From positions 372,001-436,000 of the forward strand of contig NZ_VDUX01000002.1 in assembly GCF_008039565.1 (NCBI RefSeq): 64,000 nt of DNA, given 5' to 3'. The translations under genes and the position numbers were made by a program. Positions 1 to 64,000 of this stretch are shown in pieces. The notes under the pieces were generated by a model, which was given only the letters and a program-made list of their open reading frames with translations, searched no databases and was not told the DNA's origin. Source of the stretch: Aeromicrobium terrae (GTDB taxonomy: Bacteria > Actinomycetota > Actinomycetes > Propionibacteriales > Nocardioidaceae). Position 1 is the first letter of the stretch. The number at the start of each line of letters is the position of its first letter.

Positions 1-17
1 AACACGACGCGGAGCCC

Positions 18-200
18 ATGGAGCGGCTCCCAAAGATGCTCAGCACGACGCAGGTCGCAAAGGCCCTGAATGTCAACCCGTCGACCATCAGCCGATGGCG
101 CTCCTTGGGCACTGGCCCACGCGTCTACTGGCTCGGACCGTCCTGCCCTCGCTACCGCGAGGAGGACGTCCTGGAGTGGCTCGAACGGAACGCAGCATGA
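18..200 (+). CDS. Excisionase-like helix-turn-helix protein
   Basis: A 60-residue MerR/excisionase-type winged helix protein. Residues 8-30 (LSTTQVAKALNVNPSTISRW) form a helix-turn-helix and the end (YREEDVLEWLE) matches the usual 'column' ending of AlpA/Xis-like DNA-binding domains. Such proteins set the direction of recombination by the partner integrase or activate element genes. Its stop overlaps the integrase start as ATGA, so the two are probably translationally coupled. A GGAG sits five bases before the ATG at 18; an internal ATG at 36 is possible. The gene is complete although it starts close to the window edge. A role as transcriptional activator rather than excisionase cannot be excluded. 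Confidence 0.7.
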   Translation: MERLPKMLSTTQVAKALNVNPSTISRWRSLGTGPRVYWLGPSCPRYREEDVLEWLERNAA

Positions 201-1276
201 CTGTCCGCAAGACGCCCGGTGGCCGCTGGCGTGGCGTCGTCAAGTCCGGTCGTCAGCAGGTGGCCAGCAAGACGTTCGACACTCGCAAGCAGGCGATCGG
301 CTGGGTGGCTCGGGAGCGAGCAGCGATGGCCGGGGGCGTCGATCCCCGAGCCGGCCGACGAACCGTTCGGACTCTGTTGCCCGAGTGGCTGGAAGAGCGG
401 CAGCACGCCGTCTCTCGCAAGACCTTTGTCTCGGACTCGTCGCTTCCCCGCCTCGTGCCGCCGGCACTCGCTGCGCTGCAGATCGGCGTCGTCACGGACC
501 GTGAGGTCACCCGGGCCTTGATCGCGCTGAATCAGTCCGGTCTGGCCGAGTCGTCGGTCAGGCGCTTCCGCGCTTCACTGTCCTCGTTCTTCGCCTGGGC
601 CGTGCGCGAGCGCATGATCGCCTCGAACCCCGTCATGACGACGCGAGTGCCGAAGGGTCGAGGCACACGAACGGAGATCCGTCCGTTCGCTGAGGACGAG
701 CTCGAGTCGTTCTACATGGCGGTCTCGGCTCGCGATCAGCGCTTGGCCGACATCCTGCTGATCGCGTCATGGACCGGCTTGCGGTGGTCGGAGCTTCGCG
801 AGCTGCGGGTCCGTGATTTCGTCCAGATTCCGATGCCTGTGCTGCTCGTCAGCCGGGCGGCGCCGGAGGGCGTCAATGCCAAGCTCACCAAGTCGGGCAA
901 GAGCCGGCGCGTACCGGTCGCCGATCGCGTCCTTCCGCTCGTGCTGTCATGCGCCGCCGACAAGGGCGCTGACGACCTCCTCCTGACGACGAGGTCGGGT
1001 CACCGGCTCCATGCGTCGTCGGTCAAGCGTGCAGTCGTGTGGTCGAACGTCGCTCCCGGCCGTCGGATCCACGATCTGCGACACACCGCGGCATGCCTGT
1101 GGTTGGCCCGAGGCGTCGATCCGGTGACCGTCCAGGCGTGGCTCGGGCACGCGTCGATCGCGACGACGAACATCTACCTGCACCACCTCGGATCATCGGC
1201 CGACCGCACCGGGTTGGACCGCTTGAACCGGTCGGGGGGCGCCGGGGGTGCGCATCAGGCCGGTCTCGGCGAATGA
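197..1276 (+). CDS. Tyrosine recombinase/integrase
   Basis: A 359-residue site-specific recombinase that would integrate and excise the element next to it. The ATG at 197 overlaps the upstream stop and is preferred to earlier in-frame starts that would lie inside that gene. The N-terminal part (about 1-60) resembles an AP2-like arm-binding domain (GGRWRGVVKSG), the middle (about 65-160) a SAM-like core-binding domain (FFAWAVRERMIASNP), and the C-terminal half the catalytic domain. All catalytic residues are visible: Arg in GLRWSEL, Lys in KSGKSRRVPV, HDLRH, GH in WLGHAS, and the nucleophile Tyr327 in NIYLHHL. The gene therefore looks functional. It reads toward tRNA-Ala, its likely target. 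Confidence 0.93.
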   Translation: MTVRKTPGGRWRGVVKSGRQQVASKTFDTRKQAIGWVARERAAMAGGVDPRAGRRTVRTLLPEWLEERQHAVSRKTFVSDSSLPRLVPPALAALQIGVVTDREVTRALIALNQSGLAESSVRRFRASLSSFFAWAVRERMIASNPVMTTRVPKGRGTRTEIRPFAEDELESFYMAVSARDQRLADILLIASWTGLRWSELRELRVRDFVQIPMPVLLVSRAAPEGVNAKLTKSGKSRRVPVADRVLPLVLSCAADKGADDLLLTTRSGHRLHASSVKRAVVWSNVAPGRRIHDLRHTAACLWLARGVDPVTVQAWLGHASIATTNIYLHHLGSSADRTGLDRLNRSGGAGGAHQAGLGE

Positions 1277-1337
1277 CGCAGACGAAACCCCGCCTCCGCT
1301 GCGGTGAATCTGCAGGTGAGACGGGGTATCCGATCGG

Positions 1338-1410
1338 TGGAGCTAGGGGGATTCGAACCCCCGACCTTCTCATTGCGAACGAGACGCGCTACCAACTGCG
1401 CCATAGCCCC
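1338..1410 (-). tRNA. tRNA-Ala (anticodon CGC)
   Basis: The reverse strand folds as a 73-base cloverleaf: acceptor GGGGCTA/TAGCTCC, D stem GCGC/GCGC, anticodon loop TTCGCAA giving anticodon CGC, T arm with TTCGAAT and discriminator A. The third acceptor pair is G-T, the classic G3:U70 identity element of alanine tRNA, which supports the assignment. The genomic bases after the discriminator read CCG, so the full CCA end is not encoded. Its 3' end faces the integrase gene, making it the probable attachment site of the element on the left. Confidence 0.96.
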
Positions 1411-1440
1411 AGGGACGACGTCGAGGATATCAGCCCAGGA

Positions 1441-2238
1441 TCACTCGCCGGCGGCGCGGCGGGGAGCTTGCTCGTCGTTCGCGGAGGCGCCCGGCAGCTC
1501 GACGTCCTCGCCCTCGACGTGGCCCGAGGTCCAGGCACCCGGCTGGGCGAAGTCGATGGTGCGGACGGTCCGGCCGGCGCGCGGCTTGGTGACGTAGGTG
1601 GGCAGCGTGACCGGGAGCGGGTCCCAGACGGCTTCGCCCGTGGTGGCCACCGACGGGACCGCGATGACGAGCTGCTCGTCGAGCGCGTCGGCCTCGAGCT
1701 CGACTTCCAGCATGACGTTCTTGCGGCCCGGGTCGACGTCCTCGATCTGGCCGGAGACGATGACCGTCTCCTCGTCGGCGAAGTCGACCTTGCGCTCCTT
1801 CTCGGCCTGCGTCGGACGCTCCGAGCGCACCTGGACGCGGCAGGCGACCAGCCACGCGACGACCAGTCCGACCGGGGCGGCGACGGAGTACACCGGCACC
1901 ACCTTCGCGAAGGCCAGCGCGCCGACGACGGCGGTGAGGAACAGCAGGGTCAGCAGCGTCCGGCGACGGCGCTGCGCGGCGATCCGGGCGGATCGGGTCT
2001 GGGGGCGCTTCTCGACCGCAGGCTCAGTCGTTTCGACAGGCTCAACGACCGTGGACTTCGGCTCACCGATCTCGGCCTCGGGCTCCTCGGTCGTGCGGCG
2101 GTGGATGACGCGGCTGAGCGGGCTGAGGTGCTCCAGGGACGACGTCTTGGTGACCTCGTCGTAGCGGCGCAGCACGAGCGGGACGAAGTACGCCGCCCAC
2201 ACGGCGACGACGAACGCGACGATCAGCCCGGTACCCAC
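1441..2238 (-). CDS. sepX: Divisome protein SepX/GlpR-like
   Basis: A 265-residue membrane protein. It begins with one transmembrane helix (GLIVAFVVAVWAAYFVPLVLRR), followed by the DEVTKTSSLEHLSPLSRVI segment typical of actinobacterial SepX, a cell-division membrane protein of the Streptomyces Z-ring. A central pair of hydrophobic helices (about residues 85-130) is followed by an acidic cytoplasmic or extracellular tail. The start is taken as GTG 2238 because TACGGT lies seven bases upstream, fitting a leaderless transcript; TTG 2244 is an alternative. Residues around VVEPVETT are encoded by a palindromic repeat inserted in frame. It closes the leftward Mo-cofactor block, an order I recall as conserved in Streptomyces. 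Confidence 0.75.
   Translation of the reverse strand: MGTGLIVAFVVAVWAAYFVPLVLRRYDEVTKTSSLEHLSPLSRVIHRRTTEEPEAEIGEPKSTVVEPVETTEPAVEKRPQTRSARIAAQRRRRTLLTLLFLTAVVGALAFAKVVPVYSVAAPVGLVVAWLVACRVQVRSERPTQAEKERKVDFADEETVIVSGQIEDVDPGRKNVMLEVELEADALDEQLVIAVPSVATTGEAVWDPLPVTLPTYVTKPRAGRTVRTIDFAQPGAWTSGHVEGEDVELPGASANDEQAPRRAAGE
2021..2050. repeat. REP-like palindrome inside sepX
   Basis: A 30-base segment containing GTCGTT and AACGAC arms around TCGACAGGCTCAAC-type sequence. The same style of repeat (TTTCGACAGGCTCAACGACC) is common between genes in Nocardioidaceae and related actinobacteria. Here it is read in frame within sepX and gives the peptide VVEPVETT in the linker between the membrane anchor and the second hydrophobic region. 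Confidence 0.6.
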
Positions 2239-2245
2239 GTGCAAA

Positions 2246-2251
2246 ACCGTA
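2246..2251 (-). promoter_or_regulatory. -10 box of sepX (leaderless)
   Basis: TACGGT on the reverse strand followed by seven bases and GTG 2238. The spacing puts the transcription start at or next to the start codon. It is the main reason for choosing GTG 2238 over TTG 2244. Confidence 0.5.
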
Positions 2252-2351
2252 GGCCCCCGCGCGGGCGATTCCCGGCACCCGACACCGTGTGTCGGATGAA
2301 ACCTGTGGTGCTGGTGTGATTGATCGACGCTTCCACGGAGAAGTGGGCACG

Positions 2352-2462
2352 CGGTCGCTAGGGCGGAGCCCGGGAGCGAAGCGAAGCGACCTACGCACGT
2401 GTCTACCGTGACGTCGCTTCGGTCGCAGAGCTCCCTCCCGCGTCTCCGCCGCTAGCGACCGT
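2352..2462. repeat. About 110-bp imperfect intergenic palindrome
   Basis: The left arm begins CGGTCGCTAG at 2352 and the right arm ends with its complement CTAGCGACCG at about 2462. Between them the arms pair imperfectly through GGCGGAG, CGGGAG and CGAAGCGAC blocks. The rest of the 226-base gap (2245-2470) holds no gene that I can see. The right arm contains a 28-base stretch (2413-2440) repeated exactly at 15204-15231. It looks like a member of a dispersed palindromic repeat family and could also end transcription of the GNAT gene. Confidence 0.55.
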
Positions 2463-2470
2463 GGCCTGTA

Positions 2471-3028
2471 CTAGAGCCGGTTGACGACGCCGTGGCGGGC
2501 GTCCTCGGCGAGGAGCTGGAAGATGCGGTGGTCGCGCCAGTCGCCGGCGATGTGCAGGAACTTCGGGGCGAGGCCGATCTCGGTGAAGCCGAGCTTCTGC
2601 GGGACGCGGAGGCTGGCGACGTTCTCCGGGCGGATCGCGATCTCGATGCGGTGCAGCTGCACGACGCTGAACAGGTGGTCGCAGATCAGCGCCACCCCGG
2701 TGGGCGTGATGCCCTTGCCGGCGTGCTTCTCGGCCACCCAGTAGCCGAGGCTGGCCCACCGCGCGCTCCCCCAGGTGATGCCGTTGACGGTGAGCTGGCC
2801 GACCATCTCGTCGTCCCAGGTGAGCGCGAACGGCATCGACTGGCCGGCGCGGGCGCGGCGGCGCATCGACCCGATCATCGCCCGGTACGTCATCGTCGGC
2901 CGGCCCGCCTCGGGCGGCAGCGTGGCCTCCCACGGGCTCAGCCAGGCGGAGTTCTGGCGACGCAGCCGCTCCCACGTGCGCGCGTCCCGGCGACGCAGGG
3001 GCCGGACGCCCACGTCGCCGCGCTGCAA
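2471..3028 (-). CDS. GNAT N-acetyltransferase, RimJ-like
   Basis: A 185-residue acetyltransferase of the RimJ/RimL branch, which transfers acetyl from acetyl-CoA to protein N-termini or small molecules; the substrate is not known. Visible features are the N-terminal VRPLRRRDAR strand, LGYWVAEKHAGKGITPTGVALI (the acetyl-CoA pyrophosphate loop, with GKGIT in place of the usual GxGxA/G), and HRIEIAIRPENVASLRVPQKLGF typical of the family C-terminus. It lies 20 bases after mog and is probably the next gene of the Mo-cofactor operon. The start is uncertain: TTG 3028, or GTG 3013 which would remove five residues. Confidence 0.85.
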   Translation of the reverse strand: MQRGDVGVRPLRRRDARTWERLRRQNSAWLSPWEATLPPEAGRPTMTYRAMIGSMRRRARAGQSMPFALTWDDEMVGQLTVNGITWGSARWASLGYWVAEKHAGKGITPTGVALICDHLFSVVQLHRIEIAIRPENVASLRVPQKLGFTEIGLAPKFLHIAGDWRDHRIFQLLAEDARHGVVNRL

Positions 3029-3048
3029 CGTGACCGGCCACCCGCGGG

Positions 3049-3537
3049 TCAGGGCTCGGTCCTCTCGTGGTCGCCGCCGCGCAGCTGGTCGACGGCGTGC
3101 GGCACGACGTCGGCGAGCACCTCGATGGCGTCCTTCACCCCGCCGCGCGAGCCGGGCAGGTTCAGGACGATCGCGCGGCCGGAGACGCCCGCGAGCCCGC
3201 GCGACAGCATCGCCGTCGGGACGCCCTTGGCGACGCCGGCGGCCCGCAGCGCCTCGGCGACGCCGGGCAGCTCGCGGTCGAGCAGCGGCCGGGTGACCTC
3301 CGGCGTACGGTCGGTGGGGTTGATGCCGGTGCCCCCCGTGGTCAGGACGACGTCGGCACCGGCGTCGAGCGCCGCGCGGATCGCATCGCCGACGGGCTCA
3401 CCGTCCGGCACGACGACGGGGTCGGCGGTCTCGAAGCCCCAGCGCGTGAGCGCCTCGACGAGCAACGGACCGGTGGTGTCCTCGTAGACGCCGGACGACG
3501 CGCGACCGGACGCGACGACGACGGCCCCCTTACCCAT
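3049..3537 (-). CDS. Molybdopterin adenylyltransferase (Mog/MoaB type)
   Basis: A 162-residue MoCF-domain protein that would adenylate molybdopterin before metal insertion by MoeA. The family signature is clear: VVLTTGGTGINPTDRTPEV (residues 63-80 region) and the second GSRGGVKDAIEVL element near the end. The length fits the single-domain MogA/MoaB family rather than the larger MoeA or CinA. The ATG at 3537 overlaps the end of moaC by eight bases, so it is cotranscribed and probably coupled. Sequence alone does not separate a MogA enzyme from a MoaB homologue, so no symbol is assigned. Confidence 0.9.
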   Translation of the reverse strand: MGKGAVVVASGRASSGVYEDTTGPLLVEALTRWGFETADPVVVPDGEPVGDAIRAALDAGADVVLTTGGTGINPTDRTPEVTRPLLDRELPGVAEALRAAGVAKGVPTAMLSRGLAGVSGRAIVLNLPGSRGGVKDAIEVLADVVPHAVDQLRGGDHERTEP

Positions 3538-4009
3538 CCCGGCTCCAGTCGCCGCTTCGCCCCCCGGACTTGGCGACCACCTCGACGTCGGTGATCCGGG
3601 CGTGCTTGTCCACCGCCTTGACCATGTCGACGAGCGCGAGCGCGGCGACGGTGACCGAGGTCAGCGCCTCCATCTCGACGCCGGTGCGGTCGGTGGTGCG
3701 GACGGTCGCGGAGATCTCGACGGCGTCGTCCCCCAGCTCGAGGTCGACCTCGACGCCGCTGATCGCCAGCGGGTGGCACAGAGGAATGAGGTCGGGCGTG
3801 CGCTTGGCCGCCATGATCCCGGCGATGCGCGCGACCCCGAGGGCGTCGCCCTTCGGCACTCCCTCGCCGCGCAGCAGCTTCAGCACCCGGTCCGACACCT
3901 CGACCCGGCCCCTGGCCGTGGCCTCGCGGGCGGTGACGTCCTTGCCCGACACGTCGACCATGCGGGCCGCGCCGGTCTCGTCGACGTGGGTCAGGCGCTC
4001 GTCACCCAT
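3530..4009 (-). CDS. moaC: Cyclic pyranopterin monophosphate synthase MoaC
   Basis: A 159-residue enzyme for the second step of molybdenum cofactor synthesis, converting the MoaA product to cyclic pyranopterin monophosphate. Family motifs are intact: ARMVDVSGKDVTAREA at the N-terminus, LIPLCHPLAIS with the active-site histidine, and DRTGVEMEALTSV. The start ATG shares one base with the moeA stop (TGATG), showing tight coupling in a moeA-moaC-mog operon. MoaA, MoaD and MoaE are not in the window. Confidence 0.96.
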   Translation of the reverse strand: MGDERLTHVDETGAARMVDVSGKDVTAREATARGRVEVSDRVLKLLRGEGVPKGDALGVARIAGIMAAKRTPDLIPLCHPLAISGVEVDLELGDDAVEISATVRTTDRTGVEMEALTSVTVAALALVDMVKAVDKHARITDVEVVAKSGGRSGDWSRDG

Positions 4010-5277
4010 CAGAACGGCCTGTCGAGCACCAGGGTGCGGACGGTGTCGCCGAGGTTCAGCGCCGTCTCGTCCTCCCCCACCACGATCAGCGCGTTGGCCT
4101 TGGAGAGGGCACCGACGAGGTGCGAGCCGTCGCCGGAGATGGGCGTGACCTTGGCGCCTCGGTGCGTCACCTCGAACACCGCGCGGACGTACTGACGCAC
4201 GCCCGAGCGGGACTCGAGGTCGGACGCGAGCACGGCGTGCACCATCGGACGGCGGTACGGCGTGCGGCCCATCATCCGGCGGATGGCCGGCAGCACGAAC
4301 ACCTCGAACGAGACGTACGCGGAGACCGGGTTGCCGGGCAACGTGATGATCGGCGTCTGCTCGTCGAGCACCTTGCCGAAGCCTTGCGGCTTGCCCGGCT
4401 GCATCGCGACCTTGTCGAAGCTGACGGTGCCCAGCGCGGAGAGCGTCTCCTTGACGACGTCGCGCTCGCCCATGCTGACGCCGCCGCTGGTGACCACGAG
4501 GTCGGCGCGCACCAGCTGCTCGGACAGCACCTGCCGGAACGCCCGCGGGGTGTCCTCGACCGCGCCGACGCGGTAGGCGATGGCACCGGCGGCTCGGACC
4601 GCGGCGGCCAGCATGTAGCTGTTGCCGTCGAAGATGGAGTCGTAGTCGAGCTGCGAACCGGGGTCGCGGAGCTCGCTGCCCGTGGAGATGATCACGACGC
4701 GGGGGCGCGGGCGCGCCTTGACCCGGCCGGCACCCAGCGACGCCAGCAGCCCGATCTCGCGGGCGCCCAGCACGGTGCCCGCCTCGAGCACCACCTCGCC
4801 CTCCCGCACGTCGGCGCCCTGCGGCCGGACGTGGGCGCCCTCGGCCGGACCGTGGTGGATGGCCACCCGAGAGTTGCCGTGGTCGGTGCGCTCGAACGGG
4901 ACGACGGTGTCGGCACCCTTGGGGATCGGCGCACCGGTCATGATCTTGACCGCCGTGCCGGCGCTGATGGCGAACGGCTTGGCCGAGCCGGCGTGGATCT
5001 CGCCCACCACCGGCAGCACGACCGGGTCGCTCTCGCTGGCGCCCTTCACGTCCTCGGCGCGCAGCGCGTACCCGTCCATCGCCGAGTTGGCGAACCGCGG
5101 GAGGTCGATGGGCGCCGTGTAGTCCTCGTGCAGCGGCAGGCCCAGCGACTCGACGATCGGCTGGTCGTACGGCTCGAGGGGTCCGACGCCTCGGAGGATC
5201 CGTTCCAGGTGGTCCTCGACGGTGATCAGATCGTCGGGGATGCTCGCCGGACGGGGGCGGTCGGACATGCGCCTCAC
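4009..5277 (-). CDS. moeA: Molybdopterin molybdenumtransferase MoeA
   Basis: A protein of about 420 residues that inserts molybdate into adenylated molybdopterin. Visible parts are the N-terminal domain with ESLGLPLHEDYTAPIDLPRFANSAMDGYA, the KIMTGAPIPKGADTVVP segment, the MoCF domain with VVTSGGVSMGERD, and ITLPGNPVSAYVSFEVFVLP near the end. The GTG at 5277 overlaps the stop of the upstream UDP-glucose pyrophosphorylase gene as GTGA; an ATG nine bases later is equally possible. Coupling to the upstream gene suggests one leftward operon from 6632 to about 2471. Confidence 0.96.
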   Translation of the reverse strand: MRRMSDRPRPASIPDDLITVEDHLERILRGVGPLEPYDQPIVESLGLPLHEDYTAPIDLPRFANSAMDGYALRAEDVKGASESDPVVLPVVGEIHAGSAKPFAISAGTAVKIMTGAPIPKGADTVVPFERTDHGNSRVAIHHGPAEGAHVRPQGADVREGEVVLEAGTVLGAREIGLLASLGAGRVKARPRPRVVIISTGSELRDPGSQLDYDSIFDGNSYMLAAAVRAAGAIAYRVGAVEDTPRAFRQVLSEQLVRADLVVTSGGVSMGERDVVKETLSALGTVSFDKVAMQPGKPQGFGKVLDEQTPIITLPGNPVSAYVSFEVFVLPAIRRMMGRTPYRRPMVHAVLASDLESRSGVRQYVRAVFEVTHRGAKVTPISGDGSHLVGALSKANALIVVGEDETALNLGDTVRTLVLDRPF

Positions 5278-6632
5278 CCTAACCGGGTGTTCGCTGCAAT
5301 GGCGCGCGCAGTGCCGTCATCCTCCAGCTCGACGTCGCCCCGCACCACGACGGCCCGGCCGAACCTCCAGTCGCCGCGCACGGTGAGCGACCTGGCGTCG
5401 ACCAGCGACGGCGGGTCCGGGATGCGGGCGTCGAAGTCGCCGATGGTCGTGTAGAACCGCCGGTCGAGGTCGACGAGCGGCGGATCGACCTGTGCTCGGA
5501 CCCGGAAGTCGGGGCCGACGCCGTACACGTCGGAGCGGAGCAGGAGCAGGTCGTTGGTGGTCTTGACCGGCAGGAACCGGGACCGGTCGACCTCGATGGC
5601 CGTGGCGCCGTCGAACACCTCGACGCCGGCGCCCATCGCCGACTCGATCTGCACGACCTTCGGCGATGACGGGTCCGTGGGGTCGACGGTCTTCTCGTTG
5701 CGGATGAGCGGCAGGCCGAGCACGCCCTCGCGCTCCGCCAGCGTGCGGGCCACCTGCTCGAGGTCGAACCACAGGTTGTTGGTGTGGAAGTAGCGGTGCC
5801 GCGTCATGTCCGCCGCCGCCTCGGCGTCCTCGTCGGCGGTCTGCGCGGTCTCGCGGAGGACGAGCCGACCATCGCTGCGACGGACCACCAGGTGGCCGCC
5901 CTTCACGTCGGCCGGCGTGCGGCGGCAGACCTCTGCGGCGTACGGGGCGCCGGACGCGGCGAACCAGCCCATCATCGCCGGGTCGGGGGCGGCGCCGAGG
6001 TTGTCGGCGTTGGAGACCGTGGCGTACCTGAACCCGGCGTCGAGCAGGGTGGCGAGCACGCCGGACGTCTCGAGCGCGGTGTAGAGGTCGCCGTGGCCCG
6101 GTGGGCACCACTCCAGCGACGGGTCGGCCGGCCACTCCACCGGGGTGAGGTCGTCGGCGCGCAGCTTGGGCTCCCGGTTCTGCAGGAAGTCCTGGGGCAG
6201 CTCGCCGTTCAGGTCGTCGGGGAGGGCGGCCAGCGTGTCGTCGCGGGTGCGGAAGCTGTTCATGAACAGCAGCGGCAGACGGACGCCGTTCTCCTCGCGC
6301 ACGTGCTTCACCTGGCCGACGATGACGTCGAGGAACGTGAGGTCGGCGCGCACCGGGAGCAGCGTCTTGGCGCGATCCATGCCCATGGACGTGCCAAGGC
6401 CGCCGTTGAGCTTGATGACCGCGGTGACGGCCGCGGCCTCACGGGCCGTCGCGTCGTCGACGCGCAGGTCGGCTGCGTGCGCGACGTCGGTGAGCGGCTC
6501 GACGTCGTCCTCGCGGATCATCCCGCGGCTGCCCTGCTCCAGCTCGCGGTAGAACGCGCTGAAGACGTCGATGGCCCGGGAGGGCACTCCCGCGTCGGCC
6601 ATCTTGCGTCGTGCCATCTCCAACCCGCTCAT
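5274..6632 (-). CDS. UTP--glucose-1-phosphate uridylyltransferase, UDPGP type
   Basis: A 452-residue enzyme making UDP-glucose from UTP and glucose 1-phosphate for cell-wall and capsule precursors. The nucleotide-binding loop AVIKLNGGLGTSMGMDRAK and later VSNADNLGA, KGGHLVVR and FHTNNLWFDLEQV belong to the UDPGP family best known from eukaryotes (UGP2), not to the short bacterial GalU family. A C-terminal left-handed beta-helix-like tail (VDARSLTVRGDWRFGRAVVV) follows. The start is ATG 6632, eight bases after TAGCCT; GTG 6638 is an alternative. It is divergent from the cyclo-ligase gene with only 24 bases between the start codons, so their promoters overlap. Confidence 0.9.
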   Translation of the reverse strand: MSGLEMARRKMADAGVPSRAIDVFSAFYRELEQGSRGMIREDDVEPLTDVAHAADLRVDDATAREAAAVTAVIKLNGGLGTSMGMDRAKTLLPVRADLTFLDVIVGQVKHVREENGVRLPLLFMNSFRTRDDTLAALPDDLNGELPQDFLQNREPKLRADDLTPVEWPADPSLEWCPPGHGDLYTALETSGVLATLLDAGFRYATVSNADNLGAAPDPAMMGWFAASGAPYAAEVCRRTPADVKGGHLVVRRSDGRLVLRETAQTADEDAEAAADMTRHRYFHTNNLWFDLEQVARTLAEREGVLGLPLIRNEKTVDPTDPSSPKVVQIESAMGAGVEVFDGATAIEVDRSRFLPVKTTNDLLLLRSDVYGVGPDFRVRAQVDPPLVDLDRRFYTTIGDFDARIPDPPSLVDARSLTVRGDWRFGRAVVVRGDVELEDDGTARAIAANTRLG

Positions 6633-6639
6633 CGCCACC

Positions 6640-6650
6640 TAGGCTAGCGT
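6640..6650. promoter_or_regulatory. Overlapping divergent -10 boxes
   Basis: TAGGCTAGCGT carries TAGCGT six bases before GTG 6657 on the forward strand and TAGCCT eight bases before ATG 6632 on the reverse strand. Both spacings fit leaderless transcripts. Polymerase binding at one promoter should interfere with the other, so the two genes may be expressed in competition. Confidence 0.45.
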
Positions 6651-6656
6651 CGGGCC

Positions 6657-7250
6657 GTGACCAAGGACGCACTGCGGGAACAGGTGCTCCGTGACCGTGC
6701 GGCGAGGTCGCCGCAGCTCCGGGCCGTGGTCGCCGACGCTCTCGCGTCGCACCTGCTCGCCAGCGCCGTCAGCCGCGCCGACCGCGTGGCCTGCTACCTC
6801 TCCATGGGCACCGAGCCGGGCACCGGACCCCTGATCACCGGGCTGCTCCAGCGCGGCGCCGAGATCATCGTCCCGGTCGGCGCGCCGGGGAACCTGCTCG
6901 ACTGGGTGCGCTTCGAGCCGACGTCCGTCCTGCGTCGCTCCCCCATCGGCATCCCCGAGCCGGACGGCCCGCGGCTCGGCACCGACGCCCTCTCCACCGT
7001 CGGGCTCGTGATCATCCCGGCCCTGGCCGTCGACCACGCGGGCTACCGCATCGGCCGCGGCGCCGGGTACTACGACCGCGCGCTCGTCGGCGTCACGGCT
7101 CCGGTGTGCGCCGTCGTGCACGCGGCCGAGCTGATGGAGTCCGTCCCGCACGAGGACCACGACGTGCCGGTGCAGCTCGCCGTCACCGAGGCGGGTCTGT
7201 TCCGCGTCAGCCCGGACGCGACGCGAGGTCCGGCTGGATCCAGTAGCTGA
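6657..7250 (+). CDS. 5-formyltetrahydrofolate cyclo-ligase
   Basis: A 197-residue enzyme that converts 5-formyl-THF to 5,10-methenyl-THF with ATP. The N-terminus has KDALREQVLRDR, the middle VACYLSMGTEPGT, and the end the diagnostic PALAVDHAGYRIGRGAGYYDR loop that binds ATP and folate. The GTG start follows TAGCGT by six bases and has no Shine-Dalgarno sequence, so a leaderless mRNA is likely. The last 44 bases overlap the convergent NlpC/P60 gene. Confidence 0.93.
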   Translation: MTKDALREQVLRDRAARSPQLRAVVADALASHLLASAVSRADRVACYLSMGTEPGTGPLITGLLQRGAEIIVPVGAPGNLLDWVRFEPTSVLRRSPIGIPEPDGPRLGTDALSTVGLVIIPALAVDHAGYRIGRGAGYYDRALVGVTAPVCAVVHAAELMESVPHEDHDVPVQLAVTEAGLFRVSPDATRGPAGSSS

Positions 7251-8379
7251 GCGGCACGACCTCGACGTCCCGCCCGGTCCGCGGGGCCTGGATCATCTTG
7301 CCGCCGCCCAGGTAGATCGCCACGTGGTAGATCGAGCCGGGTCCGCCGTTGCTCCAGTAGATGAGGTCGCCACGACGGATCTTCGAGACGGACACGTGCT
7401 TGGTCTGCGCGTACTGCGCGCCGGCGTAGTGCGGCAGGTTGACCCCGGCCGCCTGCCAAGCCCGCATCACCAGGCCGGAGCAGTCCCACGAGCTCGGGCC
7501 GGCACCGCCGTACTTGTAGGGCTCGCCGAGCTGGGCCATCGCAAACGCGATCGCCGTCTCGATCTTGCTGCTCGACGCCGGCGGCGGGTCCGCGGGCGGC
7601 GGAGTGGTCGGCTTGGGCTTCGTCGGCGTCGGACTCGGCTTCGGGTCGGGCTTCGGGTCCGTGGCCGGCGGGGGCGGCTCGCCCGGCCCGGAGGCGTCGA
7701 GCCGCTCGTCGATCCGGTCCTGCTTCTCGGTGACCTGCTCGACCGGGACGTGCTGGACGCGGGCGAGCTGGCCGAGCAGCCGCTTCCGCTCCTTCTCCTG
7801 CGTGGCGACGGCGGACTCCGCGGCCTTGATGGCGCGGTCGATCTCCGCCGCGGCGGCCTGCCGACGACGCGTCGCCTCCCGCTGCGCCGCGAGCGCCTTC
7901 TCGGCGCGGTCGACGGCGGAGTCGTGCACGACGCGGCCGGCGTCCAGGGCGTCGACGCGGGCGTTCATCGCCTCGTTGGTGCTGGCGTAGGCGCCGGCGC
8001 GCTCGAGCAGCTGCTCGGGCCCGTCGCTGTCGAACAGCGCGGACAGCCGGGCGGGGCCGGAGTCGGTCTGCAGCTGCTGCACCGTGAGCGCCGCGACCGC
8101 CTTGCGCTGCTCGGCGAGCAGCTTCTTCGAGCGCTGCACCGCCAGCCGCTGGCGACGCACGTCGGCCTTCGCCTGCTCCAGCTCGTACGTGGCGCCGTTC
8201 AGGCGCTCCGACGCGGCCGCGGCCCGTGCGTAGAGGTCGTTCAGGTGCATGCGGGACTCGACGAGCTGCACCTGGATGGCCCCCGCGGACGGGTCGTCGG
8301 CCCGCGCGAACGGCGTGCTCGCGATCGTCACCGTTGCCGCCACGGCGGCAGCACGGATTGCGAGAGGGAAGACACGCAC
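7207..8379 (-). CDS. Secreted NlpC/P60 peptidoglycan endopeptidase
   Basis: A 390-residue exported cell-wall hydrolase. A signal peptide (residues 1-27, ending PFARA) is followed by a long coiled coil (about 35-215, rich in Ala, Glu, Arg and Lys), a Pro/Thr/Lys-rich linker (about 225-262), and an NlpC/P60 domain. The catalytic cysteine lies in WDCSGLVMRAW and the histidine in IYHVAIYLGGG, with a polar residue expected in KMIQAP. The layout matches actinobacterial RipA-like D,L-endopeptidases that cut stem peptides during division; the coiled coil may gate the active site. Upstream (8380-8456) is a 10-base palindrome ACACGCGTGT at 8441-8450 but no gene. It ends inside the convergent cyclo-ligase gene. 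Confidence 0.92.
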   Translation of the reverse strand: MRVFPLAIRAAAVAATVTIASTPFARADDPSAGAIQVQLVESRMHLNDLYARAAAASERLNGATYELEQAKADVRRQRLAVQRSKKLLAEQRKAVAALTVQQLQTDSGPARLSALFDSDGPEQLLERAGAYASTNEAMNARVDALDAGRVVHDSAVDRAEKALAAQREATRRRQAAAAEIDRAIKAAESAVATQEKERKRLLGQLARVQHVPVEQVTEKQDRIDERLDASGPGEPPPPATDPKPDPKPSPTPTKPKPTTPPPADPPPASSSKIETAIAFAMAQLGEPYKYGGAGPSSWDCSGLVMRAWQAAGVNLPHYAGAQYAQTKHVSVSKIRRGDLIYWSNGGPGSIYHVAIYLGGGKMIQAPRTGRDVEVVPLSYWIQPDLASRPG

Positions 8380-8456
8380 CGACCCATAGCATCACGCGCA
8401 TGCACATCTGTGCACTGAAATCACTCAGAAATCATCCGTCACACGCGTGTCGCAGC

Positions 8457-10871
8457 TCAGCCGGACGCCGATCGTAGGGTAAGGACGTCCTCCGTGCCGC
8501 GGTCGACGGCCTTCGCGCCGAACGCCCAGGGCAGGGTCCGCCCGTCCGCCCACAACGGCAGCTGGTCGTCATAGTGCTCGTGGTACGCGTGCCCGGACGC
8601 GCCGGTCAGGTTGATCCAGCGCGACCGGTCGAACCGTCCGACGTCGACGACCATCCGCATCGACGGCACGGCCGTGACCGCGTACGGGTCGGTCGTGTCG
8701 GACGCGTCCCAGGCGGTGGCGTCGACGAGGCCACCGCCACCGCCCACCTCGACGGGGCCGCGGTTGAAGATCCGGTTCACCAGCCCGACGCCGGAGTCGC
8801 CGAGCGTCGGGTTCACGAGGGTGAGCCGGTGCAGGCGACCCCAGGACCAGGCGTCCGTGTCGCGCGACATCCGACGGGTCAGCTCGTCGCGAGCCTGCAC
8901 CAGCGCCTCGGTGAGGATGTCGTCGCGGGTCTCGACGACGGCCGGCGTCGCCAGGTTGTCCCACCAGTGGCTGTTCGGCCGGTCGAGGATCGAGCGGACG
9001 ACGTCGAACCAGCGCTCACCGCCACCCGGCCACTGGTCCTTCGGGAGCTCGTCGTGGAAGGTCAGCTCGAGCAGGTTGCGCCACACCGCGTTGAAGTACG
9101 CGGCCGCGGCCGAGCCCGGCCGCTGCTGGTAGTCCCAGCCGCGGAGGATGTCGCGGCCCTCCCGGGCGAACCGGTCCCCGAGCGGGATCCGCAGCAGCCG
9201 CGGCACGAGGAGGGCGGCGTTCGCGCTGTAGGCGTCCATCTGGATGCGGGTCATGTCCGCGACCGAGAGCTGCTTCTTCTCCTTCAGCAGCTGCCGGATG
9301 CGGGTGGAGCGGTAGCCGGGCGCGAAGTCGGCGCCGATCAGGTACGGGTACTCGTCGTCGACGACCTCGTTGTTCGCGGTGACGACGAAGCCCTCGTCGG
9401 GGTTGAGCTCGTGCGGCAGCTCGTCGAACGGGATGTACCCGGTCCACTCGTGCTTGCCGTCCCACCCCGCGACCGGCCACCGCCCGTCGCCCCGGCTGCG
9501 GATCGGGATCGCGCCCGGCGCCTGGTACCCGATGTTGCCGTCGACGTCGGCGTAGACGAGGTTCTGCGACGGGACCGTGAACAGCTTCGCCGCCGCGCGG
9601 AAGTCGTCCCAGTCGCGGGCGCGGTCGAGCGCGAAGACGGCCGAGATCGTCGGGCGTGGGGTCAGCGCGGTCCAGCGCAGGGACACCTCGTAGCGCTGTC
9701 CGACGTCCTCGATGTCGTCGTCGACGTCGGAGAGGATCGGACCGTGCCGGGTGGACCGCACCGTGATGGTGCGCGTCTCGCCCCCGGAGACCTTGATCTT
9801 CTCCTTGCGGGTGACCAGCGGCAGCCGCTTGCCCTTGTACCGGTACGTGCCGCCCTCGACGTCCTCGAGGTAGAGGTCGGCGGCGTCGGCGTACATCGTG
9901 GTGACGCCCCAGGCGACGCGGCCGTTGTGCCCCACCACGACGCCCGGCATCCCGGAGAACGAGAAGCCGCTGACGTCGTACGGGCAGCCCTTGCTCACGC
10001 GCCGGCAGTGCAGGCCCACCTGGTACCAGATGCCCGGCATCGACGGCGCGAGGTGCGGGTCGTTGGCCAGGATCGGGCGGCCGGTGGTGGAGTGCCGGCC
10101 GTCGACGACCCACGAGTTCGAGCCGATGCCGTCCTCGATGCCGAGCAGGGTCGGGATCTCCTCGGCGGCTTGGCTCGCCTTCTTCAGGGCGTCGGTGCCG
10201 ACGATCGGCCGGTGCAGGCGGGGCGCGTCCGGGTAGAGCTGCTCGACCATCGCCCGCGGCATGTGCTGGGCCATCAGGCTGCGGTCGATCTCGTCGGACA
10301 TGTTGCTGCGCAGGTCCCACGCCATCGCCTTGACCCAGGCCACGGAGTCGACGGGGCTCCACGGCTCCGGCCGGTACTCCGAGCCCTTGAGCGAGAGGAT
10401 CGCGTACTCCAGCGACAGCTCCGAGCCGGACTTGCCCTCGATGTAGCTGTTCACACCACGCGAGTACGCCTGGAGCAGCGAGCGCGTGTTCGCGTCGAGC
10501 TGCTCGTACTCCTGCTGGGCGACGCGGCGCCACCCGAGGGTGCGGACGAACTCGTCGGTGTCGACCGCATCCTCCCCGACCAGCTCGGCGAGCCGGCCGG
10601 CGGTGACGTGCCGGCGGAAGTCCATCTCGTAGAACCGGTCCTGGGCGTGCACGTACCCCTGGGCGAAGAACAGGTCACGCTCGTCGGCGGCGTAGACCTG
10701 CGGGACGCCCCAGGCGTCGCGCTTGATGACGACGTCGCCGTGCAGGCCGGTGATCCGCACCTCGCCCGTCGTGTCCGGGAACGACTTGCGCACCGTGACG
10801 AACGAGAACACCGAGCCGCCCACCAGGACCGCTGCGACCACCAGGGCGATGGTCAGCAGGGTCCGGCGCAC
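8457..10871 (-). CDS. Penicillin acylase family protein (Ntn hydrolase)
   Basis: An 804-residue exported or membrane-anchored amidase precursor. Residues 5-26 form a hydrophobic N-terminal anchor or signal. The alpha region has GVPQVYAADERDLFFAQGYVHAQDRFYEMDF, and the self-cleavage site is GIGSNSWVVDG, where Ser251 would become the N-terminal nucleophile of the beta chain. NDPHLAPSMPGIWYQV and GVTTMYADAADLY follow as in penicillin, cephalosporin and acyl-homoserine-lactone acylases. The length is normal for the family. The substrate cannot be told from sequence: beta-lactams, N-acyl lactones, or acylated peptides are all known. It starts with GTG and has the secreted beta-helix gene upstream on the same strand, 17 bases away. 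Confidence 0.9.
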   Translation of the reverse strand: MRRTLLTIALVVAAVLVGGSVFSFVTVRKSFPDTTGEVRITGLHGDVVIKRDAWGVPQVYAADERDLFFAQGYVHAQDRFYEMDFRRHVTAGRLAELVGEDAVDTDEFVRTLGWRRVAQQEYEQLDANTRSLLQAYSRGVNSYIEGKSGSELSLEYAILSLKGSEYRPEPWSPVDSVAWVKAMAWDLRSNMSDEIDRSLMAQHMPRAMVEQLYPDAPRLHRPIVGTDALKKASQAAEEIPTLLGIEDGIGSNSWVVDGRHSTTGRPILANDPHLAPSMPGIWYQVGLHCRRVSKGCPYDVSGFSFSGMPGVVVGHNGRVAWGVTTMYADAADLYLEDVEGGTYRYKGKRLPLVTRKEKIKVSGGETRTITVRSTRHGPILSDVDDDIEDVGQRYEVSLRWTALTPRPTISAVFALDRARDWDDFRAAAKLFTVPSQNLVYADVDGNIGYQAPGAIPIRSRGDGRWPVAGWDGKHEWTGYIPFDELPHELNPDEGFVVTANNEVVDDEYPYLIGADFAPGYRSTRIRQLLKEKKQLSVADMTRIQMDAYSANAALLVPRLLRIPLGDRFAREGRDILRGWDYQQRPGSAAAAYFNAVWRNLLELTFHDELPKDQWPGGGERWFDVVRSILDRPNSHWWDNLATPAVVETRDDILTEALVQARDELTRRMSRDTDAWSWGRLHRLTLVNPTLGDSGVGLVNRIFNRGPVEVGGGGGLVDATAWDASDTTDPYAVTAVPSMRMVVDVGRFDRSRWINLTGASGHAYHEHYDDQLPLWADGRTLPWAFGAKAVDRGTEDVLTLRSASG

Positions 10872-10888
10872 GCCGTCATCGTGTCATG

Positions 10889-13800
10889 TCAGAGCAGTCG
10901 CGCCGATCCGGTGGTCGAGGCCCAGACCGTGTTGCCGGCATAGGTGCCGACGACCAGTCCGCGCGCGATCGCCTTGAGCGTGTTGAACGCCGACATCTTG
11001 CAGTGGATCCGGCCCTGGCTGTCCGACCTGCCGATGCAGACGATCTGGGTGTTCGCCCTGAAGACGACCGTCGCGTTCGCGATCGGCTCACGCGGCGCGC
11101 CGCCCGTCAGCACGGCGTCGATCGTGCCGACCTTCAGCCCGAGGCTGAACAGGCCCGGCTGGGCCTTGACCGCCACGGCGATCGGCTCGACGTCCAGGTT
11201 CGTCGCACCCTTGGTCGTCGTGATCGACAGCTGCTTGACCTTCGAGTGCGACGGGTCCGCCGCGTCGGTGACCTTGACCGTGAACACCTTGGTGGTCGGG
11301 TTCGACGTCGGCGTGCCGGTGATCGTGCCGTCGGAGTGCAGCGTCAGACCGGCCGGCAGCGAGCCGCCCACCAGCGTGAACGTGTACGGCGGGAAGCCGC
11401 CGACCGCGTTGATCGTCGCGCTGTAGGCCGTGTGGTACGCGCCGTTGGGCAGCGACGTGCTCGAGATGCCGAGCTCAGGCGCGATCTCGAGATCCAGGTG
11501 GATGATCGAGTCCGGGTCCACACCGTTGCTCGCCTTGATCGTGATGGCGTAGTGGCCCTCGGCCGAGGCGCCCGGCGTGCCGCTCAGCTGCGCCGTCCCG
11601 TTGCCGTTGTCGTGGAACGTCACGCCGGACGGCAACGTGCCCGACGCGGACAAGCTGGCCTGCGGATAGCCGTCCGCCGAGTAGGCGACGGTCCCGTTCG
11701 TGCCCACGACCAGGCGTGCGATCGACGGACCGACGAGCTCGGGAGCCTCGTTGACCCTGATGTGCGTGCTCGTGGTGGCCGCCGAGCCGATGCCGTTGTC
11801 GGCCTTCACCGTGGCGTCGTACTCGCCGCCCGTGCCGTCCGCCGGCGTGCCCGTGATCTTGGCCGTTCCGGTGCCGCTCAGCGTCAGGCCGTCCGGCAGA
11901 CCGGTGGCCGACAGGGTCGGCGGCGGGTAGCCGGAGCCGACGAAGCTCGCGGAGCTGCCGGCCGTGCCGACCTTGAACGTCGACGACGCGGGTCCGGAGA
12001 TGCCGGCGGTCTCGTTGACCGTGAGCGTGAACGGCCAGGTCGCCACCGGCGGAGTGCCGTTGTCGCCCTTGATCGTGATCGCGTAGACGCCGCCGGTGCC
12101 GGCGTCCGGCGTGCCGGCGATCTCACCCTTGCCGTCCGGCTTCGGGGTGAAGTTCACGCCGCCGGGCAGCGTGCTCGTCGTCGACAGCAACGCGGCCGGG
12201 AAGCCACCCGTCTGCTCGAAGAGGTCGGGGCCGCCGGCCTGGCCCACCGTGTAGGTGGACGCGGACGGCCCGCTCAGCGTCGGCGCCTGGTGCAGCACCA
12301 GGTCGAAGCTCTTGGTGCCCGTGCCGGCCTCGTTCGTCGCCTTCACGGTGATCGTGTAGACACCGCCAGGGCCTGCCGTCGGAGTGCCCGACAGCGTCGC
12401 CGTGCCATCGCCGTTGTCGACGAACGTGACGCCGGCCGGGAGAGTGCCGGTGTAGTTCAGCGTCGGCTGCGGGGTGCCCGTCGTGGTGAACGTCACCGGG
12501 GCGCCGGCGCTGTTCAGCGTGTAGTCGGCGCTGGCCGGACCGTTGACGGTCGGGGTCTCCTGGGAGACCTCCACGGCGCCGATGTCGCACTTGGCGCCCT
12601 GCGGGCGAGCGACGGTGCGCTGGTCGGTGCCGTTGCACAGGGTGACCGCGCTGCCGGTGACGGCGTCGCTCAGACCCGTCGCGGTGGCGGCCGGGATCTT
12701 GTCCAGCGCGGGGCTGGCCGGGCCAGGCTTGCGCGTGAAGGTCGGGCCGCCGTTGTCGACGAGGTTGCCGAGCTGCGGTGCCGCGGCGATGTCGTTCTTC
12801 GCGCCGCTGAAGCCACAGCTGGCGTCGCCGGGGTCGCTGAGGTTGCGGCCGCCGTCGCTGACGGCGCCGCCCGTGCACTCCAGACCGGTGTTGCCGGACA
12901 GGATCGTGCCCGCGACGCCCACGTGCGACGCGTCGAACAAGTACAGACCGCCGCCCGCGCCGCTGCCGGCCGCGGTGTTGTTGGTGATCGTGCTGTTCGT
13001 GATCGTCATCGGGTGGAACTGCTGGATCGCGCCCACCGGGCTCGAGCTGGTGTTGTTCGTGATCGTGCTGTTGTCGATCGACGCCTTGTTGGTGGCGCCC
13101 GTGCCGGTCGAGGCCGTGAGGATCGCCGAGGCCGCGTACGCCTCGTTGCCGGAGATCGTGCTCTTCTTCACGGTCAGGACGGTGTTGGCGTTGTCGGTGT
13201 CGGAGCCGCTGTAGATCGCGGCGCCCAGACCGGTCGTGCCCGTGGTGTGGACGGCCTGGTTGTCGCGCATCGTGGCACGAGAGATCGACGTCGTGCCCGA
13301 GCTCAGGACCGCGCCGCCACCGAGGTTCGAGGCCACGTTGCCGATGAAGTCGGTGTCGTCGAACGTGGCCGGAGCCTTGTCGCCGACGAGCACGCCGCCG
13401 CCGCCGAGGCCGTCGTTTCCGTTGACGTGACCGCCGCTGCCGGTCAGCGTCGCGTGCTCGATCGTGACGATGCCGCCGCCGCCGAACGCCGCGCTGTTGT
13501 CGTCGATGGTGCTGTCGACGAGGTTCGCGCTCGGGGTGTCGGTGGACTCGGTGGAGCCGTTGAAGAGGCCGCCGCCCTGGTAGGAGGCGTCGTTGTCGGA
13601 GACGTCGGAGCCGCGCACCGTGAGGGCGCCGCTGTTGAAGATGCCGCCGCCGACGACCGCCTCGTTGCCACTGACCTCCGTGCCACCCTTGAGCTCGCTG
13701 GTGACGCCGAAACCGAGGCTGAGGCCGCCACCGAACGCGGCGGAGGTGTTGTCCTTGACCGTCGTGCCGTCCAGCGTGAGGGTGCCGGTGGTCGTGGCGC

Positions 13801-15064
13801 TCGGTCGCGCGGCCCAGATGCCGCCGCCGTAGCCGGCGCTGGCGTTGGTCGTGTCGTTCCCGGAGATGACGCCACCGGTCAGCGTGGACGACGGAGCGTT
13901 GGTGACGATGCCGCCACCGAAGTCCGCGACGTTGTCGGTGACGGACAGGTTCGTGGCCGTGAACGCGGACGCCGCGACCATGGCGCCGCCGACGACGGCG
14001 TTGCTCGTGGCGCCGCCACCCTTGATCGAGGAGTTCTTGATGTCGAGCGTCGGGACCGCAGGAGCCGGTCCGCCGTAGTAGATCGCGCCGCCGTACGCGG
14101 CGACGGTGCCCGTGCCGGTGGCGCGGTTGCCCGAGAAGGACGCGTTGTCGACCGTCAGCGTGCCGGTGCTGAACAGACCGCCGCCGAGTCCGGCGAACGC
14201 CTGCGCGCTGCCGGCGGCGACGTTGTCGTCGATGTCGACGTTCTTGAGCGAGGCGATCGCCGCAGGGGCCGTCGCGGTCTTGCCGCCGACGTAGACGCCG
14301 CCGCCCCAGCCGGTGGCGGTGGTGTTGGCGGTCGCGGTGTTGCGGCTGATCGAGCCGCCGTCGACCGTCAGGTTGGCCGCGGCCGCCGGGCTCGCGTTGC
14401 TGGCGACCGCGACGCCGGCGCCGGAGACGGCGGTGTTGTCCGTGACGTCAACGTCGGTGAGCTTGGTCGTGCCGGCGCTGAGGATGCCGCCGCCGCTCGT
14501 GGCGTTGGTGTTGTGGTCGACGGAGCCGCCGGTCATGGTGAGGCTACCGCCGGCGTAGACGACCGCGCCCGCGCCGAGCGTCGACTTGTTCGCGGTGATC
14601 CGCACGTCGGTCGTGGTGACCGAGGCGCCGGCCACGCCGACGCGGATGCCGCCGCCGAACGCGGAGTTGTTCAGGCCGTTGCGGATCGTCAGGCCGGTCA
14701 GCTTGACGGCGACGGCGCCGGTGACGGCGATCGTCGAGCCGGCCGCGTTGCCGTCAAGGATGACGCCAGTGCCCGTCGCCACGACGTTCGCGCCCTTGGC
14801 CGCGAACGTCGTGATGCCGGTGTAGGTGCCGGGAGCCACGTTGATCGTGTCCCCACTGACGAACCCGCCCTTGTTGACCGCGCCCTGGATCGTCGCGCAG
14901 GGAGTACCTGAGCTCAGGCAGTTGGCGGCGTTGCTGCCGTTGGTCGCGACGAACCACGGACCGGCGGCGTGCGCGGGAGCTGCGAACGCGAGGGTGCCGG
15001 CGATCGTGCCGAGAATGGCGGTGGCGGCGACGAGGGGTCGGCGCAGGGAGTGACGAGCGGACAT
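10889..15064 (-). CDS. Large secreted beta-helix and Ig-repeat surface protein
   Basis: A 1391-residue exported protein of unknown function. The signal peptide is clear, with AHA-A cleavage near residue 33. Residues about 36-700 form a right-handed parallel beta-helix of Pmp/polymorphic-repeat type, with many GGG(I/L)xN and ITNNT turns. It ends in a choice-of-anchor Q-like segment (NGGPTFTRKPGPASPALD ... CDIGAVE). Five putative Ig (He_PIG-like) domains follow, each with GPxxxTYxVG...GxPxPxL...LPxGVTF...GTP. A short C-terminal domain ends in ARLL. No LPXTG motif or C-terminal helix is seen, so cell attachment is unclear. A good ribosome site (AGGAG) precedes ATG 15064. An adhesin or matrix role is a guess from architecture. 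Confidence 0.85.
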   Translation of the reverse strand: MSARHSLRRPLVAATAILGTIAGTLAFAAPAHAAGPWFVATNGSNAANCLSSGTPCATIQGAVNKGGFVSGDTINVAPGTYTGITTFAAKGANVVATGTGVILDGNAAGSTIAVTGAVAVKLTGLTIRNGLNNSAFGGGIRVGVAGASVTTTDVRITANKSTLGAGAVVYAGGSLTMTGGSVDHNTNATSGGGILSAGTTKLTDVDVTDNTAVSGAGVAVASNASPAAAANLTVDGGSISRNTATANTTATGWGGGVYVGGKTATAPAAIASLKNVDIDDNVAAGSAQAFAGLGGGLFSTGTLTVDNASFSGNRATGTGTVAAYGGAIYYGGPAPAVPTLDIKNSSIKGGGATSNAVVGGAMVAASAFTATNLSVTDNVADFGGGIVTNAPSSTLTGGVISGNDTTNASAGYGGGIWAARPSATTTGTLTLDGTTVKDNTSAAFGGGLSLGFGVTSELKGGTEVSGNEAVVGGGIFNSGALTVRGSDVSDNDASYQGGGLFNGSTESTDTPSANLVDSTIDDNSAAFGGGGIVTIEHATLTGSGGHVNGNDGLGGGGVLVGDKAPATFDDTDFIGNVASNLGGGAVLSSGTTSISRATMRDNQAVHTTGTTGLGAAIYSGSDTDNANTVLTVKKSTISGNEAYAASAILTASTGTGATNKASIDNSTITNNTSSSPVGAIQQFHPMTITNSTITNNTAAGSGAGGGLYLFDASHVGVAGTILSGNTGLECTGGAVSDGGRNLSDPGDASCGFSGAKNDIAAAPQLGNLVDNGGPTFTRKPGPASPALDKIPAATATGLSDAVTGSAVTLCNGTDQRTVARPQGAKCDIGAVEVSQETPTVNGPASADYTLNSAGAPVTFTTTGTPQPTLNYTGTLPAGVTFVDNGDGTATLSGTPTAGPGGVYTITVKATNEAGTGTKSFDLVLHQAPTLSGPSASTYTVGQAGGPDLFEQTGGFPAALLSTTSTLPGGVNFTPKPDGKGEIAGTPDAGTGGVYAITIKGDNGTPPVATWPFTLTVNETAGISGPASSTFKVGTAGSSASFVGSGYPPPTLSATGLPDGLTLSGTGTAKITGTPADGTGGEYDATVKADNGIGSAATTSTHIRVNEAPELVGPSIARLVVGTNGTVAYSADGYPQASLSASGTLPSGVTFHDNGNGTAQLSGTPGASAEGHYAITIKASNGVDPDSIIHLDLEIAPELGISSTSLPNGAYHTAYSATINAVGGFPPYTFTLVGGSLPAGLTLHSDGTITGTPTSNPTTKVFTVKVTDAADPSHSKVKQLSITTTKGATNLDVEPIAVAVKAQPGLFSLGLKVGTIDAVLTGGAPREPIANATVVFRANTQIVCIGRSDSQGRIHCKMSAFNTLKAIARGLVVGTYAGNTVWASTTGSARLL

Positions 15065-15203
15065 GGCGTCTCCTGGTGCCCGAGAACTCAGAGGTCTCGG
15101 CTGTCGGGGACATTAGGGCCGCGCGAACAGGCCCCGGCGGAAAACGCTGGAAAACCGTCCGAAAGGACTAGAACGTGTTCTTGGTTGGCCCCGACAACCA
15201 CCT

Positions 15204-15231
15204 GTCGCTTCGGTCGCAGAGCTCCCTCCCG
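15204..15231. repeat. 28-base dispersed repeat, second copy
   Basis: An exact copy of 2413-2440 (begins GTCGCTTCGGTCGCAGAG). It is followed at once by GGGCC-TTC-GGCCC, which can form a hairpin. It lies in the 213-base gap 15065-15277 between the surface-protein start and the end of the CBS operon. The rest of the gap holds the upstream region of the surface gene, including a possible reverse-strand -10 box TAATGT at 15108-15113, and no gene. Confidence 0.65.
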
Positions 15232-15277
15232 GGCCTTCGGCCCGACCGACCGAATGGCGAGGTCACGGCCGATGCGC

Positions 15278-16315
15278 CTAGGAGGCTCCGGCCTCGCGGA
15301 TCTCGCCGACGAGCTCCTCGAGGACGTCCTCGAGCATGATCACGCCGAGCACCTCGCCGTCCTCGGTGGCGACGCGCGCCATGTGCGACCCGCGCACCTG
15401 CATCGTGCGCAGCGCCTCGTACAGCCCCGACCCCGGCGCGACGGTCGCGAGCGGGCGCACCCACTTGTCGGCGATCGGCTGGGCCCGGCTGTCCTCGTCG
15501 GTCTCGAGCACGTCCTTGATGTGCAGGTAGCCGGTCAGGTCACCGACGGCGTCGACGACCGGGAACCGCGAGAAGCCCGTGGTGGCGCAGGCGCGCTCGA
15601 CGTCGACGGGCGTGGCGCTCGGCCGGATCGTGACGAGGCCGTCGCGCGGCAGCAGCACCTGGTCGACCCGGCCCTCGTGGAAGTCGAGGGCGCCCGAGAC
15701 GAGGCCGTACTCGTCCTCGTCGAGCAGCCCCTCGCGTCGGGACTCCTCGACGAGACTGGCCACCTCGTCGTGGGTGAACGTGGAGCCGACCTCGCCCTTC
15801 GGCTCGATGCGGAGCAGCCGGATGATCCCCGTGGCGGCGAGGTTGAGCACGAAGACCAGCGGCCGCAGCGCCGCGACGACGCCGAGCATGAACGGACCGA
15901 GGAAGAGGACTGCCCGGTCCGGGCCGGCCAACGTCAGGTTCTTGGGCACCATCTCGCCCAGCACGACGTGCGCCATGCCGACGATCGACAGGGCGATCAC
16001 GAACGAGAACGGGTGCACCAGGCTCTCCGGCAGCGAGACTGCCTCGAACACCGGCTCCAGCAGGTGGGCGATGGCCGGCTCGCCGACGGCACCGAGGCCG
16101 AGGGAGCAGATGGTGATGCCGAGCTGGATCGCGGCGATGGCCGGGGTCAGGTCCTCGATGGCGCGCAGGGCCAGTCGCGCCATGGGCGACCCGGCCTGGG
16201 CGGCCGGCTCGAGCTGGGTCCGGCGCGCCGAGATGAGCGCGAACTCCGCCGCCACGAACAGCGCGTTGAACAGCAGCAGCGCCACCGTCAGGGCGAGGCC
16301 CCACCAGCCGCTCAT
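15278..16315 (-). CDS. CNNM/CBS domain protein (HlyC/CorC family), second
   Basis: A 345-residue membrane protein. Residues 1-200 hold a DUF21/CNNM transmembrane domain (VALLLFNALFVAAEFALISARRTQLE, then LGITICSLGLGAVGEPAIAHLLEP). Two CBS domains follow (LPRDGLVTIRPSATPVDV ... FPVVDAVGDLTGYLHIKDVLE; MARVATEDGEVLGVIMLEDVLEELVGEI). It lacks the C-terminal CorC/HlyC domain present in its neighbour. Such proteins are linked to magnesium or cobalt efflux; the transport role is inferred. Its ATG overlaps the upstream gene by four bases, so the pair probably acts together. Confidence 0.88.
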   Translation of the reverse strand: MSGWWGLALTVALLLFNALFVAAEFALISARRTQLEPAAQAGSPMARLALRAIEDLTPAIAAIQLGITICSLGLGAVGEPAIAHLLEPVFEAVSLPESLVHPFSFVIALSIVGMAHVVLGEMVPKNLTLAGPDRAVLFLGPFMLGVVAALRPLVFVLNLAATGIIRLLRIEPKGEVGSTFTHDEVASLVEESRREGLLDEDEYGLVSGALDFHEGRVDQVLLPRDGLVTIRPSATPVDVERACATTGFSRFPVVDAVGDLTGYLHIKDVLETDEDSRAQPIADKWVRPLATVAPGSGLYEALRTMQVRGSHMARVATEDGEVLGVIMLEDVLEELVGEIREAGAS

Positions 16316-17646
16316 GACTCCTCCGCCGGTGGCTCGTCGACGGTCATGACGACGCGGTCGATGCGCCGGCCCTCCATGCGCTCGACGCGCAGGTGGACGA
16401 CCAGCGGCGGCGGCTCCTCGTCGTCATCGTCGTCGCGCGGCCGAGCGAGCTCGATCGTGGCGACGTCGCCGCGCTCCGCCAGCCGGCCGAGCTCGGCGTT
16501 GATGAGGCCGGCGATGGTCTCGTAGTCCTCGCTCTCGGGGAGCGCGATGCCGGTCTGCTCCTCGACCTCGTCGGGCCGGAGCAGCCCGGACAACGACCAG
16601 GTGCCGTCGCGGCGGTGACGGCTGCGGGAGGAGAGCCGGTCGTGCTCGTCGGCGATGTCGCCGACGATCTCCTCGACCAGGTCCTCGAGCGTGACCACGC
16701 CGTCGGTGCCGCCGTACTCGTCGACCACGACGGCCATCTGCATGCCCTGGTCCCGCAGGATCGTGAGGAGCGGGTCGAGCTCGAGGCTGTCGGGCACGGT
16801 GGTGGCGGCGTCGGCGATCTCGGTCAGCCGCACGGAGCGCCGGCGATCCGGCTCGACGCTGACCGCCTGCTTCACGTGGACGATGCCGAGGACGTCGTCG
16901 GGGGTCCGGCCGATGACCGGGAAGCGCGAGTGCCCGGTCTGCCGGGCCGCCTCGATGACGTCGGCGGCGGTGTCGCGGCCCTCGAGGAAGTGGACGTGGA
17001 CGCGGGGCGTGCGGACGTCGGCGGCGGTCCGGTCGCCGAACGCGATGCTGCGCGCCACGAGCTCGGCGGTCTCGTCGTCGATGGCGCCCTTCTCGGCGGA
17101 GCGCAGCACGAGCGAGCGCAGCTCGACCGGCGAACGTGCCGAGCGCAGCTCCTCCTGCGGCTCGACGCCGAGCGAGCGGACGATGGCGTTGGCCGCCGCG
17201 TTGAGCCCCCGGATCGGCCACGCCATGGCTCGGGTGAACGCCCGCTGCGGGAGCTGGGTGGCCGAGGCGGTGGCCTGCGGCAGCGCGAGCGCGATGTTCT
17301 TGGGCACCAGCTCGCCGATGAGCATCGTGACCGTGGTGCTGATGGCCAGGGCTAGCGCGTACGACAGCGCCCTGGGGCCCGGGATGATCGTGCCCAGCGC
17401 CGGCTCGGCCAGGAACCCGATGATCAGGTTGGTGATGGTGATGCCGAGCTGCGCGCCGCTGAGCTGCGTCGACAGCGTCCGCAGCGCGATGCGCGTGCCG
17501 ATCGCTCCGCGGTCACCCGCCTCCGCGTCGCGGTCGATGGTGGCGCGGTCGACGGTGACGAAGGCGTACTCGGCGGCGACGAACACCCCGCACGCCAGCA
17601 TCAGGAGCACCGAGAGGACGAGCAGGAGCCATGGGGTGGGGTCCAC
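16312..17646 (-). CDS. CNNM/CBS/CorC domain protein (HlyC/CorC family), first
   Basis: A 444-residue protein with an N-terminal CNNM membrane domain (about 1-190; LACGVFVAAEYAFVTVDR, LGITITNLIIGFLAEPALG), two CBS domains (TPRVHVHFLEGRD ... FPVIGRTPDDVLGIVHVKQ; MAVVVDEYGGTDGVVTLEDLVEEIVGDI) and a C-terminal CorC/HlyC transporter-associated domain. It is the full-length form of the family. GTG 17646 is preferred because an upstream extension would overlap the divergent FmdB gene and its promoter. It forms a two-gene operon with the shorter paralogue. A role in metal-ion efflux is inferred from family members. Confidence 0.9.
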   Translation of the reverse strand: MDPTPWLLLVLSVLLMLACGVFVAAEYAFVTVDRATIDRDAEAGDRGAIGTRIALRTLSTQLSGAQLGITITNLIIGFLAEPALGTIIPGPRALSYALALAISTTVTMLIGELVPKNIALALPQATASATQLPQRAFTRAMAWPIRGLNAAANAIVRSLGVEPQEELRSARSPVELRSLVLRSAEKGAIDDETAELVARSIAFGDRTAADVRTPRVHVHFLEGRDTAADVIEAARQTGHSRFPVIGRTPDDVLGIVHVKQAVSVEPDRRRSVRLTEIADAATTVPDSLELDPLLTILRDQGMQMAVVVDEYGGTDGVVTLEDLVEEIVGDIADEHDRLSSRSRHRRDGTWSLSGLLRPDEVEEQTGIALPESEDYETIAGLINAELGRLAERGDVATIELARPRDDDDDEEPPPLVVHLRVERMEGRRIDRVVMTVDEPPAEES

Positions 17647-17673
17647 GATGGTCGCAACTGTACCCTTGAGGCC

Positions 17674-17934
17674 GTGCCCACCTACCAGTACCAGTGCGCC
17701 GACTGCGGCGCCGCGCTCGAGGTCGTCCAGTCCTTCACTGACGACGCCTTGACCGTCTGCCCGGAGTGCGACGGTCGCCTCCGCAAGGTGTTCAACGCGG
17801 TGGGCGTCGTGTTCAAGGGCTCCGGGTTCTACCGCACCGACAGCCGCGCCTCGTCCTCGTCGAGCGACGCCGCGAAGTCGGAGACGGCGAAGCCCGAGAA
17901 GAAGTCCGAGAAGACGACCTCCGACGTCGCCTGA
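17674..17934 (+). CDS. FmdB family zinc ribbon protein
   Basis: An 86-residue protein. It begins MPTYQYQCADCGAALE and has a second knuckle CPECDGRL; the two CxxC pairs should bind zinc. KVFNAVGVVFKGSGFYRTD after the ribbon is diagnostic of the FmdB regulatory-protein family, and the tail is a Ser/Lys/Glu-rich unstructured segment. The family was named from formamidase clusters, but its function is unproven. The GTG start follows TACCCT (17661-17666) by seven bases, fitting a leaderless transcript. It is divergent from the CBS operon with 27 bases between starts. Confidence 0.92.
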   Translation: MPTYQYQCADCGAALEVVQSFTDDALTVCPECDGRLRKVFNAVGVVFKGSGFYRTDSRASSSSSDAAKSETAKPEKKSEKTTSDVA

Positions 17935-17946
17935 CGCTTCAGGTGA

Positions 17947-18025
17947 TCTCGATACGACCATCGAGAAGCGAGCTTCGGTGGTCGAGTGCCTCCGCGAGCG
18001 CCAGCGAGCTGGAGGTGTATCGAGA
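17947..18025. repeat. REP-type multi-arm palindrome
   Basis: TCTCGATAC (17947-17955) is the exact complement of GTATCGAGA (18017-18025). Inside are two smaller foldbacks, GACCA...TGGTC and CCTCC...GGAGG around a CGCTGG-like core. The element has the look of the GGTCTCGATAC...CTCGACCACC repeats frequent in Nocardioidaceae. It lies in the 257-base gap 17935-18191 after FmdB and could act as a terminator. The remainder of the gap (18030-18175) shows a GACGCCTTCGGCGTGA-type hairpin and nothing else. Confidence 0.6.
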
Positions 18026-18191
18026 CCACGTCGGCCGAGAGCGAGCCTGACTTCTCACCAGGTCTCGTCACCCTGACGCCTTCGGCGTGACGCGCTCGAC
18101 CTCCTCCGGCGCCCGCTCGCCAGGGCTCGCGCCGCCTGCGGATGTGGACGACGTTCTGCGTCGTTCCGTCACCTCGGCTTAGCCTGCGCTG

Positions 18192-18794
18192 GTGCATCGG
18201 ATCGCCCGCCTGACACTGCGTCACCGCCGACTCCTCGCCGCCCTCTGCGCGGGGCTCTCCGTGCTCCTCGCCGCCGGCGCCGTCACGCGCGATCCGGACC
18301 CGGGCCGACACGTGCTCGTCGCGGCACACGACCTCGCCAGCGGCACCGTGCTGACCGACGACGACGTCCGACTTGCCGCCCTGCCACCAGACGCCGTCCC
18401 CGCGCACAGCACCGCCTCGCGTGATGCCGTGGTGGGGCGCACGGTCGCCGGGCCGATGCGGCGTGGCGAGGTGCTCACCGACGCCCGGGTGCTGCACGCC
18501 GGCCGGATGACCGGCTACCCGCGCGGCACCGTGCTGGCCACCGTCCGGCTGGCCGACGCCGATGCCCTGACCACGGTCCGCGTGGGCGAGAGCGTCGACG
18601 TCGTGGCCGTCGACCCGGAGGGCAGCGAGGGCCCGCGGGTGATCGCCCGGGACGTCGAGATCGTCTCGATCCCGTCGGGATCGGACGACTCCCCCGGAGC
18701 CCCGATTCGGGTCGCGACCAGCGAGAAGACGGCCCTCACCCTGGCCCGCGCGGCGCTGGAGTCCCGCCTGTCCGTGCTGGTCTCGGGTGGCTAG
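18192..18794 (+). CDS. SAF domain protein (RcpC/CpaB-like)
   Basis: A 200-residue protein with one N-terminal membrane helix or signal (about residues 13-32: LLAALCAGLSVLLAAGA) and an SAF domain (VLVAAHDLASGTVLTDDDVRLAALPPDAVP ... VVGRTVAGPMRRGEVLT). It resembles the Flp pilus protein CpaB/RcpC, but no tad or flp genes are nearby. In actinobacteria this stand-alone form commonly sits beside fmdB and mscL, as here. Function is unknown. TAGCCT (18180-18185) lies six bases before the GTG start, so the mRNA is probably leaderless. Confidence 0.85.
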   Translation: MHRIARLTLRHRRLLAALCAGLSVLLAAGAVTRDPDPGRHVLVAAHDLASGTVLTDDDVRLAALPPDAVPAHSTASRDAVVGRTVAGPMRRGEVLTDARVLHAGRMTGYPRGTVLATVRLADADALTTVRVGESVDVVAVDPEGSEGPRVIARDVEIVSIPSGSDDSPGAPIRVATSEKTALTLARAALESRLSVLVSGG

Positions 18795-18838
18795 TTCTCG
18801 CTACGGTGCGAAGGACATCACCTAGGCAAGGGGGCAGC

Positions 18839-19252
18839 ATGATCAAGGGATTCAAGGACTTCCTGATGCGGGGGAACGTGGTCGACCTGGCCGTCGGCAT
18901 CGCCATCGGCGTCGCGTTCACCACGCTGGTCGGGGCGTTCGGCACCTACTTCGTCAACCCGATCGTCGCGCTGGTCGGCGGCGGGAACTCGAACGGCTTC
19001 GCCTGGCAGATCCTCGACGACAACCCGAAGACCGTGATCGACTTCGGCGCGCTGATCAACGCCCTGATCGTGTTCGTGGTGACCATGGCGGTCATCTACT
19101 TCGCGATCGTCGTCCCGATGCAGAAGCTGCAGAGCCTGCGCAAGGGCGAGCCGGGCGAGCCCGAGGCCCCGCCGGAGGAGGTCGCGCTGCTGCGCGAGAT
19201 CCGCGACGCGCTCAACCGTCAGGGTGGCTCCACGCCGGGCTCGACGCTCTAG
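18839..19252 (+). CDS. mscL: Large-conductance mechanosensitive channel MscL
   Basis: A 137-residue membrane channel that opens under osmotic downshock. Family features are complete: the amphipathic start IKGFKDFLMRGNVVDLAVGIAIGVAF, the pore helix TM1, a periplasmic loop (GGGNSNGFAWQILDD), TM2 (FGALINALIVFVVTMAVIYFAIV), and the charged C-terminal bundle PPEEVALLREIRDAL. The start is ATG 18839, which has a strong AAGGGGG ribosome site; an upstream GTG would only add residues without homology. The stop overlaps that of the convergent small gene as CTAG. Confidence 0.96.
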   Translation: MIKGFKDFLMRGNVVDLAVGIAIGVAFTTLVGAFGTYFVNPIVALVGGGNSNGFAWQILDDNPKTVIDFGALINALIVFVVTMAVIYFAIVVPMQKLQSLRKGEPGEPEAPPEEVALLREIRDALNRQGGSTPGSTL

Positions 19253-19416
19253 GAGTGGTGCGGGGGCACGTTGCGCCGCAGCTCGTCGTCGCGCGACGGC
19301 TCCCGCTCACCCCAACCCTCGTCGGTGTCGTCCACCGTGGCGTCCGGGACGAGGTCGCCCAGCAGCCGCGCCGCGCGCAGGCGGCGGGCACGTTCTCGTT
19401 CAGCGTCAGAGGACAC
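19249..19416 (-). CDS. Small acidic/basic conserved-looking protein, 55 aa
   Basis: A 55-residue reading frame too short for usual filters. It starts at GTG 19416, eleven bases inside the end of the upstream epimerase gene, so the two are probably coupled, and it ends at TAG 19249. The protein starts SSDAERERARRLRAARLLGDL, continues VDDTDEGWGE and closes with RRNVPPHHS. From memory, small actinobacterial proteins with a LLGDLxPD...GWGE...RPPHH/PPHHG pattern are widespread and unnamed, which supports a real gene; this recollection needs a search. No transmembrane helix or known domain is visible. The arginine-rich first half suggests a helix that could bind nucleic acid or membrane. Confidence 0.7.
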   Translation of the reverse strand: MSSDAERERARRLRAARLLGDLVPDATVDDTDEGWGEREPSRDDELRRNVPPHHS

Positions 19417-20302
19417 CGTCGAACCAGTCCGGTGTGAGCTTGGGGTACTGCGGTGCCCAGCCCGTGCGGTCGCCGAACCGCTGTGAGCTGACGCGCTGCG
19501 AGCGCGTGATCATCTCCAGGCGCTGGCCGCCCAGCCGGGTGGCAGCGCTGGAGTAGAAGCGCCCCTGCGGTCGCTCGGCGACGAGGGCGTAGGTGTCGAC
19601 GACGTCCTGGCGCTTCACCGGCTCGGCGCCGACGTTGTAGATGCCGGGCTCGACGTTCAGCGCCGCCGCCGCCGCGGTGCCGACGTCGTCGATGTGGACC
19701 AGGTGCGTCCAGCTGTCCGGGGCCCCGAAGCCGATGGGCCGGTTGGCCCGGGCGCGACGCAGCAGCCAGACCGACGACGTGTGCGGGCCGGCGAGGAGGC
19801 CGAGGCGGAGCACGACCCCCTGGCCGCCGGCGCGGGTGAACGCGTCGACGTGGGTCTCGGCGACCACGACGTGCTCGAGGGCGCGGGTGAGGTCGACCGA
19901 GCTGTGCTCGTCGACCCAGTCGTCGCCGTGGTCGGCGTAGACGAAGCTCAGGCTCTGGTGCACCAACCGGGGGACGCCGGCGTCACGCGCGGCGGCCGCG
20001 ACGACGGCCGTGCCGTGGGTGCGGATGCGGTCGTTGGCGCGCCAAGCCCCCGGGCGGAGGGCCGACGTGCCGACCGGGACCCGCGTGGCGAGGTTCAGCA
20101 CTGCGTCGCAGCCCTGCATGCCGGCGGTCATGCTCTCGCGGTCGAACAAGTGTCCGTCGTGCGGCTGGGCCCCGCGGGCCGTGACCACCTCGGCGGCACG
20201 CGCGGAGCGGGCGAGGCCGACGACCTCGTGTCCGGCGGCGTGGAGAGCGGAGATCGCCGAGCGGCCCATCACGCCGCTGGCTCCGGTCACGAAGACCTTC
20301 AC
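19406..20302 (-). CDS. NAD-dependent epimerase/dehydratase family protein
   Basis: A 298-residue Rossmann-fold protein of the extended SDR group. TGASGVMGRSAISALHAAGHEVVGLARS binds the dinucleotide, GCDAVLNLATRVP is the central strand, and SWTHLVHIDDVGTAAAAAL resembles the substrate-side loop of epimerases. The usual catalytic YxxxK is not evident: the corresponding stretch reads ALEHVVVAETHVDAF. It may therefore bind NAD(P) without standard epimerase chemistry. GGAG precedes the GTG start. It overlaps the 55-residue gene downstream. Confidence 0.85.
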   Translation of the reverse strand: MKVFVTGASGVMGRSAISALHAAGHEVVGLARSARAAEVVTARGAQPHDGHLFDRESMTAGMQGCDAVLNLATRVPVGTSALRPGAWRANDRIRTHGTAVVAAAARDAGVPRLVHQSLSFVYADHGDDWVDEHSSVDLTRALEHVVVAETHVDAFTRAGGQGVVLRLGLLAGPHTSSVWLLRRARANRPIGFGAPDSWTHLVHIDDVGTAAAAALNVEPGIYNVGAEPVKRQDVVDTYALVAERPQGRFYSSAATRLGGQRLEMITRSQRVSSQRFGDRTGWAPQYPKLTPDWFDGVL

Positions 20303-20358
20303 ACGGCACTCCGGGGGGCGAGCATCCGGTCATCATGCCACGGCTGCGATTCCAGCGG

Positions 20359-21156
20359 TTACGTTCCCTCGGCCAGCTCGTCGACCAGCGGAACCACGTC
20401 CGCGATCGAGTCCAGCACCCGCGTCGGGCGGAACGGGAAGCGGTCGACCTGGGCCGCCGGCGTGGACCCGGTGAGCACCAGGATCGAGCGGAGTCCGGCC
20501 TCGAGCCCGGACAGGATGTCGGTGTCCATCCGGTCGCCGATCATGATCGTGGTCTCGGAGTGCGCCTCGATCTGGTTGAGCGCGCTGCGCATCATCAGCG
20601 GGTTGGGCTTGCCGACGAAGTAGGGCTCGACGCCGGTGGCCTTCGTGATGAGCGCGGCCACCGAGCCGGTGGCCGGCAGCGAGCCCTCGGGCGACGGACC
20701 GGTGGCGTCGGGGTTGGTGGCGATGAACCGGGCGCCGCCCTCGACCAGCTGGATCGCACGCGTGATGGCCTCGAACGAGTAGGTGCGGGTCTCCCCCAGC
20801 ACCACGTACTCGGGGTCGCGGTTCGTGAGCACGTAGCCCACCTCGTGCAGCGCCGTCGTCATGCCGGCCTCGCCGATGACGTACGCCGTGCCCTCCGGCC
20901 GCTGCTCGCTGAGGAACTTCGCGGTGGCGAGGGCCGACGTCCAGATGGCGTCCTCGGGCACGTCGAGCCCGGCGGCGTGGAGGCGGGCGCGCAGGTCGCG
21001 GGGCGTGAAGATCGAGTTGTTGGTGAGCACCAGGAACCGGCGACCGGTGTCGCGGAGCCGGGTGATGAACTCGGCGGCGCCGGGGATCGCCCGCTCCTCG
21101 TGCACGAGCACGCCGTCCATGTCGGTGAGCCAGCTCTCCACGGGCTTGGTCGTCAT
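20359..21156 (-). CDS. HAD-IIA family hydrolase, NagD-like
   Basis: A 265-residue phosphatase. Motif I is WLTDMDGVLVHEERAIPGA, motif II VLTNNSIFTPRDL, motif III lysine lies in GKPNPLMM, and motif IV is MIGDRMDTDILSG. The C2-type cap between motifs II and III places it with NagD, which removes phosphate from nucleotide monophosphates or sugar phosphates. The ATG at 21156 overlaps the end of the upstream esterase gene by four bases and is chosen over longer in-frame extensions that would lie inside that gene. The physiological substrate is unknown. Confidence 0.93.
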   Translation of the reverse strand: MTTKPVESWLTDMDGVLVHEERAIPGAAEFITRLRDTGRRFLVLTNNSIFTPRDLRARLHAAGLDVPEDAIWTSALATAKFLSEQRPEGTAYVIGEAGMTTALHEVGYVLTNRDPEYVVLGETRTYSFEAITRAIQLVEGGARFIATNPDATGPSPEGSLPATGSVAALITKATGVEPYFVGKPNPLMMRSALNQIEAHSETTIMIGDRMDTDILSGLEAGLRSILVLTGSTPAAQVDRFPFRPTRVLDSIADVVPLVDELAEGT

Positions 21157-22115
21157 GGTCCCAGTCTGCCGTCCCGGTGCATCCGCACGAAGTCCCAGAT
21201 GAGCTTCGACGCGTCGATCTCCTGCGTCATGATCCCCTGGTTCGGGTTGCGCCGGTTCGACGACCCCGGCGTCGGCACGTCGACGCCGCCCGGCCAGCGG
21301 TGACCGCCGTTCGTGATGACGTACGACTCGACCGTGCTCCCCGCGGCACAGCCGAACCAGCGGTCGTGCCGGACGTGCTCCGCCGCGCGCGTCGTGACAG
21401 CCGGCCGGACGCAGCGGTCGTGATCGGCCCAGGACTCCAGCGTGTCGGTCACTCCCGGAAGCGGGCCGATGACGGTCTTCTTCGCCCCGTTGAACGGGAC
21501 GACGACGTCGCGGAGGCCGTGGAAGTAGAGGATCGGCCGCGGCGGCGCCTCCGCGCACTTCGGCTCGTAGTACGGACCGGAGACGGCGGCGAACGCGGCG
21601 AAGTCGCGGGACTTCTCGCAGGCCAGCGCGAGCGTGAGCACGGAACCGTTGGAGAAGCCCGCGGCGTAGACGCGGTTCTTGTCGACGCAGGCCTCCTGCT
21701 CGACCTTGCGCAGCAGCTCATGCGTGAACGTGATGTCGGCGGACGGCTGGCCGTCGCGGTCCTCGAACTGCCAGGACGGGATCAGCCCGGCACCCTGCGG
21801 CGCGACGACGGCGAAGTCCTCGTCGTCGGCGACGTCGGTCATCTTCGTGGTGTCGAGCAGCGTCTTCGGGTCGCCGCCGAAGCCGTGGAACAGGAACATC
21901 ACCGGGATGGGCTCGGCACCGTCGTAGTCCTCCGGCAGGTGCATCACGTAGGTGCGCGCGCGCCCGTCGACGTCGATGGTGTGCTCCGTGGTGCCGGTCT
22001 CGAGCGAGCGCACCGGGTCGCACACGTCGTCGGCCGTCTTGAGGACGGTGGTGCGGCCGCAGGAGACGAGGGTCGCCGAGATGAGAAGGAGGGCGACCGC
22101 CAGGACGCGGCGCAT
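21153..22115 (-). CDS. Lipoprotein esterase, LpqC/PHB-depolymerase-like
   Basis: A 320-residue exported alpha/beta hydrolase. The signal ends in a lipobox (ATLVSCG), so it is a lipoprotein. The fold shows IPVMFLFHGFGGDPKTL (oxyanion region), VYAAGFSNGSVLTLALACE with the serine nucleophile in GFSNGS, LYFHGLRDVVVPF with the acid, and TNGGHRWPGG with the histidine. This is the feruloyl-esterase/poly(3-hydroxybutyrate) depolymerase family (mycobacterial LpqC is similar). ATG 22115 is chosen because TAGGGT lies seven bases upstream; GTG 22121 is too close to that box. It is coupled to the HAD gene downstream. Confidence 0.9.
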   Translation of the reverse strand: MRRVLAVALLLISATLVSCGRTTVLKTADDVCDPVRSLETGTTEHTIDVDGRARTYVMHLPEDYDGAEPIPVMFLFHGFGGDPKTLLDTTKMTDVADDEDFAVVAPQGAGLIPSWQFEDRDGQPSADITFTHELLRKVEQEACVDKNRVYAAGFSNGSVLTLALACEKSRDFAAFAAVSGPYYEPKCAEAPPRPILYFHGLRDVVVPFNGAKKTVIGPLPGVTDTLESWADHDRCVRPAVTTRAAEHVRHDRWFGCAAGSTVESYVITNGGHRWPGGVDVPTPGSSNRRNPNQGIMTQEIDASKLIWDFVRMHRDGRLGP

Positions 22116-22155
22116 GACCACGACCCTATGTGCGATGGGATGATGGCTCGGTGCC

Positions 22156-22228
22156 GCCCCCGTAGCTCAGGGGATAGAGCGTCGGTTTCCTAAACCGTGC
22201 GTCGCAGGTTCGAATCCTGCCGGGGGCA
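22156..22228 (+). tRNA. tRNA-Arg (anticodon CCT)
   Basis: A 73-base cloverleaf with acceptor GCCCCCG/CGGGGGC, D stem GCTC/GAGC, anticodon loop TTCCTAA with anticodon CCT, T loop TTCGAAT and discriminator A. CCA is not encoded (the next bases are CTG). The top anticodon-stem pair is a T-T mismatch (27:43), otherwise the folding is regular. It is followed by the arsenic cluster; no integrase is seen beside it. Confidence 0.95.
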
Positions 22229-22288
22229 CTGTCCCGGACTGTCGACGTCGTTCACCTGCTGTACACGCGCAGACGCCATGATGTGCCC

Positions 22289-23002
22289 GTGACTCAACCA
22301 CTGCCCCGCAGGCTCCTGTCGGAGTTCCTGGGGACCGCGCTCCTGCTGGCGGTGGTCGTGGGATCCGGAATCGCGGCCAGTGACCTGTCCCCGGACGACG
22401 TCGGGCTCCAGCTGCTCGAGAACAGCACCGCGACGGCGCTGGGGCTGGCTGTCCTGATCCTGGTCCTCGGGCCGGTGTCGGGCGCGCACTTCAACCCGAT
22501 CGTCACCCTCGCGGACTGGTACCTGTCACGTCGGGATCCGGAGGGCTTCAGCGCGCGCCATGTCGCGCCGTACGTGGCCGTCCAGGTGGCCGGCGCGGTG
22601 GCCGGGACCCTGCTGGCGAACGCGATGTTCGACGTCGGGACGACGTTCTCTGAGCACGAGCGGGCGAGTGGCGGACACCTGGTGGGTGAGGTGGTCGCAA
22701 CCGCCGGGCTGGTCCTGGTGATCTTCAGCCTGATGCGCTCGAACCGTGCACCGCTCGCGGCACCGGCAGTCGGGGCCTACATCGGGGCGGCGTACTGGTT
22801 CACCAGCTCCACGTCGTTCGCCAACCCGGCGGTTGCGGTCGGGCGGATGTTCTCCGACACCTTTGCGGGCATCGCCCCCAGCTCGGTGCCGGCATTCGTG
22901 TCCGCAGAGATCGCGGGGATGGTCATCGGCGCCGTCCTGGTCCTCGCGCTCTACCCCGCGATCCCTGTTCATCACCGACACCAAGGAGAAGGCCGTGCCT
23001 GA
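22289..23002 (+). CDS. AqpS-like aquaporin of an ars cluster
   Basis: A 237-residue six-helix channel of the MIP family. The first pore motif reads SGAHFNPIVTL (NPI instead of NPA) and the second SFANPAVAVGR. The arginine that normally follows the second NPA is replaced by valine, as reported for the arsenite channel AqpS of Sinorhizobium meliloti. Its stop overlaps the arsC start by eight bases, again as in an aqpS-arsC arrangement. It probably lets arsenite made by ArsC flow out down its gradient. GTG 22289 is preferred because CATGAT lies six bases upstream; GTG 22283 is an alternative. Confidence 0.88.
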   Translation: MTQPLPRRLLSEFLGTALLLAVVVGSGIAASDLSPDDVGLQLLENSTATALGLAVLILVLGPVSGAHFNPIVTLADWYLSRRDPEGFSARHVAPYVAVQVAGAVAGTLLANAMFDVGTTFSEHERASGGHLVGEVVATAGLVLVIFSLMRSNRAPLAAPAVGAYIGAAYWFTSSTSFANPAVAVGRMFSDTFAGIAPSSVPAFVSAEIAGMVIGAVLVLALYPAIPVHHRHQGEGRA

Positions 23003-23396
23003 CCGTCCCACTGTCCTGTTCGTCTGCGTCCACAACGCCGGCCGCTCCCAGATGGCCGCCGGCTTCCTCACGGCATTGGCCGGCGACGACATCGACGTCC
23101 GTTCCGCGGGCTCAATGCCCGGTGACCAGATCAACCCCGTCGCGGTCGAGGCCATGGCCGAGGTCGGCATCGACATCGCCGGCGAGCAGCCGAAGAGGCT
23201 CACCGAGGACTCCATCCGAACCGCTGACGTCGTCATCACGATGGGATGCGGCGACGAGTGCCCGTACTTCCCCGGCAAGCGCTACGAGGACTGGGTACTC
23301 GACGATCCCGCCGGGCAGGATCTCGAGACCGTCCGGCCGATCCGGGACGAGATCAAGCGCCGCGTCGAGACGCTGATCGCGTCGCTCGGGCGCTAG
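22995..23396 (+). CDS. arsC: Arsenate reductase ArsC, low-Mr phosphatase type
   Basis: A 133-residue enzyme that reduces arsenate to arsenite. The P-loop FVCVHNAGRSQMAAGF is the arsenate-binding CX5R site, and ITMGCGDECPYFPGK carries the further cysteines; DWVLDDPAGQDLE holds the acid. This is the ArsC family related to low-molecular-weight tyrosine phosphatases, which in actinobacteria usually works with mycothiol/mycoredoxin or thioredoxin. GTG 22995 lies within the end of the aquaporin gene and has AAGGAGAA upstream. Its stop overlaps that of the convergent arsR gene as CTAG. Confidence 0.95.
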   Translation: MPDRPTVLFVCVHNAGRSQMAAGFLTALAGDDIDVRSAGSMPGDQINPVAVEAMAEVGIDIAGEQPKRLTEDSIRTADVVITMGCGDECPYFPGKRYEDWVLDDPAGQDLETVRPIRDEIKRRVETLIASLGR

Positions 23397-23740
23397 ACCT
23401 GCAGCGTGTCCGCGAGCGCGGGCAGCGCACCCGGCACCAGGGCGTAGTAGGACCAGACGCCGCGCTTGCTGCGGGTCAGCAGGCCGGCGTCGACCAGGAG
23501 CTTGAGGTGGTGAGAGACCGTCGGCTGCGACAGGTCGAGCTGGTCGTTGAGATCGCAGACGCACGCCTCGCCGCCCTCGGACGCTGCCACGAGTGAGAGC
23601 AGGCGAAGCCGGGTCGGGTCGCCCATCGCCTTGAACTTCGCCGCCAGCGACGTCGCCTCGGAGTCGTTCATGACGCCGCCGGTGATCGGCGAGCAGCACC
23701 CCGCGACCGCGGTGTCGAGAACTGGGAGCTCGGTGGGCAT
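23393..23740 (-). CDS. arsR: ArsR family arsenic-responsive repressor
   Basis: A 115-residue winged-helix repressor. The recognition helix is in LSQPTVSHHLKLLVDAGLL. Candidate As(III) ligands are Cys15 and Cys16 (AGCCSP) and Cys60/Cys62 (ACVCDL). An N-terminal CC plus a distant cysteine is the arrangement known for Corynebacterium glutamicum ArsR. TAGGCT at 23752-23747 precedes the ATG by six bases, so the message is probably leaderless, and the -35 region lies under an ArsR-like operator (autoregulation). It reads away from the flavoprotein gene and toward arsC. Confidence 0.94.
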   Translation of the reverse strand: MPTELPVLDTAVAGCCSPITGGVMNDSEATSLAAKFKAMGDPTRLRLLSLVAASEGGEACVCDLNDQLDLSQPTVSHHLKLLVDAGLLTRSKRGVWSYYALVPGALPALADTLQV

Positions 23741-23746
23741 GTACCC

Positions 23747-23812
23747 AGCCTAGCCCATTCATTGACATTCTTCGATGTCTGGGTAGAGTCATATCCATCG
23801 ACAAACGTCTAT
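23747..23812. promoter_or_regulatory. Divergent arsR/flavoprotein promoters with two ArsR-like operators
   Basis: Operator 1 is at 23761-23777 (ATTGACATTCTTCGATG) and operator 2, in the opposite orientation, at 23796-23812; read on the reverse strand it is ATAGACGTTTGTCGATG. The two agree at 13 of 17 positions and share the form ATnGACnTTnnTCGATG. TTGACA (23762-23767) and TAGAGT (23784-23789) form a forward promoter with 16-base spacing, and TAGGCT (23752-23747) is the reverse -10 of arsR. Operator 1 covers the -35 zones of both promoters. Confidence 0.65.
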
Positions 23813-23832
23813 GAAACGAAGAAGGGCCGAAC

Positions 23833-25188
23833 ATGCCTGCGTCAGAACCGACCACCATTCTCCCCGTCGTCGTCATCGGAGCCGGGCCCAGCGGTCTCGC
23901 CGCCGCCGCGCACCTGCGCAGCCGCGACGTCGACGTCCTCGTGCTGGAGAAGGGTCCGACCGCCGGCGCTGCCGTAGCCGAGTGGGGGCACGTTCGCTTG
24001 TTCTCGGCGTGGTCCGAGCTCGTCGACCCGGCCGCCGAGCAGCTCCTGTCCCAGACGGGTTGGAGCTCCCCCGACCCGAGCACCTACCCCACGGGCGCTG
24101 AGTGGGTGACCGGCTACCTCCAGCCACTGGCCGACGCCTTGGGCGAGTCGGTCCGCTACGACTCCGCGGTCACGTCGGTGGCGAAGCAGTCCCGTGACCG
24201 GTTGGTCAGCTCCGGTCGCGACGAGGCGCCGTTCACCGTCCACGTGAGCACCCCCGACGGCCCAGCTCACGTGATGGCGCGCGCGGTGATCGACGCGTCC
24301 GGGACCTGGAGCGGCCCGAACCCGCTCGGCGGCGACGGCGTTCCGGCGATCGGCGAGCGCGAGGCAGGGGCGCAGGTCAGCTACCGCGTGCCCGACCTGC
24401 GCGACGAGGCCACCCGCGCCCGCTACGCCGGCAAGCACGTCGTTGTGGCCGGGACCGGCGCCTCAGCCAAGACGGCACTCATCGCCCTGACCAACCTGGC
24501 CAGGGACGAGCCGTCGACGCGGATCAGCTGGCTGGTCCGGCGCGGCTCCGTCGGCGAGGCGTTCGCCGGCAGCGGCCAGGACGAGCTCCCCCAGCGCGGC
24601 GCCCTCGGCCAGCAGGCCCAGCAGGCCGTCACTCAGGGGCCAGTCACGACCCTGAACGGCTTTCGCACCGCCACGATCGACCGGAACGACAAGGGTCGGT
24701 TGACGATCGGGTCCTTCGACGGCCAGACGGTCACCGACGTCGATGAAGTCGTCGCCCTCACCGGGTTCCGCCCTGACCTGGATCTCCTGTCGGAGATCCG
24801 GCTCGACCTGGACCCGGTCCTGCAGTCGCCGCGCGAGCTGGCGCCGCTGATCGACCCGAACGTCCACTCGTGCGGCACCGTGTACCCCCACGGGGCCAAG
24901 GAGCTCGCCCAGCCGGAAGCCGGGTTCTACCTCGTCGGCATGAAGTCCTACGGCCGGGCCACGTCGTTCCTCGCGCTGACCGGCTTCGAGCAGACCCGCT
25001 CCGTGGCCGCGGCGATCGCCGGCGACCACGAGGCCGCCGCTCGGGTCGAGCTGACGCTGCCCGACACCGGCGTGTGCGGCGGCACCGGGTTGTTCGACGA
25101 GGAGTCCGCCACAGGCGGCGGTGGGTGCTGCGGTGGCGTGGACGTGGCGCCGGTGCTGCTCACCATCGGCCGCCCGTCCGACCGGTGA
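23833..25188 (+). CDS. Flavin-dependent monooxygenase-like protein (ArsO-like)
   Basis: A 451-residue FAD/NAD(P) oxidoreductase of the flavin monooxygenase type. VVVIGAGPSGLAAAAHLR (about residues 12-29) binds FAD and HVVVAGTGASAKTALIAL the nicotinamide nucleotide; VVALTGFRPDLDLLSEI is the third conserved strand. The C-terminus holds five cysteines in GVCGGTG and GGGGCCGG contexts, a possible thiol or metalloid-binding tail. Flavoproteins called ArsO occur in actinobacterial ars operons; the reaction is unproven. It has GAAGAAGGG before its ATG, is driven by the ArsR-controlled promoter, and overlaps the MFS gene downstream as GTGA. Confidence 0.8.
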   Translation: MPASEPTTILPVVVIGAGPSGLAAAAHLRSRDVDVLVLEKGPTAGAAVAEWGHVRLFSAWSELVDPAAEQLLSQTGWSSPDPSTYPTGAEWVTGYLQPLADALGESVRYDSAVTSVAKQSRDRLVSSGRDEAPFTVHVSTPDGPAHVMARAVIDASGTWSGPNPLGGDGVPAIGEREAGAQVSYRVPDLRDEATRARYAGKHVVVAGTGASAKTALIALTNLARDEPSTRISWLVRRGSVGEAFAGSGQDELPQRGALGQQAQQAVTQGPVTTLNGFRTATIDRNDKGRLTIGSFDGQTVTDVDEVVALTGFRPDLDLLSEIRLDLDPVLQSPRELAPLIDPNVHSCGTVYPHGAKELAQPEAGFYLVGMKSYGRATSFLALTGFEQTRSVAAAIAGDHEAAARVELTLPDTGVCGGTGLFDEESATGGGGCCGGVDVAPVLLTIGRPSDR

Positions 25189-26426
25189 CGACACCGACGC
25201 AGCCCGGGTCGCTCGACGGGCCCGGGCTGCGTCGTGCCGTCACGACGCTCTGCATCACCGAGATCGTCAGCTGGGGCATCCTCTACTACGCCTTCGCCGT
25301 GCTCTCCTCCGACATCGTCGACGACACCGGCTGGAGCCAGACGGCCGTGACCGCCGCCTTCTCGCTGAGCCTCGTGGTCTCGGGCCTGGTCGGCATCGTC
25401 GTCGGTCGGCGACTCGACCGGTTCGGCCCGCGACGGATCATGACCGCAGGCTCGGTCCTGGGCGTGGCTGCCGTGGTCGTCATCGGCACCGCTCCCACCT
25501 ACCCGGTCTTCGTCCTGGGCTGGCTGGTCGCCGGTGTCGCGATGGCCGGCACCCTCTACCCACCGGCCTTCGCCGCGCTCACCCGGTGGGCAGGCGCCGA
25601 GCGTGTCGGAGCCCTCACCACCCTCACGCTCGTCGCCGGGCTCGCCAGCACCGTGTTCGCCCCGCTCGCGGCCGGCCTCCAGGCGATCACCGACTGGCGC
25701 ACCGCCTACCTGTGGCTCGCCGTCTTGCTTGCCGGCGTCACTATCCCTCTGCACTGGTGGGGCCTCGACCACGCCTGGGAGCCGGCGACCGAGCCCACCC
25801 ATGAAGACAAGGCGCTCGCTCGCGAAGTTCGGTCCGTTCCTTTCATCGCGCTGATGGCGACCGCGACGATCTCCGCGTTCGTCGTCTACGCCGCCGTCGT
25901 CAATCTCGTCCCGATGTTCGTCGAGCGCGGCCTGACCACGACCGAGGCCGCCATCGGCCTTGGCATCGGCGGCATCGGGCAGGTCGCGGGACGTCTCGGC
26001 TACGCGCGCTTCTCCCGAGCCACCACGTCGGTCTCACGACTCGCCATCACCATCGTCGCCGTCAGCCTCACCACGACGCTCGCGGCCGTTGCTCCGGCCG
26101 AGGTCGCCATCCTGTTCGCGGTGTCCGCCGCCATGGGCGTGGCGCGCGGCATCTTCACCCTCATCCAGGCCACCGCCGTCAGCGACCGGTGGGGCATCGC
26201 CCGCTTCGGACACCTCAACGGCGTCCTCACCGCACCCGTCCTCATTGCATCTGCCCTCGCACCCTTCGCCGGTGCCGCCCTCGCCGACGGCCTCGGCGGC
26301 CAGCAAGAGGCCTTCGTCGCATTGGCCGTGCTCGCGCTCGTGGCGGTCCTCCCGGCGCTCGCGACCGGCACGTCGCTCAGCAAGTCTGCTCCACCTCCCG
26401 CCGGCGCACCACGACTCAGAGGGTGA
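25185..26426 (+). CDS. MFS transporter linked to the ars cluster
   Basis: A 413-residue protein with about twelve transmembrane helices. GIVVGRRLDRFGPRRIM is the loop 2-3 MFS motif, and GIGGIGQVAGRLGYARFSR its relic in the second half. The GTG start overlaps the stop of the flavoprotein gene, so the pair should be cotranscribed and translationally coupled. That suggests export of a compound made or modified by the flavoprotein, perhaps an organic or thiolated arsenical. It is not accompanied by a GAPDH gene, so it is probably not ArsJ. It ends eleven bases inside the convergent marR gene. Confidence 0.83.
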   Translation: MTTPTQPGSLDGPGLRRAVTTLCITEIVSWGILYYAFAVLSSDIVDDTGWSQTAVTAAFSLSLVVSGLVGIVVGRRLDRFGPRRIMTAGSVLGVAAVVVIGTAPTYPVFVLGWLVAGVAMAGTLYPPAFAALTRWAGAERVGALTTLTLVAGLASTVFAPLAAGLQAITDWRTAYLWLAVLLAGVTIPLHWWGLDHAWEPATEPTHEDKALAREVRSVPFIALMATATISAFVVYAAVVNLVPMFVERGLTTTEAAIGLGIGGIGQVAGRLGYARFSRATTSVSRLAITIVAVSLTTTLAAVAPAEVAILFAVSAAMGVARGIFTLIQATAVSDRWGIARFGHLNGVLTAPVLIASALAPFAGAALADGLGGQQEAFVALAVLALVAVLPALATGTSLSKSAPPPAGAPRLRG

Positions 26427-26853
26427 GGTCGGCTTGCCGGATCTTCTCGAGGTCGGCTCGCATCGCCTTGGTGCGCTGAGCACCGATGATGCTGGTCACG
26501 AGTCCCTCGACGTCGGGTACGAGCGACTGCGCGATGTCCAGCACCTCGCGTCCTCGGGACGTGACGACGACGAGCTTGGCGCGACGGTCACCCGGGTCCG
26601 GGACGCGCTCGACGTACTGATGGCTCTCCAGGTGCTCGACGAGCTGGGCCATCGCCTGCTTGGTCATCCGCGCGCGCTGCGCGAGCGTGCTGACGGTGGT
26701 GCCGTCGTCGTCGAGGAACTGGAAGACCGCGGCGTGGGCCGGCCGGACATCGGCGTGCCCGGCCTCCTCCAGCCGGGTGACGACCAGGTCGTTGAGCCGG
26801 AGGTACGCCTCGCGGAGCAGCAGGACGACGTTGCTCGGCCGCGTCTTTGACAT
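26416..26853 (-). CDS. MarR family transcriptional regulator
   Basis: A 145-residue winged-helix regulator. The recognition region is VSTLAQRARMTKQAMAQLVEHLESHQYVERVPDPGDRRAKLV, with the DxR beta-wing hallmark. It is divergent from a cupin gene with 29 bases between start codons. The palindrome TAGACA-N7-TGTCTA (26854-26872) fills that space and also holds its own ribosome site (AAGGA, reverse strand), so it probably represses both itself and the cupin gene. The ligand is unknown. Confidence 0.92.
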   Translation of the reverse strand: MSKTRPSNVVLLLREAYLRLNDLVVTRLEEAGHADVRPAHAAVFQFLDDDGTTVSTLAQRARMTKQAMAQLVEHLESHQYVERVPDPGDRRAKLVVVTSRGREVLDIAQSLVPDVEGLVTSIIGAQRTKAMRADLEKIRQADLTL

Positions 26854-26900
26854 TAGACAGGTTCCTTGTCTATCTTTCTCGCATGGACAAGATACCTGTC
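26847..26900 (+). promoter_or_regulatory. Cupin promoter with two MarR-type operators
   Basis: TTGACA (26847-26852) and TATCTT (26871-26876) are spaced 18 bases apart, with ATG 26883 six bases beyond, indicating a leaderless message. Operator A, TAGACA-N7-TGTCTA, occupies 26854-26872 between the two boxes. Operator B, GACAAGATACCTGTC, is at 26886-26900 inside codons 2-6 of the cupin gene and differs from the reverse-strand form of A (GACAAGGAACCTGTC) at two positions. The centres are 30 bases apart, about three helical turns. Confidence 0.65.
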
Positions 26901-27365
26901 GATATTGCCACAGCCGAGCGGATCCGACTGGGCACCGAGGACATCGCCGTGCTCGCGTCGAGCGCGGACACCGGTGGCGCGCTCTTCGCCGTGCAGACCA
27001 CGATGCGTCCCGGCGGCGGTCCCCCGGTCATGCACCGGCACGGACCGGGCGAGGTCTACTACGTGACCGAGGGCGAGTTCACCTTCTACCTCGGCGAGGG
27101 CGGGGAGGCCCGCAGGATCGTCGCACGGGCCGGCGAGGTGGTGCCGCTCGCCGGTGACACCCCGCACACGATCCGCAACGAGTCGCAAACCGACGCTGTC
27201 GCGTTCGTGGTGCACGCTCCCGGGGCGCCGATGGAGGGCTTCACCCGCGCCGTCGCCGCGCTGGCAGCACAGGACGCACCCGCGATCGAGGACGTGCTCG
27301 CGGTCGCCGAGGCGCACGGCATCGAGCTGCTCGGACCGATCCCCTCACACGCTGCGCGCGTCTGA
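26883..27365 (+). CDS. Cupin domain protein
   Basis: A 160-residue single cupin barrel. The two metal-binding motifs are visible: GGPPVMHRHGPGEVYYVTEGEFTFYLG (His-His-Glu) and GDTPHTIRNES (His). Such proteins can be dioxygenases, isomerases or sensors; none is indicated here. ATG 26883 is preferred because a TATCTT box lies six bases upstream; an earlier in-frame start would lie within the -35 box. Expression is probably controlled by the divergent MarR protein. The TIGR03086 gene follows 22 bases later. Confidence 0.87.
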   Translation: MDKIPVDIATAERIRLGTEDIAVLASSADTGGALFAVQTTMRPGGGPPVMHRHGPGEVYYVTEGEFTFYLGEGGEARRIVARAGEVVPLAGDTPHTIRNESQTDAVAFVVHAPGAPMEGFTRAVAALAAQDAPAIEDVLAVAEAHGIELLGPIPSHAARV

Positions 27366-27387
27366 CGCCTCCGGTAGACAGGGAGTC

Positions 27388-27906
27388 ATGAGCGACGCCG
27401 ACCAGATCGACCTGCTGTCCCGTGCCCTCGACCAGACCGCGACGCTCGTGGCGTCGGTGCGGTCCGAGCACCTGGACGCGCCCACGCCGTGCCGCGACTG
27501 GACCGTCCGCCAGCTCCTGGAGCACGTGTGCTCGGACCCGCGGAACTTCATCACGATGACGCAGGGCGGCGACGTCGACTGGTCGGCCCAGGTGCCGCTC
27601 CCCGACGACCCGGGCCGGGCGTTCCGGGAGGACGCCGACGAGCTGCTCGACGCCGTCAGCGAGGCGCCGGGCACGATCTCCATCCAGCTCCCGGAGTTCA
27701 CCGTGCACTCCTGGGACCTGGCTCAGGCGCTCGGAGGCACCGAAGAGCTCGACGACGAGCTCGCCGAGGCGTCGCTCCGCATCATGACGCCCATGCTCAA
27801 GCCGGAGATGCGCGGCGGCGCGTTCGACCCGGAGATCGACGTCGCGGACGACGCGTCCGCCTACGAGCGGCTGGCCGCCTTCACCGGGCGGCGGCCGCTG
27901 CTCTGA
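27388..27906 (+). CDS. TIGR03086/MDMPI-like metal-binding protein
   Basis: A 172-residue DinB-like four-helix protein. LDAPTPCRDWTVRQLLEHVCSDPRNFITM is the signature of the TIGR03086 and maleylpyruvate isomerase N-terminal families of actinobacteria, some of which use mycothiol and a divalent metal. HSWDLAQALG supplies the second histidine site. The enzyme activity is not known. The ATG at 27388 is chosen over an upstream frame that would run through the cupin gene. The last 26 bases overlap the convergent TfoX gene. Confidence 0.83.
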   Translation: MSDADQIDLLSRALDQTATLVASVRSEHLDAPTPCRDWTVRQLLEHVCSDPRNFITMTQGGDVDWSAQVPLPDDPGRAFREDADELLDAVSEAPGTISIQLPEFTVHSWDLAQALGGTEELDDELAEASLRIMTPMLKPEMRGGAFDPEIDVADDASAYERLAAFTGRRPLL

Positions 27907-28207
27907 GGCCGCGGTCGACCCACTGGTGCAGGGCGTCGTCGTCGGCGCAGCCCGCCGGGTCGACGCGGATCCAGCCGTTCATGTCACGGCCTCGCATCTC
28001 CATCGGGCGGGTGTGCTCCAGTGCGAGGAGCGCCTCGGTCTCGTCCGGACGGACGCGCAGCATCAGGCCGCCCTGGCCGCTGACGACGACGGCCATGCGG
28101 CCGCCCGCCATGAACGCGAGACCGCCGAACATGGCCTTCTCGGTGATGTCCGCCTCGCCCGCGAGCTGAGCCCGGACGTCGGCGGCGAGGTCGTGGTCGT
28201 ATGCCAT
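27881..28207 (-). CDS. TfoX N-terminal domain protein
   Basis: A 108-residue protein of the TfoX N-terminal family. KAMFGGLAFMAGGRMAVVVSGQGGLMLRV contains the FGGxxF pattern, followed by MEMRGRDMNGWIRVDP. In proteobacteria TfoX/Sxy controls competence, but the isolated actinobacterial domains have no known job. The start at ATG 28207 (MAYDHDLAADVRAQL) is typical for the family. It is divergent from the topoisomerase gene. Confidence 0.85.
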   Translation of the reverse strand: MAYDHDLAADVRAQLAGEADITEKAMFGGLAFMAGGRMAVVVSGQGGLMLRVRPDETEALLALEHTRPMEMRGRDMNGWIRVDPAGCADDDALHQWVDRGLRAAAAAR

Positions 28208-28256
28208 GAGCCGATGCTGACAGGCGGCACCGACAGATCGCCCGTACCTTTCCTGC

Positions 28257-29249
28257 ATGGTCCGACTGCGCAGGGTGTCCGCGAGCATGCCCGGCTGGAG
28301 CCGCGTCGCGCACGGCAAGGGGTTCCGGTACCTCGACGAGGACGGCGCGCCGCTGCCCCCGCTCGACCGCGAGCGCTGCATCAACCTCGTCATCCCGCCG
28401 GCGTGGCGGGACGTCTGGATCTGCCCGGCGGAGAACGGGCACCTGCAGGCCGTCGGCACCGACGACGCGGGGCGGCGTCAGTACCTCTACCACCCGGCCT
28501 GGCGGGAGCGGCGCGACGCGGAGAAGTTCGAGCACATGGAGCGGTTCGCGCGGTCGCTCATCCGGAACCGCCAGGTTGCCCGACGGGAGATCGGTGACGA
28601 GCCCGACCTCACCACCGTCTCGGCCGTCGCGTTCTCGCTGCTCGACCTCGGCATGTTCCGCGTCGGGTCCGACCGGTACGTCGACGAGAACGGCAGCCAC
28701 GGCCTCACCACCGTCGAGCGCGACCACGTCACGCGCGAGGGGCGCGGCGTCACGTTCTGCTACCCGGCGAAGTCCGGGCAGGAGGTCGAGGTGACGGTGC
28801 GCGACGACCGGGTGAACGCCGTGCTCGACATGCTGCGCCGGCGCCGGAGCGGCGGGGACCGCCTGTTCTCCTACAAGCACGCGGGCCGCTGGCGCCACCT
28901 CACCGCCGACGACGTGAACCTCTACGCCAAGGACACCCTCGGCCCGGAGTTCACCGCGAAGGACTTCCGGACCTGGCGCGGCACGGTCATCGCGGCTCAC
29001 GCGCTCGCCCTGTCCGACGCATCGTCGAAGACCGCACGCAAGCGGTCGATCACCGGTGCCATGCGCGAGGTGAGCGAGCACCTGGGCAACACGCCGGCCG
29101 TCGCGCGGAGCTCGTACGTCGACCCCCGCGTCGTCGACCTGTTCCAGGACGGCATCACGGTGGCGGCCGGGAACCGGCGGATCAGTCCGGGGTCGCCGGT
29201 CAGCCGGACGCTGGAGCGTCAGGTGCTGCGGCTGCTCAAGAAGGCTTAG
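28257..29249 (+). CDS. DNA topoisomerase IB
   Basis: A 330-residue poxvirus-type topoisomerase that relaxes supercoils through a 3'-phosphotyrosine link. The N-terminal domain has GKGFRYLDEDG, IPPAWRDVWICPAENGHLQAVGTDDAGRRQYLYHPAW. Catalytic residues of the C-terminal domain include Arg in GSDRY and KDFRTWRGT, and the nucleophile Tyr287 in ARSSYVDPRVV. TACCTT (28245-28250) lies six bases before ATG 28257 and no ribosome site is present, so the mRNA is probably leaderless. Its end overlaps the convergent oxidoreductase gene by 14 bases. Confidence 0.94.
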   Translation: MVRLRRVSASMPGWSRVAHGKGFRYLDEDGAPLPPLDRERCINLVIPPAWRDVWICPAENGHLQAVGTDDAGRRQYLYHPAWRERRDAEKFEHMERFARSLIRNRQVARREIGDEPDLTTVSAVAFSLLDLGMFRVGSDRYVDENGSHGLTTVERDHVTREGRGVTFCYPAKSGQEVEVTVRDDRVNAVLDMLRRRRSGGDRLFSYKHAGRWRHLTADDVNLYAKDTLGPEFTAKDFRTWRGTVIAAHALALSDASSKTARKRSITGAMREVSEHLGNTPAVARSSYVDPRVVDLFQDGITVAAGNRRISPGSPVSRTLERQVLRLLKKA

Positions 29250-30591
29250 GCAGCGTGGACTCGATCGCGCGCCAGAACGTCGGGTAGGCGTAGATCGAGT
29301 TGCGCAGGGTGCTCACCGGCACCTCCGCGCGGACGGCGACGGCGAGCCCGGACACGGTCTCGCCACCGGACGGGCCGACGACGGTGGCGCCGACGACGAC
29401 GTCGCGGTCGGTGTCGACGACGAGCTTGACCAGGCCCTCGTGGCCGGGCCCGTGGACGAAGCCACGGCTGCTCGCCGCGATGTCCGAGGTGGTGACCTCG
29501 ACGTTCATGCCGCGGTCGCGCGCCTGCTGCTCGGTGAGGCCGACGGCGCCGACCTCCGGGTCGGTGAACGTGACGCGCGGGAAGGTCGGGTCGTAGGGCG
29601 GCTGGTCCTCCCCCAGGATCGACCGGGCGGCCCGCTCGGCCTGGTACATCGAGACGTGGGTGAAGGCGCCCCGGCCGGCGATGTCGCCGATCGCCCAGAG
29701 GCCGTCGGCGACGCGCTGGTCGTCGTCGACCTCGAGCGACCGGCCCGACCCGTCGACGCCGATGGTGTCGAGACCGATGTCGGCGATGCGCGGCTTGCGG
29801 CCGGCGGCCACCAGCAGCTGCTCGGCCTCGAACGTCTGGTCGCCGCAGGTGACGTGGAAGCGGTCGCCGTCGTGGGCGACGCCGTCGATGGAGATGCCGG
29901 CGTGCACGGTGAGACCCTCGGACGTGAGGAGGTCGGTGAGCAGCACGGAGGCCTCCGGCTCCTCAGGGCCGAGGATGCGCGGCGCGACCTCGAGCACCAC
30001 GACGTCGGACCCGAACCGGGCGAACGTCTGCGCGAGCTCCAGCCCGATGGCCCCGCCGCCGATGACGACGAGGGACGACGGCGCCTCGGTGGCCGAGACC
30101 GCCTCGCGGTTGGTCCAGAACGGGGTGTCGGCGAGGCCGTCGATCGGTGGGACGGCCGCCGTGGTGCCGGTGTTGAGCACGACGCCGCGCGAGGCGACGT
30201 ACCGGTCGCCGTCCACCTCGACCGTGCGATCGGCCACGATCCGGCCGCGGCCGCGCACGAACGTGACGTTCGCCTTGAGCAGCCGCTCGACGGCGACGGT
30301 GTCGTCCCAGTCGTCGGTGGCCTCCTCGCGGATGCGCTTGGCCACCGGCGCGAAGTCGGCCTGCACGTCGGCATGGCCGGCGACCTGGTCGACCCGCCGC
30401 GCCTCGGCCAGGGCGTTGGCCGCGCGGATCATCATCTTGGACGGGATGCAGCCCCAGTACGGGCACTCGCCGCCGACCAGCTCGGCCTCCACGGCCACGA
30501 CCGACAGACCGGCGCCGGCCAGCCGGGTGGCCAGTGCCTCACCTCCGGGCCCGAGGCCCACCACCACGACGTCGCACGAAGTCTCGCTCAT
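29236..30591 (-). CDS. Pyridine nucleotide-disulfide oxidoreductase
   Basis: A 451-residue flavoenzyme related to dihydrolipoamide dehydrogenase and mercuric reductase. VVVVGLGPGGEALATRLAGAG binds FAD; GGECPYWGCIPSKMM has the redox disulfide; VIGGGAIGLELAQTFARFGSDV binds NAD(P)H; DGLWAIGDIAGRGAFTHV is the second FAD motif. The C-terminal dimer region reads YAYPTFWRAIE, without the His-Glu pair used by lipoamide dehydrogenase and glutathione reductase, so the acceptor is different and unknown. The ATG overlaps the PGPGW gene stop by four bases, tying the two together. Confidence 0.9.
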   Translation of the reverse strand: MSETSCDVVVVGLGPGGEALATRLAGAGLSVVAVEAELVGGECPYWGCIPSKMMIRAANALAEARRVDQVAGHADVQADFAPVAKRIREEATDDWDDTVAVERLLKANVTFVRGRGRIVADRTVEVDGDRYVASRGVVLNTGTTAAVPPIDGLADTPFWTNREAVSATEAPSSLVVIGGGAIGLELAQTFARFGSDVVVLEVAPRILGPEEPEASVLLTDLLTSEGLTVHAGISIDGVAHDGDRFHVTCGDQTFEAEQLLVAAGRKPRIADIGLDTIGVDGSGRSLEVDDDQRVADGLWAIGDIAGRGAFTHVSMYQAERAARSILGEDQPPYDPTFPRVTFTDPEVGAVGLTEQQARDRGMNVEVTTSDIAASSRGFVHGPGHEGLVKLVVDTDRDVVVGATVVGPSGGETVSGLAVAVRAEVPVSTLRNSIYAYPTFWRAIESTLPKPS

Positions 30592-31082
30592 GAGGACATC
30601 GTCGTCTTGCTCGGCTCGGCCGCCGGCTCCGGGTCCGGGTGGCGCCACCGGATGATGCTGTACAGCAGCAGGCCCCACGCCGCGGCCGCCGAGGCCAGCA
30701 GACCCAAGGCCGTGCCCCAGCCGGCGGCCGGGAGGTGCGGACCGAAGCCGACGCCGAGCACGTCGAACTCCGGGATCTCCGGCGACTGCCACCAGATGAC
30801 GGCCAGGACGACGAGCCAGACGCCGCCGAGGAAGCTGACGGTGATGCGCGGCCAGGTGGCGACGCCGTACTTGGCCGCCTCGATGGCCTGCTTGCGGAGG
30901 GGGTCGAGGATGCGCTGGGCCCACGCGTGGTGCGGGGCCAGCAGGGCGACGCCGGCCACGAGGACGAGGGTGCCGGGGCCGGGCGCGGGCATCATCACGA
31001 TGCCGACCGGGATCAGGATCCACCCGAGGATCTCGCTGCCCGTGCGCTTGAACCAACGCCTCAGTCGCTCGCCGACCGCCAT
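30588..31082 (-). CDS. PGPGW/TIGR02611 family membrane protein
   Basis: A 164-residue inner-membrane protein. ILGWILIPVGIVMMPAPGPGTLVLVAGVALLA contains the diagnostic PAPGPG turn between two helices, and two more helices lie at about residues 90-105 and 120-140. Function is unknown. It is the first gene of a two-gene operon with the flavoenzyme, which hints at a membrane redox role without proving it. It is divergent from the CFA-synthase-like gene; CATGAT lies six bases before its ATG. Confidence 0.82.
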   Translation of the reverse strand: MAVGERLRRWFKRTGSEILGWILIPVGIVMMPAPGPGTLVLVAGVALLAPHHAWAQRILDPLRKQAIEAAKYGVATWPRITVSFLGGVWLVVLAVIWWQSPEIPEFDVLGVGFGPHLPAAGWGTALGLLASAAAAWGLLLYSIIRWRHPDPEPAAEPSKTTMSS

Positions 31083-31151
31083 GTGGAAATCATGCCAGGC
31101 TGCGCCCACATTCAGATGGCGTACCGAAGACAGCACCGGGACACTGGACCG

Positions 31152-32459
31152 GTGAATCTCGCCGCCCGCCTCCTCGCGCTGGCCGAGGACGCCCTGAACC
31201 TCAGGCTCCCGGTCCGGCTCCGGGCCTGGGACGGCAGCGTCGCCGGACCGGCCGGCGCCCCGACCCTGGTCATCGCCGACCGGCGCGCCATCCGGCACGT
31301 CCTGTGGTCGCCCGGCGAGCTCGGGGTGGCCCGTGCGTACGTGCAGGGCTACCTCGACGTCGAGGGCGACCTGTCCGACGGGTTGCGCGCGATGTGGGAG
31401 GCCGTCCGGGTCGCCCGCGCCGCCGATCCCGACGCCGCCCGGCCGCGGATCACCCCGCGCCTGGCCCTGCGTGCGGCCCGCCTGGCCGTCCGGACCCGTG
31501 CCCTCGGGCGTCGTCCTGCGATCCCGGCCGCCGAGGCCACGCTCACCGGCGGGCTGCACACCCGCGAACGCGACCGCGCCGCGATCTCGCACCACTACGA
31601 CCTGTCGAACGACTTCTACGAGCTGATCCTGGACCCGCAGATGGCCTACTCCAGCGCCTTCTTCGCCCGGCCGGACATGACGCTCGAGGAGGCGCAGACC
31701 GCGAAGCTCGACCTCGTCTGCCGCAAGCTCGGCCTGCAGCCCGGGATGCGGATGCTCGACATCGGCTCCGGCTGGGGCTCGCTGACCCTGCACGCCGCCG
31801 AGCACTACGGCGTCCACGTCACCGGCGTGACGCTCTCGTCGGAGCAGCGCGACTTCGTGCTGAAGCGGGCCGCCGAGCGCGGTCTCCAAGGCCGGGTCGA
31901 CGTCAGCCTCCGGCACTTCCGCGATCTCGCCGGTGCCGGCGTCGCCGACGGCACCGTCGACGCGGTCGCGTCCATCGAGATGGGCGAGCACGTGGGCGAC
32001 GCCGAGTACGTCGACTTCACCCAGGCCATCGCGCGCTACCTGCGGCCCGGCGGTCGGGTCCTGATCCAGCAGATGTCCCGGAGCAACAGCGCCAAGGGCG
32101 ACCGGCCGGGCGGCGGCCCGTTCATCGAGACGTACATCGCGCCGGACATGCACATGAAGCCGCTGGCCAAGACGATCGGCCTGATCGCCGACGCCGGCAT
32201 CGAGATCCGCGACGTCCAGGCGATGCGCGAGCACTACCCGCTGACGGTCGCCGGCTGGGCCGCGAACCTCGAGGAGCACTGGTCGACGGCCGTCGCCCTC
32301 GTCGGCGAGGAGCAGGCGCGCGTGTGGCGGCTCTACCTCGCCGGTGGTTCGCTGGCGTTCGAGGAGAACCGCATGGGCGTTGACCAGATCCTCGGCGTGA
32401 AGCCCTCAGCGTCCGGTGTCGCCGGGATGCCCCTGACCCCGATGGATTGGTTGGCATGA
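31152..32459 (+). CDS. Cyclopropane-fatty-acyl-phospholipid synthase-like methyltransferase
   Basis: A 435-residue SAM-dependent enzyme. The N-terminal third (about 1-150) is the lipid-binding extension of CFA synthases (GELGVARAYVQGYLDVEGDL), and HHYDLSNDFYELILDPQMAYSSAFF plus MRMLDIGSGWGSLTLHAAEHYGVHVTGVTLSSEQ form the catalytic core. It would methylenate or methylate the double bond of a membrane acyl chain. In actinobacteria such genes make cyclopropane or 10-methyl fatty acids; the linked DUF1295 and SRPBCC genes do not settle which. GACACT lies six bases before GTG 31152 (leaderless). Its stop overlaps the next start as ATGA. Confidence 0.92.
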   Translation: MNLAARLLALAEDALNLRLPVRLRAWDGSVAGPAGAPTLVIADRRAIRHVLWSPGELGVARAYVQGYLDVEGDLSDGLRAMWEAVRVARAADPDAARPRITPRLALRAARLAVRTRALGRRPAIPAAEATLTGGLHTRERDRAAISHHYDLSNDFYELILDPQMAYSSAFFARPDMTLEEAQTAKLDLVCRKLGLQPGMRMLDIGSGWGSLTLHAAEHYGVHVTGVTLSSEQRDFVLKRAAERGLQGRVDVSLRHFRDLAGAGVADGTVDAVASIEMGEHVGDAEYVDFTQAIARYLRPGGRVLIQQMSRSNSAKGDRPGGGPFIETYIAPDMHMKPLAKTIGLIADAGIEIRDVQAMREHYPLTVAGWAANLEEHWSTAVALVGEEQARVWRLYLAGGSLAFEENRMGVDQILGVKPSASGVAGMPLTPMDWLA

Positions 32460-33262
32460 ACACGAACGACGTCTCGCACAGCTTCATCACGCTGGGCTTC
32501 GGCCTCGCCACGGTCGTGGTGGTGATGGCCGTCTGCATGTGGATCTCGGTGCGACAGCAGAAGCTCACCGTCGTCGACACCGCGTGGGGCCTCGGCTTCG
32601 CCGCGGTCGCGATCGTCTCGGTGTTCGTGACGCAGCGCGGCGACGGCATGCCGGGCACGCAGACCCTCCTGCTGGTCCTCGTGGTCCTCTGGGGCGTCCG
32701 GCTCGCGCTGCACCTGCACGCCCGCAACTCCAAGCTGCCCGAGGACCCTCGCTACAAGGCGATGGCCGAGGCCGACGGCCGCTCGTTCGCGCAGGTCGCG
32801 CTGAACCGGGTGTTCCTGCCGCAGGGCATCGCGATGTTCCTCGTCGCCACCCCGGTGATGGTCGGCATGAACAACGTCGGCACCAAGCCGGTCCTCGGCT
32901 GGATCGGCGCCCTCGTGTGGCTGGTCGGGATGTTCTTCGAGACCGTCGGCGACCTCCAGCTCGCCCGGTTCAAGGCCGACCCCCAGAACCAGGGCAAGCT
33001 GATGGACCAGGGCCTGTGGAAGTACACGCGCCACCCCAACTACTTCGGCGACGCCTGCGTGTGGATCGGCATCTGGATCGTCGCGGCGTCGTCGTGGTTC
33101 GGCCTGCTCACCGTCATCAGCCCGATCGCGATGACGATCTTCCTCACCAAGGTCACCGGCGCGGCCCTGAACGAGAAGGGGATGCGCGAGACCAAGCCGG
33201 GCTACGACGACTACGTTCGTCGCACGAGCGGGTTCATCCCGCTGCTGCCGAAGAAGGGCTGA
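32456..33262 (+). CDS. DUF1295 membrane protein (steroid-reductase-like fold)
   Basis: A 268-residue protein with six or seven transmembrane helices. QGLWKYTRHPNYFGDACVWIGIWIV is the signature shared by DUF1295, isoprenylcysteine methyltransferases and 5-alpha-reductases, where it binds a nucleotide cofactor. KVTGAALNEKGMRETKPGYDDYVRRTSGFIPLLP ends the family. It is translationally coupled to the CFA-synthase-like gene, so it may reduce the intermediate formed on the lipid chain; that is inference. The ATG at 32456 is chosen because of the ATGA overlap. Confidence 0.88.
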   Translation: MNTNDVSHSFITLGFGLATVVVVMAVCMWISVRQQKLTVVDTAWGLGFAAVAIVSVFVTQRGDGMPGTQTLLLVLVVLWGVRLALHLHARNSKLPEDPRYKAMAEADGRSFAQVALNRVFLPQGIAMFLVATPVMVGMNNVGTKPVLGWIGALVWLVGMFFETVGDLQLARFKADPQNQGKLMDQGLWKYTRHPNYFGDACVWIGIWIVAASSWFGLLTVISPIAMTIFLTKVTGAALNEKGMRETKPGYDDYVRRTSGFIPLLPKKG

Positions 33263-33265
33263 CCG

Positions 33266-33736
33266 TTGGCTGAGTACGAGGCCGTCCTGGAGCAGAGCAT
33301 CGACGTCGCGGCCCCGCCGGCCGCCGTCTGGGAGCTCGTCCGGGACGTCACCCGGATGTCGGAGTGGAGCCCGCAGGTCGTCTCGACCCGGCTGCGCAGC
33401 GGCTTCGACGAGGTCGCCCAGGGCGCCGAGTTCACGAACAAGAACCAGCAGGGCGAGATGGAGTGGGTCACCCACGGCGAGGTCGTGCGGTTCGAGCCCG
33501 AGCGGGAGCTGGCGTTCCGCATCCAGGAGAACTGGGTCGTGTGGTCGTTCCGCCTCGACCCCACGGACGCCGGCACGCGGCTCACCCAACGTCGCGACAC
33601 CCCGGACGGCATCTCCGACCTGTCGCTCGAGCTGACCGACGGGTTCCTCGGCGGGCAGGAGGCGTTCACGCAGTCCTTGCGCGACGGGATGCGGCAGACG
33701 CTGGAGCGGATCCGCGACGCGGCGGAAGGCGCCTAG
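33266..33736 (+). CDS. SRPBCC family protein
   Basis: A 156-residue START/Bet v 1-like lipid-binding fold: VLEQSIDVAAPPAAVWELVRDVTRMSEWSPQV at the start and a long C-terminal helix (AFTQSLRDGMRQTLERIRDAAEG). It begins at TTG three bases after the DUF1295 stop with GAAGAAGG upstream, so it is the third gene of the lipid operon. It may bind or carry the modified acyl chain. The stop shares CTAG with the convergent DtxR gene. Confidence 0.85.
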   Translation: MAEYEAVLEQSIDVAAPPAAVWELVRDVTRMSEWSPQVVSTRLRSGFDEVAQGAEFTNKNQQGEMEWVTHGEVVRFEPERELAFRIQENWVVWSFRLDPTDAGTRLTQRRDTPDGISDLSLELTDGFLGGQEAFTQSLRDGMRQTLERIRDAAEGA

Positions 33737-34419
33737 ACCGAGACGAAGATGTGCGCCGCGGCGTCGGAGTCGATCTCCGCGGTCTCGGCCTGACGCGCGA
33801 CGACCACGCCTTCGGGGCCCCGCGAGACCAGCACGTCGTTGCCCGGGAGGGCGCCGACGCGACGGAGCACGGACATGACCTGCGTGTCCTTCTGCAGCTC
33901 CTCGGCGATGCGGCGGACGGTGCGGCGCACCGGGTCGCCGGTGCCGACGGACGCCGTCAGCGGCTCCAGGCCGGCGAGGAAGTCGGTGGCGTCGTCGGCC
34001 TCGCCGAGCTCGGCCAGGCCGGGGATCGGGTTGCCGTAGGGCGACTCGGTGGGGTGCTCGAGCAGCTCGACGAGCCGGCGCTCGACCTGCTCGGACATGA
34101 CGTGCTCCCACCGGCACGCCTCCTCGTGGACGTACTCGATCTCGAGCCCGATGACATCGGTGAGCAGCCGCTCGGCGAGCCGGTGCTTGCGCATGACGCG
34201 GGTGGCGAGCTGCCGCCCCTTGGGCGAGAGCTCGAGGTGCCGGTCGCCCTCGACGGTGAGCAGGCCGTCGCGCTCCATGCGGGCCACTGTCTGGCTGACC
34301 GTGGGCCCGCTCTGGTGCAGGCGCTCGGCGATGCGCGCGCGCAGCGGGACGATGCCCTCTTCCTCGAGCTCGTACACGGTGCGCAGGTACATCTCGGTGG
34401 TGTCGATCAGGTCACTCAC
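33733..34419 (-). CDS. DtxR/IdeR family metal-dependent repressor
   Basis: A 228-residue iron- or manganese-sensing repressor. The order is a winged helix (RIAERLHQSGPTVSQTVARMERDGLL), a dimerisation/metal domain (EEACRWEHVMSEQVERRL, with the Cys, Glu and His ligands), and a C-terminal SH3-like FeoA domain (PGNDVLVSRGPEGVVVA). The ligand set matches DtxR/IdeR rather than MntR. GACACT lies six bases before GTG 34419, fitting a leaderless message. No iron-uptake genes are nearby, so it is probably a global regulator. Confidence 0.93.
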   Translation of the reverse strand: MSDLIDTTEMYLRTVYELEEEGIVPLRARIAERLHQSGPTVSQTVARMERDGLLTVEGDRHLELSPKGRQLATRVMRKHRLAERLLTDVIGLEIEYVHEEACRWEHVMSEQVERRLVELLEHPTESPYGNPIPGLAELGEADDATDFLAGLEPLTASVGTGDPVRRTVRRIAEELQKDTQVMSVLRRVGALPGNDVLVSRGPEGVVVARQAETAEIDSDAAAHIFVSV

Positions 34420-34474
34420 GGGTCAAGTGTCCCACGAGGTGCCGAGCCGACGCGCCGCCTCGACAATGGGTCGC

Positions 34475-35809
34475 GTGCCGACGTCCGTGATGTGGTTCCG
34501 CCGCGACCTCAGGCTCGCCGACCACCCGGCACTCCGGGCTGCCGTGGACGCCGGCCCGGACGGTGTCGTCCCGCTGTTCGTGCTCGACCCGCACCTGTTC
34601 GACGCGGCCGGGACTCCGCGCCAGGCCTACCTCGCCGGATCGCTCGCGGACCTGTCCGAACGGGTCGGCGGGATGCACGTGACGCACGGCGACCCTGTCG
34701 ACGAGGTCGTGCGCGTCGCCCGGCAGGCGGAGGCGTCCACCGTGCACGTCTCCGGGGACCGCGGCCCGTACGGGTCGGCGCGGGACGAGCGCGTGACCCG
34801 TCGCCTGGCCGAGCACGACATCGAGCTCGTGCGGACCGGATCGCCCTACGCCGTGGCGCCCGGACGCGTCACCAAGGACGACGGCAGCGGGTTCAAGGTC
34901 TTCTCGCCGTTCTACCGGGCGTGGCTCGAGCACGGGTGGCGCGACCCGGCTCCCGCGGTACGTGACGTGCCGTGGTTCTCCCCCGGCGGCCGCACCCATC
35001 GGCTGCCCGAGGTCAGCTCCGACGCCGACTTGCCCACGCCCGGAGAGGCGTCGGCCCGCGCGCGGTGGCGCGACTTCCTCGACGAGGACGTCGCCGACTA
35101 CGGCGAGGAACGCGATCGGCCCGACCACGACCGCACTTCCCGGATGTCCGTCCACCTGAAGTGGGGCGAGATCCACCCGCGGACGATGCTCGCCGACCTC
35201 GGCCGATCAGCCGGGGCGGAGGCGTACCGCCGGGAGCTGGGGTTTCGCGAGTTCTACGCCGACGTGCTCCACCAGCGGCCCGACTCCGCGTGGGACTACT
35301 ACGACCACCGGTTCGCCGCGATGGACTACGACGAGCCCGGCGACGACCTCGAGGCCTGGAAGGCGGGCCGCACCGGCATCCCGATCGTCGACGCCGGGAT
35401 GCGCCAGCTGCTCGGCGAGGGCTGGATGCACAACCGGGTGCGGATGATCGTCGCCAGCTTCCTGGTGAAGGACCTGCACGTCGAGTGGCAGCACGGCGCG
35501 CGGCACTTCGCCGAGCACCTCGTCGACTTCGACCTCGCGTCCAACCAGCACGGCTGGCAGTGGGTCGCCGGCTGCGGCACGGACGCCGCCCCGTACTTTC
35601 GGGTCTTCAACCCGATGACGCAGGGCAAGAAGTTCGACCCCGACGGCACGTACGTCCGGCGCTGGGTGCCCGAGCTCGCCGACGTGCCGGTCAAGCACGT
35701 GCACGAGCCCTGGGAGATGGACGACCCGCCGGCCGACTACCCGGCACCGATCGTCGACCACGCCGAGGAGCGCCGCGAGGCGCTGCGGCGCTACGAGGCT
35801 CTTCGTTAG
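34475..35809 (+). CDS. Deoxyribodipyrimidine photolyase
   Basis: A 444-residue DNA repair flavoprotein that splits cyclobutane pyrimidine dimers in light. TSVMWFRRDLRLADHPAL opens the antenna-binding domain, and the FAD domain carries GIPIVDAGMRQLLGEGWMHNRVRMIVASFLVKDLHVEWQHG and WQWVAGCGTDAAPYFRVFNP with the class I residues. GTG 34475 is preferred because GACAAT lies seven bases before it; ATG 34466, which overlaps that box, is an alternative. A cryptochrome role is less likely given the complete photolyase pattern. Confidence 0.93.
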   Translation: MPTSVMWFRRDLRLADHPALRAAVDAGPDGVVPLFVLDPHLFDAAGTPRQAYLAGSLADLSERVGGMHVTHGDPVDEVVRVARQAEASTVHVSGDRGPYGSARDERVTRRLAEHDIELVRTGSPYAVAPGRVTKDDGSGFKVFSPFYRAWLEHGWRDPAPAVRDVPWFSPGGRTHRLPEVSSDADLPTPGEASARARWRDFLDEDVADYGEERDRPDHDRTSRMSVHLKWGEIHPRTMLADLGRSAGAEAYRRELGFREFYADVLHQRPDSAWDYYDHRFAAMDYDEPGDDLEAWKAGRTGIPIVDAGMRQLLGEGWMHNRVRMIVASFLVKDLHVEWQHGARHFAEHLVDFDLASNQHGWQWVAGCGTDAAPYFRVFNPMTQGKKFDPDGTYVRRWVPELADVPVKHVHEPWEMDDPPADYPAPIVDHAEERREALRRYEALR

Positions 35810-35818
35810 GTTGCTCCC

Positions 35819-36499
35819 ATGGTGACCGTCCCGCGGCAGTTCAACGGCCCCGAACACTCCGGCAACGGCGGGTACGTCAGCGGCATGCTCGCGGTCGAGG
35901 TCGGTGCCGGGTGCGTGACGGCGACGCTGCGGCAGCCGCCCCCGCTCGACACCCCGCTCACGTGGGAGCACGACGGAAACGAGGTCCGCCTGGTCACCGC
36001 TGGTGGCGGTGTGATCGGCGAGGCGACGCCCGGCACGTTCACCCGCGACCCCGTGCCGTGCCCGACCGTCGACGAGGCCGAGGCGGCCGCCGCGAGGTTC
36101 CAGGGTCACGAGGTGCACCCGTACCCGCGCTGCTTCACGTGCGGCACCGACCGCACGGAGGGCGACGGCTTCCGGCTGTTCGCGGGGCCGACGGGCGACG
36201 GTCGCACCGCGACGCCGTGGACCCCGGACCCGTCGTTCGGCGACCTCGACGTGCCGCTCACCTGGGCGGCGCTCGACTGCCCCGGAGCCTGGACGATCGA
36301 CCTCTCCGAGCGCGTCCTGCTGCTCGGCCGCATGACCGGTGAGGTCCTGCGCCCGCCGGCCGCCCACGAGCCGCTGCTGTCCACCGGCCGGTTCGACGGC
36401 GAGGACGGCCGCAAGGTCTACGCGTCCACCGCGCTCTACACGCGCGAGGGCGAGCTGCTCGGCCGGGCCGAGCAGACCTGGATCGCCGTCACGGCGTAG
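35819..36499 (+). CDS. Hotdog-like conserved hypothetical protein
   Basis: A 226-residue protein without a named family that I can confirm. It resembles double-hotdog thioesterases: GPEHSGNGGYVSGMLA at the start and GRAEQTWIAV at the end. In the middle lies YPRCFTCGTDRTEGDGFRLFAG, a C-x2-C motif that could bind zinc. The C-terminal half has WAALDCPGAWTI, typical of acyl-CoA thioesterase-like proteins. TAGGTT (35807-35812) overlaps the photolyase stop and lies six bases before ATG 35819. It ends eleven bases inside the convergent MFS gene. Confidence 0.7.
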   Translation: MVTVPRQFNGPEHSGNGGYVSGMLAVEVGAGCVTATLRQPPPLDTPLTWEHDGNEVRLVTAGGGVIGEATPGTFTRDPVPCPTVDEAEAAAARFQGHEVHPYPRCFTCGTDRTEGDGFRLFAGPTGDGRTATPWTPDPSFGDLDVPLTWAALDCPGAWTIDLSERVLLLGRMTGEVLRPPAAHEPLLSTGRFDGEDGRKVYASTALYTREGELLGRAEQTWIAVTA

Positions 36500-37757
36500 G
36501 CGTCCGGGCGTCGTACGTGAGGAACCGGCGCTGGAGCACAGTGGCCGTCAGCACGCCGACGACGCAGAGCGTCCCGCCGATGACCATCGCCCACTCCTCG
36601 TTCGTCAGGGCGGAGAGCAGGCCGATGACGAAGTCGCCCAGGCGCGGGCCGCCGGCGACCACCACGATGAAGACGCCCTGGAGCCGACCGCGCAGCTCGT
36701 CGGGCGCGGCGGTCTGCAGCATCGTCGAGCGGTAGGCGGCGCTGATCATGTCGGCCGCGCCGGAGCCGGCCAGGAACGCGACGGCCAGCCAGAGCCCGCC
36801 GGAGAAGCTCAGCGCGCCTACGCCCACCATCAGCACCGAGGCCCCGTACGCGACCACCGCGATGACGATCGCGACACCGTGCCGATGGATGCGCGAGATC
36901 CAGCCGGACACCGCGAACGCGATGAGCGACCCGATCGCGGGGGCCGCCTGCAGCAGGCCGAGCGTCGAGGCCGAGCCGGCGAAGACCGTCAGGGCCAGCG
37001 CCGGGAACAGGGCGCGCGGCTGGGCGAGCACCATCGCGCAGAGGTCGATGATGAACGTCATGCGCAGGTTCGGCGCGTTCTTGAGGAAGTGCAGGCCCTC
37101 GACCACGGACCGCAGTCCCGGCGCGCGGCCGCTGCTCTGCGCGGGTGGCATCGAGGGCAGCCGGACGACGGCGTAGAGCGCGGCGGTGAAGGTGATGACG
37201 TCGAACGTGTAGGCCGCCTCCACCCCGTGCCAGCCGATGATGACGCCGCCGAGCAGCGGGCCGATGGTGAAGCCGAGGTTGAACGACGCCATGCTCAGCG
37301 CGTTGGCCGCGGGCAGCAGCGGCGCCGACACCAGGCGCGGCAGCATGGCCGACCGCGCCGGGTTGTTGACCGCGAACAGCGCCGCCTGGACGGCCACGAC
37401 GCCGTAGAGCAGGCCGACCGACTCGACGTCCGCCCACGCCTGCAGGACGAGCACGCCGGAGCAGGCCCACAGCCCGAGCGCCGACCACAGCGAGACCAGC
37501 CGGCGGTCGAACGCGTCGACCAGGGCGCCGCCGTACAGCCCGCCGAGCACGAGCGGCAGCAGCCCGCACAGGCCCACCAGGCCGACGGAGAACGATGACT
37601 CGGTGAGCACGTAGACCTGGTACGCGACGGCGATGACCGACATCTGCTGGCCGAGCTGGGAGATGGTCTGCCCGAACCAGAGCCGGCGGAACGCGGGCGA
37701 CTCCCGCAGCGGCCGGATGTCCGTGAGCACCGCTCCGAGGGCGCGCCGTCTGCTCAC
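36489..37757 (-). CDS. MFS transporter (enterobactin-exporter-like)
   Basis: A 422-residue, about twelve-helix transporter. RESPAFRRLWFGQTISQLGQQMSVIAVAYQVY, GGLYGGALVDAFDRRLV and NNPARSAMLPRLV match the MFS branch containing the enterobactin exporter EntS and DHA3 drug exporters. Substrate unknown. GTG 37757 is chosen because an ATG further upstream is closed by a TGA; a much longer frame in the same phase runs antisense through the MMPL gene and is not credible. It is divergent from the MMPL gene. Confidence 0.88.
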   Translation of the reverse strand: MSRRRALGAVLTDIRPLRESPAFRRLWFGQTISQLGQQMSVIAVAYQVYVLTESSFSVGLVGLCGLLPLVLGGLYGGALVDAFDRRLVSLWSALGLWACSGVLVLQAWADVESVGLLYGVVAVQAALFAVNNPARSAMLPRLVSAPLLPAANALSMASFNLGFTIGPLLGGVIIGWHGVEAAYTFDVITFTAALYAVVRLPSMPPAQSSGRAPGLRSVVEGLHFLKNAPNLRMTFIIDLCAMVLAQPRALFPALALTVFAGSASTLGLLQAAPAIGSLIAFAVSGWISRIHRHGVAIVIAVVAYGASVLMVGVGALSFSGGLWLAVAFLAGSGAADMISAAYRSTMLQTAAPDELRGRLQGVFIVVVAGGPRLGDFVIGLLSALTNEEWAMVIGGTLCVVGVLTATVLQRRFLTYDARTPTP

Positions 37758-37850
37758 CCGAGGATCATGCCAGCCCTCCGACCAGGGTCGGAGACCCGTT
37801 CCGACCGCAGAACGAGGTCCGCCGCGCACCGGTTCACATACTCTCGGTAG

Positions 37851-40784
37851 GTGAATCTCTCCGGCCTGGCCCGCTTCGCCGTCACCCGTGTCCGCTGGGT
37901 GACCCTGGCGTGGGTCGTCGTCGTGCTGGCGCTGACGACGCTGGTGCCGACCCTCGAGGAGGTCGTCTCCCGCGACAGCACGCCGTTTGTGCCGTCGTCG
38001 GCCCCGTCCATCCGCAGCGAGCAGCAGATGGACGACACGTTCGGCAACGGGAAGAGCTCGAGCTACATCGTCGTCGTGGCCGAGCGCGACGGCGGGCTGA
38101 AGGCTTCCGACCGCGCCTACGTCGACGCCCTCCAGGACCGGCTGCGCCGCGACACCGAGCACGTGACCTACGTGCAGGACCTGGGCGACACGAAGGAGCT
38201 GCGCGACGCCCTCACCAGCCGGGACGGCGAGGCGCTCTACTTCCAGGTCGGCCTGCCCGGCGAGACGGGCGCGCCCACGTCCAACGCCCAGGTCGAGGCC
38301 GTCCGCGACGCCACCGATCACGACCGGCCGGCCGGTCTCGACGTCGCGGTCACCGGCGCCTCGGCCACGATCACCGACATGGTGAACGTGGTGGAGCACA
38401 ACATCCTCCGCATCACGATCGTCACCGTCGTGCTGATCGCGATCATCCTGTTCGTCATCTACCGCTCGGTCTCGATCACCGCGTTCGTGCTGTCGATCAT
38501 CGGGCTGTCGCTGCTCGCCGCCCGCGGCACGGTGGCGCTGCTCGGCCTGCACACGTTCTCGGTCTCGACGTTCACCGGCTCGTTCCTCACCGGCGTGGTG
38601 CTGGGCGCGACGACCGACTACGCGATCTTCCTGGTCAGCCGGTACCACGAGCACCGCCGCGCCGGCCTGGAGCCGCGGGAGGCGGCCACGGCGGCGTCGA
38701 GCAAGGTCTCGGCGGTCGTCATCGGCTCGGCGTTCACCGTCATGCTCGCCAACGCCTGCATGCTGCTGGCCGACGTCGGGCTGTTCCGCACGACCGGCCC
38801 GGCGATGGCGGTCGGCGTGGGCGCGGCGCTCGCCATCTCCATCACGCTGACCCCGGCCCTCCTCGGCCTGCTGGGCTCGCGCGGATACCTGGAGCAGAAG
38901 CGCTTCCCCCGCGACGAGCACGGCTGGCAGCGGACGGCCGAGCGCGTCGTCAACCGCCCCGTCCGAGCGCTCACGATCGGCCTGATCCCGCTGATCCTGC
39001 TGGCGGCGTTCGCCCCGGCCCTGCGGCCCAGCTTCGACGAGCGCAGCACCCAGCCGGACGACACCGAGAGCAACCACGGCTACCGGCTCATGGCCGCCCA
39101 CTTCCCGACCAACGAGGCGACGCCCGACTACCTCCTCGTCCGCGCCGACCACGACCTGCGGACGCCGGAGGACCTCGCGGCGCTCGAGCAGGCGTCGGCC
39201 GCGATGGCCCGCACTCCCGGCGTCGTGTCGGTCCGCGGGGTCACCCGGCCGCTCGGGACCACGATCACCGAGGCGTCGCTCGGGAAGCAGGCCGGCATCG
39301 TCGGCGACCGGCTGGCCGAGGCCAACGACGAGCTGGCCGGCGGCACCGACGGGGCGGAGGCCCTCGCGGACGGCGCCGGACGGCTGGCGTCCGGCGCCGG
39401 GTCCGCCGCCACCGGCGCGACGCAGCTGCTCGACGGCATCGACACGCTCCATGCCGGCGTCGAGCGGCTCGCGGACGGCAGCGACGACGCGGTCGGCGGG
39501 AGCGCGAAGCTCCGGTCCGGCGCCCAAGCGCTCGCGTCCGGGCTCGACAGCGCGATCAGCCAGACCCAGGTCGCCGTCGACGGCCTCGGCCTCGCGTACA
39601 CGGCGCTCAAGCGGAGCCTGACCTGCGGGATCGACCCGTACTGCAAGCAGGCCCGTGACGGCATCCGGCAGATCTACGAGGGCGAGCGCGACGAGCTGAT
39701 CCCCGGCCTCCGCAAGGCTGCGGCCGGGGCGCACCAGCTGGCCGACGGCAGTGCCGACCTCGACGCCGGTCTGCGCCGCATCCGCGACGGCCTGCGCGAC
39801 GCCGACGGCGGCGCCGCGCGCCTGGCGGCCGGCCAGCGCGACCTCAGCGACGGGCTGCAGGACCTGGCCGACGGCTCCGACCAGGTGAAGGGCGGCACCG
39901 ACAAGGTCGCGTCGTCGCTCGGCGAGCTGGAGTCCGGCCTGGACGAGGCCGCCACGTACCTCCAGCAGACCGGCGAGGCGACGAAAGGCACGTCGATGGG
40001 CGGCTTCTACCTGCCGCCGTCGGCGCTGAAGGACTCCCGGTTCCTGCTGTCGAGCGGGGCGTTCATCTCCGAGGACGGACGGACCGCCCGCCTGATCGTC
40101 CTCGGCGGCAGCGACGCGTTCGGCCGCGCCGCCGCGCACCGGGTCGGCGACGTCGTCGACGCGATGCACACCGGCCTGCGCGGCACGAGCCTGGAGGACG
40201 CCGACGTCTCGGCGACCGGCATGGCGCCGACCAACGCCGACATCGAGACGCTGTCCGCGCAGGACCTCCGCCTCGTCGCGGCCGTCGCGCTCCTGGCCGT
40301 CTTCCTCGTCCTGCTGCTCCTGCTCCGCAGCCTCGTCGCGGCCACGTTCCTGCTGGCCAGCGTCGCCCTCTCGTACGCAGCGGCGATCGGGCTGTCGGTG
40401 CTCACCTGGCAGCTGCTCTTCGACAAGCCGATCGAGTGGACCGTGCCCTGCATCGCGTTCGTGCTGCTCGTCGCCGTCGGCGCCGACTACAACCTGCTGC
40501 TGATGAAGCGGGTGCAGGAGGAGGCGCCCGACGGGTCCCGTGAGGGCATCGCGCGAGCGGTCGCGCTCACCGGCGGCGTGATCACCTCGGCGGGAGTCAT
40601 CTTCGCGGCGAGCATGTTCGCGTTCATGTCCGCGAGCGTCATCACGATCGTGCAGCTGGGCTTCGCGGTCGGCACCGGGTTGCTGCTCGACACGTTCGTC
40701 GTGCGGACGTTCGTGGTGCCCGCCGTGGCCGCCCTGCTCGGACCTCGGCTCTGGTGGCCGCGCCACCCGAGCGGCGCATACTAG
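37851..40784 (+). CDS. MMPL family RND transporter with long helical insert
   Basis: A 977-residue membrane protein with the two six-helix bundles of the MMPL group. The proton-relay Asp-Tyr pairs are seen in TM4 (GATTDYAIFLVSRYHEH) and TM10 (VAVGADYNLLLMKRVQEE). The second extracytoplasmic loop (about residues 480-700) is very long and built from seven-residue repeats of the type LADGAxx/LxxGxxx, with a C-x6-C pair (TCGIDPYC) in the middle. This suggests a long helical hairpin like that proposed for MmpL4/5. Lipid or siderophore export is typical. TACTCT lies six bases before GTG 37851. Confidence 0.92.
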   Translation: MNLSGLARFAVTRVRWVTLAWVVVVLALTTLVPTLEEVVSRDSTPFVPSSAPSIRSEQQMDDTFGNGKSSSYIVVVAERDGGLKASDRAYVDALQDRLRRDTEHVTYVQDLGDTKELRDALTSRDGEALYFQVGLPGETGAPTSNAQVEAVRDATDHDRPAGLDVAVTGASATITDMVNVVEHNILRITIVTVVLIAIILFVIYRSVSITAFVLSIIGLSLLAARGTVALLGLHTFSVSTFTGSFLTGVVLGATTDYAIFLVSRYHEHRRAGLEPREAATAASSKVSAVVIGSAFTVMLANACMLLADVGLFRTTGPAMAVGVGAALAISITLTPALLGLLGSRGYLEQKRFPRDEHGWQRTAERVVNRPVRALTIGLIPLILLAAFAPALRPSFDERSTQPDDTESNHGYRLMAAHFPTNEATPDYLLVRADHDLRTPEDLAALEQASAAMARTPGVVSVRGVTRPLGTTITEASLGKQAGIVGDRLAEANDELAGGTDGAEALADGAGRLASGAGSAATGATQLLDGIDTLHAGVERLADGSDDAVGGSAKLRSGAQALASGLDSAISQTQVAVDGLGLAYTALKRSLTCGIDPYCKQARDGIRQIYEGERDELIPGLRKAAAGAHQLADGSADLDAGLRRIRDGLRDADGGAARLAAGQRDLSDGLQDLADGSDQVKGGTDKVASSLGELESGLDEAATYLQQTGEATKGTSMGGFYLPPSALKDSRFLLSSGAFISEDGRTARLIVLGGSDAFGRAAAHRVGDVVDAMHTGLRGTSLEDADVSATGMAPTNADIETLSAQDLRLVAAVALLAVFLVLLLLLRSLVAATFLLASVALSYAAAIGLSVLTWQLLFDKPIEWTVPCIAFVLLVAVGADYNLLLMKRVQEEAPDGSREGIARAVALTGGVITSAGVIFAASMFAFMSASVITIVQLGFAVGTGLLLDTFVVRTFVVPAVAALLGPRLWWPRHPSGAY

Positions 40785-40789
40785 GGAGC

Positions 40790-41089
40790 ATGGTCTCCCT
40801 GAGCCGTCGGCTGACCGATCTCTCGATCGAGCAGGTGCAGCGGTGGGTGATGTCCCTGCTGGTGCTGGCGGTCGCCTCGTTCCCCATCGGGGCGCTCGCC
40901 GCGACGTCGATCGTGCTCGACCAGGACGGCCGTCAGGACAAGGCCGTGCTGATCGTGATCATGATGGCCGCGCTCGGCTGCGTCGCCGTCGGCATCGTGC
41001 GGAAGATCCACGAGCGGTCGCCGCTGTCCGCCTGGCTGATCGTCGGGATCGCGCCCGCGGTCACCACGGCGTTCTTCGTCCTCGGCTAG
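40790..41089 (+). CDS. Hypothetical membrane protein, 99 aa
   Basis: A 99-residue protein with three likely transmembrane helices (VMSLLVLAVASFPIGALAATS, AVLIVIMMAALGCVAVGIV, AWLIVGIAPAVTTAFFVLG). No family is recognised. The ATG at 40790 follows GGGAGC and is six bases after the MMPL stop, so it is probably cotranscribed. Its stop shares CTAG with the convergent pdxH gene. Confidence 0.75.
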   Translation: MVSLSRRLTDLSIEQVQRWVMSLLVLAVASFPIGALAATSIVLDQDGRQDKAVLIVIMMAALGCVAVGIVRKIHERSPLSAWLIVGIAPAVTTAFFVLG

Positions 41090-41718
41090 GGCTGGAGGCG
41101 CTCGCAGGTCCAGCCGGCGTCGGACCGGGAGTAGCGCAGCCGGTCGTGCAGGCGGTTCGGGCGGCCCTGCCAGAACTCCATGACGTCGAGCGCGATGCGG
41201 TAGCCGCCCCAGTCGTCCGGCCGCACCAACGCCTCCGCCGACGCCTCGGCGAAGCGCTGCTCCAGCGCGGTGCGGCTCTCGACCGGGCGGGACTGGTCCG
41301 ACGCGATGGCCGCCGCCCGCGCCCCCTCGGGCCGCGAGTCGAAGTAGCGGTCCGACTCCGCGGGGCCGACGCGCGAGACGCGACCCTCGATCCGCACCTG
41401 CCGCTGGAGCGGGTGCCACAGCAGCACGGCCGCCGCGCGCGGGTTGGTCTCGAGCTCGTCGCCCTTGCGCGAGGCGTAGTTGGTGTAGAACACGGCACCG
41501 TCGGCGTCCAGGGCCTTCAGCAGCACCAGCCGGACCGACGGGGCGCCGTCGGGCGTGGCCGTGGCCAGCGCCATCGCGTTCGGCTCGTGCAGCCCGGCCT
41601 CGATGGCCTGCGTCGTCCAGCGGCCGAGCAGAGCGACGGGGTCGTCGCCGGCGTCGCCCTCGTCGAGACCGGCGTCGGCGTACTCGGCGCGGATGGCGGC
41701 CAGGTCGGGGGACTCCAT
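41086..41718 (-). CDS. pdxH: Pyridoxamine 5'-phosphate oxidase PdxH
   Basis: A 210-residue FMN enzyme making pyridoxal 5'-phosphate from its 5'-phosphorylated amine or alcohol. NAMALATATPDGAPSVRLVLLKALDADGAVFYTNYASRKGDEL is the FMN- and substrate-binding region, and PDDWGGYRIALDVMEFWQGRPNRLHDRLRY the conserved C-terminus. TAGTCT (41730-41725) lies six bases before the ATG. It is divergent from the citrate synthase gene, a pairing common in actinobacteria. Confidence 0.96.
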   Translation of the reverse strand: MESPDLAAIRAEYADAGLDEGDAGDDPVALLGRWTTQAIEAGLHEPNAMALATATPDGAPSVRLVLLKALDADGAVFYTNYASRKGDELETNPRAAAVLLWHPLQRQVRIEGRVSRVGPAESDRYFDSRPEGARAAAIASDQSRPVESRTALEQRFAEASAEALVRPDDWGGYRIALDVMEFWQGRPNRLHDRLRYSRSDAGWTCERLQP

Positions 41719-41754
41719 GCTTGAAGACTAGGTGTGCAGGGCAGAATGGCGAAC

Positions 41755-42873
41755 ATGACTGATGGCGTAGAGGTGCACCACGGGCTCGAGGGAGTCGTCG
41801 CGTTCGCGAGCGAGATCGCCGAGCCCGACAAGGAAGGATCCGCGCTCCGGTACCGCGGCGTCGACATCGACGACCTCGTGGGTCGCGTGCCGTTCGAGAA
41901 GATCTGGGGCCTGCTCGTCGACGGCGAGTACGAGCCGGGTCTCCCGCCCGCCGAGCCGTACCCGATCCCGGTGCACTCCGGCGACATCCGCGCCGACGTG
42001 CAGAGCGCCATCGCACTGATGGCGCCGGTCTGGGGCCTGCGCCAGCTGTACGACATCTCCGACCCCGAAGAGGTCCGGCACGACCTTGCCCGCACGGCCG
42101 TCATGGTGCTGTCGTACGTCGCCCAGGCGGCCCGTGGTCTCGGCAAGCCGATGGTCCCGCAGGCCGATATCGACACCTGCGACACGATCATCGACCGCAT
42201 GCTCATGCGCTGGCGCGGTGAGGTGAACCCCGACCACGCCAAGGCCATCGACGCCTATCTGGTCTCCGCCGCCGAGCACGGCATGAACGCCTCCACGTTC
42301 ACCGCCCGCGTCATCGCCTCCACCGGCGCGGACGTCGCCGCCGCCCTCTCCGGTGCGGTCGGCGCCATGTCCGGACCGCTGCACGGCGGCGCGCCGTCCC
42401 GCGTGCTGCACATGATCGAGCAGGTCGAGAAGACCGGCGACGCCGAGGCGTACGTCAAGCAGGTGCTCGACTCCGGCGAGCGGCTGATGGGCTTCGGTCA
42501 CCGCGTCTACCGCGCCGAGGACCCGCGCGCCCGCACGCTGCGTCGTACGGCCCGTGAGCTCAAGGCGCCGCGTGCCGAGGTCGCCGAGGCGCTCGAGCAG
42601 GCCGCGCTGAAGGAGCTGCGCGAGCGTCGCCCGGACCGCGTCCTGGAGACGAACGTCGAGTTCTGGGCCGCCATCGTCCTCGACTTCGCCGAGGTCCCGT
42701 CCAACATGTTCACTGCGATGTTCACCTCCGCCCGCACCGCCGGCTGGAGCGCCCACATCCTCGAGCAGTACAAGACCGGCCGCCTGATCCGCCCGTCGGC
42801 GGTCTACACCGGCCCGTCCGAGCGCGCGGCCGACGAGGTCGCCGGCTGGAACCCCGCCTGGGCCACCTCCTGA
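41755..42873 (+). CDS. Citrate synthase (type 2, CitA-like)
   Basis: A 372-residue condensing enzyme joining oxaloacetate and acetyl-CoA (or a longer acyl-CoA). Catalytic parts are GPLHGGAPSRVLHMIEQ with the first histidine, MGFGHRVYRAEDPRAR with the second, and LDFAEVPSNMFTAMFTSAR with the aspartate region. The length and ending are close to mycobacterial CitA (373 residues). ATG 41755 is chosen because CAGAAT lies seven bases upstream; ATG 41746 and GTG 41734 are in frame. Given the methylmalonyl-CoA genes nearby, a 2-methylcitrate synthase role should be kept in mind. Confidence 0.93.
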   Translation: MTDGVEVHHGLEGVVAFASEIAEPDKEGSALRYRGVDIDDLVGRVPFEKIWGLLVDGEYEPGLPPAEPYPIPVHSGDIRADVQSAIALMAPVWGLRQLYDISDPEEVRHDLARTAVMVLSYVAQAARGLGKPMVPQADIDTCDTIIDRMLMRWRGEVNPDHAKAIDAYLVSAAEHGMNASTFTARVIASTGADVAAALSGAVGAMSGPLHGGAPSRVLHMIEQVEKTGDAEAYVKQVLDSGERLMGFGHRVYRAEDPRARTLRRTARELKAPRAEVAEALEQAALKELRERRPDRVLETNVEFWAAIVLDFAEVPSNMFTAMFTSARTAGWSAHILEQYKTGRLIRPSAVYTGPSERAADEVAGWNPAWATS

Positions 42874-42909
42874 GACGCAGCCGTTGACCGGCGGTCCTAG
42901 GTTGGGGAC

Positions 42910-43734
42910 ATGACTGTTCCCGCGCTCGAGCTGCACGACGGCACCTCCATCCCCCAGCTGGGCTTCGGGGTGTTCCAGGTGCCCCCGGAGGACACCGAGA
43001 AGGTCACCGCCCAGGCGCTCGAGGCCGGCTACCGGCACATCGACACCGCCCGGGCCTACCGCAACGAGCGCGGCGTCGGCGCCGCCATCGCCGCGTCCGG
43101 CCTCCCCCGCGACGACGTCTTCGTCACCACCAAGCTCTGGAACGACGACCAGGGCGCCGACTCGGCCGAGCGCGCGTTCGACGCCAGCCTGGAGCGGCTC
43201 GGCCTCGACGTCGTCGACCTCTACCTCATCCACTGGCCCGCCCCTCAGCGCGACCTCTACGTCGACACCTGGAAGGTCTTCGAGAAGCTGCGCGCCGACG
43301 GCCGCGTCCGCTCGATCGGCGTGTCCAACTTCCGGCTCGAGGACCTCCAGCGTCTTCTCGACCTGGGCCTCTCCGTGCCCTCGGTCAACCAGATCGAGCT
43401 GCACCCGTACCTCACGCAGCACGACCTGCGCGAGTTCCACGCCGCCCACGAGATCGCCACCGAGGCCTGGAGCCCGCTGGCGCAGGGCGCCGTGCTGGAC
43501 GACCCCGTGATCGTCGACGTGGCCAAGAGCCACGACGCCACGGCCGCTCAGGTCGTGCTCGCGTGGCACCTCGCCCTGGGCAACGTCGTGATCCCGAAGT
43601 CCGTCACCCCCGAGCGCATCGCCGAGAACTTCGGTGCGACGTCGCTCACACTCGACGACAGCGAGGTGGAGGCGATCACCGCCCTCGACCGCGGCGAACG
43701 CACCGGCCCGGATCCCGCCGTCTTCCCTGGTTAG
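42910..43734 (+). CDS. Aldo/keto reductase
   Basis: A 274-residue NADPH-dependent reductase of the AKR5-like group (2,5-diketo-D-gluconate reductase relatives). The tetrad is visible: Asp in GYRHIDTARAY, Tyr in the same helix, Lys in VTTKLW, His in LIHWP. The NADPH site reads VIPKSVTPERIAENF. TAGGTT (42898-42903) lies six bases before the ATG. A strong hairpin terminator follows the stop by six bases. The substrate is not known. Confidence 0.93.
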   Translation: MTVPALELHDGTSIPQLGFGVFQVPPEDTEKVTAQALEAGYRHIDTARAYRNERGVGAAIAASGLPRDDVFVTTKLWNDDQGADSAERAFDASLERLGLDVVDLYLIHWPAPQRDLYVDTWKVFEKLRADGRVRSIGVSNFRLEDLQRLLDLGLSVPSVNQIELHPYLTQHDLREFHAAHEIATEAWSPLAQGAVLDDPVIVDVAKSHDATAAQVVLAWHLALGNVVIPKSVTPERIAENFGATSLTLDDSEVEAITALDRGERTGPDPAVFPG

Positions 43735-43739
43735 CAGGG

Positions 43740-43770
43740 GAAGGGCCCGGCCGTGACGGCCGGGCCCTTC
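43740..43770 (+). terminator. Intrinsic-type hairpin after the aldo/keto reductase
   Basis: GAAGGGCCCGGCC and GGCCGGGCCCTTC form a perfect stem around GTGAC. The following bases (TGACTCCCTTTG) have only a weak T-run, as often in high-GC actinobacteria. Because the stem is symmetrical it could also stop reverse-strand transcripts. Confidence 0.85.
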
Positions 43771-43790
43771 TGACTCCCTTTGACATGAAT

Positions 43791-43817
43791 CTCGACCACC
43801 CCCCCGAGATGGTCGAG
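43791..43817. repeat. CTCGACCA palindrome
   Basis: CTCGACCA and TGGTCGAG pair across a C-rich centre. The arms match the CTCGACCACC part of the REP-type family also seen at 17947-18025. Confidence 0.5.
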
Positions 43818-43820
43818 CCC

Positions 43821-43915
43821 CACGTCTTGTCTGACCCTATCCCATGAGATAGTCATTTAGTACTAGATGGACCTAGTTATTGCGAGTTACTCCCTCACTG
43901 TGGCAAGGCCCATTG
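43821..43915. other. A+T-rich patch in a convergent gap
   Basis: Direct count gives 36 G+C in the 80 bases 43821-43900 (45%), in a window otherwise near 70%. It holds CTATC-N6-GATAG (43837-43852) and a TAGTACTA palindrome. No gene starts here: the genes on both sides end toward it. Its origin is unclear; a small RNA or a relic of inserted DNA are possibilities. Confidence 0.45.
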
Positions 43916-43944
43916 GGCGCGGGGGCACTCCCAGCCCCCGCGCC
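43916..43944 (-). terminator. Hairpin terminator of the serine protease gene
   Basis: GGCGCGGGGG and CCCCCGCGCC pair around a nine-base loop, three bases beyond the protease stop codon on the reverse strand. The T-run after the stem is weak. Confidence 0.75.
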
Positions 43945-43946
43945 AC

Positions 43947-44909
43947 CTACTTCTTCTGCATCGAGGAGTAGAGCGACTGCGCCACGGAGCCGAAGTACGG
44001 CCCGTAGAGCCATCGCTTCGCGCCGGCCCCGGTCACGTACCGGAAGCTGGAGACCGACGTGATCACGCCGGCTCCGGTGGACGGGTTGAAGTCGGCGAGC
44101 CACGGCCCGCCCGACGTGCCGCCCGACAGGTTGCAGTCGATGCCCTGATCGCCGCTGCCGCGTCGGTCCTGGATCACCGCGCCGCGACAGATGGCCAGCC
44201 GATTCCCGTCGTACAGCGACTCGGCCGGGTAGCCGAACACGTCGACGGAGCCGCCCCGCGGACGGTTGAACGCGATGCCCTGCGCGCCGACGGTGTCGGA
44301 CAGGGACTTCTTCTTGGCCTTGACCCGGATGTAGCCCACGTCGTAGGTGAGGTCGCCACGCGTGCGCCACTCCGTGGTGGTGGCGAGCTTCGTCGCGGCC
44401 CAGCGCCCGTACGGGGCCTTGCCGTCCTTGTACCCGGGGACGAAGACGACGTTCTTCGCGTAGCCGCCTGGACCCTTGTTGACGCAGTGCCCGGCGGTCT
44501 GGACGAGGTTCTCGTTCTTGGCGCGCACCGAGCTGCCGGAGCAGGCGAAGCCCGTGCCGCCGATCGTGAAGAACACGCGGCCGGTGGTGCGCACGACCGT
44601 GCCGCTGCCGTCGTAGAGGGCGCCCCGGTCGGCGCGCCCGCCGGAACCACCGAGGAGACCGCCCAGGAGTCCGCCGAGCAGCCCGCTGGACGCCGTGCGG
44701 GAGGTCAGGACCTGGACCGCACGCCGGAGCAGGTCGTCCGCGGGGCGGGCGGCGCGCATGCGGTCGGCCGTCCAGTACCGGGCCGCCGCGTCCTGCGCGG
44801 CCGCGCTCACCACGACGACATCGGGCCGGTCGGCCGCCGACGCCGGAGCGCCCAGGCCCAGGCTGGCGGCGGTGACGACGCCGAGGCCGACGGCGAGGAG
44901 GGACTTCAT
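43947..44909 (-). CDS. Secreted trypsin-like serine protease, first paralogue
   Basis: A 320-residue exported protease. The signal peptide ends at PASAA near residue 25, a propeptide-like region (about 26-95) contains a GLLGGLLGGLLGG stretch, and the S1-fold domain follows. The triad is visible: His in QTAGHCVN, Asp in LTYDVGYIRV, Ser in GGTSGGPW. Disulfide candidates are CSGSS...HC and CRG...CNLSG. It has GGAG before ATG 44909. The second paralogue lies 62 bases upstream on the same strand. Such enzymes often act as secreted digestive or cell-wall proteases; the substrate is unknown. Confidence 0.9.
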   Translation of the reverse strand: MKSLLAVGLGVVTAASLGLGAPASAADRPDVVVVSAAAQDAAARYWTADRMRAARPADDLLRRAVQVLTSRTASSGLLGGLLGGLLGGSGGRADRGALYDGSGTVVRTTGRVFFTIGGTGFACSGSSVRAKNENLVQTAGHCVNKGPGGYAKNVVFVPGYKDGKAPYGRWAATKLATTTEWRTRGDLTYDVGYIRVKAKKKSLSDTVGAQGIAFNRPRGGSVDVFGYPAESLYDGNRLAICRGAVIQDRRGSGDQGIDCNLSGGTSGGPWLADFNPSTGAGVITSVSSFRYVTGAGAKRWLYGPYFGSVAQSLYSSMQKK

Positions 44910-44971
44910 GGGAGATCTCCTGCGGGAGGGTTCGCGATGACCCATCGTAGGCCCTCCTCGCCGCCTAGGCG

Positions 44972-45973
44972 TCAGCCCTGTGCTGCGTTGTAGACCCCCT
45001 GGATGACGGAACCGAAGTACGGGCCGAACATCCGGTTCGCCTGCGGTCCGCCGTTGTACTTGAAGGAGTTCAGCGAGTTCAACGTCCCGACGCCGCTGGA
45101 CGTCGAGTAGTTGATGAACCAGGGACCGCCCGACGAGCCGCCGGTCATGTTGCAGACCATGCCCTGGTCGGAGCTGCCGCCCCAGGTGTCGGCGGCGACG
45201 ACGCCGTTGCACCAGGCGAGCCGCTGGCCGCTGTACGGCGAGGCAGCCGGGTAGCCGAACGAGTACATCGTGGCGCCGCGGGCGAGGTTGAACCCGACGC
45301 CCTGCGCGCCGACGGCAGCGGTGAGCGTGCGCCCACCGGAGGTGCCGACCTTGGCGTAGCCGATGTCGTAGTTCAGGTCACCGCTGTTGGCCCACTGCGA
45401 CGACGTGTACAGGTTCGTCGCGGCGAACTGGCCGTACGGCGCGGAGCCGTCGCGGTAGGCGGGGACGAACGTGAACTTCGTGGCGAAGGAGCCGGGGCCC
45501 TCGTTCAGGCAGTGCCCGGCGGTCTGCACCAGGCTCTGGTTGGCCGCGGTGGTCGAGCTGCCGGAGCAGACGTAGTCCGTGCCGCCGAGCGTGAAGAACA
45601 CCTTGCCCGTCGTGGCGACGACCTTGCCGCCGCCGGTGTAGTAGCCGCCGCCGTACGCCTTGTTCGGCTTGCTGGCGGGCGCCTTGGCGGCCGTGCCCTG
45701 GTGGATCACCGGCGACCCCTGGGCGACGGTGCGGCCGGCGTGGACCTTGCTGCGGTCGCGGACCAGCAGGCTGCCGTCCTTGGCCGCCTTCATCCGGCTG
45801 CTGGTCCAGTAGTCCTTGGCCTTCTCCTGCGCGGCCTTGCTCACCGTCGTGCTGACGGCCGACCCTGACTTCTCTGCTGCGGCATCGGACGACGCGGTGG
45901 CGCTGCCCACGGACAGGGCGAGCGCGATGGTGGCACCCACTCCTGTCGCCGAGACGAGAGCTCGTCTGAACAT
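44972..45973 (-). CDS. Secreted trypsin-like serine protease, second paralogue
   Basis: A 333-residue exported protease closely similar to its neighbour. Signal peptide (about 1-27, ending SATAS), a Lys/Ala-rich pro-region with KDYWTSSRMKAAK (the neighbour has ARYWTADRMRAAR), a GGGYYTGGGK linker, then the catalytic domain: His in QTAGHCLN, Asp in LNYDIGYAKV, Ser in GGSSGGPW. AAGGGGG lies before ATG 45973. The shared YWTxxRMKAA motif suggests a family-specific propeptide that folds or inhibits the enzyme. Probably a recent tandem duplication followed by divergence. Confidence 0.9.
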   Translation of the reverse strand: MFRRALVSATGVGATIALALSVGSATASSDAAAEKSGSAVSTTVSKAAQEKAKDYWTSSRMKAAKDGSLLVRDRSKVHAGRTVAQGSPVIHQGTAAKAPASKPNKAYGGGYYTGGGKVVATTGKVFFTLGGTDYVCSGSSTTAANQSLVQTAGHCLNEGPGSFATKFTFVPAYRDGSAPYGQFAATNLYTSSQWANSGDLNYDIGYAKVGTSGGRTLTAAVGAQGVGFNLARGATMYSFGYPAASPYSGQRLAWCNGVVAADTWGGSSDQGMVCNMTGGSSGGPWFINYSTSSGVGTLNSLNSFKYNGGPQANRMFGPYFGSVIQGVYNAAQG

Positions 45974-46020
45974 GCATTTCCCCCTTGATAGGCCGACGGG
46001 TCGTCGGCGTTGAGAGGAAC

Positions 46021-46061
46021 GTAGTTCGATGGAACTACCTCGGTCTAGTCCTTTCGGACTA
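46021..46061 (-). terminator. Two stacked hairpins at the end of meaB
   Basis: GTAGTTC-GATG-GAACTAC (46021-46038) and TAGTCC-TTTC-GGACTA (46046-46061) lie side by side; the second includes the meaB stop codon. Both have four-base loops. They probably end meaB transcription and separate it from the protease gene, whose promoter must lie between 45974 and about 46020. Confidence 0.6.
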
Positions 46062-47033
46062 CTTCTTGTCGTAGGCGGCCAGGATGAGGTCGGCCGCGGT
46101 GGCCGCAGGCATCTCCCCGTTCAGCACCGCCTCGCGCACCTCGGCTCGAACGGCGGCGACGTCCTCGTCGTGCCGCAGGCGCTGGTCGAGCTCGTCACGG
46201 ACGAGCGCCCAGGTGAAGTCGAGCTGCTGCTGGGCGCGCTTCTCGTGGAGCCCGCGCTTCCCGAGGAACTCGCGGTGCCGGATGACGCGCGACCACACGG
46301 TGTCGATGCCGCGGCCCTCCAGCGCCGAGCACGTGAGCACCGGCGGCACCCACTCCTGCGTCCCGGCGTAGACGAGCCGCAGGGCGCCGGCGAGGTCCTT
46401 GGCCGTGGCCTCGGCCTCGCGCTCGCGGTCGCCGTCGGCCTTGTTGACGGCGATGACGTCGGCGATCTCGACGATGCCCTTCTTGATGCCCTGGAGCTGG
46501 TCACCGGTGCGCGACAGCGTGAGGTACAGGAACGTGTCGACCATGCCGGCCACGGTGATCTCGGACTGGCCGACGCCGACCGTCTCGACGAGCACGACGT
46601 CGTAGCCGGCCGCCTCGAGCACCGTCATGGCCTGGGTGGTGGCGCGCGCGACGCCGCCGAGCGTGCCGGCGCTGGGCGACGGGCGGATGTAGGCGTCGGG
46701 GCTGATGGCGAGCTCGGCCATGCGCGTCTTGTCGCCGAGCACGGAGCCGCCGGTGCGGACGCTCGACGGGTCGACCGCGAGCACGCCGACCTTGTGCCCC
46801 TCGCCCACGAGCCAGGTGCCGAGCGCCTCGATGAACGTGGACTTCCCGACGCCGGGGACGCCCGAGATGCCGATGCGCACGGCGTTGCCGGCCTCGGGCG
46901 TGAGCGTGGACAGCAGCTCGCGGGCGGCCGCCCGGTGGTCCTGCCGGCTCGACTCCACCAGCGTGATCGCACGTGAGACCGCCGCGCGCTTCCGCGCGAG
47001 CACGTCCTGGGCGAGGGCGTCGACGTCGGTCAC
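46059..47033 (-). CDS. meaB: Methylmalonyl-CoA mutase-associated GTPase MeaB
   Basis: A 324-residue G protein that loads and protects the B12 cofactor of methylmalonyl-CoA mutase. The P-loop is GISGVPGVGKSTFIEAL, switch region VETVGVGQSE, and the base-recognition motif NKADGD. SVLGDKTRMAELAISPDAYIRPSPSAGTLGGVARAT is typical of MeaB/ArgK. TAGACT (47045-47040) lies six bases before GTG 47033. Its partners mutA/mutB are 1.8 kb to the right, separated by a padR-HAAS pair on the other strand. Confidence 0.95.
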   Translation of the reverse strand: MTDVDALAQDVLARKRAAVSRAITLVESSRQDHRAAARELLSTLTPEAGNAVRIGISGVPGVGKSTFIEALGTWLVGEGHKVGVLAVDPSSVRTGGSVLGDKTRMAELAISPDAYIRPSPSAGTLGGVARATTQAMTVLEAAGYDVVLVETVGVGQSEITVAGMVDTFLYLTLSRTGDQLQGIKKGIVEIADVIAVNKADGDREREAEATAKDLAGALRLVYAGTQEWVPPVLTCSALEGRGIDTVWSRVIRHREFLGKRGLHEKRAQQQLDFTWALVRDELDQRLRHDEDVAAVRAEVREAVLNGEMPAATAADLILAAYDKK

Positions 47034-47048
47034 GCGCCGAGTCTAGTG

Positions 47049-47118
47049 ACGATCGTTTGGATACCTAGCACCATGAGGTATGGTTACCTTGCACCTCTAG
47101 GTATGGGAGAACGATCGT
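47049..47118 (+). promoter_or_regulatory. Tandem PadR-type operators upstream of padR
   Basis: Two palindromes of the form TACCT-N9-AGGTA lie at 47062-47080 and 47085-47103, 23 bases apart start to start, both with GCACC in the spacer. The pair is framed by two copies of ACGATCGT (47049-47056 and 47111-47118), the second running into the GTG start. The left part also lies just upstream of the meaB promoter. Confidence 0.65.
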
Positions 47119-47467
47119 GCGCATCGACAAGGACCTCGTGGCGGCGTCGGCCACGCCGCTCGTCCTCGGCATCCTCGCCGAGGGCGAGTCCTACGGCTAC
47201 GCCATCCTCAAGCAGGTCAACGAGCTGTCCGGCGGCCGGATGGAGTGGACCGACGGCATGCTCTACCCCCTGCTCCACCGGCTGGAGCGGCTCGGCCACA
47301 TCACGGCGTCGTGGTCGACGTCGGAGCAGGGCCGGCGGCGCAAGCACTACGCCATCACGCAGGACGGCCTCGCCGCGCTCGCCGAGCGACGCAGCCAGTG
47401 GGCCGTCGTGAGCGAGGCGCTGGAGAAGGCGTGGTCGCGCCAGCCGATGCCGCGGGCGGCGTTCTGA
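47117..47467 (+). CDS. PadR family transcriptional regulator
   Basis: A 116-residue winged-helix repressor: TPLVLGILAEGESYGYAILKQVNELSGGRMEWTDGMLYPLLHRLERLGHI is the PadR DNA-binding domain, and GRRRKHYAITQDGLAAL the wing. A short C-terminal helix completes the PadR-s2 form. GTG 47117 has GGGAGA upstream. Two palindromes in its upstream region suggest autoregulation. It shares one base with the next gene (TGATG). Confidence 0.94.
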   Translation: MRIDKDLVAASATPLVLGILAEGESYGYAILKQVNELSGGRMEWTDGMLYPLLHRLERLGHITASWSTSEQGRRRKHYAITQDGLAALAERRSQWAVVSEALEKAWSRQPMPRAAF

Positions 47468-48804
47468 TGACGACCGACGTGGAGACCCAGATCAGCGAGT
47501 GGCGCCAGTACGTGCAGGCGCACCCCGCCATCGTCGAGGCCGACGTCGACGAGATGGAGGAGCACCTCCGCGAGCAGATCGCCGACCTCACCGAGACCGG
47601 CCTGGGTGAGGACGAGGCGTTCCTCATCGCCGTGAAGCGGATGGGCAACCTCGACGCCATCTCGCACGAGTTCGCGCGCGAGCACTCCGAGCGACTCTGG
47701 AAGCAGCTGGTCCTGCTGCCCGACGAGAGCACCACCGGCGGCGGACGGCGGACCGAGCTGTGGGTCGCCCTGGGGCTCGGCGTCGGTGCGGCGATCTCGG
47801 CCCGGCTCGGCATCGCCCTGCTCGACGAGGAGCGGGCGGCCGCGAACGCCGGGCTGCTGGTGCTGCCGTTCCTCGCCGCGTTCTTCGTCTGGAAGCGCCA
47901 GGTCCCGGCCCGGGTTGCTGGTGGCATCGCGCTCGGCCTCGCCGTGCTCGCCGTGGTCGTCAACGTCTTCCCGTTCGACGAGGGCGGCTCGACGCAGGTG
48001 CTCACCGTCATCCACGCGCCGATCGTCGCCTGGTTCCTGGTCGGCGTGGCGTACGTCGGCGGCGACTGGACGTCGCACCGCCGCCGCATGGACTTCGTCC
48101 GGTTCACCGGCGAGTGGTTCGTCTACTACGTGCTGCTCGCGCTGGGCGGCGGCGTGCTCGTCGGCCTCACCGTCGGCGCGTTCTCGACCCTCGGCCACGA
48201 CCCGGAGACGGTCATCGGCGAGTGGGTGATCCCGTTCGGCGCGGCCGGCGCGGTCCTGGTGGCGGCCTGGCTGGTCGAGGCCAAGCAGGCCGTCGTCGAG
48301 AACATCGCGCCGGTGCTCACGCGCATCTTCACGCCGCTCTCCGTCCTCATGCTGCTCGCCGTGCTCGGCGCGTTCGTGTCCGACGGCAGCGTCCTGCACG
48401 TCGACCGCGACCTGCTGATCCTGATGGCGCTGATCCTCGTGCTCGTGCTGGGGCTGCTGCTCTACGCGATCTCGGCGCGCGACCCCCGCTCCCCCGTCGA
48501 CGCCTTCGACTGGCTGCAGCTCGCGCTCGTCGTCAGCGCGATCCTGGTCGACGCGGTCGTGCTCGTGGCGATGCTGAGCCGGATCGCCGAGTTCGGCGCC
48601 TCCGCCAACAAGGTGGCCGCACTCGGGCTCAACCTGCTGCTGCTCGGCAACCTGCTGCGGGCGACGGTCCTGGGCTTCGGGTTCACCGGTGGCCGCGAGC
48701 CGTTCGGCGCGGTCGAGCGCTGGCAGACCACCTACCTGCCGCTGTACGCGGCGTGGGCCGCGGCCGTGGTCGTCGTGCTCCCGCCCGCCTTCGGATGGGA
48801 GTGA
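47467..48804 (+). CDS. Membrane protein with HAAS/permease-prefix domain
   Basis: A 445-residue protein. Residues 1-75 are the cytoplasmic HAAS-type domain (VDEMEEHLREQIADLTETGLGEDEAFLIAVKRMGNLDAI), a domain found beside PadR regulators. About ten transmembrane helices follow, with KRQVPARVAGGIALGLAVLAVV and later helices in pairs. It is coupled to padR, so the two likely form a signalling or stress-response unit. No transport motif is recognised. It ends three bases before the convergent mutB stop. Confidence 0.85.
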   Translation: MTTDVETQISEWRQYVQAHPAIVEADVDEMEEHLREQIADLTETGLGEDEAFLIAVKRMGNLDAISHEFAREHSERLWKQLVLLPDESTTGGGRRTELWVALGLGVGAAISARLGIALLDEERAAANAGLLVLPFLAAFFVWKRQVPARVAGGIALGLAVLAVVVNVFPFDEGGSTQVLTVIHAPIVAWFLVGVAYVGGDWTSHRRRMDFVRFTGEWFVYYVLLALGGGVLVGLTVGAFSTLGHDPETVIGEWVIPFGAAGAVLVAAWLVEAKQAVVENIAPVLTRIFTPLSVLMLLAVLGAFVSDGSVLHVDRDLLILMALILVLVLGLLLYAISARDPRSPVDAFDWLQLALVVSAILVDAVVLVAMLSRIAEFGASANKVAALGLNLLLLGNLLRATVLGFGFTGGREPFGAVERWQTTYLPLYAAWAAAVVVVLPPAFGWE

Positions 48805-48807
48805 CGT

Positions 48808-50910
48808 TCAGGAGCGCAGCGACGCGAGCAGGCTGAGCGCCGAGTCGGCGATGACCGTGCCCGGGAGGAAGACCTCCGCGGCACCCATCTCCTTCAGGGT
48901 CGGGACGTCGTCCGGCGGGATGACGCCGCCCACGACGACCACGATGTCCTCGCGGCCGAGGTCCTTCAGCGCCTGCTTCAGCTCGGGCACCAGCGTGAGG
49001 TGGCCGGCCGCGAGGCTGGAGATGCCGACGATGTGCACGTCCGCGTCGACCGCCTGCTGGGCGACCTCCTCGGGCGTGGAGAACAGCGGGCCGACGTCGA
49101 CGTCGAAGCCCATGTCTGCGAAGGCCGTGACGATGACCTTCTGGCCGCGGTCGTGACCGTCCTGGCCCATCTTGGCCACGAGGATGCGCGGCCGACGTCC
49201 CTCGGCCTTCTCGAACTCCTCGGTGGCCTCGATGACCTTGGCGACGTTGCCGCCCTGGCCGGCCTCGCTCCGGTACACACCGGAGATCGTACGGATGACG
49301 GCCTGGTGGCGCCCGTAGACCTTCTCGAGGGCGTCGGAGATCTCGCCGACCGTGGCCTTGGCGCGGGCCGCGTCGATGGCGAGGGCGAGCAGGTTCCCGT
49401 CGAGCGAGCCGTCCTTGGCGGATCCACGCTCGGCGCTCTTCGTGAGCGCGTCGAGGGTGCGGTCGACCTCGTCCTGGTCGCGCTCCGCGCGCAGTCGCTC
49501 GAGCTTGGCCACCTGCTGCTGGTAGACGGACGCGTTGTCGACCTTGAGGACCTCGAACGGCTCCTCCTGGTCGACGCGGTAGGTGTTCACGCCGATGACC
49601 GCCTGCTGGCCGGAGTCGATGCGCGCCTGGGTGCGGGCGGCGGCCTCCTCGATGCGCATCTTCGGGATGCCGGCCTCGATGGCCTTGGCCATGCCGCCGG
49701 CCTCCTCGACCTCCTGGATGTGCGCCCAGGCGCGGTTCGCGAGGTCGTGGGTGAGGCGCTCGATGTAGTACGAGCCGGCCCACGGGTCGATGACGCCCGT
49801 GGTGCCGGACTCCTGCTGGAGCAGCAGCTGCGTGTTGCGCGCGATGCGGGCGCTGAAGTCCGTCGGCAGCGCGATGGCCTCGTCGAGCGCGTTGGTGTGC
49901 AGACTCTGCGTGTGGCCCTGCGTCGCGGCCATCGCCTCGATGCACGTGCGCGCCACGTTGTTGTAGACGTCCTGCGCGGTGAGCGACCAGCCCGACGTCT
50001 GGCTGTGCGTGCGCAGGCTCTGCGACTTCGGGTTCTTGGGGTCGAAGTCGGCCACGAGCCGCGACCAGAGCGCGCGGGCGGCGCGGAGCTTGGCGACCTC
50101 CATCGCGAAGTTCATGCCGATGGCCCAGAAGAAGCTCAGGCGTGGCGCGAACGCGTCGATGTCGAGCCCGACGTCCAGGCCGGCGCGGATGTACTCGACG
50201 CCGTCGGCCAGCGTGTACGCGAGCTCGAGGTCGTTCGTCGCCCCGGCCTCCTGGATGTGGTACCCGGAGATCGAGATGGAGTTGAACCGCGGCATCCGCT
50301 CGGCGGTGAACGCGAAGATGTCGGAGATGATCCGCATCGACGGGGCCGGCGGGTAGATGTAGGTGTTCCGGACCATGAACTCCTTGAGGATGTCGTTCTG
50401 GATGGTCCCTGAGAGCTGCTCCGGCTTCACCCCCTGCTCCTCGGCCGCGACGATGTAGAGCGCGAGCACCGGCAGCACCGCGCCGTTCATCGTCATCGAG
50501 ACGCTCATCTCGTCGAGCGGGATGCCGTCGAAGAGCTGACGGGCGTCGTAGATGGAGTCGATCGCGACGCCGGCCATGCCGACGTCGCCCTTCACGCGCG
50601 GGTGGTCGGAGTCGTACCCGCGGTGGGTGGCGAGGTCGAACGCGACGGACAGGCCCTTCTGGCCGGCCGCGAGGTTGCGGCGGTAGAAGGCGTTGGACTC
50701 CTCCGCGGTGGAGAAGCCGGCGTACTGGCGGATCGTCCACGGCTGCGTCGTGTACATCGCCGGGTACGGGCCCCGCAGGAACGGTGCGAGGCCCGGATAC
50801 GTGTCCAGCGCGTCGAGGCCCTTGAGGTCGTCGGCGGTGTAGAGCCGCTTGATCTCGATGCCCTCGGGAGCCTCCCAAGGCTCGCCGGCGAACGACTCGG
50901 GGATGCTCAT
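48808..50910 (-). CDS. mutB: Methylmalonyl-CoA mutase large subunit
   Basis: A 700-residue B12 enzyme that interconverts (R)-methylmalonyl-CoA and succinyl-CoA. The TIM barrel has [19 protein letters not shown] and [28 protein letters not shown]. The C-terminal cobalamin domain shows [13 protein letters not shown], with the DxHxxG histidine that replaces dimethylbenzimidazole, and [20 protein letters not shown]. Its ATG overlaps the mutA stop by four bases. Longer frames upstream run antisense into mutA and are rejected. Confidence 0.96.
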
Positions 50911-52679
50911 GAGGCCAGCTCCTGACGGGTGCGGCGCAGGAAGTCCAGCGCGTCGACGCCCATCGCGGCGGAGTCGTCCGCGCCGACGTCGTTCTTCCCG
51001 GCGACGATCACGTGCTTGGCCCCGGCCTCGCGCAGGGCCCCGACGACGTCCTCGCCCCACTCGGCATAGAGGGCGTCGGGCCCGGCGAGACAGGCGACGG
51101 CGGGCGTGCCGGCGTCGCGGTAGGCGCTGACGACGTCGTCGACGCCCTCGGTGGCGCCGGCGACGACGGTCTCGATGCCGCCGGCGGCGAACAGGTTGGC
51201 GGCGAACGTGGCGCGCGCCGTGTGCTGCGCGACGCGACCGAGCGTGGCCAGGAAGACCGGGGCCTTCGCGGGGTCGTCGCGGAGGGCCTCGAACGAGGCT
51301 CCGTACCGGTGCACCACCGGGGCGCGCCCGTAGGGGCGGCGCTCGGGACGCGTCTCCTGCAGGTTCGGGAACTCGGTGAGGCCGGTGATCGGGCGCTGGC
51401 GGACGGCGATCTGCTGCTCGCGGGCGGCCACCCTCTCCTCGATGCGTGCCTGCAGGGAGTCGGGATCTTCCTCGAGATCGCCGAACAGGGTCCACGCGGC
51501 CTGGGCGAGCTCGGCGGTGAGCTTCTCGACCGCGTACGACCCTCCGGCGATGTCGACGACCTTGCCGAGGTGGGACTCGTGGATCAGCAGGCTCGACTGG
51601 TTGCGGGCGATGCGTCGGCTGAACGCCTCGGGCAGGCCGAGCGGCTCGTCGAACGGCAGGACGGTGACGGCCTCGGCACCGCCGACGCCGGCGGAGAACG
51701 CGGCGATCGTCGTGCGGAGCATGTTCACGTACGGGTCGTAGGCCGACATCATCGGGCGCGACGTGACCGCGTGCTGGCGCTGGCCGCGCTGCTCGGCCGG
51801 GACGTCGCTGAGCTCGAGCATCCGGCTCCACAGCAGCCGGGCGGCGCGCAGCTTGGCAATGGTGGTGAGCTGCTCGTCGGTGGCGGCGTAGCGGACGTCG
51901 ATCTGGGCGGCGGCGTCCTCGACGCTCAGCCCGGCCTCGACGAGGGCGCGCAGGTAGCGGGCGCCGGTGGCCAGCGAGTAGGCCAGCTCCTGCACCTCGG
52001 ACGCCCCGGCGTCGTGCACGGTGGTGGCGTCGACGACGACGCCGCGCACGCCGCGGGCCCGGGCGAGCTCGACGACCGCGAGTCCGTCCGGCGTGGTGGG
52101 GTCGGCGCCGTAGCTGGTGTCTGGGTGCGGCTGGACGGCCTTGTCCTCGATGACGGCGTCGAGGGCGCGAGCGGCGGCCAACGGGTCGTCGAGGGCGTCG
52201 AGCACGACGGGCGCGAGATCGAGGAAGACCGGCTCGAGGATGCGCGCCAGGGCGTCGGCCGGGACGGCGCCGTCGCCGACGGTGATCCAGAGCGAGTTGA
52301 CGCCGTTCTCCAGGTCGGTGACGACGTGCTGCGCGGTGACGTCGACGTCGGGGTCGGTGAACCAGCCGCGGACGTCCCAGCCCTCGAGCTCGCGGGTGGC
52401 GGTGGTGCCGCGCGTGAACGGCGCCTCGCCGGGGAGTCCCGGGTCGTCGAGGTCGGCCACCAGCGACGGCGTGCCGAGCGGGGTGATGCTGAGGCCGTCG
52501 AGGGTCTCCTGCGTGAGCAGGCCCCAGACGTCGTGGTCGGGCGCGTCGTCAGCCAGCTTCCTGGACTTCCGGAGCACGGCCGCGGTGGCCTTCTCCCAGT
52601 CGGCGACGTCGACGTCGATGCCCTCCGCTAGTGGGACCCGGACAGCGCCGACGTCCTCAGGGACCTGCGCAGAAGCCAT
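50907..52679 (-). CDS. mutA: Methylmalonyl-CoA mutase small subunit
   Basis: A 590-residue non-catalytic partner of MutB. It has the same barrel ([55 protein letters not shown]) and a degenerate B12 domain without the DxHxxG histidine, as expected for the small subunit. TACGAT (52692-52687) lies seven bases before ATG 52679, which is therefore preferred to ATG 52688. The array of 22-bp repeats begins about 50 bases upstream of that box. Confidence 0.93.
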
Positions 52680-52686
52680 ACGGGGC

Positions 52687-52692
52687 ATCGTA
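52687..52692 (-). promoter_or_regulatory. -10 box of mutA (leaderless)
   Basis: TACGAT on the reverse strand, seven bases before ATG 52679. It overlaps the alternative start ATG 52688 and so argues for the shorter protein. Confidence 0.5.
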
Positions 52693-52740
52693 TGAGCGCT
52701 TGCTTACCTCCCGCCACCCGGTGTGACCAAACCGACCGCT

Positions 52741-52923
52741 GACGAGAGACTCCCGGCCCGCTGACGAGAGAGTTCCGGCCCGCTGACGAGAGAGTTCCGG
52801 CCCGTCGACGAGAGAGTTCCGGCCCGTCGACGAGAGAGTTCCGGCCCGTCGACGAGAGAGTTCCGGCCCGTCGACGAGAGAGTTCCGGCCCGTCGACGAG
52901 AGAGTTCCGGCCCGTCGACGAGA
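52741..52923 (+). repeat. Upstream 22-bp tandem array (8 units)
   Basis: Eight full 22-bp units starting at 52741, 52763, 52785 and so on to 52916, plus a seven-base ninth unit. Units 3-8 are identical (GACGAGAGAGTTCCGGCCCG then TC); unit 2 ends CT, and unit 1 is diverged in its middle. The array fills the divergent gap between mutA and the carbonic-anhydrase gene. Its reverse complement matches the downstream array. There are no spacers, so it is not CRISPR. Confidence 0.95.
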
Positions 52924-52936
52924 AGATGGGACCGGC

Positions 52937-52942
52937 TACTTT
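52937..52942 (+). promoter_or_regulatory. -10 box of the carbonic anhydrase gene
   Basis: TACTTT seven bases before ATG 52950. The -35 zone would fall in the last repeat unit of the array. It supports ATG 52950 over ATG 52926. Confidence 0.5.
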
Positions 52943-52949
52943 GGACACC

Positions 52950-53462
52950 ATGGAGATCTCCCTCGACGGCCACAGCCCGACCATCGCCGACGACGCCTGG
53001 GTGTCGCCCACCGCCGTCCTCGCCGGTCGCGTGACGCTGGAGGCCGGGGCGAGCGTCTGGTTCGGCGCCGTCCTCCGGGCCGACAACGAGCCCATCACCA
53101 TCGGCGCCCGGTCGAACGTCCAGGACAACGCGGCGTTCCACGTCGACACCGGCCGGCCCGTGACCCTCGGCGAGGGCGTCTCCGTCGGCCACGGCGCGAT
53201 CGTCCACGGCGCCACCGTCGGCGACCACGTGCTCATCGGCATGGGCGCCATCGTCATGAACGGCGCCGTCATCGGCGACGAGACCCTGATCGCCGCAGGT
53301 GCGCTGGTGCCGGAGGGCATGCAGGTCCCGCCTCGGTCGCTCGTCGCGGGCGTACCTGGGAAGGTGCGACGAGAGCTCAGCGAGGACGAGGTCGAGAAGC
53401 TGCACGACAACGCAAGGATCTACGAGGAGCACCGCGAGCTCTACCGTCGCTCGACGGACTGA
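52950..53462 (+). CDS. Gamma carbonic anhydrase-like protein
   Basis: A 170-residue left-handed beta-helix hexapeptide-repeat protein. WVSPTAVLAGRVTLEAGASVWFGAVLRAD is the opening, and the three zinc histidines expected of gamma carbonic anhydrases are present in FHVDTGRP and VSVGHGAIVHG. A C-terminal helix (EDEVEKLHDNARIYEEHREL) closes the subunit. CO2 hydration is plausible, and a link to the carboxylation steps that feed methylmalonyl-CoA is possible but inferred. The gene is enclosed by inverted arrays of a 22-bp repeat; the downstream array starts within its stop codon. Confidence 0.9.
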   Translation: MEISLDGHSPTIADDAWVSPTAVLAGRVTLEAGASVWFGAVLRADNEPITIGARSNVQDNAAFHVDTGRPVTLGEGVSVGHGAIVHGATVGDHVLIGMGAIVMNGAVIGDETLIAAGALVPEGMQVPPRSLVAGVPGKVRRELSEDEVEKLHDNARIYEEHRELYRRSTD

Positions 53463-53587
53463 ACTCTCTCCTCACCGGGCCGGAACTCTCTCCTCAGCGG
53501 GCCGGAACCCTCTCCTCAGCGGGCCGGAACCCTCTCCTCAGCGGGCCGGAACTCTCTCCTCAGCGGGCCGGAACCCTCTCGTCAGCG
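53461..53587 (-). repeat. Downstream 22-bp tandem array (5 units), inverted
   Basis: Five full units (start positions 53461, 53483, 53505, 53527, 53549) and a 17-base sixth. On the reverse strand each reads CGGCCCGCTGAGGAGAGAGT then TC, differing from the upstream units mainly at one base (GAGG for GACG). The last partial unit has the upstream-type CTCGTC. The array begins inside the carbonic-anhydrase stop codon and abuts the stop of the convergent NCS2 gene. Confidence 0.95.
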
Positions 53588-55039
53588 TCAGGTGAGCCAG
53601 CGGGTCACCGGGTCGATGGCGAAGTAGAGGACGAACAGCGCCGAGATCAGCCACAGCAGGGCGTGCACCTCGGCCGCCTTGCCGCGCACCGCCTTGAGCA
53701 CCGTGTAGGCGATGAAGCCCGCGCCGATGCCCGCCGTGATCGAGTACGTGAACGGCATCAGCACGATCGTCAGGAACGCCGGGATGGCGATGTCGTTGTC
53801 GTCCCAGGTGATGTTCTTGATCTGGCTCATCATGAGGAAGCCGACGACCACGAGCGCGGGCACCGCGGCCTCGCTCGGGATGTGCTCGACGAGCGGGGCG
53901 GCGAACGTCGACAGCAGGAACAGCACGCCGGTCACGACCGAGGCGAGACCAGTGCGGGCACCGTCGCCCACGCCGGCCGCCGACTCGATGTACGACGTGT
54001 TGCTCGAGATGCCCGCGGCGCCACCAGCGGCCGCGGCGAGCGAGTCGACGACCAGGATCTTCTGCGCGCCCTCCGGCGTGCCGTCCTCGTCGTTGAGCCC
54101 TGCCTCCGCGCCGATGGCGGTCATCGTGCCCATCGTGTCGAAGAAGTCGGCGAGCAGGAGCGTGAAGACCAGCAGCACGGCCGTCACGAAGCCGGCCCGG
54201 TCGAAGCCGCCGAGCAGGTTGAAGTCGCCCAGCAGGCCGAAGTCGGGCTTGGCGAAGATCTTGTCCGGCCACTCCGGGACGTTGAGGTTCCAGCCCTTCG
54301 ACGTCGGGTCCCCGCCGCCGGCGCCCGTGTCGGTGATCGCCTGGACGATGCCGGCCAGGATGGTGGTGGCCACGATGCCGATGAGGATCGCGCCGGGGAT
54401 GCCGCGCGAGTAGAGCGTGATCATCAGCAGCAGGCCGATGCAGAACACCAGGACCGGCCAGCCGGCCAGGTTGCCGCCGATGCCCAGGCCGACGGGCGGG
54501 GCAGCGATGCCGGACGTGCGCACGAAGCCGGCGTCCACGAGACCGATGAACGTGATGAACAGGCCGATGCCCACGGCGATCGCGGTCTTCAGCTGGCGCG
54601 GGATCGCGTCGAAGACGAGCTTCCGGAAGCCGGTGAGCACCAGCACCAGGATGATCAGGCCCTCGAGCACGACGAGGCCCATGGCGTCGGCCCACGTCAT
54701 CTCGCTCGCGACGGAGTACGCGACGAACGCGTTCAGGCCGAGGCCGGTGGCCAGCGCGAGCGGGAAGTTCGCGACGACCCCCATGAGGATCGTGATCACG
54801 CCGGCGACCAGCGCCGTGACGACGGCGATGGTGGCGAAGCCGGAGCCCGGCTCGCTGCCGCCACCCAGGAACTTGCCGTCCGCGTCGGCGACGCCGGCGA
54901 GGATGATCGGGTTCAGGACGATGATGTAGGCCATCGTCAGGAACGTGACGACACCGCCACGTACCTCCTGAGCGACGGACGATCCGCGGCTGCTGATCTT
55001 GAAGTAGCTGTCGAGCCCCGAGGTGATGGTCGTGGTCAT
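53588..55039 (-). CDS. NCS2 family purine permease (AzgA-like)
   Basis: A 483-residue membrane transporter with 12-14 helices. VRGGVVTFLTMAYIIVLNPIILA at the start, GLGLNAFVAYSV, FFDTMGTMTAIGAEAGL, and GAAGISSNTSYIESAAGVGDGARTGLASVVTG are diagnostic of the AzgA/PbuG hypoxanthine-guanine-adenine permeases. ATG 55039 is preferred because CATGCT lies seven bases upstream; ATG 55051 is an alternative. It may recycle purine bases by proton symport. Confidence 0.94.
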   Translation of the reverse strand: MTTTITSGLDSYFKISSRGSSVAQEVRGGVVTFLTMAYIIVLNPIILAGVADADGKFLGGGSEPGSGFATIAVVTALVAGVITILMGVVANFPLALATGLGLNAFVAYSVASEMTWADAMGLVVLEGLIILVLVLTGFRKLVFDAIPRQLKTAIAVGIGLFITFIGLVDAGFVRTSGIAAPPVGLGIGGNLAGWPVLVFCIGLLLMITLYSRGIPGAILIGIVATTILAGIVQAITDTGAGGGDPTSKGWNLNVPEWPDKIFAKPDFGLLGDFNLLGGFDRAGFVTAVLLVFTLLLADFFDTMGTMTAIGAEAGLNDEDGTPEGAQKILVVDSLAAAAGGAAGISSNTSYIESAAGVGDGARTGLASVVTGVLFLLSTFAAPLVEHIPSEAAVPALVVVGFLMMSQIKNITWDDNDIAIPAFLTIVLMPFTYSITAGIGAGFIAYTVLKAVRGKAAEVHALLWLISALFVLYFAIDPVTRWLT

Positions 55040-55061
55040 GCTCGGCAGCATGCCAGAGGTC

Positions 55062-56063
55062 TCAGCGGCGTCGGGTGATCCACGCCGCAGCGCCGGCGAG
55101 GACGATCACGCCACCGAGAGCGCTCCCCCACACCGCCCACGGCGGCGTTCCGCCCGTGGTGTCCCGATCGGCCTTCGGCTCGGCCACGGACGGCGTGCTC
55201 GTGGGCGCGGGCGTGGGGTCCGCGGCGGCGGTGAGGCCGAGCCGCAGCAGTGCCGAGTCGGCGCCCTCGCTGCCGATCAGGTACGACTTCCCGGACGGCT
55301 CCGGCGCGATGGTCTCGCCCTGGGCCTGCTCCGGCAGCTCGTCGGTGTGCAGGAGCTTCCACGTCCGGGCGTCGCGCACCTGCGCGACGGTGTAGTTCCG
55401 CACCAGCACGTAGCGGCCGTCCGGCGTGGTGGCCGAGTCGGTGGTGAGCACCGGGGTGGTCCAGTCCAGCTCCTCCGCCCGGTTCGGCCGGTCCTCGCGC
55501 AGCGTCTTCGGGAGCCGGTAGACGCGCCCGCCGGTCAGGCCCTTGCCCATCAGCAGGAAGCGTCCGGTGCTCGGCTGCAGTGCGATGCCCTCGACGTCCT
55601 CCGGGCCGGTGGGCAGCGAGTAGCCGTACCGCTTCGGCCGGACGACGTGGTCGCCGGTGCCGGGCTCCGGCATCGAGTACAGGGCGACGTCCTGGCGCAC
55701 GCCGAAGTTGTCGCCGGTGTCGCCGACCCAGAGCGTGCCGTCCGGCGTCAGGGCCATGGACTCGGTGTCGCGCCAGCGCACGCCCTCGGCCCGGGTGGTG
55801 CCGACGACGGCGCCGGTGGAGATCCGGACGGCGAAGACGATCGGCCCGTGCCCGGAGTCGTTCACGGTGTAGGCGAGGTCCGGGTGGCGGCGGCTCACGG
55901 CGAGCCCGCTCGACTCGGTGATCCGCGGGTCGCTCATGCGGCTGACCACGGTCGAGTCGGCCGTGGCGCCGTCGGCGCGGCGCGCGATCGAGGCCACGAC
56001 CACGACCACCAGGAGGGCCACCAGGAGTCCCGGGATCAGGAGCCGGCGGAAGCGCGGATTCAT
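55062..56063 (-). CDS. Secreted propeller-like protein with two membrane anchors
   Basis: A 333-residue protein of unknown function. It has an N-terminal transmembrane segment (LLIPGLLVALLVVVVVASIA), an extracytoplasmic domain of about 230 residues with repeated SGLAVSRRHPDLAYTVNDSGHG, LTPDGTLWVGDTGDNFG and EDVEGIALQPSTGRFLLMGKG units typical of beta-propellers, a Pro/Thr linker, and a second helix (AVWGSALGGVIVLAGAAAWI) near the end. It lies 22 bases upstream of the NCS2 start on the same strand, so the two may be cotranscribed. The closest guess is an esterase-like or sensor propeller. Confidence 0.75.
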   Translation of the reverse strand: MNPRFRRLLIPGLLVALLVVVVVASIARRADGATADSTVVSRMSDPRITESSGLAVSRRHPDLAYTVNDSGHGPIVFAVRISTGAVVGTTRAEGVRWRDTESMALTPDGTLWVGDTGDNFGVRQDVALYSMPEPGTGDHVVRPKRYGYSLPTGPEDVEGIALQPSTGRFLLMGKGLTGGRVYRLPKTLREDRPNRAEELDWTTPVLTTDSATTPDGRYVLVRNYTVAQVRDARTWKLLHTDELPEQAQGETIAPEPSGKSYLIGSEGADSALLRLGLTAAADPTPAPTSTPSVAEPKADRDTTGGTPPWAVWGSALGGVIVLAGAAAWITRRR

Positions 56064-56122
56064 CGTCGCCCAGCATGCCAGGACACCGAAGGTCACCCGC
56101 CCCCGACGGGTAGGCTGACGCC

Positions 56123-56527
56123 GTGAGTGACGAGGACTGGACGCCGCGCGACGGTGACGGCCCGGAGACCATCGAGCGCAAGCTCGGTCACCGGGAGCTT
56201 GCCCGTCTGGAGCGCGTCGCCCGTCGCCACGAGTTCGGCCGTCCGGAGGTCACCGAGCTCGAGATCGGCAGCACCACGCACCGCGTCGCGGAGGTCGAGC
56301 CGATGGACGTCGACGGCGTCCGCACCATGACCGTCGGCACCATCATCTGGGGCGTCGTCGCGGTCGCGCTCCTGCCGTTCCTCGGCACGCTCGAGGACGA
56401 CGGCCGCATGTGGTGGATGTGGACCGCCCTCGCCGGCCTCGGCCTCGGCCTGATCGGCATCGAGTACTGCCGCCGTCGCCGCAACGCGCTGCGGATGCAG
56501 CCGGGCCGGCGCCGCAAGACCGACTAG
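56123..56527 (+). CDS. DUF2530 family membrane protein
   Basis: A 134-residue protein. An N-terminal charged extension (about 1-55) precedes the family part: EPMDVDGVRTMTVGTIIWGVVAVALLPFL, then RMWWMWTALAGLGLGLIGIEYCRRRRNALR. This gives two transmembrane helices and a basic end. Function is unknown. TAGGCT (56111-56116) lies six bases before GTG 56123. It converges on the MFS gene with no space between the stops. Confidence 0.85.
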   Translation: MSDEDWTPRDGDGPETIERKLGHRELARLERVARRHEFGRPEVTELEIGSTTHRVAEVEPMDVDGVRTMTVGTIIWGVVAVALLPFLGTLEDDGRMWWMWTALAGLGLGLIGIEYCRRRRNALRMQPGRRRKTD

Positions 56528-58087
56528 TCAGTCCTTCTTGCGCACCGTGGTGCGCAGCGGCACCTCGCGGATCAGCAGGGCCGCGACGAGACTGATGACG
56601 GCCACGCCGGCAGCGACCGCGAAGATCGTGCCGGTCGCGTCGCCGTAGGCCGACCGCACGATCTCGGCAACGGGCGTCGGAAGGTGGTTCACGTCGAGCA
56701 ACGAGCCCCCGGCCTTGCCGCCGGTGTCGATCCCGAGGTCCTGCAGCTTGGGCGTGACGTCGTCGCGCACCTGGACGGCGAGGATCGCGCCGAGCACGGA
56801 GACGCCGATGGTGCCGCCGAGCGACCGGAAGAACGAGACCGTCGCACTGGCCGCGCCGACCTGCGTGACGTCGACGGTGTTCTGCACCGCCAGAACGTAG
56901 TTCTGCAGGAGCATGCCCATGCCGAGGCCGAGCAGACCCATGAAGACCATCGCGTGCCACTCCGGCGTCGTGTGGTCGATCGTCGCGAGCAGCGCGAGGC
57001 CGATGACGAGGAGGGTCGAGCCGAGGACGAGGTAGCGCTTCCAGAAGCCGGTGCGGGTGATGAGCTGGCCGGAGGCCGTGGTGCCGACGAGCGAGCCGAG
57101 CATCAGCGGCATGCTGAGCAGACCGGCCTCGGTCGGCGTCCGTCCGCCGGCGACCTGGAAGTACTGGCCGAGGAACACCGAGCCGCCGAACATCGCGGTG
57201 CCGACCGCGATGCTGCCGATGATCGCCAGCGACGTCGTGCGCTCGCGGACGACCGAGATCGGCACGAGCGGCTCGGGGTGGCGCAGCTCGACCCGGACCG
57301 CGAGCAGCCAGGCCAGCGACGCACCGCCGAGGAACGCGGCCGACGTCCAGGAGATCCAGTCGTAGTGCTCACCGGCGAACGTCACCCAGAGCAGCGGGAG
57401 CGAGGCGCCGATCGCGATGAGGACCGCACCGACGTAGTCGATCTTCACTGGTCGGCGGATCGTCGCGATGCGGAGGTAGCGCTGCAGCACGATCAGGCTG
57501 ATGACCGCGAGCGGCACGCAGACGTAGAAGCACCAGCGCCAGCCCAGACCGGGGGTGTCGACGATGACGCCGCCGACGAGCGGGCCGGTGACGGTGCCGA
57601 CGGCCATCGTCGCGCCCATGTAGCCGCTGTACCGGCCGCGGTCGCGCGGCGGGATGATCGAGCCGATGATCGCCTGGGCGTTGGCGACGAGGCCGCCCAT
57701 CGCGAGGCCCTGCACGGCGCGCATCGCGATCAGCTCGGGGACGTTCCGCGAGAGCCCGGCGAGCACCGATCCGAGGACGAAGATCACGAGGGAGAGCTGC
57801 ACCAGCAGCTTCTTGCTGAACAGGTCGGCGAGCTTGCCCCAGACCGGCGTGGAGACCGTCATCGCCAGCAGCGACGCCGTGACGACCCAGGTGTACTGGG
57901 TCTGGCTGCCGTCGAGGTCGGCGATGATCGTCGGCAGCGCGTTCGACACGATCGTCGAGCTGATGATCGCCGTGAACATGCCGGAGAGCAGGCCGAACAG
58001 CACCTCGAGGATCTCGCGGTGCGTCAGCGGGGCCGGATCGTCCACCACGGTGGTCGGCATGGCGGGAGAACCGGGAGAAGATTGCAT
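56528..58087 (-). CDS. MFS transporter, DHA2 (EmrB/QacA-like) drug exporter
   Basis: A 519-residue exporter with about fourteen helices. PVWGKLADLFSKKLLVQLSLVIFVLGSVLAG is motif A, and GGLVANAQAIIGSIIPPRDRGRYSGYMGATMAVGTVTGPLVGGVIVD is the motif C region typical of drug antiporters. TATCGT (58099-58094) lies six bases before ATG 58087 and is covered by a palindrome, so a repressor probably controls it. Substrates are unknown; multidrug efflux is the usual role. Confidence 0.92.
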   Translation of the reverse strand: MQSSPGSPAMPTTVVDDPAPLTHREILEVLFGLLSGMFTAIISSTIVSNALPTIIADLDGSQTQYTWVVTASLLAMTVSTPVWGKLADLFSKKLLVQLSLVIFVLGSVLAGLSRNVPELIAMRAVQGLAMGGLVANAQAIIGSIIPPRDRGRYSGYMGATMAVGTVTGPLVGGVIVDTPGLGWRWCFYVCVPLAVISLIVLQRYLRIATIRRPVKIDYVGAVLIAIGASLPLLWVTFAGEHYDWISWTSAAFLGGASLAWLLAVRVELRHPEPLVPISVVRERTTSLAIIGSIAVGTAMFGGSVFLGQYFQVAGGRTPTEAGLLSMPLMLGSLVGTTASGQLITRTGFWKRYLVLGSTLLVIGLALLATIDHTTPEWHAMVFMGLLGLGMGMLLQNYVLAVQNTVDVTQVGAASATVSFFRSLGGTIGVSVLGAILAVQVRDDVTPKLQDLGIDTGGKAGGSLLDVNHLPTPVAEIVRSAYGDATGTIFAVAAGVAVISLVAALLIREVPLRTTVRKKD

Positions 58088-58090
58088 AAG

Positions 58091-58105
58091 ACAACGATAT
58101 GTTGT
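58091..58105. promoter_or_regulatory. Palindromic operator over the DHA2 MFS promoter
   Basis: ACAAC-N5-GTTGT overlaps the TATCGT -10 box of the exporter gene. The size and position fit a TetR- or MarR-type repressor, but no such gene lies next to it. Confidence 0.5.
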
Positions 58106-58153
58106 TCGACGCGGCTGCGCCACGTGACGCCACTCACGGTCGGGACGGTTCGG

Positions 58154-58897
58154 CTAGATCGCGTCGATCTCGTCCACCGCGACGGTGTCGAGGACCGGCG
58201 GCGGGAGCTCCTGCGGGGCCGCGGAGCGGCTCAGGCGGGCGTCGGAGTGGGCGCCGCAGCCGTGGGTGAACGCGACGACCTTGCCGTCGTCGTTGGCCAT
58301 GCCGTTGGCGCAGACGCCGAACGTGTCGGACAGCGGGCCGGCGAGGCTCACGAGGAAGCCGCACCCGGCACAGGTGCCGGGAGCCTGCTGGGCCAGCGGG
58401 GTGTCCGGGCCCTGGTCGCCGTCGTGCCAGCGCTGGGCGGCGAGGTCGCGGCCTGCGAACGAGAGGACCCACTCGCGTCCGAGGCCGACCTCGCGGGCGT
58501 ACGCGCGGTCGACGGTGTCCTGGTCGTCGCCGGCCGACCAGGCCGGGACGAGGCGGATGTCGTCCTCGTCGGGCGGGAGGACGTCGCCGGGGGCGAGGTC
58601 GCCGGGCTGGATGCGCTCGCGGTACGGGGTCCAGGCAGGAGCGACGATCGCGCCCTCGCCCGGGAGCAGCACGACGTCGTTGACGGTGACCTTCTCGTCG
58701 TCCGGCGCTCGCGTGATGCTGACCGCCCAGTACCAGCCGGTGTAGCCGGGCTGCGTGCTGGCGAAGTGGTGGGCGACCGAACCGTCGCCCTCGTCGACGG
58801 CGCCGAGGTGATCGCCGACGGCGTCGGCGTCCGCGGCGTCCAGCAGGACGGCTCGCGCGGCGTCGACGGCCGAGAGGAGCAAGGCGTCGGAGGTCAT
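58154..58897 (-). CDS. DUF3027 domain protein
   Basis: A 247-residue cytoplasmic protein of an actinobacterial family without known function. The first half has VAHHFASTQPGYTGWYWAVSITRAPDDEKVTVNDVVLLPGEGAIVAPAWTPYRERIQPGDLAPGDVLP. The second half has a possible zinc site, CAGCGF ... VCANGMANDDGKVVAFTHGCGAHSD. The ATG at 58897 follows GACAAT by six bases. It is divergent from an MFS gene, an arrangement I recall from Streptomyces. Confidence 0.88.
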   Translation of the reverse strand: MTSDALLLSAVDAARAVLLDAADADAVGDHLGAVDEGDGSVAHHFASTQPGYTGWYWAVSITRAPDDEKVTVNDVVLLPGEGAIVAPAWTPYRERIQPGDLAPGDVLPPDEDDIRLVPAWSAGDDQDTVDRAYAREVGLGREWVLSFAGRDLAAQRWHDGDQGPDTPLAQQAPGTCAGCGFLVSLAGPLSDTFGVCANGMANDDGKVVAFTHGCGAHSDARLSRSAAPQELPPPVLDTVAVDEIDAI

Positions 58898-58956
58898 GCA
58901 TCGATTGTCGCCCATGTCCGGTCGGCGTGGTCCGACGGGTGAGGCAGGATGAACCC

Positions 58957-60324
58957 ATGGAGGATTTCGACCGGCCCACGCCTCCAGCTCCTTCTGATCC
59001 GGCACAGCCCGCTCCGGCCGGGCCACCGCCCCTTCGACGCGCCGGCCGCCTGATCGCGCGGGGCAGCACGTCGGCGTTTCTCGGCGCCCGGCGGTTCACC
59101 CACGCCGGCGGTGCCGGCGAGAGCGGGCTGTCCCGCCTGCTCGAGATGCACGCGTTCAACACGGCCGGCGACGCCGCGTTCGCCGTCTCGCTGGCCGGCA
59201 CGCTCTTCTTCACCGTCCCCACCGAGCAGGCCAGCGGCCAGGTCGCCCTGTTCCTGGTGCTCACGATGCTGCCGTTCGCCGTGGTGGCGCCGCTGATCGG
59301 CCCGTTCCTCGACCGGTTCCGGCGCGGCCGGCGGTGGGCCATCGGCGCCACGCTCGCGATCCGCGCGTTCTGCTGCTGGGTGCTGGCCGGCGCGGTGGAG
59401 GACGAGTCGTCGGCGTTCTACCTCGCCGCCCTCGGGTGCCTCGTGGCGTCCAAGGCGTACGGCGTCACCAAGGCGGCCGCCGTCCCGCGCCTGCTGCCGG
59501 TCGAGTTCACCCTGGTGAAGGCCAATTCCCGCATCTCGCTCACCGGCACGGCCGCGGCCGCCATCTCGGCGCCGCTGGCGATCGGTGCGGCGGCCATCGG
59601 CGCCCCGTGGGCCCTGCGCTACGCCGCGCTGCTGTTCGCCGTCGGCACCATCCTCGCGATCCTGCTCCCCGAGCGCGTCGACTCCAGCGTCGGCGAGGAG
59701 AAGGCCAGCGTCACCCAGCGCGGCCGCGGCATCGTGGTCCCCCGCGACGTCGTCAACGGACTGCGCAGCAACGCGGGCCTCCGCATGATCACCGGGTTCC
59801 TCACCATCTTCATGGCGTTCACGCTGCGCGAGCCCCCGGACTCCATGGGGTGGAGCGGCAACAACACCATCCTCATGGGCCTGGTGATCGGTGCGGCCGG
59901 CGCGGGCAACACCCTGGGCATCGTCATCGGCTCCTGGACCAAGTCACGGGCTCCCCAGCGCGTGGTGCTCGCCGTCCTGGTGCTCGACGTCGCCGTCCTC
60001 ATCGTGGCCGCGGCGTTCTTCAAGTGGCCGGTCGCGGCGCTGCTGGGCCTCAACGTCGGCATGTGCCAGTCGCTCGGCAAGCTGAGCCTCGACGCCCTGA
60101 TCCAGCGCGACGTCGCCGAGGAGGTGCGCACGAGCATGTTCGCCCGGTCGGAGACGCTGCTCCAGCTCGGCTGGGTGCTCGGCGGGCTGCTCGGCATCGG
60201 GCTGTTCACCCTCGACGTCTCCGCGCCGCTCGGCATGGTGATCACGGCGGCGATCCTGCTGGGCTGGGTGACGTTCGTGTTCGCGCGGGTGCTCAACCCG
60301 CGGGAGTCCGAGGCGACTGCCTAG
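58957..60324 (+). CDS. MFS transporter next to DUF3027
   Basis: A 455-residue membrane protein. A proline-rich cytoplasmic start (about 1-45) is followed by about twelve helices: FNTAGDAAFAVSLAGTLFFTVPTEQASGQVALFLVLTMLPFAVVAPLIGPFLDRFRRGRRW and later KLSLDALIQRDVAEEVRTSMFARSETLLQLGW. The transported compound is unknown. CAGGAT lies six bases before ATG 58957. The stop shares CTAG with the convergent dioxygenase gene. Confidence 0.85.
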   Translation: MEDFDRPTPPAPSDPAQPAPAGPPPLRRAGRLIARGSTSAFLGARRFTHAGGAGESGLSRLLEMHAFNTAGDAAFAVSLAGTLFFTVPTEQASGQVALFLVLTMLPFAVVAPLIGPFLDRFRRGRRWAIGATLAIRAFCCWVLAGAVEDESSAFYLAALGCLVASKAYGVTKAAAVPRLLPVEFTLVKANSRISLTGTAAAAISAPLAIGAAAIGAPWALRYAALLFAVGTILAILLPERVDSSVGEEKASVTQRGRGIVVPRDVVNGLRSNAGLRMITGFLTIFMAFTLREPPDSMGWSGNNTILMGLVIGAAGAGNTLGIVIGSWTKSRAPQRVVLAVLVLDVAVLIVAAAFFKWPVAALLGLNVGMCQSLGKLSLDALIQRDVAEEVRTSMFARSETLLQLGWVLGGLLGIGLFTLDVSAPLGMVITAAILLGWVTFVFARVLNPRESEATA

Positions 60325-61151
60325 GCGCTGATGAAGGAGCGCATGCCCACCGAGCCGAGGTCGATCGACTCGTTGAAGAAGCGGATGTCCTCGTCGTCGT
60401 GGAGCAGGCTCAGGGCGGCGACCATCGGGCGGTAGTGGTCGTCGGTGGGCACGGCGATCCGCGCCTCGGCCCAGGTGCCGTAGGGGTCGAGGAGCTGGTC
60501 GACGCGGCGCTCGCTGAGGGCCGAGGCGGTGTCGGTGTCGAACTGCTCGGCCCAGTCCCAGGCGTCGCCGCCCTCCCACTTCACGCGGTTCAGGGCGTGG
60601 ACGATGTTGCCGCTCCCGATGAACAGGACGCCGCGGTCGCGCAGTGCGCGCAGCCGGCCGTAGAGCTCGAAGAGCTGGGGCAGCGGCATCGCGTAGTCGA
60701 TGCTGACCTGCAGGACGGGAACGGTCGGCTCCGGCGCGAGGTGCTTGAGCACCGACCAGGTGCCGTGATCCAGGCCCCACTGGGAGTCGAGCGCCGCCTC
60801 GTACTCGACGAGCTGCTGCGCGAGCACGCGGGCGACCTCCGGGTCGCCGACCGTGTCGTACGGGACGTGGTACAGCTCGTCGGGGAAGCCGCCGAAGTCG
60901 TAGATGACGCGGTTGCGCGGGGCGTCGGTGATGCGGGTCTCCCCCGGCGTCAGCCAGTGCGCGCTGACCACGACGATGGCCTGCGGTGCCGCGTCGCCGG
61001 AGTCCAGCACGTCGTGCCCGAGCCGGCTCCACGTGCGCGTGTACTCGTTGTCGCTGATCGCGTTCATCGGAGTGCCGTGGCCCACGAAGAGCACCGGCAT
61101 CCGCGGGCTCGGCACCAGCCGGGCCTCGAGGTCAGCGAGAGAGTAGTTCAC
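60321..61151 (-). CDS. Class III extradiol dioxygenase (YgiD/DODA-like)
   Basis: A 276-residue LigB-fold enzyme. PVLFVGHGTPMNAISD holds the first metal histidine, VVVSAHWLTPG the second, and IVHALN plus YGTWAEARIAVPTDDHYRP further conserved residues. It resembles 4,5-DOPA dioxygenases, which are usually zinc-bound in bacteria and plants. TATAGT (61163-61158), six bases before GTG 61151, is the best -10 box in the window. The native substrate is unknown. Confidence 0.92.
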   Translation of the reverse strand: MNYSLADLEARLVPSPRMPVLFVGHGTPMNAISDNEYTRTWSRLGHDVLDSGDAAPQAIVVVSAHWLTPGETRITDAPRNRVIYDFGGFPDELYHVPYDTVGDPEVARVLAQQLVEYEAALDSQWGLDHGTWSVLKHLAPEPTVPVLQVSIDYAMPLPQLFELYGRLRALRDRGVLFIGSGNIVHALNRVKWEGGDAWDWAEQFDTDTASALSERRVDQLLDPYGTWAEARIAVPTDDHYRPMVAALSLLHDDEDIRFFNESIDLGSVGMRSFISA

Positions 61152-61166
61152 GCTTCAACTATATCC

Positions 61167-61562
61167 CTAGCCATCAAGCTCAGCGGCGAGCGCGCGGAGC
61201 AGCTGCGCGACCGGCTTCGCGGCCTTGCGGTCGGGGTGGCGGCCGTGGCGGTAGCCCTCTCCGAGACCGTCGAGCAGGCGGATGAGGTCCTCGACGATCG
61301 TGACCATCTCCTCCGGCGGCTTGCGGCGGGCCTGGGCCTGGGACCGGGAGACGGACGGCGTGGGATCGAGCACGCGGACCTGGAGCGCTTGGTCGCCACG
61401 ACGCCCCTGCGCGATGCCGAACTCCACGCGGGTGCCCGACTTCAGCGTCTCGGTGCCCTCGGGCAGCGCGTCGGAGCGCACGTAGACGTCACCGCCGTCG
61501 TCCTGGGTCAGGAACCCGAACCCCTTCTCGGCGTCGTACCACTTCACTTTGCCCGTGGGCAT
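61167..61562 (-). CDS. Cold-shock domain protein with C-terminal extension
   Basis: A 131-residue protein. The cold-shock domain spans residues 1-66: GKVKWYDAEKGFGFLTQDDGGDVYVRSDAL carries RNP1 (KGFGFL) and RNP2 (DVYVRS). A 60-residue extension follows, with PPEEMVTIVEDLIRLLDGLGEGYRHG. This long form lies near DUF3027 in other actinobacteria as well. It should bind single-stranded RNA or DNA. GAGGAA precedes the ATG. Confidence 0.93.
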   Translation of the reverse strand: MPTGKVKWYDAEKGFGFLTQDDGGDVYVRSDALPEGTETLKSGTRVEFGIAQGRRGDQALQVRVLDPTPSVSRSQAQARRKPPEEMVTIVEDLIRLLDGLGEGYRHGRHPDRKAAKPVAQLLRALAAELDG

Positions 61563-61599
61563 GGCGCTTCCTCACGTTCTCGTCGCTGGGAGGTCAAGC

Positions 61600-62610
61600 C
61601 TAGTGGGGACGGCCGTCCGCGGGTGGCTCGATGCCATCACCGTTCGGCGTGAACGTGGTCTCGATCGACTGGAAGCCCTTGTGCCGCTGCGACTTCGCGT
61701 AGCTCGTGTACGCCTTGATGTCGGCCGGCGTGGGCGAGACGTTGTCGGTGAACGGCGTGAGCAGCGCGCGCGGGTACAGCCGGCGCCGCAGCACGACGTT
61801 GATCTCCAGACCGAGCACCGCCACCACGCCGGCCAGGTACAGGAAGGCCATCAGCCCGAGCACCAGGGCGAACGTCTTGTTCATCTGGCTGGCCGACCGG
61901 ATGACGTTGTCGACGTAGCTGCTGCCCACGAGCTGGAGGACCTGCCACAGCACCGACGCCGTCAAGGCTCCAGGAAGCACTGAGCGCGTTCCGGCCCGGT
62001 GGCGGCTGACGAGCCGGAACAGGCCGATGAAGATGACCGACGTCAGCACGAAACCGGCCACGCGGGCGACCCAGCCGTACGCCGGCTCGACGGTGTCGCC
62101 CAGGGCGTCCGGATTGGCCAGCAGCGACGTGGCGACGGCCAGCGCCAGGATCCCGAGACCCGCGATCGCCAGGAACACCAGGCTCTTGACCCGCTGGAGC
62201 ACGGCGTTGGTGCGGCTGTTCCGCGGGACCGCCCAGGTGATGTTGGCCGCGTTCTGCGCCGCCTGACCCAGGCCGAGCGCGCCGTAGACGGCCGCGATCG
62301 CACCGACGACGATCGCCGTCGTGCTGCCGCGCAGCCCGCCCGGCCGGCCGAGCTGGTCGCCGACGATCGGGAACTGGCTCAGCGCGGAGTCGAGCAGCCG
62401 GTCGCGCAGGTCGGGGTCGTCCTGCAGGAAGAAGCCGAGGATCGACGTGGAGATGAGCAGCAGCGGGAAGATCGCGATGAATGCGTAGAACGTGATGATC
62501 GCCGCGAGGTACGGTCCCTGGTCGTCGAAGTACTTGTAGATCACGGCGAGCGGAAAACCGACCACCGGGTGCCGCCGTTGAAAGGCGTCGGCGCGCTCGA
62601 CGACGTTCAC
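61600..62610 (-). CDS. YihY/BrkB family membrane protein
   Basis: A 336-residue protein with six transmembrane helices. YLAAIITFYAFIAIFPLLLISTSILGF is the N-terminal family signature, and GSSYVDNVIRSASQMNKTFALVLGLMAFLYLAGVVAVLGLEINVVLRRR the C-terminal one. The last 50 residues are cytoplasmic and polar. Despite the old name 'ribonuclease BN', family members are not nucleases; the role is unknown. It starts with GTG seven bases after the methyltransferase stop. Confidence 0.92.
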   Translation of the reverse strand: MNVVERADAFQRRHPVVGFPLAVIYKYFDDQGPYLAAIITFYAFIAIFPLLLISTSILGFFLQDDPDLRDRLLDSALSQFPIVGDQLGRPGGLRGSTTAIVVGAIAAVYGALGLGQAAQNAANITWAVPRNSRTNAVLQRVKSLVFLAIAGLGILALAVATSLLANPDALGDTVEPAYGWVARVAGFVLTSVIFIGLFRLVSRHRAGTRSVLPGALTASVLWQVLQLVGSSYVDNVIRSASQMNKTFALVLGLMAFLYLAGVVAVLGLEINVVLRRRLYPRALLTPFTDNVSPTPADIKAYTSYAKSQRHKGFQSIETTFTPNGDGIEPPADGRPH

Positions 62611-62617
62611 GGACGGG

Positions 62618-63619
62618 TCAGGCCGGCTTCTCGAGGACGCAGAGGAAGAAGTCTCGCTCCAGGTCCGTGCGCGGGATGCGGCCCAGGATGTCGTGGAAGC
62701 GCTGGTAGAACTCCTCGTCCCACTCGCACGTCTGGAACTGGACCTTGCGGAGCCGGAACCCGACGTCGTGGATGTAGCGCTCGTAGTGGTTCCAGGTCAG
62801 CTTGTTGACCCACCACGACCCTTCCGGCTCCCGCCCGTTCTTGCGGTCCCACTCGTTGATCACGTCGTCGCTGAAGAGGTGGTGGGGCCACGGGAAGTAG
62901 ATGTCGCGGTAGCGGTGAGAGGCGCGCGGCCCGGCCCACAGGTTGGCGCGCAGCCACTGCAGGCCACCCGGCTTGAGGATCTTGTAGGTCTCCTCCAGCA
63001 GCTTGTGCGGATGGACCACGTGCTCCCAGACGGTGTACGAGATGATCCGGTCGAACGTGTTCTCCTCGTAGATGTTCTTCTCCGTCAGGTCCGCCTCGGC
63101 GAAGTGGACCCGCTCCCCCTCCAGCTGGGACCAGGACTCCTGCGCGGTGATGTCGACGCCGTACGCGTCGGACCCCAGGTTGTGGGCGATGGACCAGGTC
63201 TCGTAGCCGCCACCACACCCCACCTCGAGCACGGTCTGGTTGCTCAGGTCGACCATGTTGTGGGCCCAGCGAACCCGCCGCTGCGCGTCGGCCGCCAGCG
63301 CCTCCTCGGAGAACTCTCGCGGCGCGGCCACCAGGGGCTTGTCGCGGTACTCCTCGTTGAGCTGCTCCAGCAGCTCCAGGTCGTAGCTGCGCGGCCGGAC
63401 CCGGTCGGTCAGGTCGACGTGGCCCGGCGTGGGTGCCACGGGCGGGTGGATCCACGGGTCGTCGGGAGAGAGCGTGTTCTCCACCGGCGGGAGCGGCGGG
63501 CCAGGGACGGTGCCGTAGGGCTTGCGACGGGGAGCGGGACGCGGCGGCTCGGGCGCGAGTCGACGGCCTCGAACGAGCCGGCGAGCGATCCTCCTGATGA
63601 GCTGACCTCCTCTGTCCAT
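62618..63619 (-). CDS. SAM-dependent class I methyltransferase
   Basis: A 333-residue protein. An Arg/Pro-rich, probably disordered start (about 1-60) precedes a Rossmann methyltransferase domain: TVLEVGCGGGYETWSIAHNLGSDAYGVDIT binds SAM, FDRIISYTVWEHVVHPHKLLEETYKILKPGGLQWLRANLW holds the later motifs. The C-terminal part (YERYIHDVGFRLRKVQFQTCEWDEEFYQRFHDIL) resembles methyltransferases of glycan-modification clusters, though no such cluster is seen. TAGGAT lies six bases before the ATG. Confidence 0.85.
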   Translation of the reverse strand: MDRGGQLIRRIARRLVRGRRLAPEPPRPAPRRKPYGTVPGPPLPPVENTLSPDDPWIHPPVAPTPGHVDLTDRVRPRSYDLELLEQLNEEYRDKPLVAAPREFSEEALAADAQRRVRWAHNMVDLSNQTVLEVGCGGGYETWSIAHNLGSDAYGVDITAQESWSQLEGERVHFAEADLTEKNIYEENTFDRIISYTVWEHVVHPHKLLEETYKILKPGGLQWLRANLWAGPRASHRYRDIYFPWPHHLFSDDVINEWDRKNGREPEGSWWVNKLTWNHYERYIHDVGFRLRKVQFQTCEWDEEFYQRFHDILGRIPRTDLERDFFLCVLEKPA

Positions 63620-63632
63620 CCGGCGATCCTAG

Positions 63633-64000
63633 CTAGTCGAAGTCGGGGAGCTCGCGCTTCATGACCTTTCCCGTGGGATTGCGGGGCAGCTCGTCGAGGA
63701 ACTTCGTCTTGCGCGGCACGGCGAACCGGGCGACGTGCTCCTTGGCGTACGCGACGATGTCGTCGTGCTCGAGCGAGGCACCGTTCTTGACGACCACGTA
63801 CGCCGCGAGCGCCTGGCCCCAGTCCTTGTCGTCGATGCCGGTGACGACGACGTCGGCGATGTCCTCGTGCTTGATGAGGGCGTCCTCGAGCTCGCGCGGG
63901 AAGACGTTCTCGCCGCCGGAGACGATCATGTCGTCGTCGCGGCCGGAGACGAACAGGCGGCCGTCCTCGTCGAAGTGCCCGAGGTCGCCGGTGCTCATCA
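63633..64000 (-). CDS. AMP-dependent acyl-CoA synthetase, C-terminal part
   Basis: The 3' end of a gene that runs off the window. The visible 121 or so residues include STGDLGHFDEDGRLFVSGRDDDMIVSGGENVFP (motifs A7-A8, the hinge region) and PRNPTGKVMKREL with the catalytic A10 lysine. This is the fatty-acid/acyl-CoA ligase branch of the adenylate-forming superfamily. The chain-length preference cannot be judged without the N-terminal domain. Confidence 0.93.
   Translation of the reverse strand, partial: MSTGDLGHFDEDGRLFVSGRDDDMIVSGGENVFPRELEDALIKHEDIADVVVTGIDDKDWGQALAAYVVVKNGASLEHDDIVAYAKEHVARFAVPRKTKFLDELPRNPTGKVMKRELPDFD

Follow-up and report, generated by a model that had tools for sequence, protein, structure and literature searches.

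Why does a single gene in Aeromicrobium terrae lie exactly between two arrays of a short repeat that are reverse complements of each other? The locus was found in a stretch of 64,000 nucleotides (hereafter the window, whose coordinates are used below), 71% GC, on contig C2 of a 3.1-Mb genome (G000). A repeat search with unit counting located a forward arm of eight 22-bp units (unit GANGAGAGNNTTCCGGCNNNNN) at 52737..52923 on the plus strand, with 8.3 copies at a spacing of 22 between 52741 and 52923, and a reverse arm on the minus strand at 53461..53587, the reverse complement of the forward one, with 5.8 copies. The enclosed gene (52950..53462, plus strand) encodes a hexapeptide-repeat protein of 170 aa from its conserved start; Pfam gives Hexapep, and following the preliminary description we take the product to be gamma-carbonic-anhydrase-like (CA). 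To the left lies a methylmalonyl-CoA-mutase-family gene (MUTA; 50907..52688, minus strand), whose start faces the forward arm and on whose side the arm ends in CGCTGACGAG, and to the right an NCS2-type permease gene (53588..55051, minus strand), both assigned by synteny and by Pfam (MM_CoA_mutase and Xan_ur_permease, respectively). A search of seven sources for known RNA families at gathering thresholds returned only two tRNAs, both in the window.

The two arrays are real and complementary, with 86% complementarity over 132 nt, and a 20-mer of the unit allowing up to 3 mismatches matched 13 times in the window versus 0.06 times in shuffled sequence. The preliminary description had counted eight forward and five reverse units; the forward count stands, while the reverse array holds about six, the innermost being degenerate. 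Its statement that six upstream units are identical was roughly right, as seven forward 20-mers are identical; read in steps of 22 bp, the array shows full identity among units 4-8, from which units 2-3 deviate only in a two-base linker. The fit to the neighboring genes is as tight as had been described: the CA start is most likely 52950, because homologues begin there, which is 26 bp past the end of the forward array (about 25 bases had been given), the inner end of the reverse arm overlaps the CA stop codon (53460-53462), and its outer end lies directly before the permease stop codon (53588-53590).

A search of the whole G000 genome with 3 mismatches yielded 59 matches, and none for the reversed control pattern. 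These fall at 11 sites, located at 321050, 556231 and 587196 on contig C1, at 424741 (the window locus) and 531979 on C2, at 173656-174897 (site E), 370666, 413081 and 420257 on C3, and at 128368 and 250782 on C4. Forward units precede reverse units at all 11, with arm sizes ranging from 1+1 to 8+6 units and correlating across sites (Spearman 0.87, counting one chance unit at site E). In nine cases only a short loop separates the arms, and three of these closed members, when folded, gave z-scores of -10.5, -9.3 and -6.4; in the other two, the window locus and site E, a gene occupies the space between them. The two window arrays are thus opposite arms of a single element, which belongs to a genome-specific intergenic hairpin family; arms in this family are tandem arrays of the 22-bp unit. 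The copies are therefore not scattered singly or in one orientation without relation to genes, but form inverted pairs at gene ends; of the expectation that they flank genes in inverted pairs, the pairing is the rule of the family (11/11) and the enclosure of a gene is confined to 2 of the 11 sites.

Comparison of about 75 units showed conserved blocks, GANGAGAG and TTCCGGC, around variable linkers (76 units were tallied, one of which, inside the gene enclosed at site E, is a chance match, and a second degenerate reverse unit at site H was left out). Local tandem growth of units within arms is plausible, since mean unit identity is 0.86 within an arm versus 0.80 between forward and reverse units of different sites. 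This retains one part of the earlier proposal of recent amplification or gene conversion. Copying from arm to arm within a site was considered and rejected: forward and reverse units paired in register are not more alike than across sites and are, if anything, less alike (4,969 of 5,000 shuffles reach the observed value). The exact 20-mer had no match in a genome-contig collection from which its own or very near genomes may be excluded, and 38 relatives gave 39 scattered 3-mismatch matches versus 16 for the reversed control. No arrays of the 22-bp unit were found in these 38 genomes, apart from a hint in G003, where the same architecture is built from a different 22-bp unit (L101:7060-7161; fold z -11.6).

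It had been suggested that the two arrays could pair into a long stem in an RNA spanning the CA gene, or that each could serve as a ladder for a binding protein. A conserved -10-like motif of the CA gene (TACTTT, 52937..52942, plus strand) lies between the arms, 7 nt before the start. Such a motif (TANNNT, 4-9 nt upstream of the start) accompanies CA in 47 of 48 genomes, versus 1.2% of control ATG/GTG sites. Because it follows the forward array in G000, transcription of CA should normally begin past that array and include the reverse one alone. Each arm by itself, moreover, gave a poorer fold than its shuffles did (z +3.1 and +2.4). On both counts, pairing of the arrays within the CA mRNA is unlikely and was set aside; both arms would come together only in read-through RNA. 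The broader proposal that the arrays were built to regulate CA, by stem or by ladder, seems to us very improbable. The two conserved blocks of each unit could be protein half-sites, but the family also has 10 members next to other genes, the CA promoter motif is located inside the pair of arrays, and an arm by itself is unstructured.

The positions of the simple elements show where such hairpins settle. A stop codon lies at or inside an end of all nine simple 22-bp elements, often as the TGA of CGCTGA, and six of them are between convergent genes and three between co-directional ones. G000 also has a second family, a 63-bp hairpin with GTGACGTT/AACGTCAC cores present in 13 copies, which was found in 32 of 149 genomes sampled from the bacterial family, its own included, with no match to the reversed pattern. 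Its elements in G000 occupy 7 convergent and 6 co-directional slots as called, or 6 and 7 once a nuclease gene in L237 is counted, which was overlooked by our gene caller, a home-made GC-frame score. Taken together, the 22 simple or 63-bp elements are 13 convergent, 9 co-directional and 0 divergent as called, or 12 convergent and 10 co-directional after this addition; the convergent excess is significant (p 2e-6 to 3e-4, depending on the treatment of background), and the absence of divergent sites, taken alone, is borderline (p 0.05-0.09). Both G000 families thus sit at gene 3' ends, and by eye both mostly end in CGCTG. The 63-bp elements of G014 are less tidy: 7 lie between convergent genes, 11 between co-directional and 2 between divergent ones, and 2 were called intragenic. 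Beside 34 elements of 63 bp, reading by eye revealed no duplication of the target site.

Further hairpins were noted in passing. Another G000 family, with arms of the GGTTTACC...GTTCAGTGGG type and without an identified partner gene, occurs at L286, L299, L303 and L292, and a dense cluster of two more families, with arms CTTGAGCTTGTCGAA and GTATCGAGACCA, occupies L307:1484-6195 (G000:C4). In G014, short tandem copies of outer ends, e.g. CCGCTGACTCC, lie beside 63-bp hairpins (L227 and L225), and perhaps represent the start of arm growth as in the 22-bp family.

Such placement fits an explanation in which the hairpins are host features only, that is, bidirectional terminators or protectors of mRNA 3' ends that accumulate beside stop codons, so that genes seem enclosed when hairpins settle at both of their ends, and any nuclease gene found there is merely one that is often gained. 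The location of G000 elements at stop codons in convergent or co-directional slots favors it, as do the high stability of the RNA hairpins and the reading of 20 stretches of relatives at five slots, which hold other hairpins or little. On the other hand, no clear T-run follows the hairpins in the flanks read by eye, and terminators of this kind leave unexplained the results described next on the genes that the hairpins enclose, for which reason we regard the explanation as rather unlikely, though the most serious of the rivals.

The gene enclosed by arms of the 22-bp family at site E encodes a 308-aa AbiEi-like protein, a putative nuclease. The flanking genes, VTT and Sua5, are adjacent in 6 of 7 relatives searched (for the seventh no VTT match was listed). 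The site-E protein is a distant member of its family (blastp E 5e-4 to 1e-3; Pfam AbiEi_4 just below cut-off), relatives of which are enclosed by tight pairs of 63-bp hairpins in G000, G005, G007, G011 and G014. An HMM search of 2.70 Mb of overlapping loci (E ≤ 1e-4, ORFs of at least 100 aa) recovered 11 distinct AbiEi/DUF559-like members in the genus, and every one of them is flanked on either side by inverted hairpin repeats. In eight, each end carries a whole hairpin; in two (L270 and L321) the repeat at one end is arm-only or degenerate; and in one (site E) the arms are split. Three of the 11 come from stretches chosen regardless of hairpins and the other eight from hairpin-bearing loci. 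In the units read, the repeats enclose the AbiEi-like gene and no other. Solitary AbiEi/DUF559-like genes in Aeromicrobium are thus bracketed by inverted hairpin repeats, whose sequences are of several unrelated kinds.

Chance bracketing was assessed against 577 genes of G000 (260-bp flanks) and 250 of G014 (300-bp flanks), ranked by their flanking inverted repeats, and rejected, the nuclease copies being top-ranked. L304 ranks first of the 577, among which it is itself counted (22.0; next 19.0), and L330 and L321 rank first and second of the 250 (67.5 and 37.0; next 16.0); each of the other eight copies is equalled by 0-2 of the 577 controls, one of these being L304 itself. The 40 G000 stretches were spaced by hand and largely missed sites already taken. 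The hairpin family also matches the clade of the nuclease: members of clade A (48-59% identity) are accompanied by the GTGACGTT hairpin in 5/5 genomes, and those of clade B (44% identity, 2 copies) by CGAGATTTG hairpins. Host features alone leave unexplained both this match between nuclease clade and hairpin family, together with the genome-specificity of the families, and the top ranks of nuclease genes in stretches chosen regardless of hairpins.

Three such bracketed genes were seen in G000 (L237, site E and L304). In L237:3004-4154 (G000:C2, ~126303-127453) two 63-bp hairpins surround an AbiEi/DUF559-like gene of ~323 aa. The copy at L271:2227-3230 (G005) is in two overlapping open pieces, seemingly interrupted near its start.

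Alignment of seven sequences of the family revealed invariant E196, D230, E241-x-D243-G, D256, R259 and E261. PADLOC AbiEi models matched 6/6 proteins scanned (best E 1.4e-5 to 3.2e-19), DUF559 scored above cut-off in 4/9, and a search of solved structures gave weak matches (best E 0.2 and 0.37). The gene product is thus a putative PD-(D/E)XK-like nuclease, with a D..ExD core present. Among distant homologues outside the genus, 1/5 is bracketed and 4/5 show nothing; a Collinsella aerofaciens homologue (NZ_OY725717.1, L341:1890-3435) lies between arrays of ~62-bp hairpins, with ~4 upstream and 2 downstream, and this hairpin occurs at 23 places in the record.

Tight hairpin pairs also enclose other genes. 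Three were found in G010, around a gene that is methyltransferase-like by look and small ORFs, and one in G005 around a 406-aa gene (L272); a wider pair in G014 encloses what look like two-component genes. The methyltransferase-like gene, between two 63-bp hairpins at L274:2255-3236 (G010:C1), is possibly another passenger. Here and below, the names serA-like, tuf, RluD-like, aminotransferase, methyltransferase and DUF222/HNH are presumptive.

The CA gene was then compared with its counterparts in the genus. Among 45 congeneric genomes with a landmark gene, many of which held only some landmarks (three of 48 CA loci, in G010, G051 and G017, had none and were excluded), CA is oriented as in NCS2>CA><SerC MUTA> in 43 and is inverted in two, G000 and G052 (Aeromicrobium sp. 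CnD17-E). In both of these, the inverted gene is enclosed by the genome's own hairpin family. The window CA gene, together with its promoter motif, thus sits at the would-be loop of a hairpin, inverted relative to nearly all relatives. SerC is located elsewhere in G000, beside a serA-like gene. A DUF222/HNH-looking gene, presumably of the 13E12 type, lies just upstream of the relocated serC and the serA-like gene (L266:241-1459, G000:C6).

In CnD17-E, CA lies between ~66 bp inverted repeats containing a hairpin, and related inverted repeats bracket both CA and a nuclease (L270, beside a tuf-like gene). The hairpin has 5 copies, two at CA, one at the nuclease and two elsewhere, and is absent from the others of 49 genomes. 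In both G000 (22-bp family) and CnD17-E, therefore, one family encloses one nuclease and one CA and has further copies. Compared with G005, CnD17-E shows 93-99% identity up to the SerC and permease stops versus 83% in CA. At fourfold sites, CA differs at 50/97, versus 48/328 in the permease, 37/243 in SerC and 8/141 in the mutase part, i.e. 52% in CA versus 15% in the flanks (p 4e-14, CA vs permease plus SerC), whereas in the control pair G005-G057 CA and flanks are equal. This contrast marks the CnD17-E CA, on sequence grounds, as a foreign allele. Phylogeny of CA alone was not decisive as proof of import, with mixed AU tests, and fourfold sites were used for CnD17-E: a native clade for its CA was not rejected (AU p 0.09 protein, 0.26 DNA). 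The permease of G000 groups with G044 and others and its CA does not, a G000+G044 grouping for CA having AU p 0.0015 (protein) and 0.0056 (DNA), while a wider clade was rejected by protein (0.0047) and not by DNA (0.26); in discordance between CA and permease, G000 ranks 2/33, behind the non-inverted genome G020. These data argue for import of the G000 CA more weakly than for that of CnD17-E.

These comparisons also bear on a simpler history, in which homologous recombination between inverted repeats flipped a native CA in place, possibly as a reversible switch, with neither import nor a mobile element. In its favor, inversion of CA is seen solely in the two genomes whose CA gene is enclosed by inverted repeats, the window arms exceed 100 bp with 86% complementarity, and the nuclease at an aminotransferase/RluD-like locus is likewise inverted in G005 relative to G014 and G007. 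However, a flip in place does not account for a CnD17-E CA far more diverged than its flanks at fourfold sites, nor for the failure of the G000 CA to group with G044, and the window arms are half-elements rather than two whole elements. We consider such a flip improbable.

The explanation that we favor, and think somewhat likelier to be right than wrong, is that the window carries a passenger CA gene within one member of a REP-like hairpin family, and that an AbiEi/DUF559-like nuclease may be the partner of this family. Each hairpin family would represent the REP-like ends, or the gene-less copies, of a small mobile unit of the form hairpin-nuclease-hairpin. The nuclease, or host repair of breaks at hairpins, would let units enter 3' gene ends, as a unit with the nuclease, as a unit with a captured gene or as a bare hairpin, and, as the ends are palindromic, a captured gene could land in either orientation. 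In this way a CA allele could have come to lie flipped between the permease and mutase genes of G000, the window locus being the passenger variant, in which the arms of the hairpin unit hold CA where the nuclease would be. As a side effect, transcripts from either direction may end at bare hairpins. Movement of the hairpins by the nuclease is our inference. Against this reading weigh the other genes enclosed by tight pairs, the 4/5 distant homologues that lack brackets, the weak link of the site-E protein to its family, the origin of eight nuclease copies in hairpin-bearing loci, the lack of visible target-site duplications, the less regular placement in G014, the AU tests that leave native clades standing, and the discordance of CA and permease in the non-inverted G020.

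The presence of a bracketed CA together with the same kind of hairpin around a solitary nuclease-type gene hints at a small mobile element that has not been described. In its widest form the idea is a tentative one, to which we give somewhat less than even chances: a new class of minimal mobile element in Actinomycetota, in which solitary AbiEi-fused PD-(D/E)XK (DUF559/Vsr-like) nucleases would act on cognate hairpins and so mobilize their own genes, hairpins without a gene and, now and then, a captured host gene such as CA. Such an element would be a counterpart of REP/RAYT without an HUH enzyme, and would also exchange single genes between species, whichever way round they land. AbiEi- and DUF559-type genes that stand alone abound in Actinomycetota and are not known to have a role; if they were strictly tied to genome-specific hairpins, they would gain one. 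Such a tie would also explain the spread of REP-like palindromes in bacteria without RAYTs, and would show how a foreign allele could take the place of one host gene, flipped and sharply bounded by stop codons.

Several known systems share parts of this organization. The hairpins resemble intrinsic terminators in forming a stable hairpin just past a stop codon and differ in the lack, by eye, of a clear U-tract, and the AbiEi-like domain of the bracketed proteins recalls the AbiE type IV toxin-antitoxin systems. In the literature, titles and abstract openings among the matches listed held nothing on Aeromicrobium hairpins or on hairpin-flanked DUF559/AbiEi genes. MITEs and insertion sequences have terminal inverted repeats around one gene and short gene-less copies, and both inverted ends around one gene and gene-less copies are present here; however, duplication of the target site was not seen, the enclosed gene does not encode a known transposase, and the ends are themselves hairpins. 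Neisserial DNA uptake sequences form inverted pairs that act as terminators at gene ends and are tied to gene exchange. The Aeromicrobium repeats are likewise inverted pairs at gene ends with a probable link to gene exchange, but their copies number in the tens and belong to several unrelated families per genome.

The closest parallel is with REP/RAYT systems. As described in two papers (PMC2817692, PMC3733652), REPs are short palindromes particular to a genome that lie close to the 3' ends of ORFs, mainly where neighboring genes converge or run the same way; a genome has several families, and two inverted REP copies flank an enzyme gene. Aeromicrobium matches them in the bare palindromes at gene ends, in the enzyme gene between inverted copies and in the family-by-family match, and the G000 elements likewise occupy convergent or co-directional slots, with 0 divergent. 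The systems differ in that the arms of the 22-bp family are tandem arrays, and in the bracketed gene, which is AbiEi/DUF559-like, a putative PD-(D/E)XK nuclease and not a Y1/HUH transposase. RAYTs themselves (Y1_Tnp, PF01797) were found in 0/49 genomes by a search that was positive in 5/14 control genomes, and no GTAG or CGTC tag was seen by eye at the ends of the 22-bp and 63-bp families. CGTC-tagged REPs apparently lack a dedicated transposase, according to one of these papers (PMC3733652). The Aeromicrobium palindromes are similar to them in being dispersed without an adjacent RAYT, and differ in having no noted tag and in possessing a candidate partner gene.
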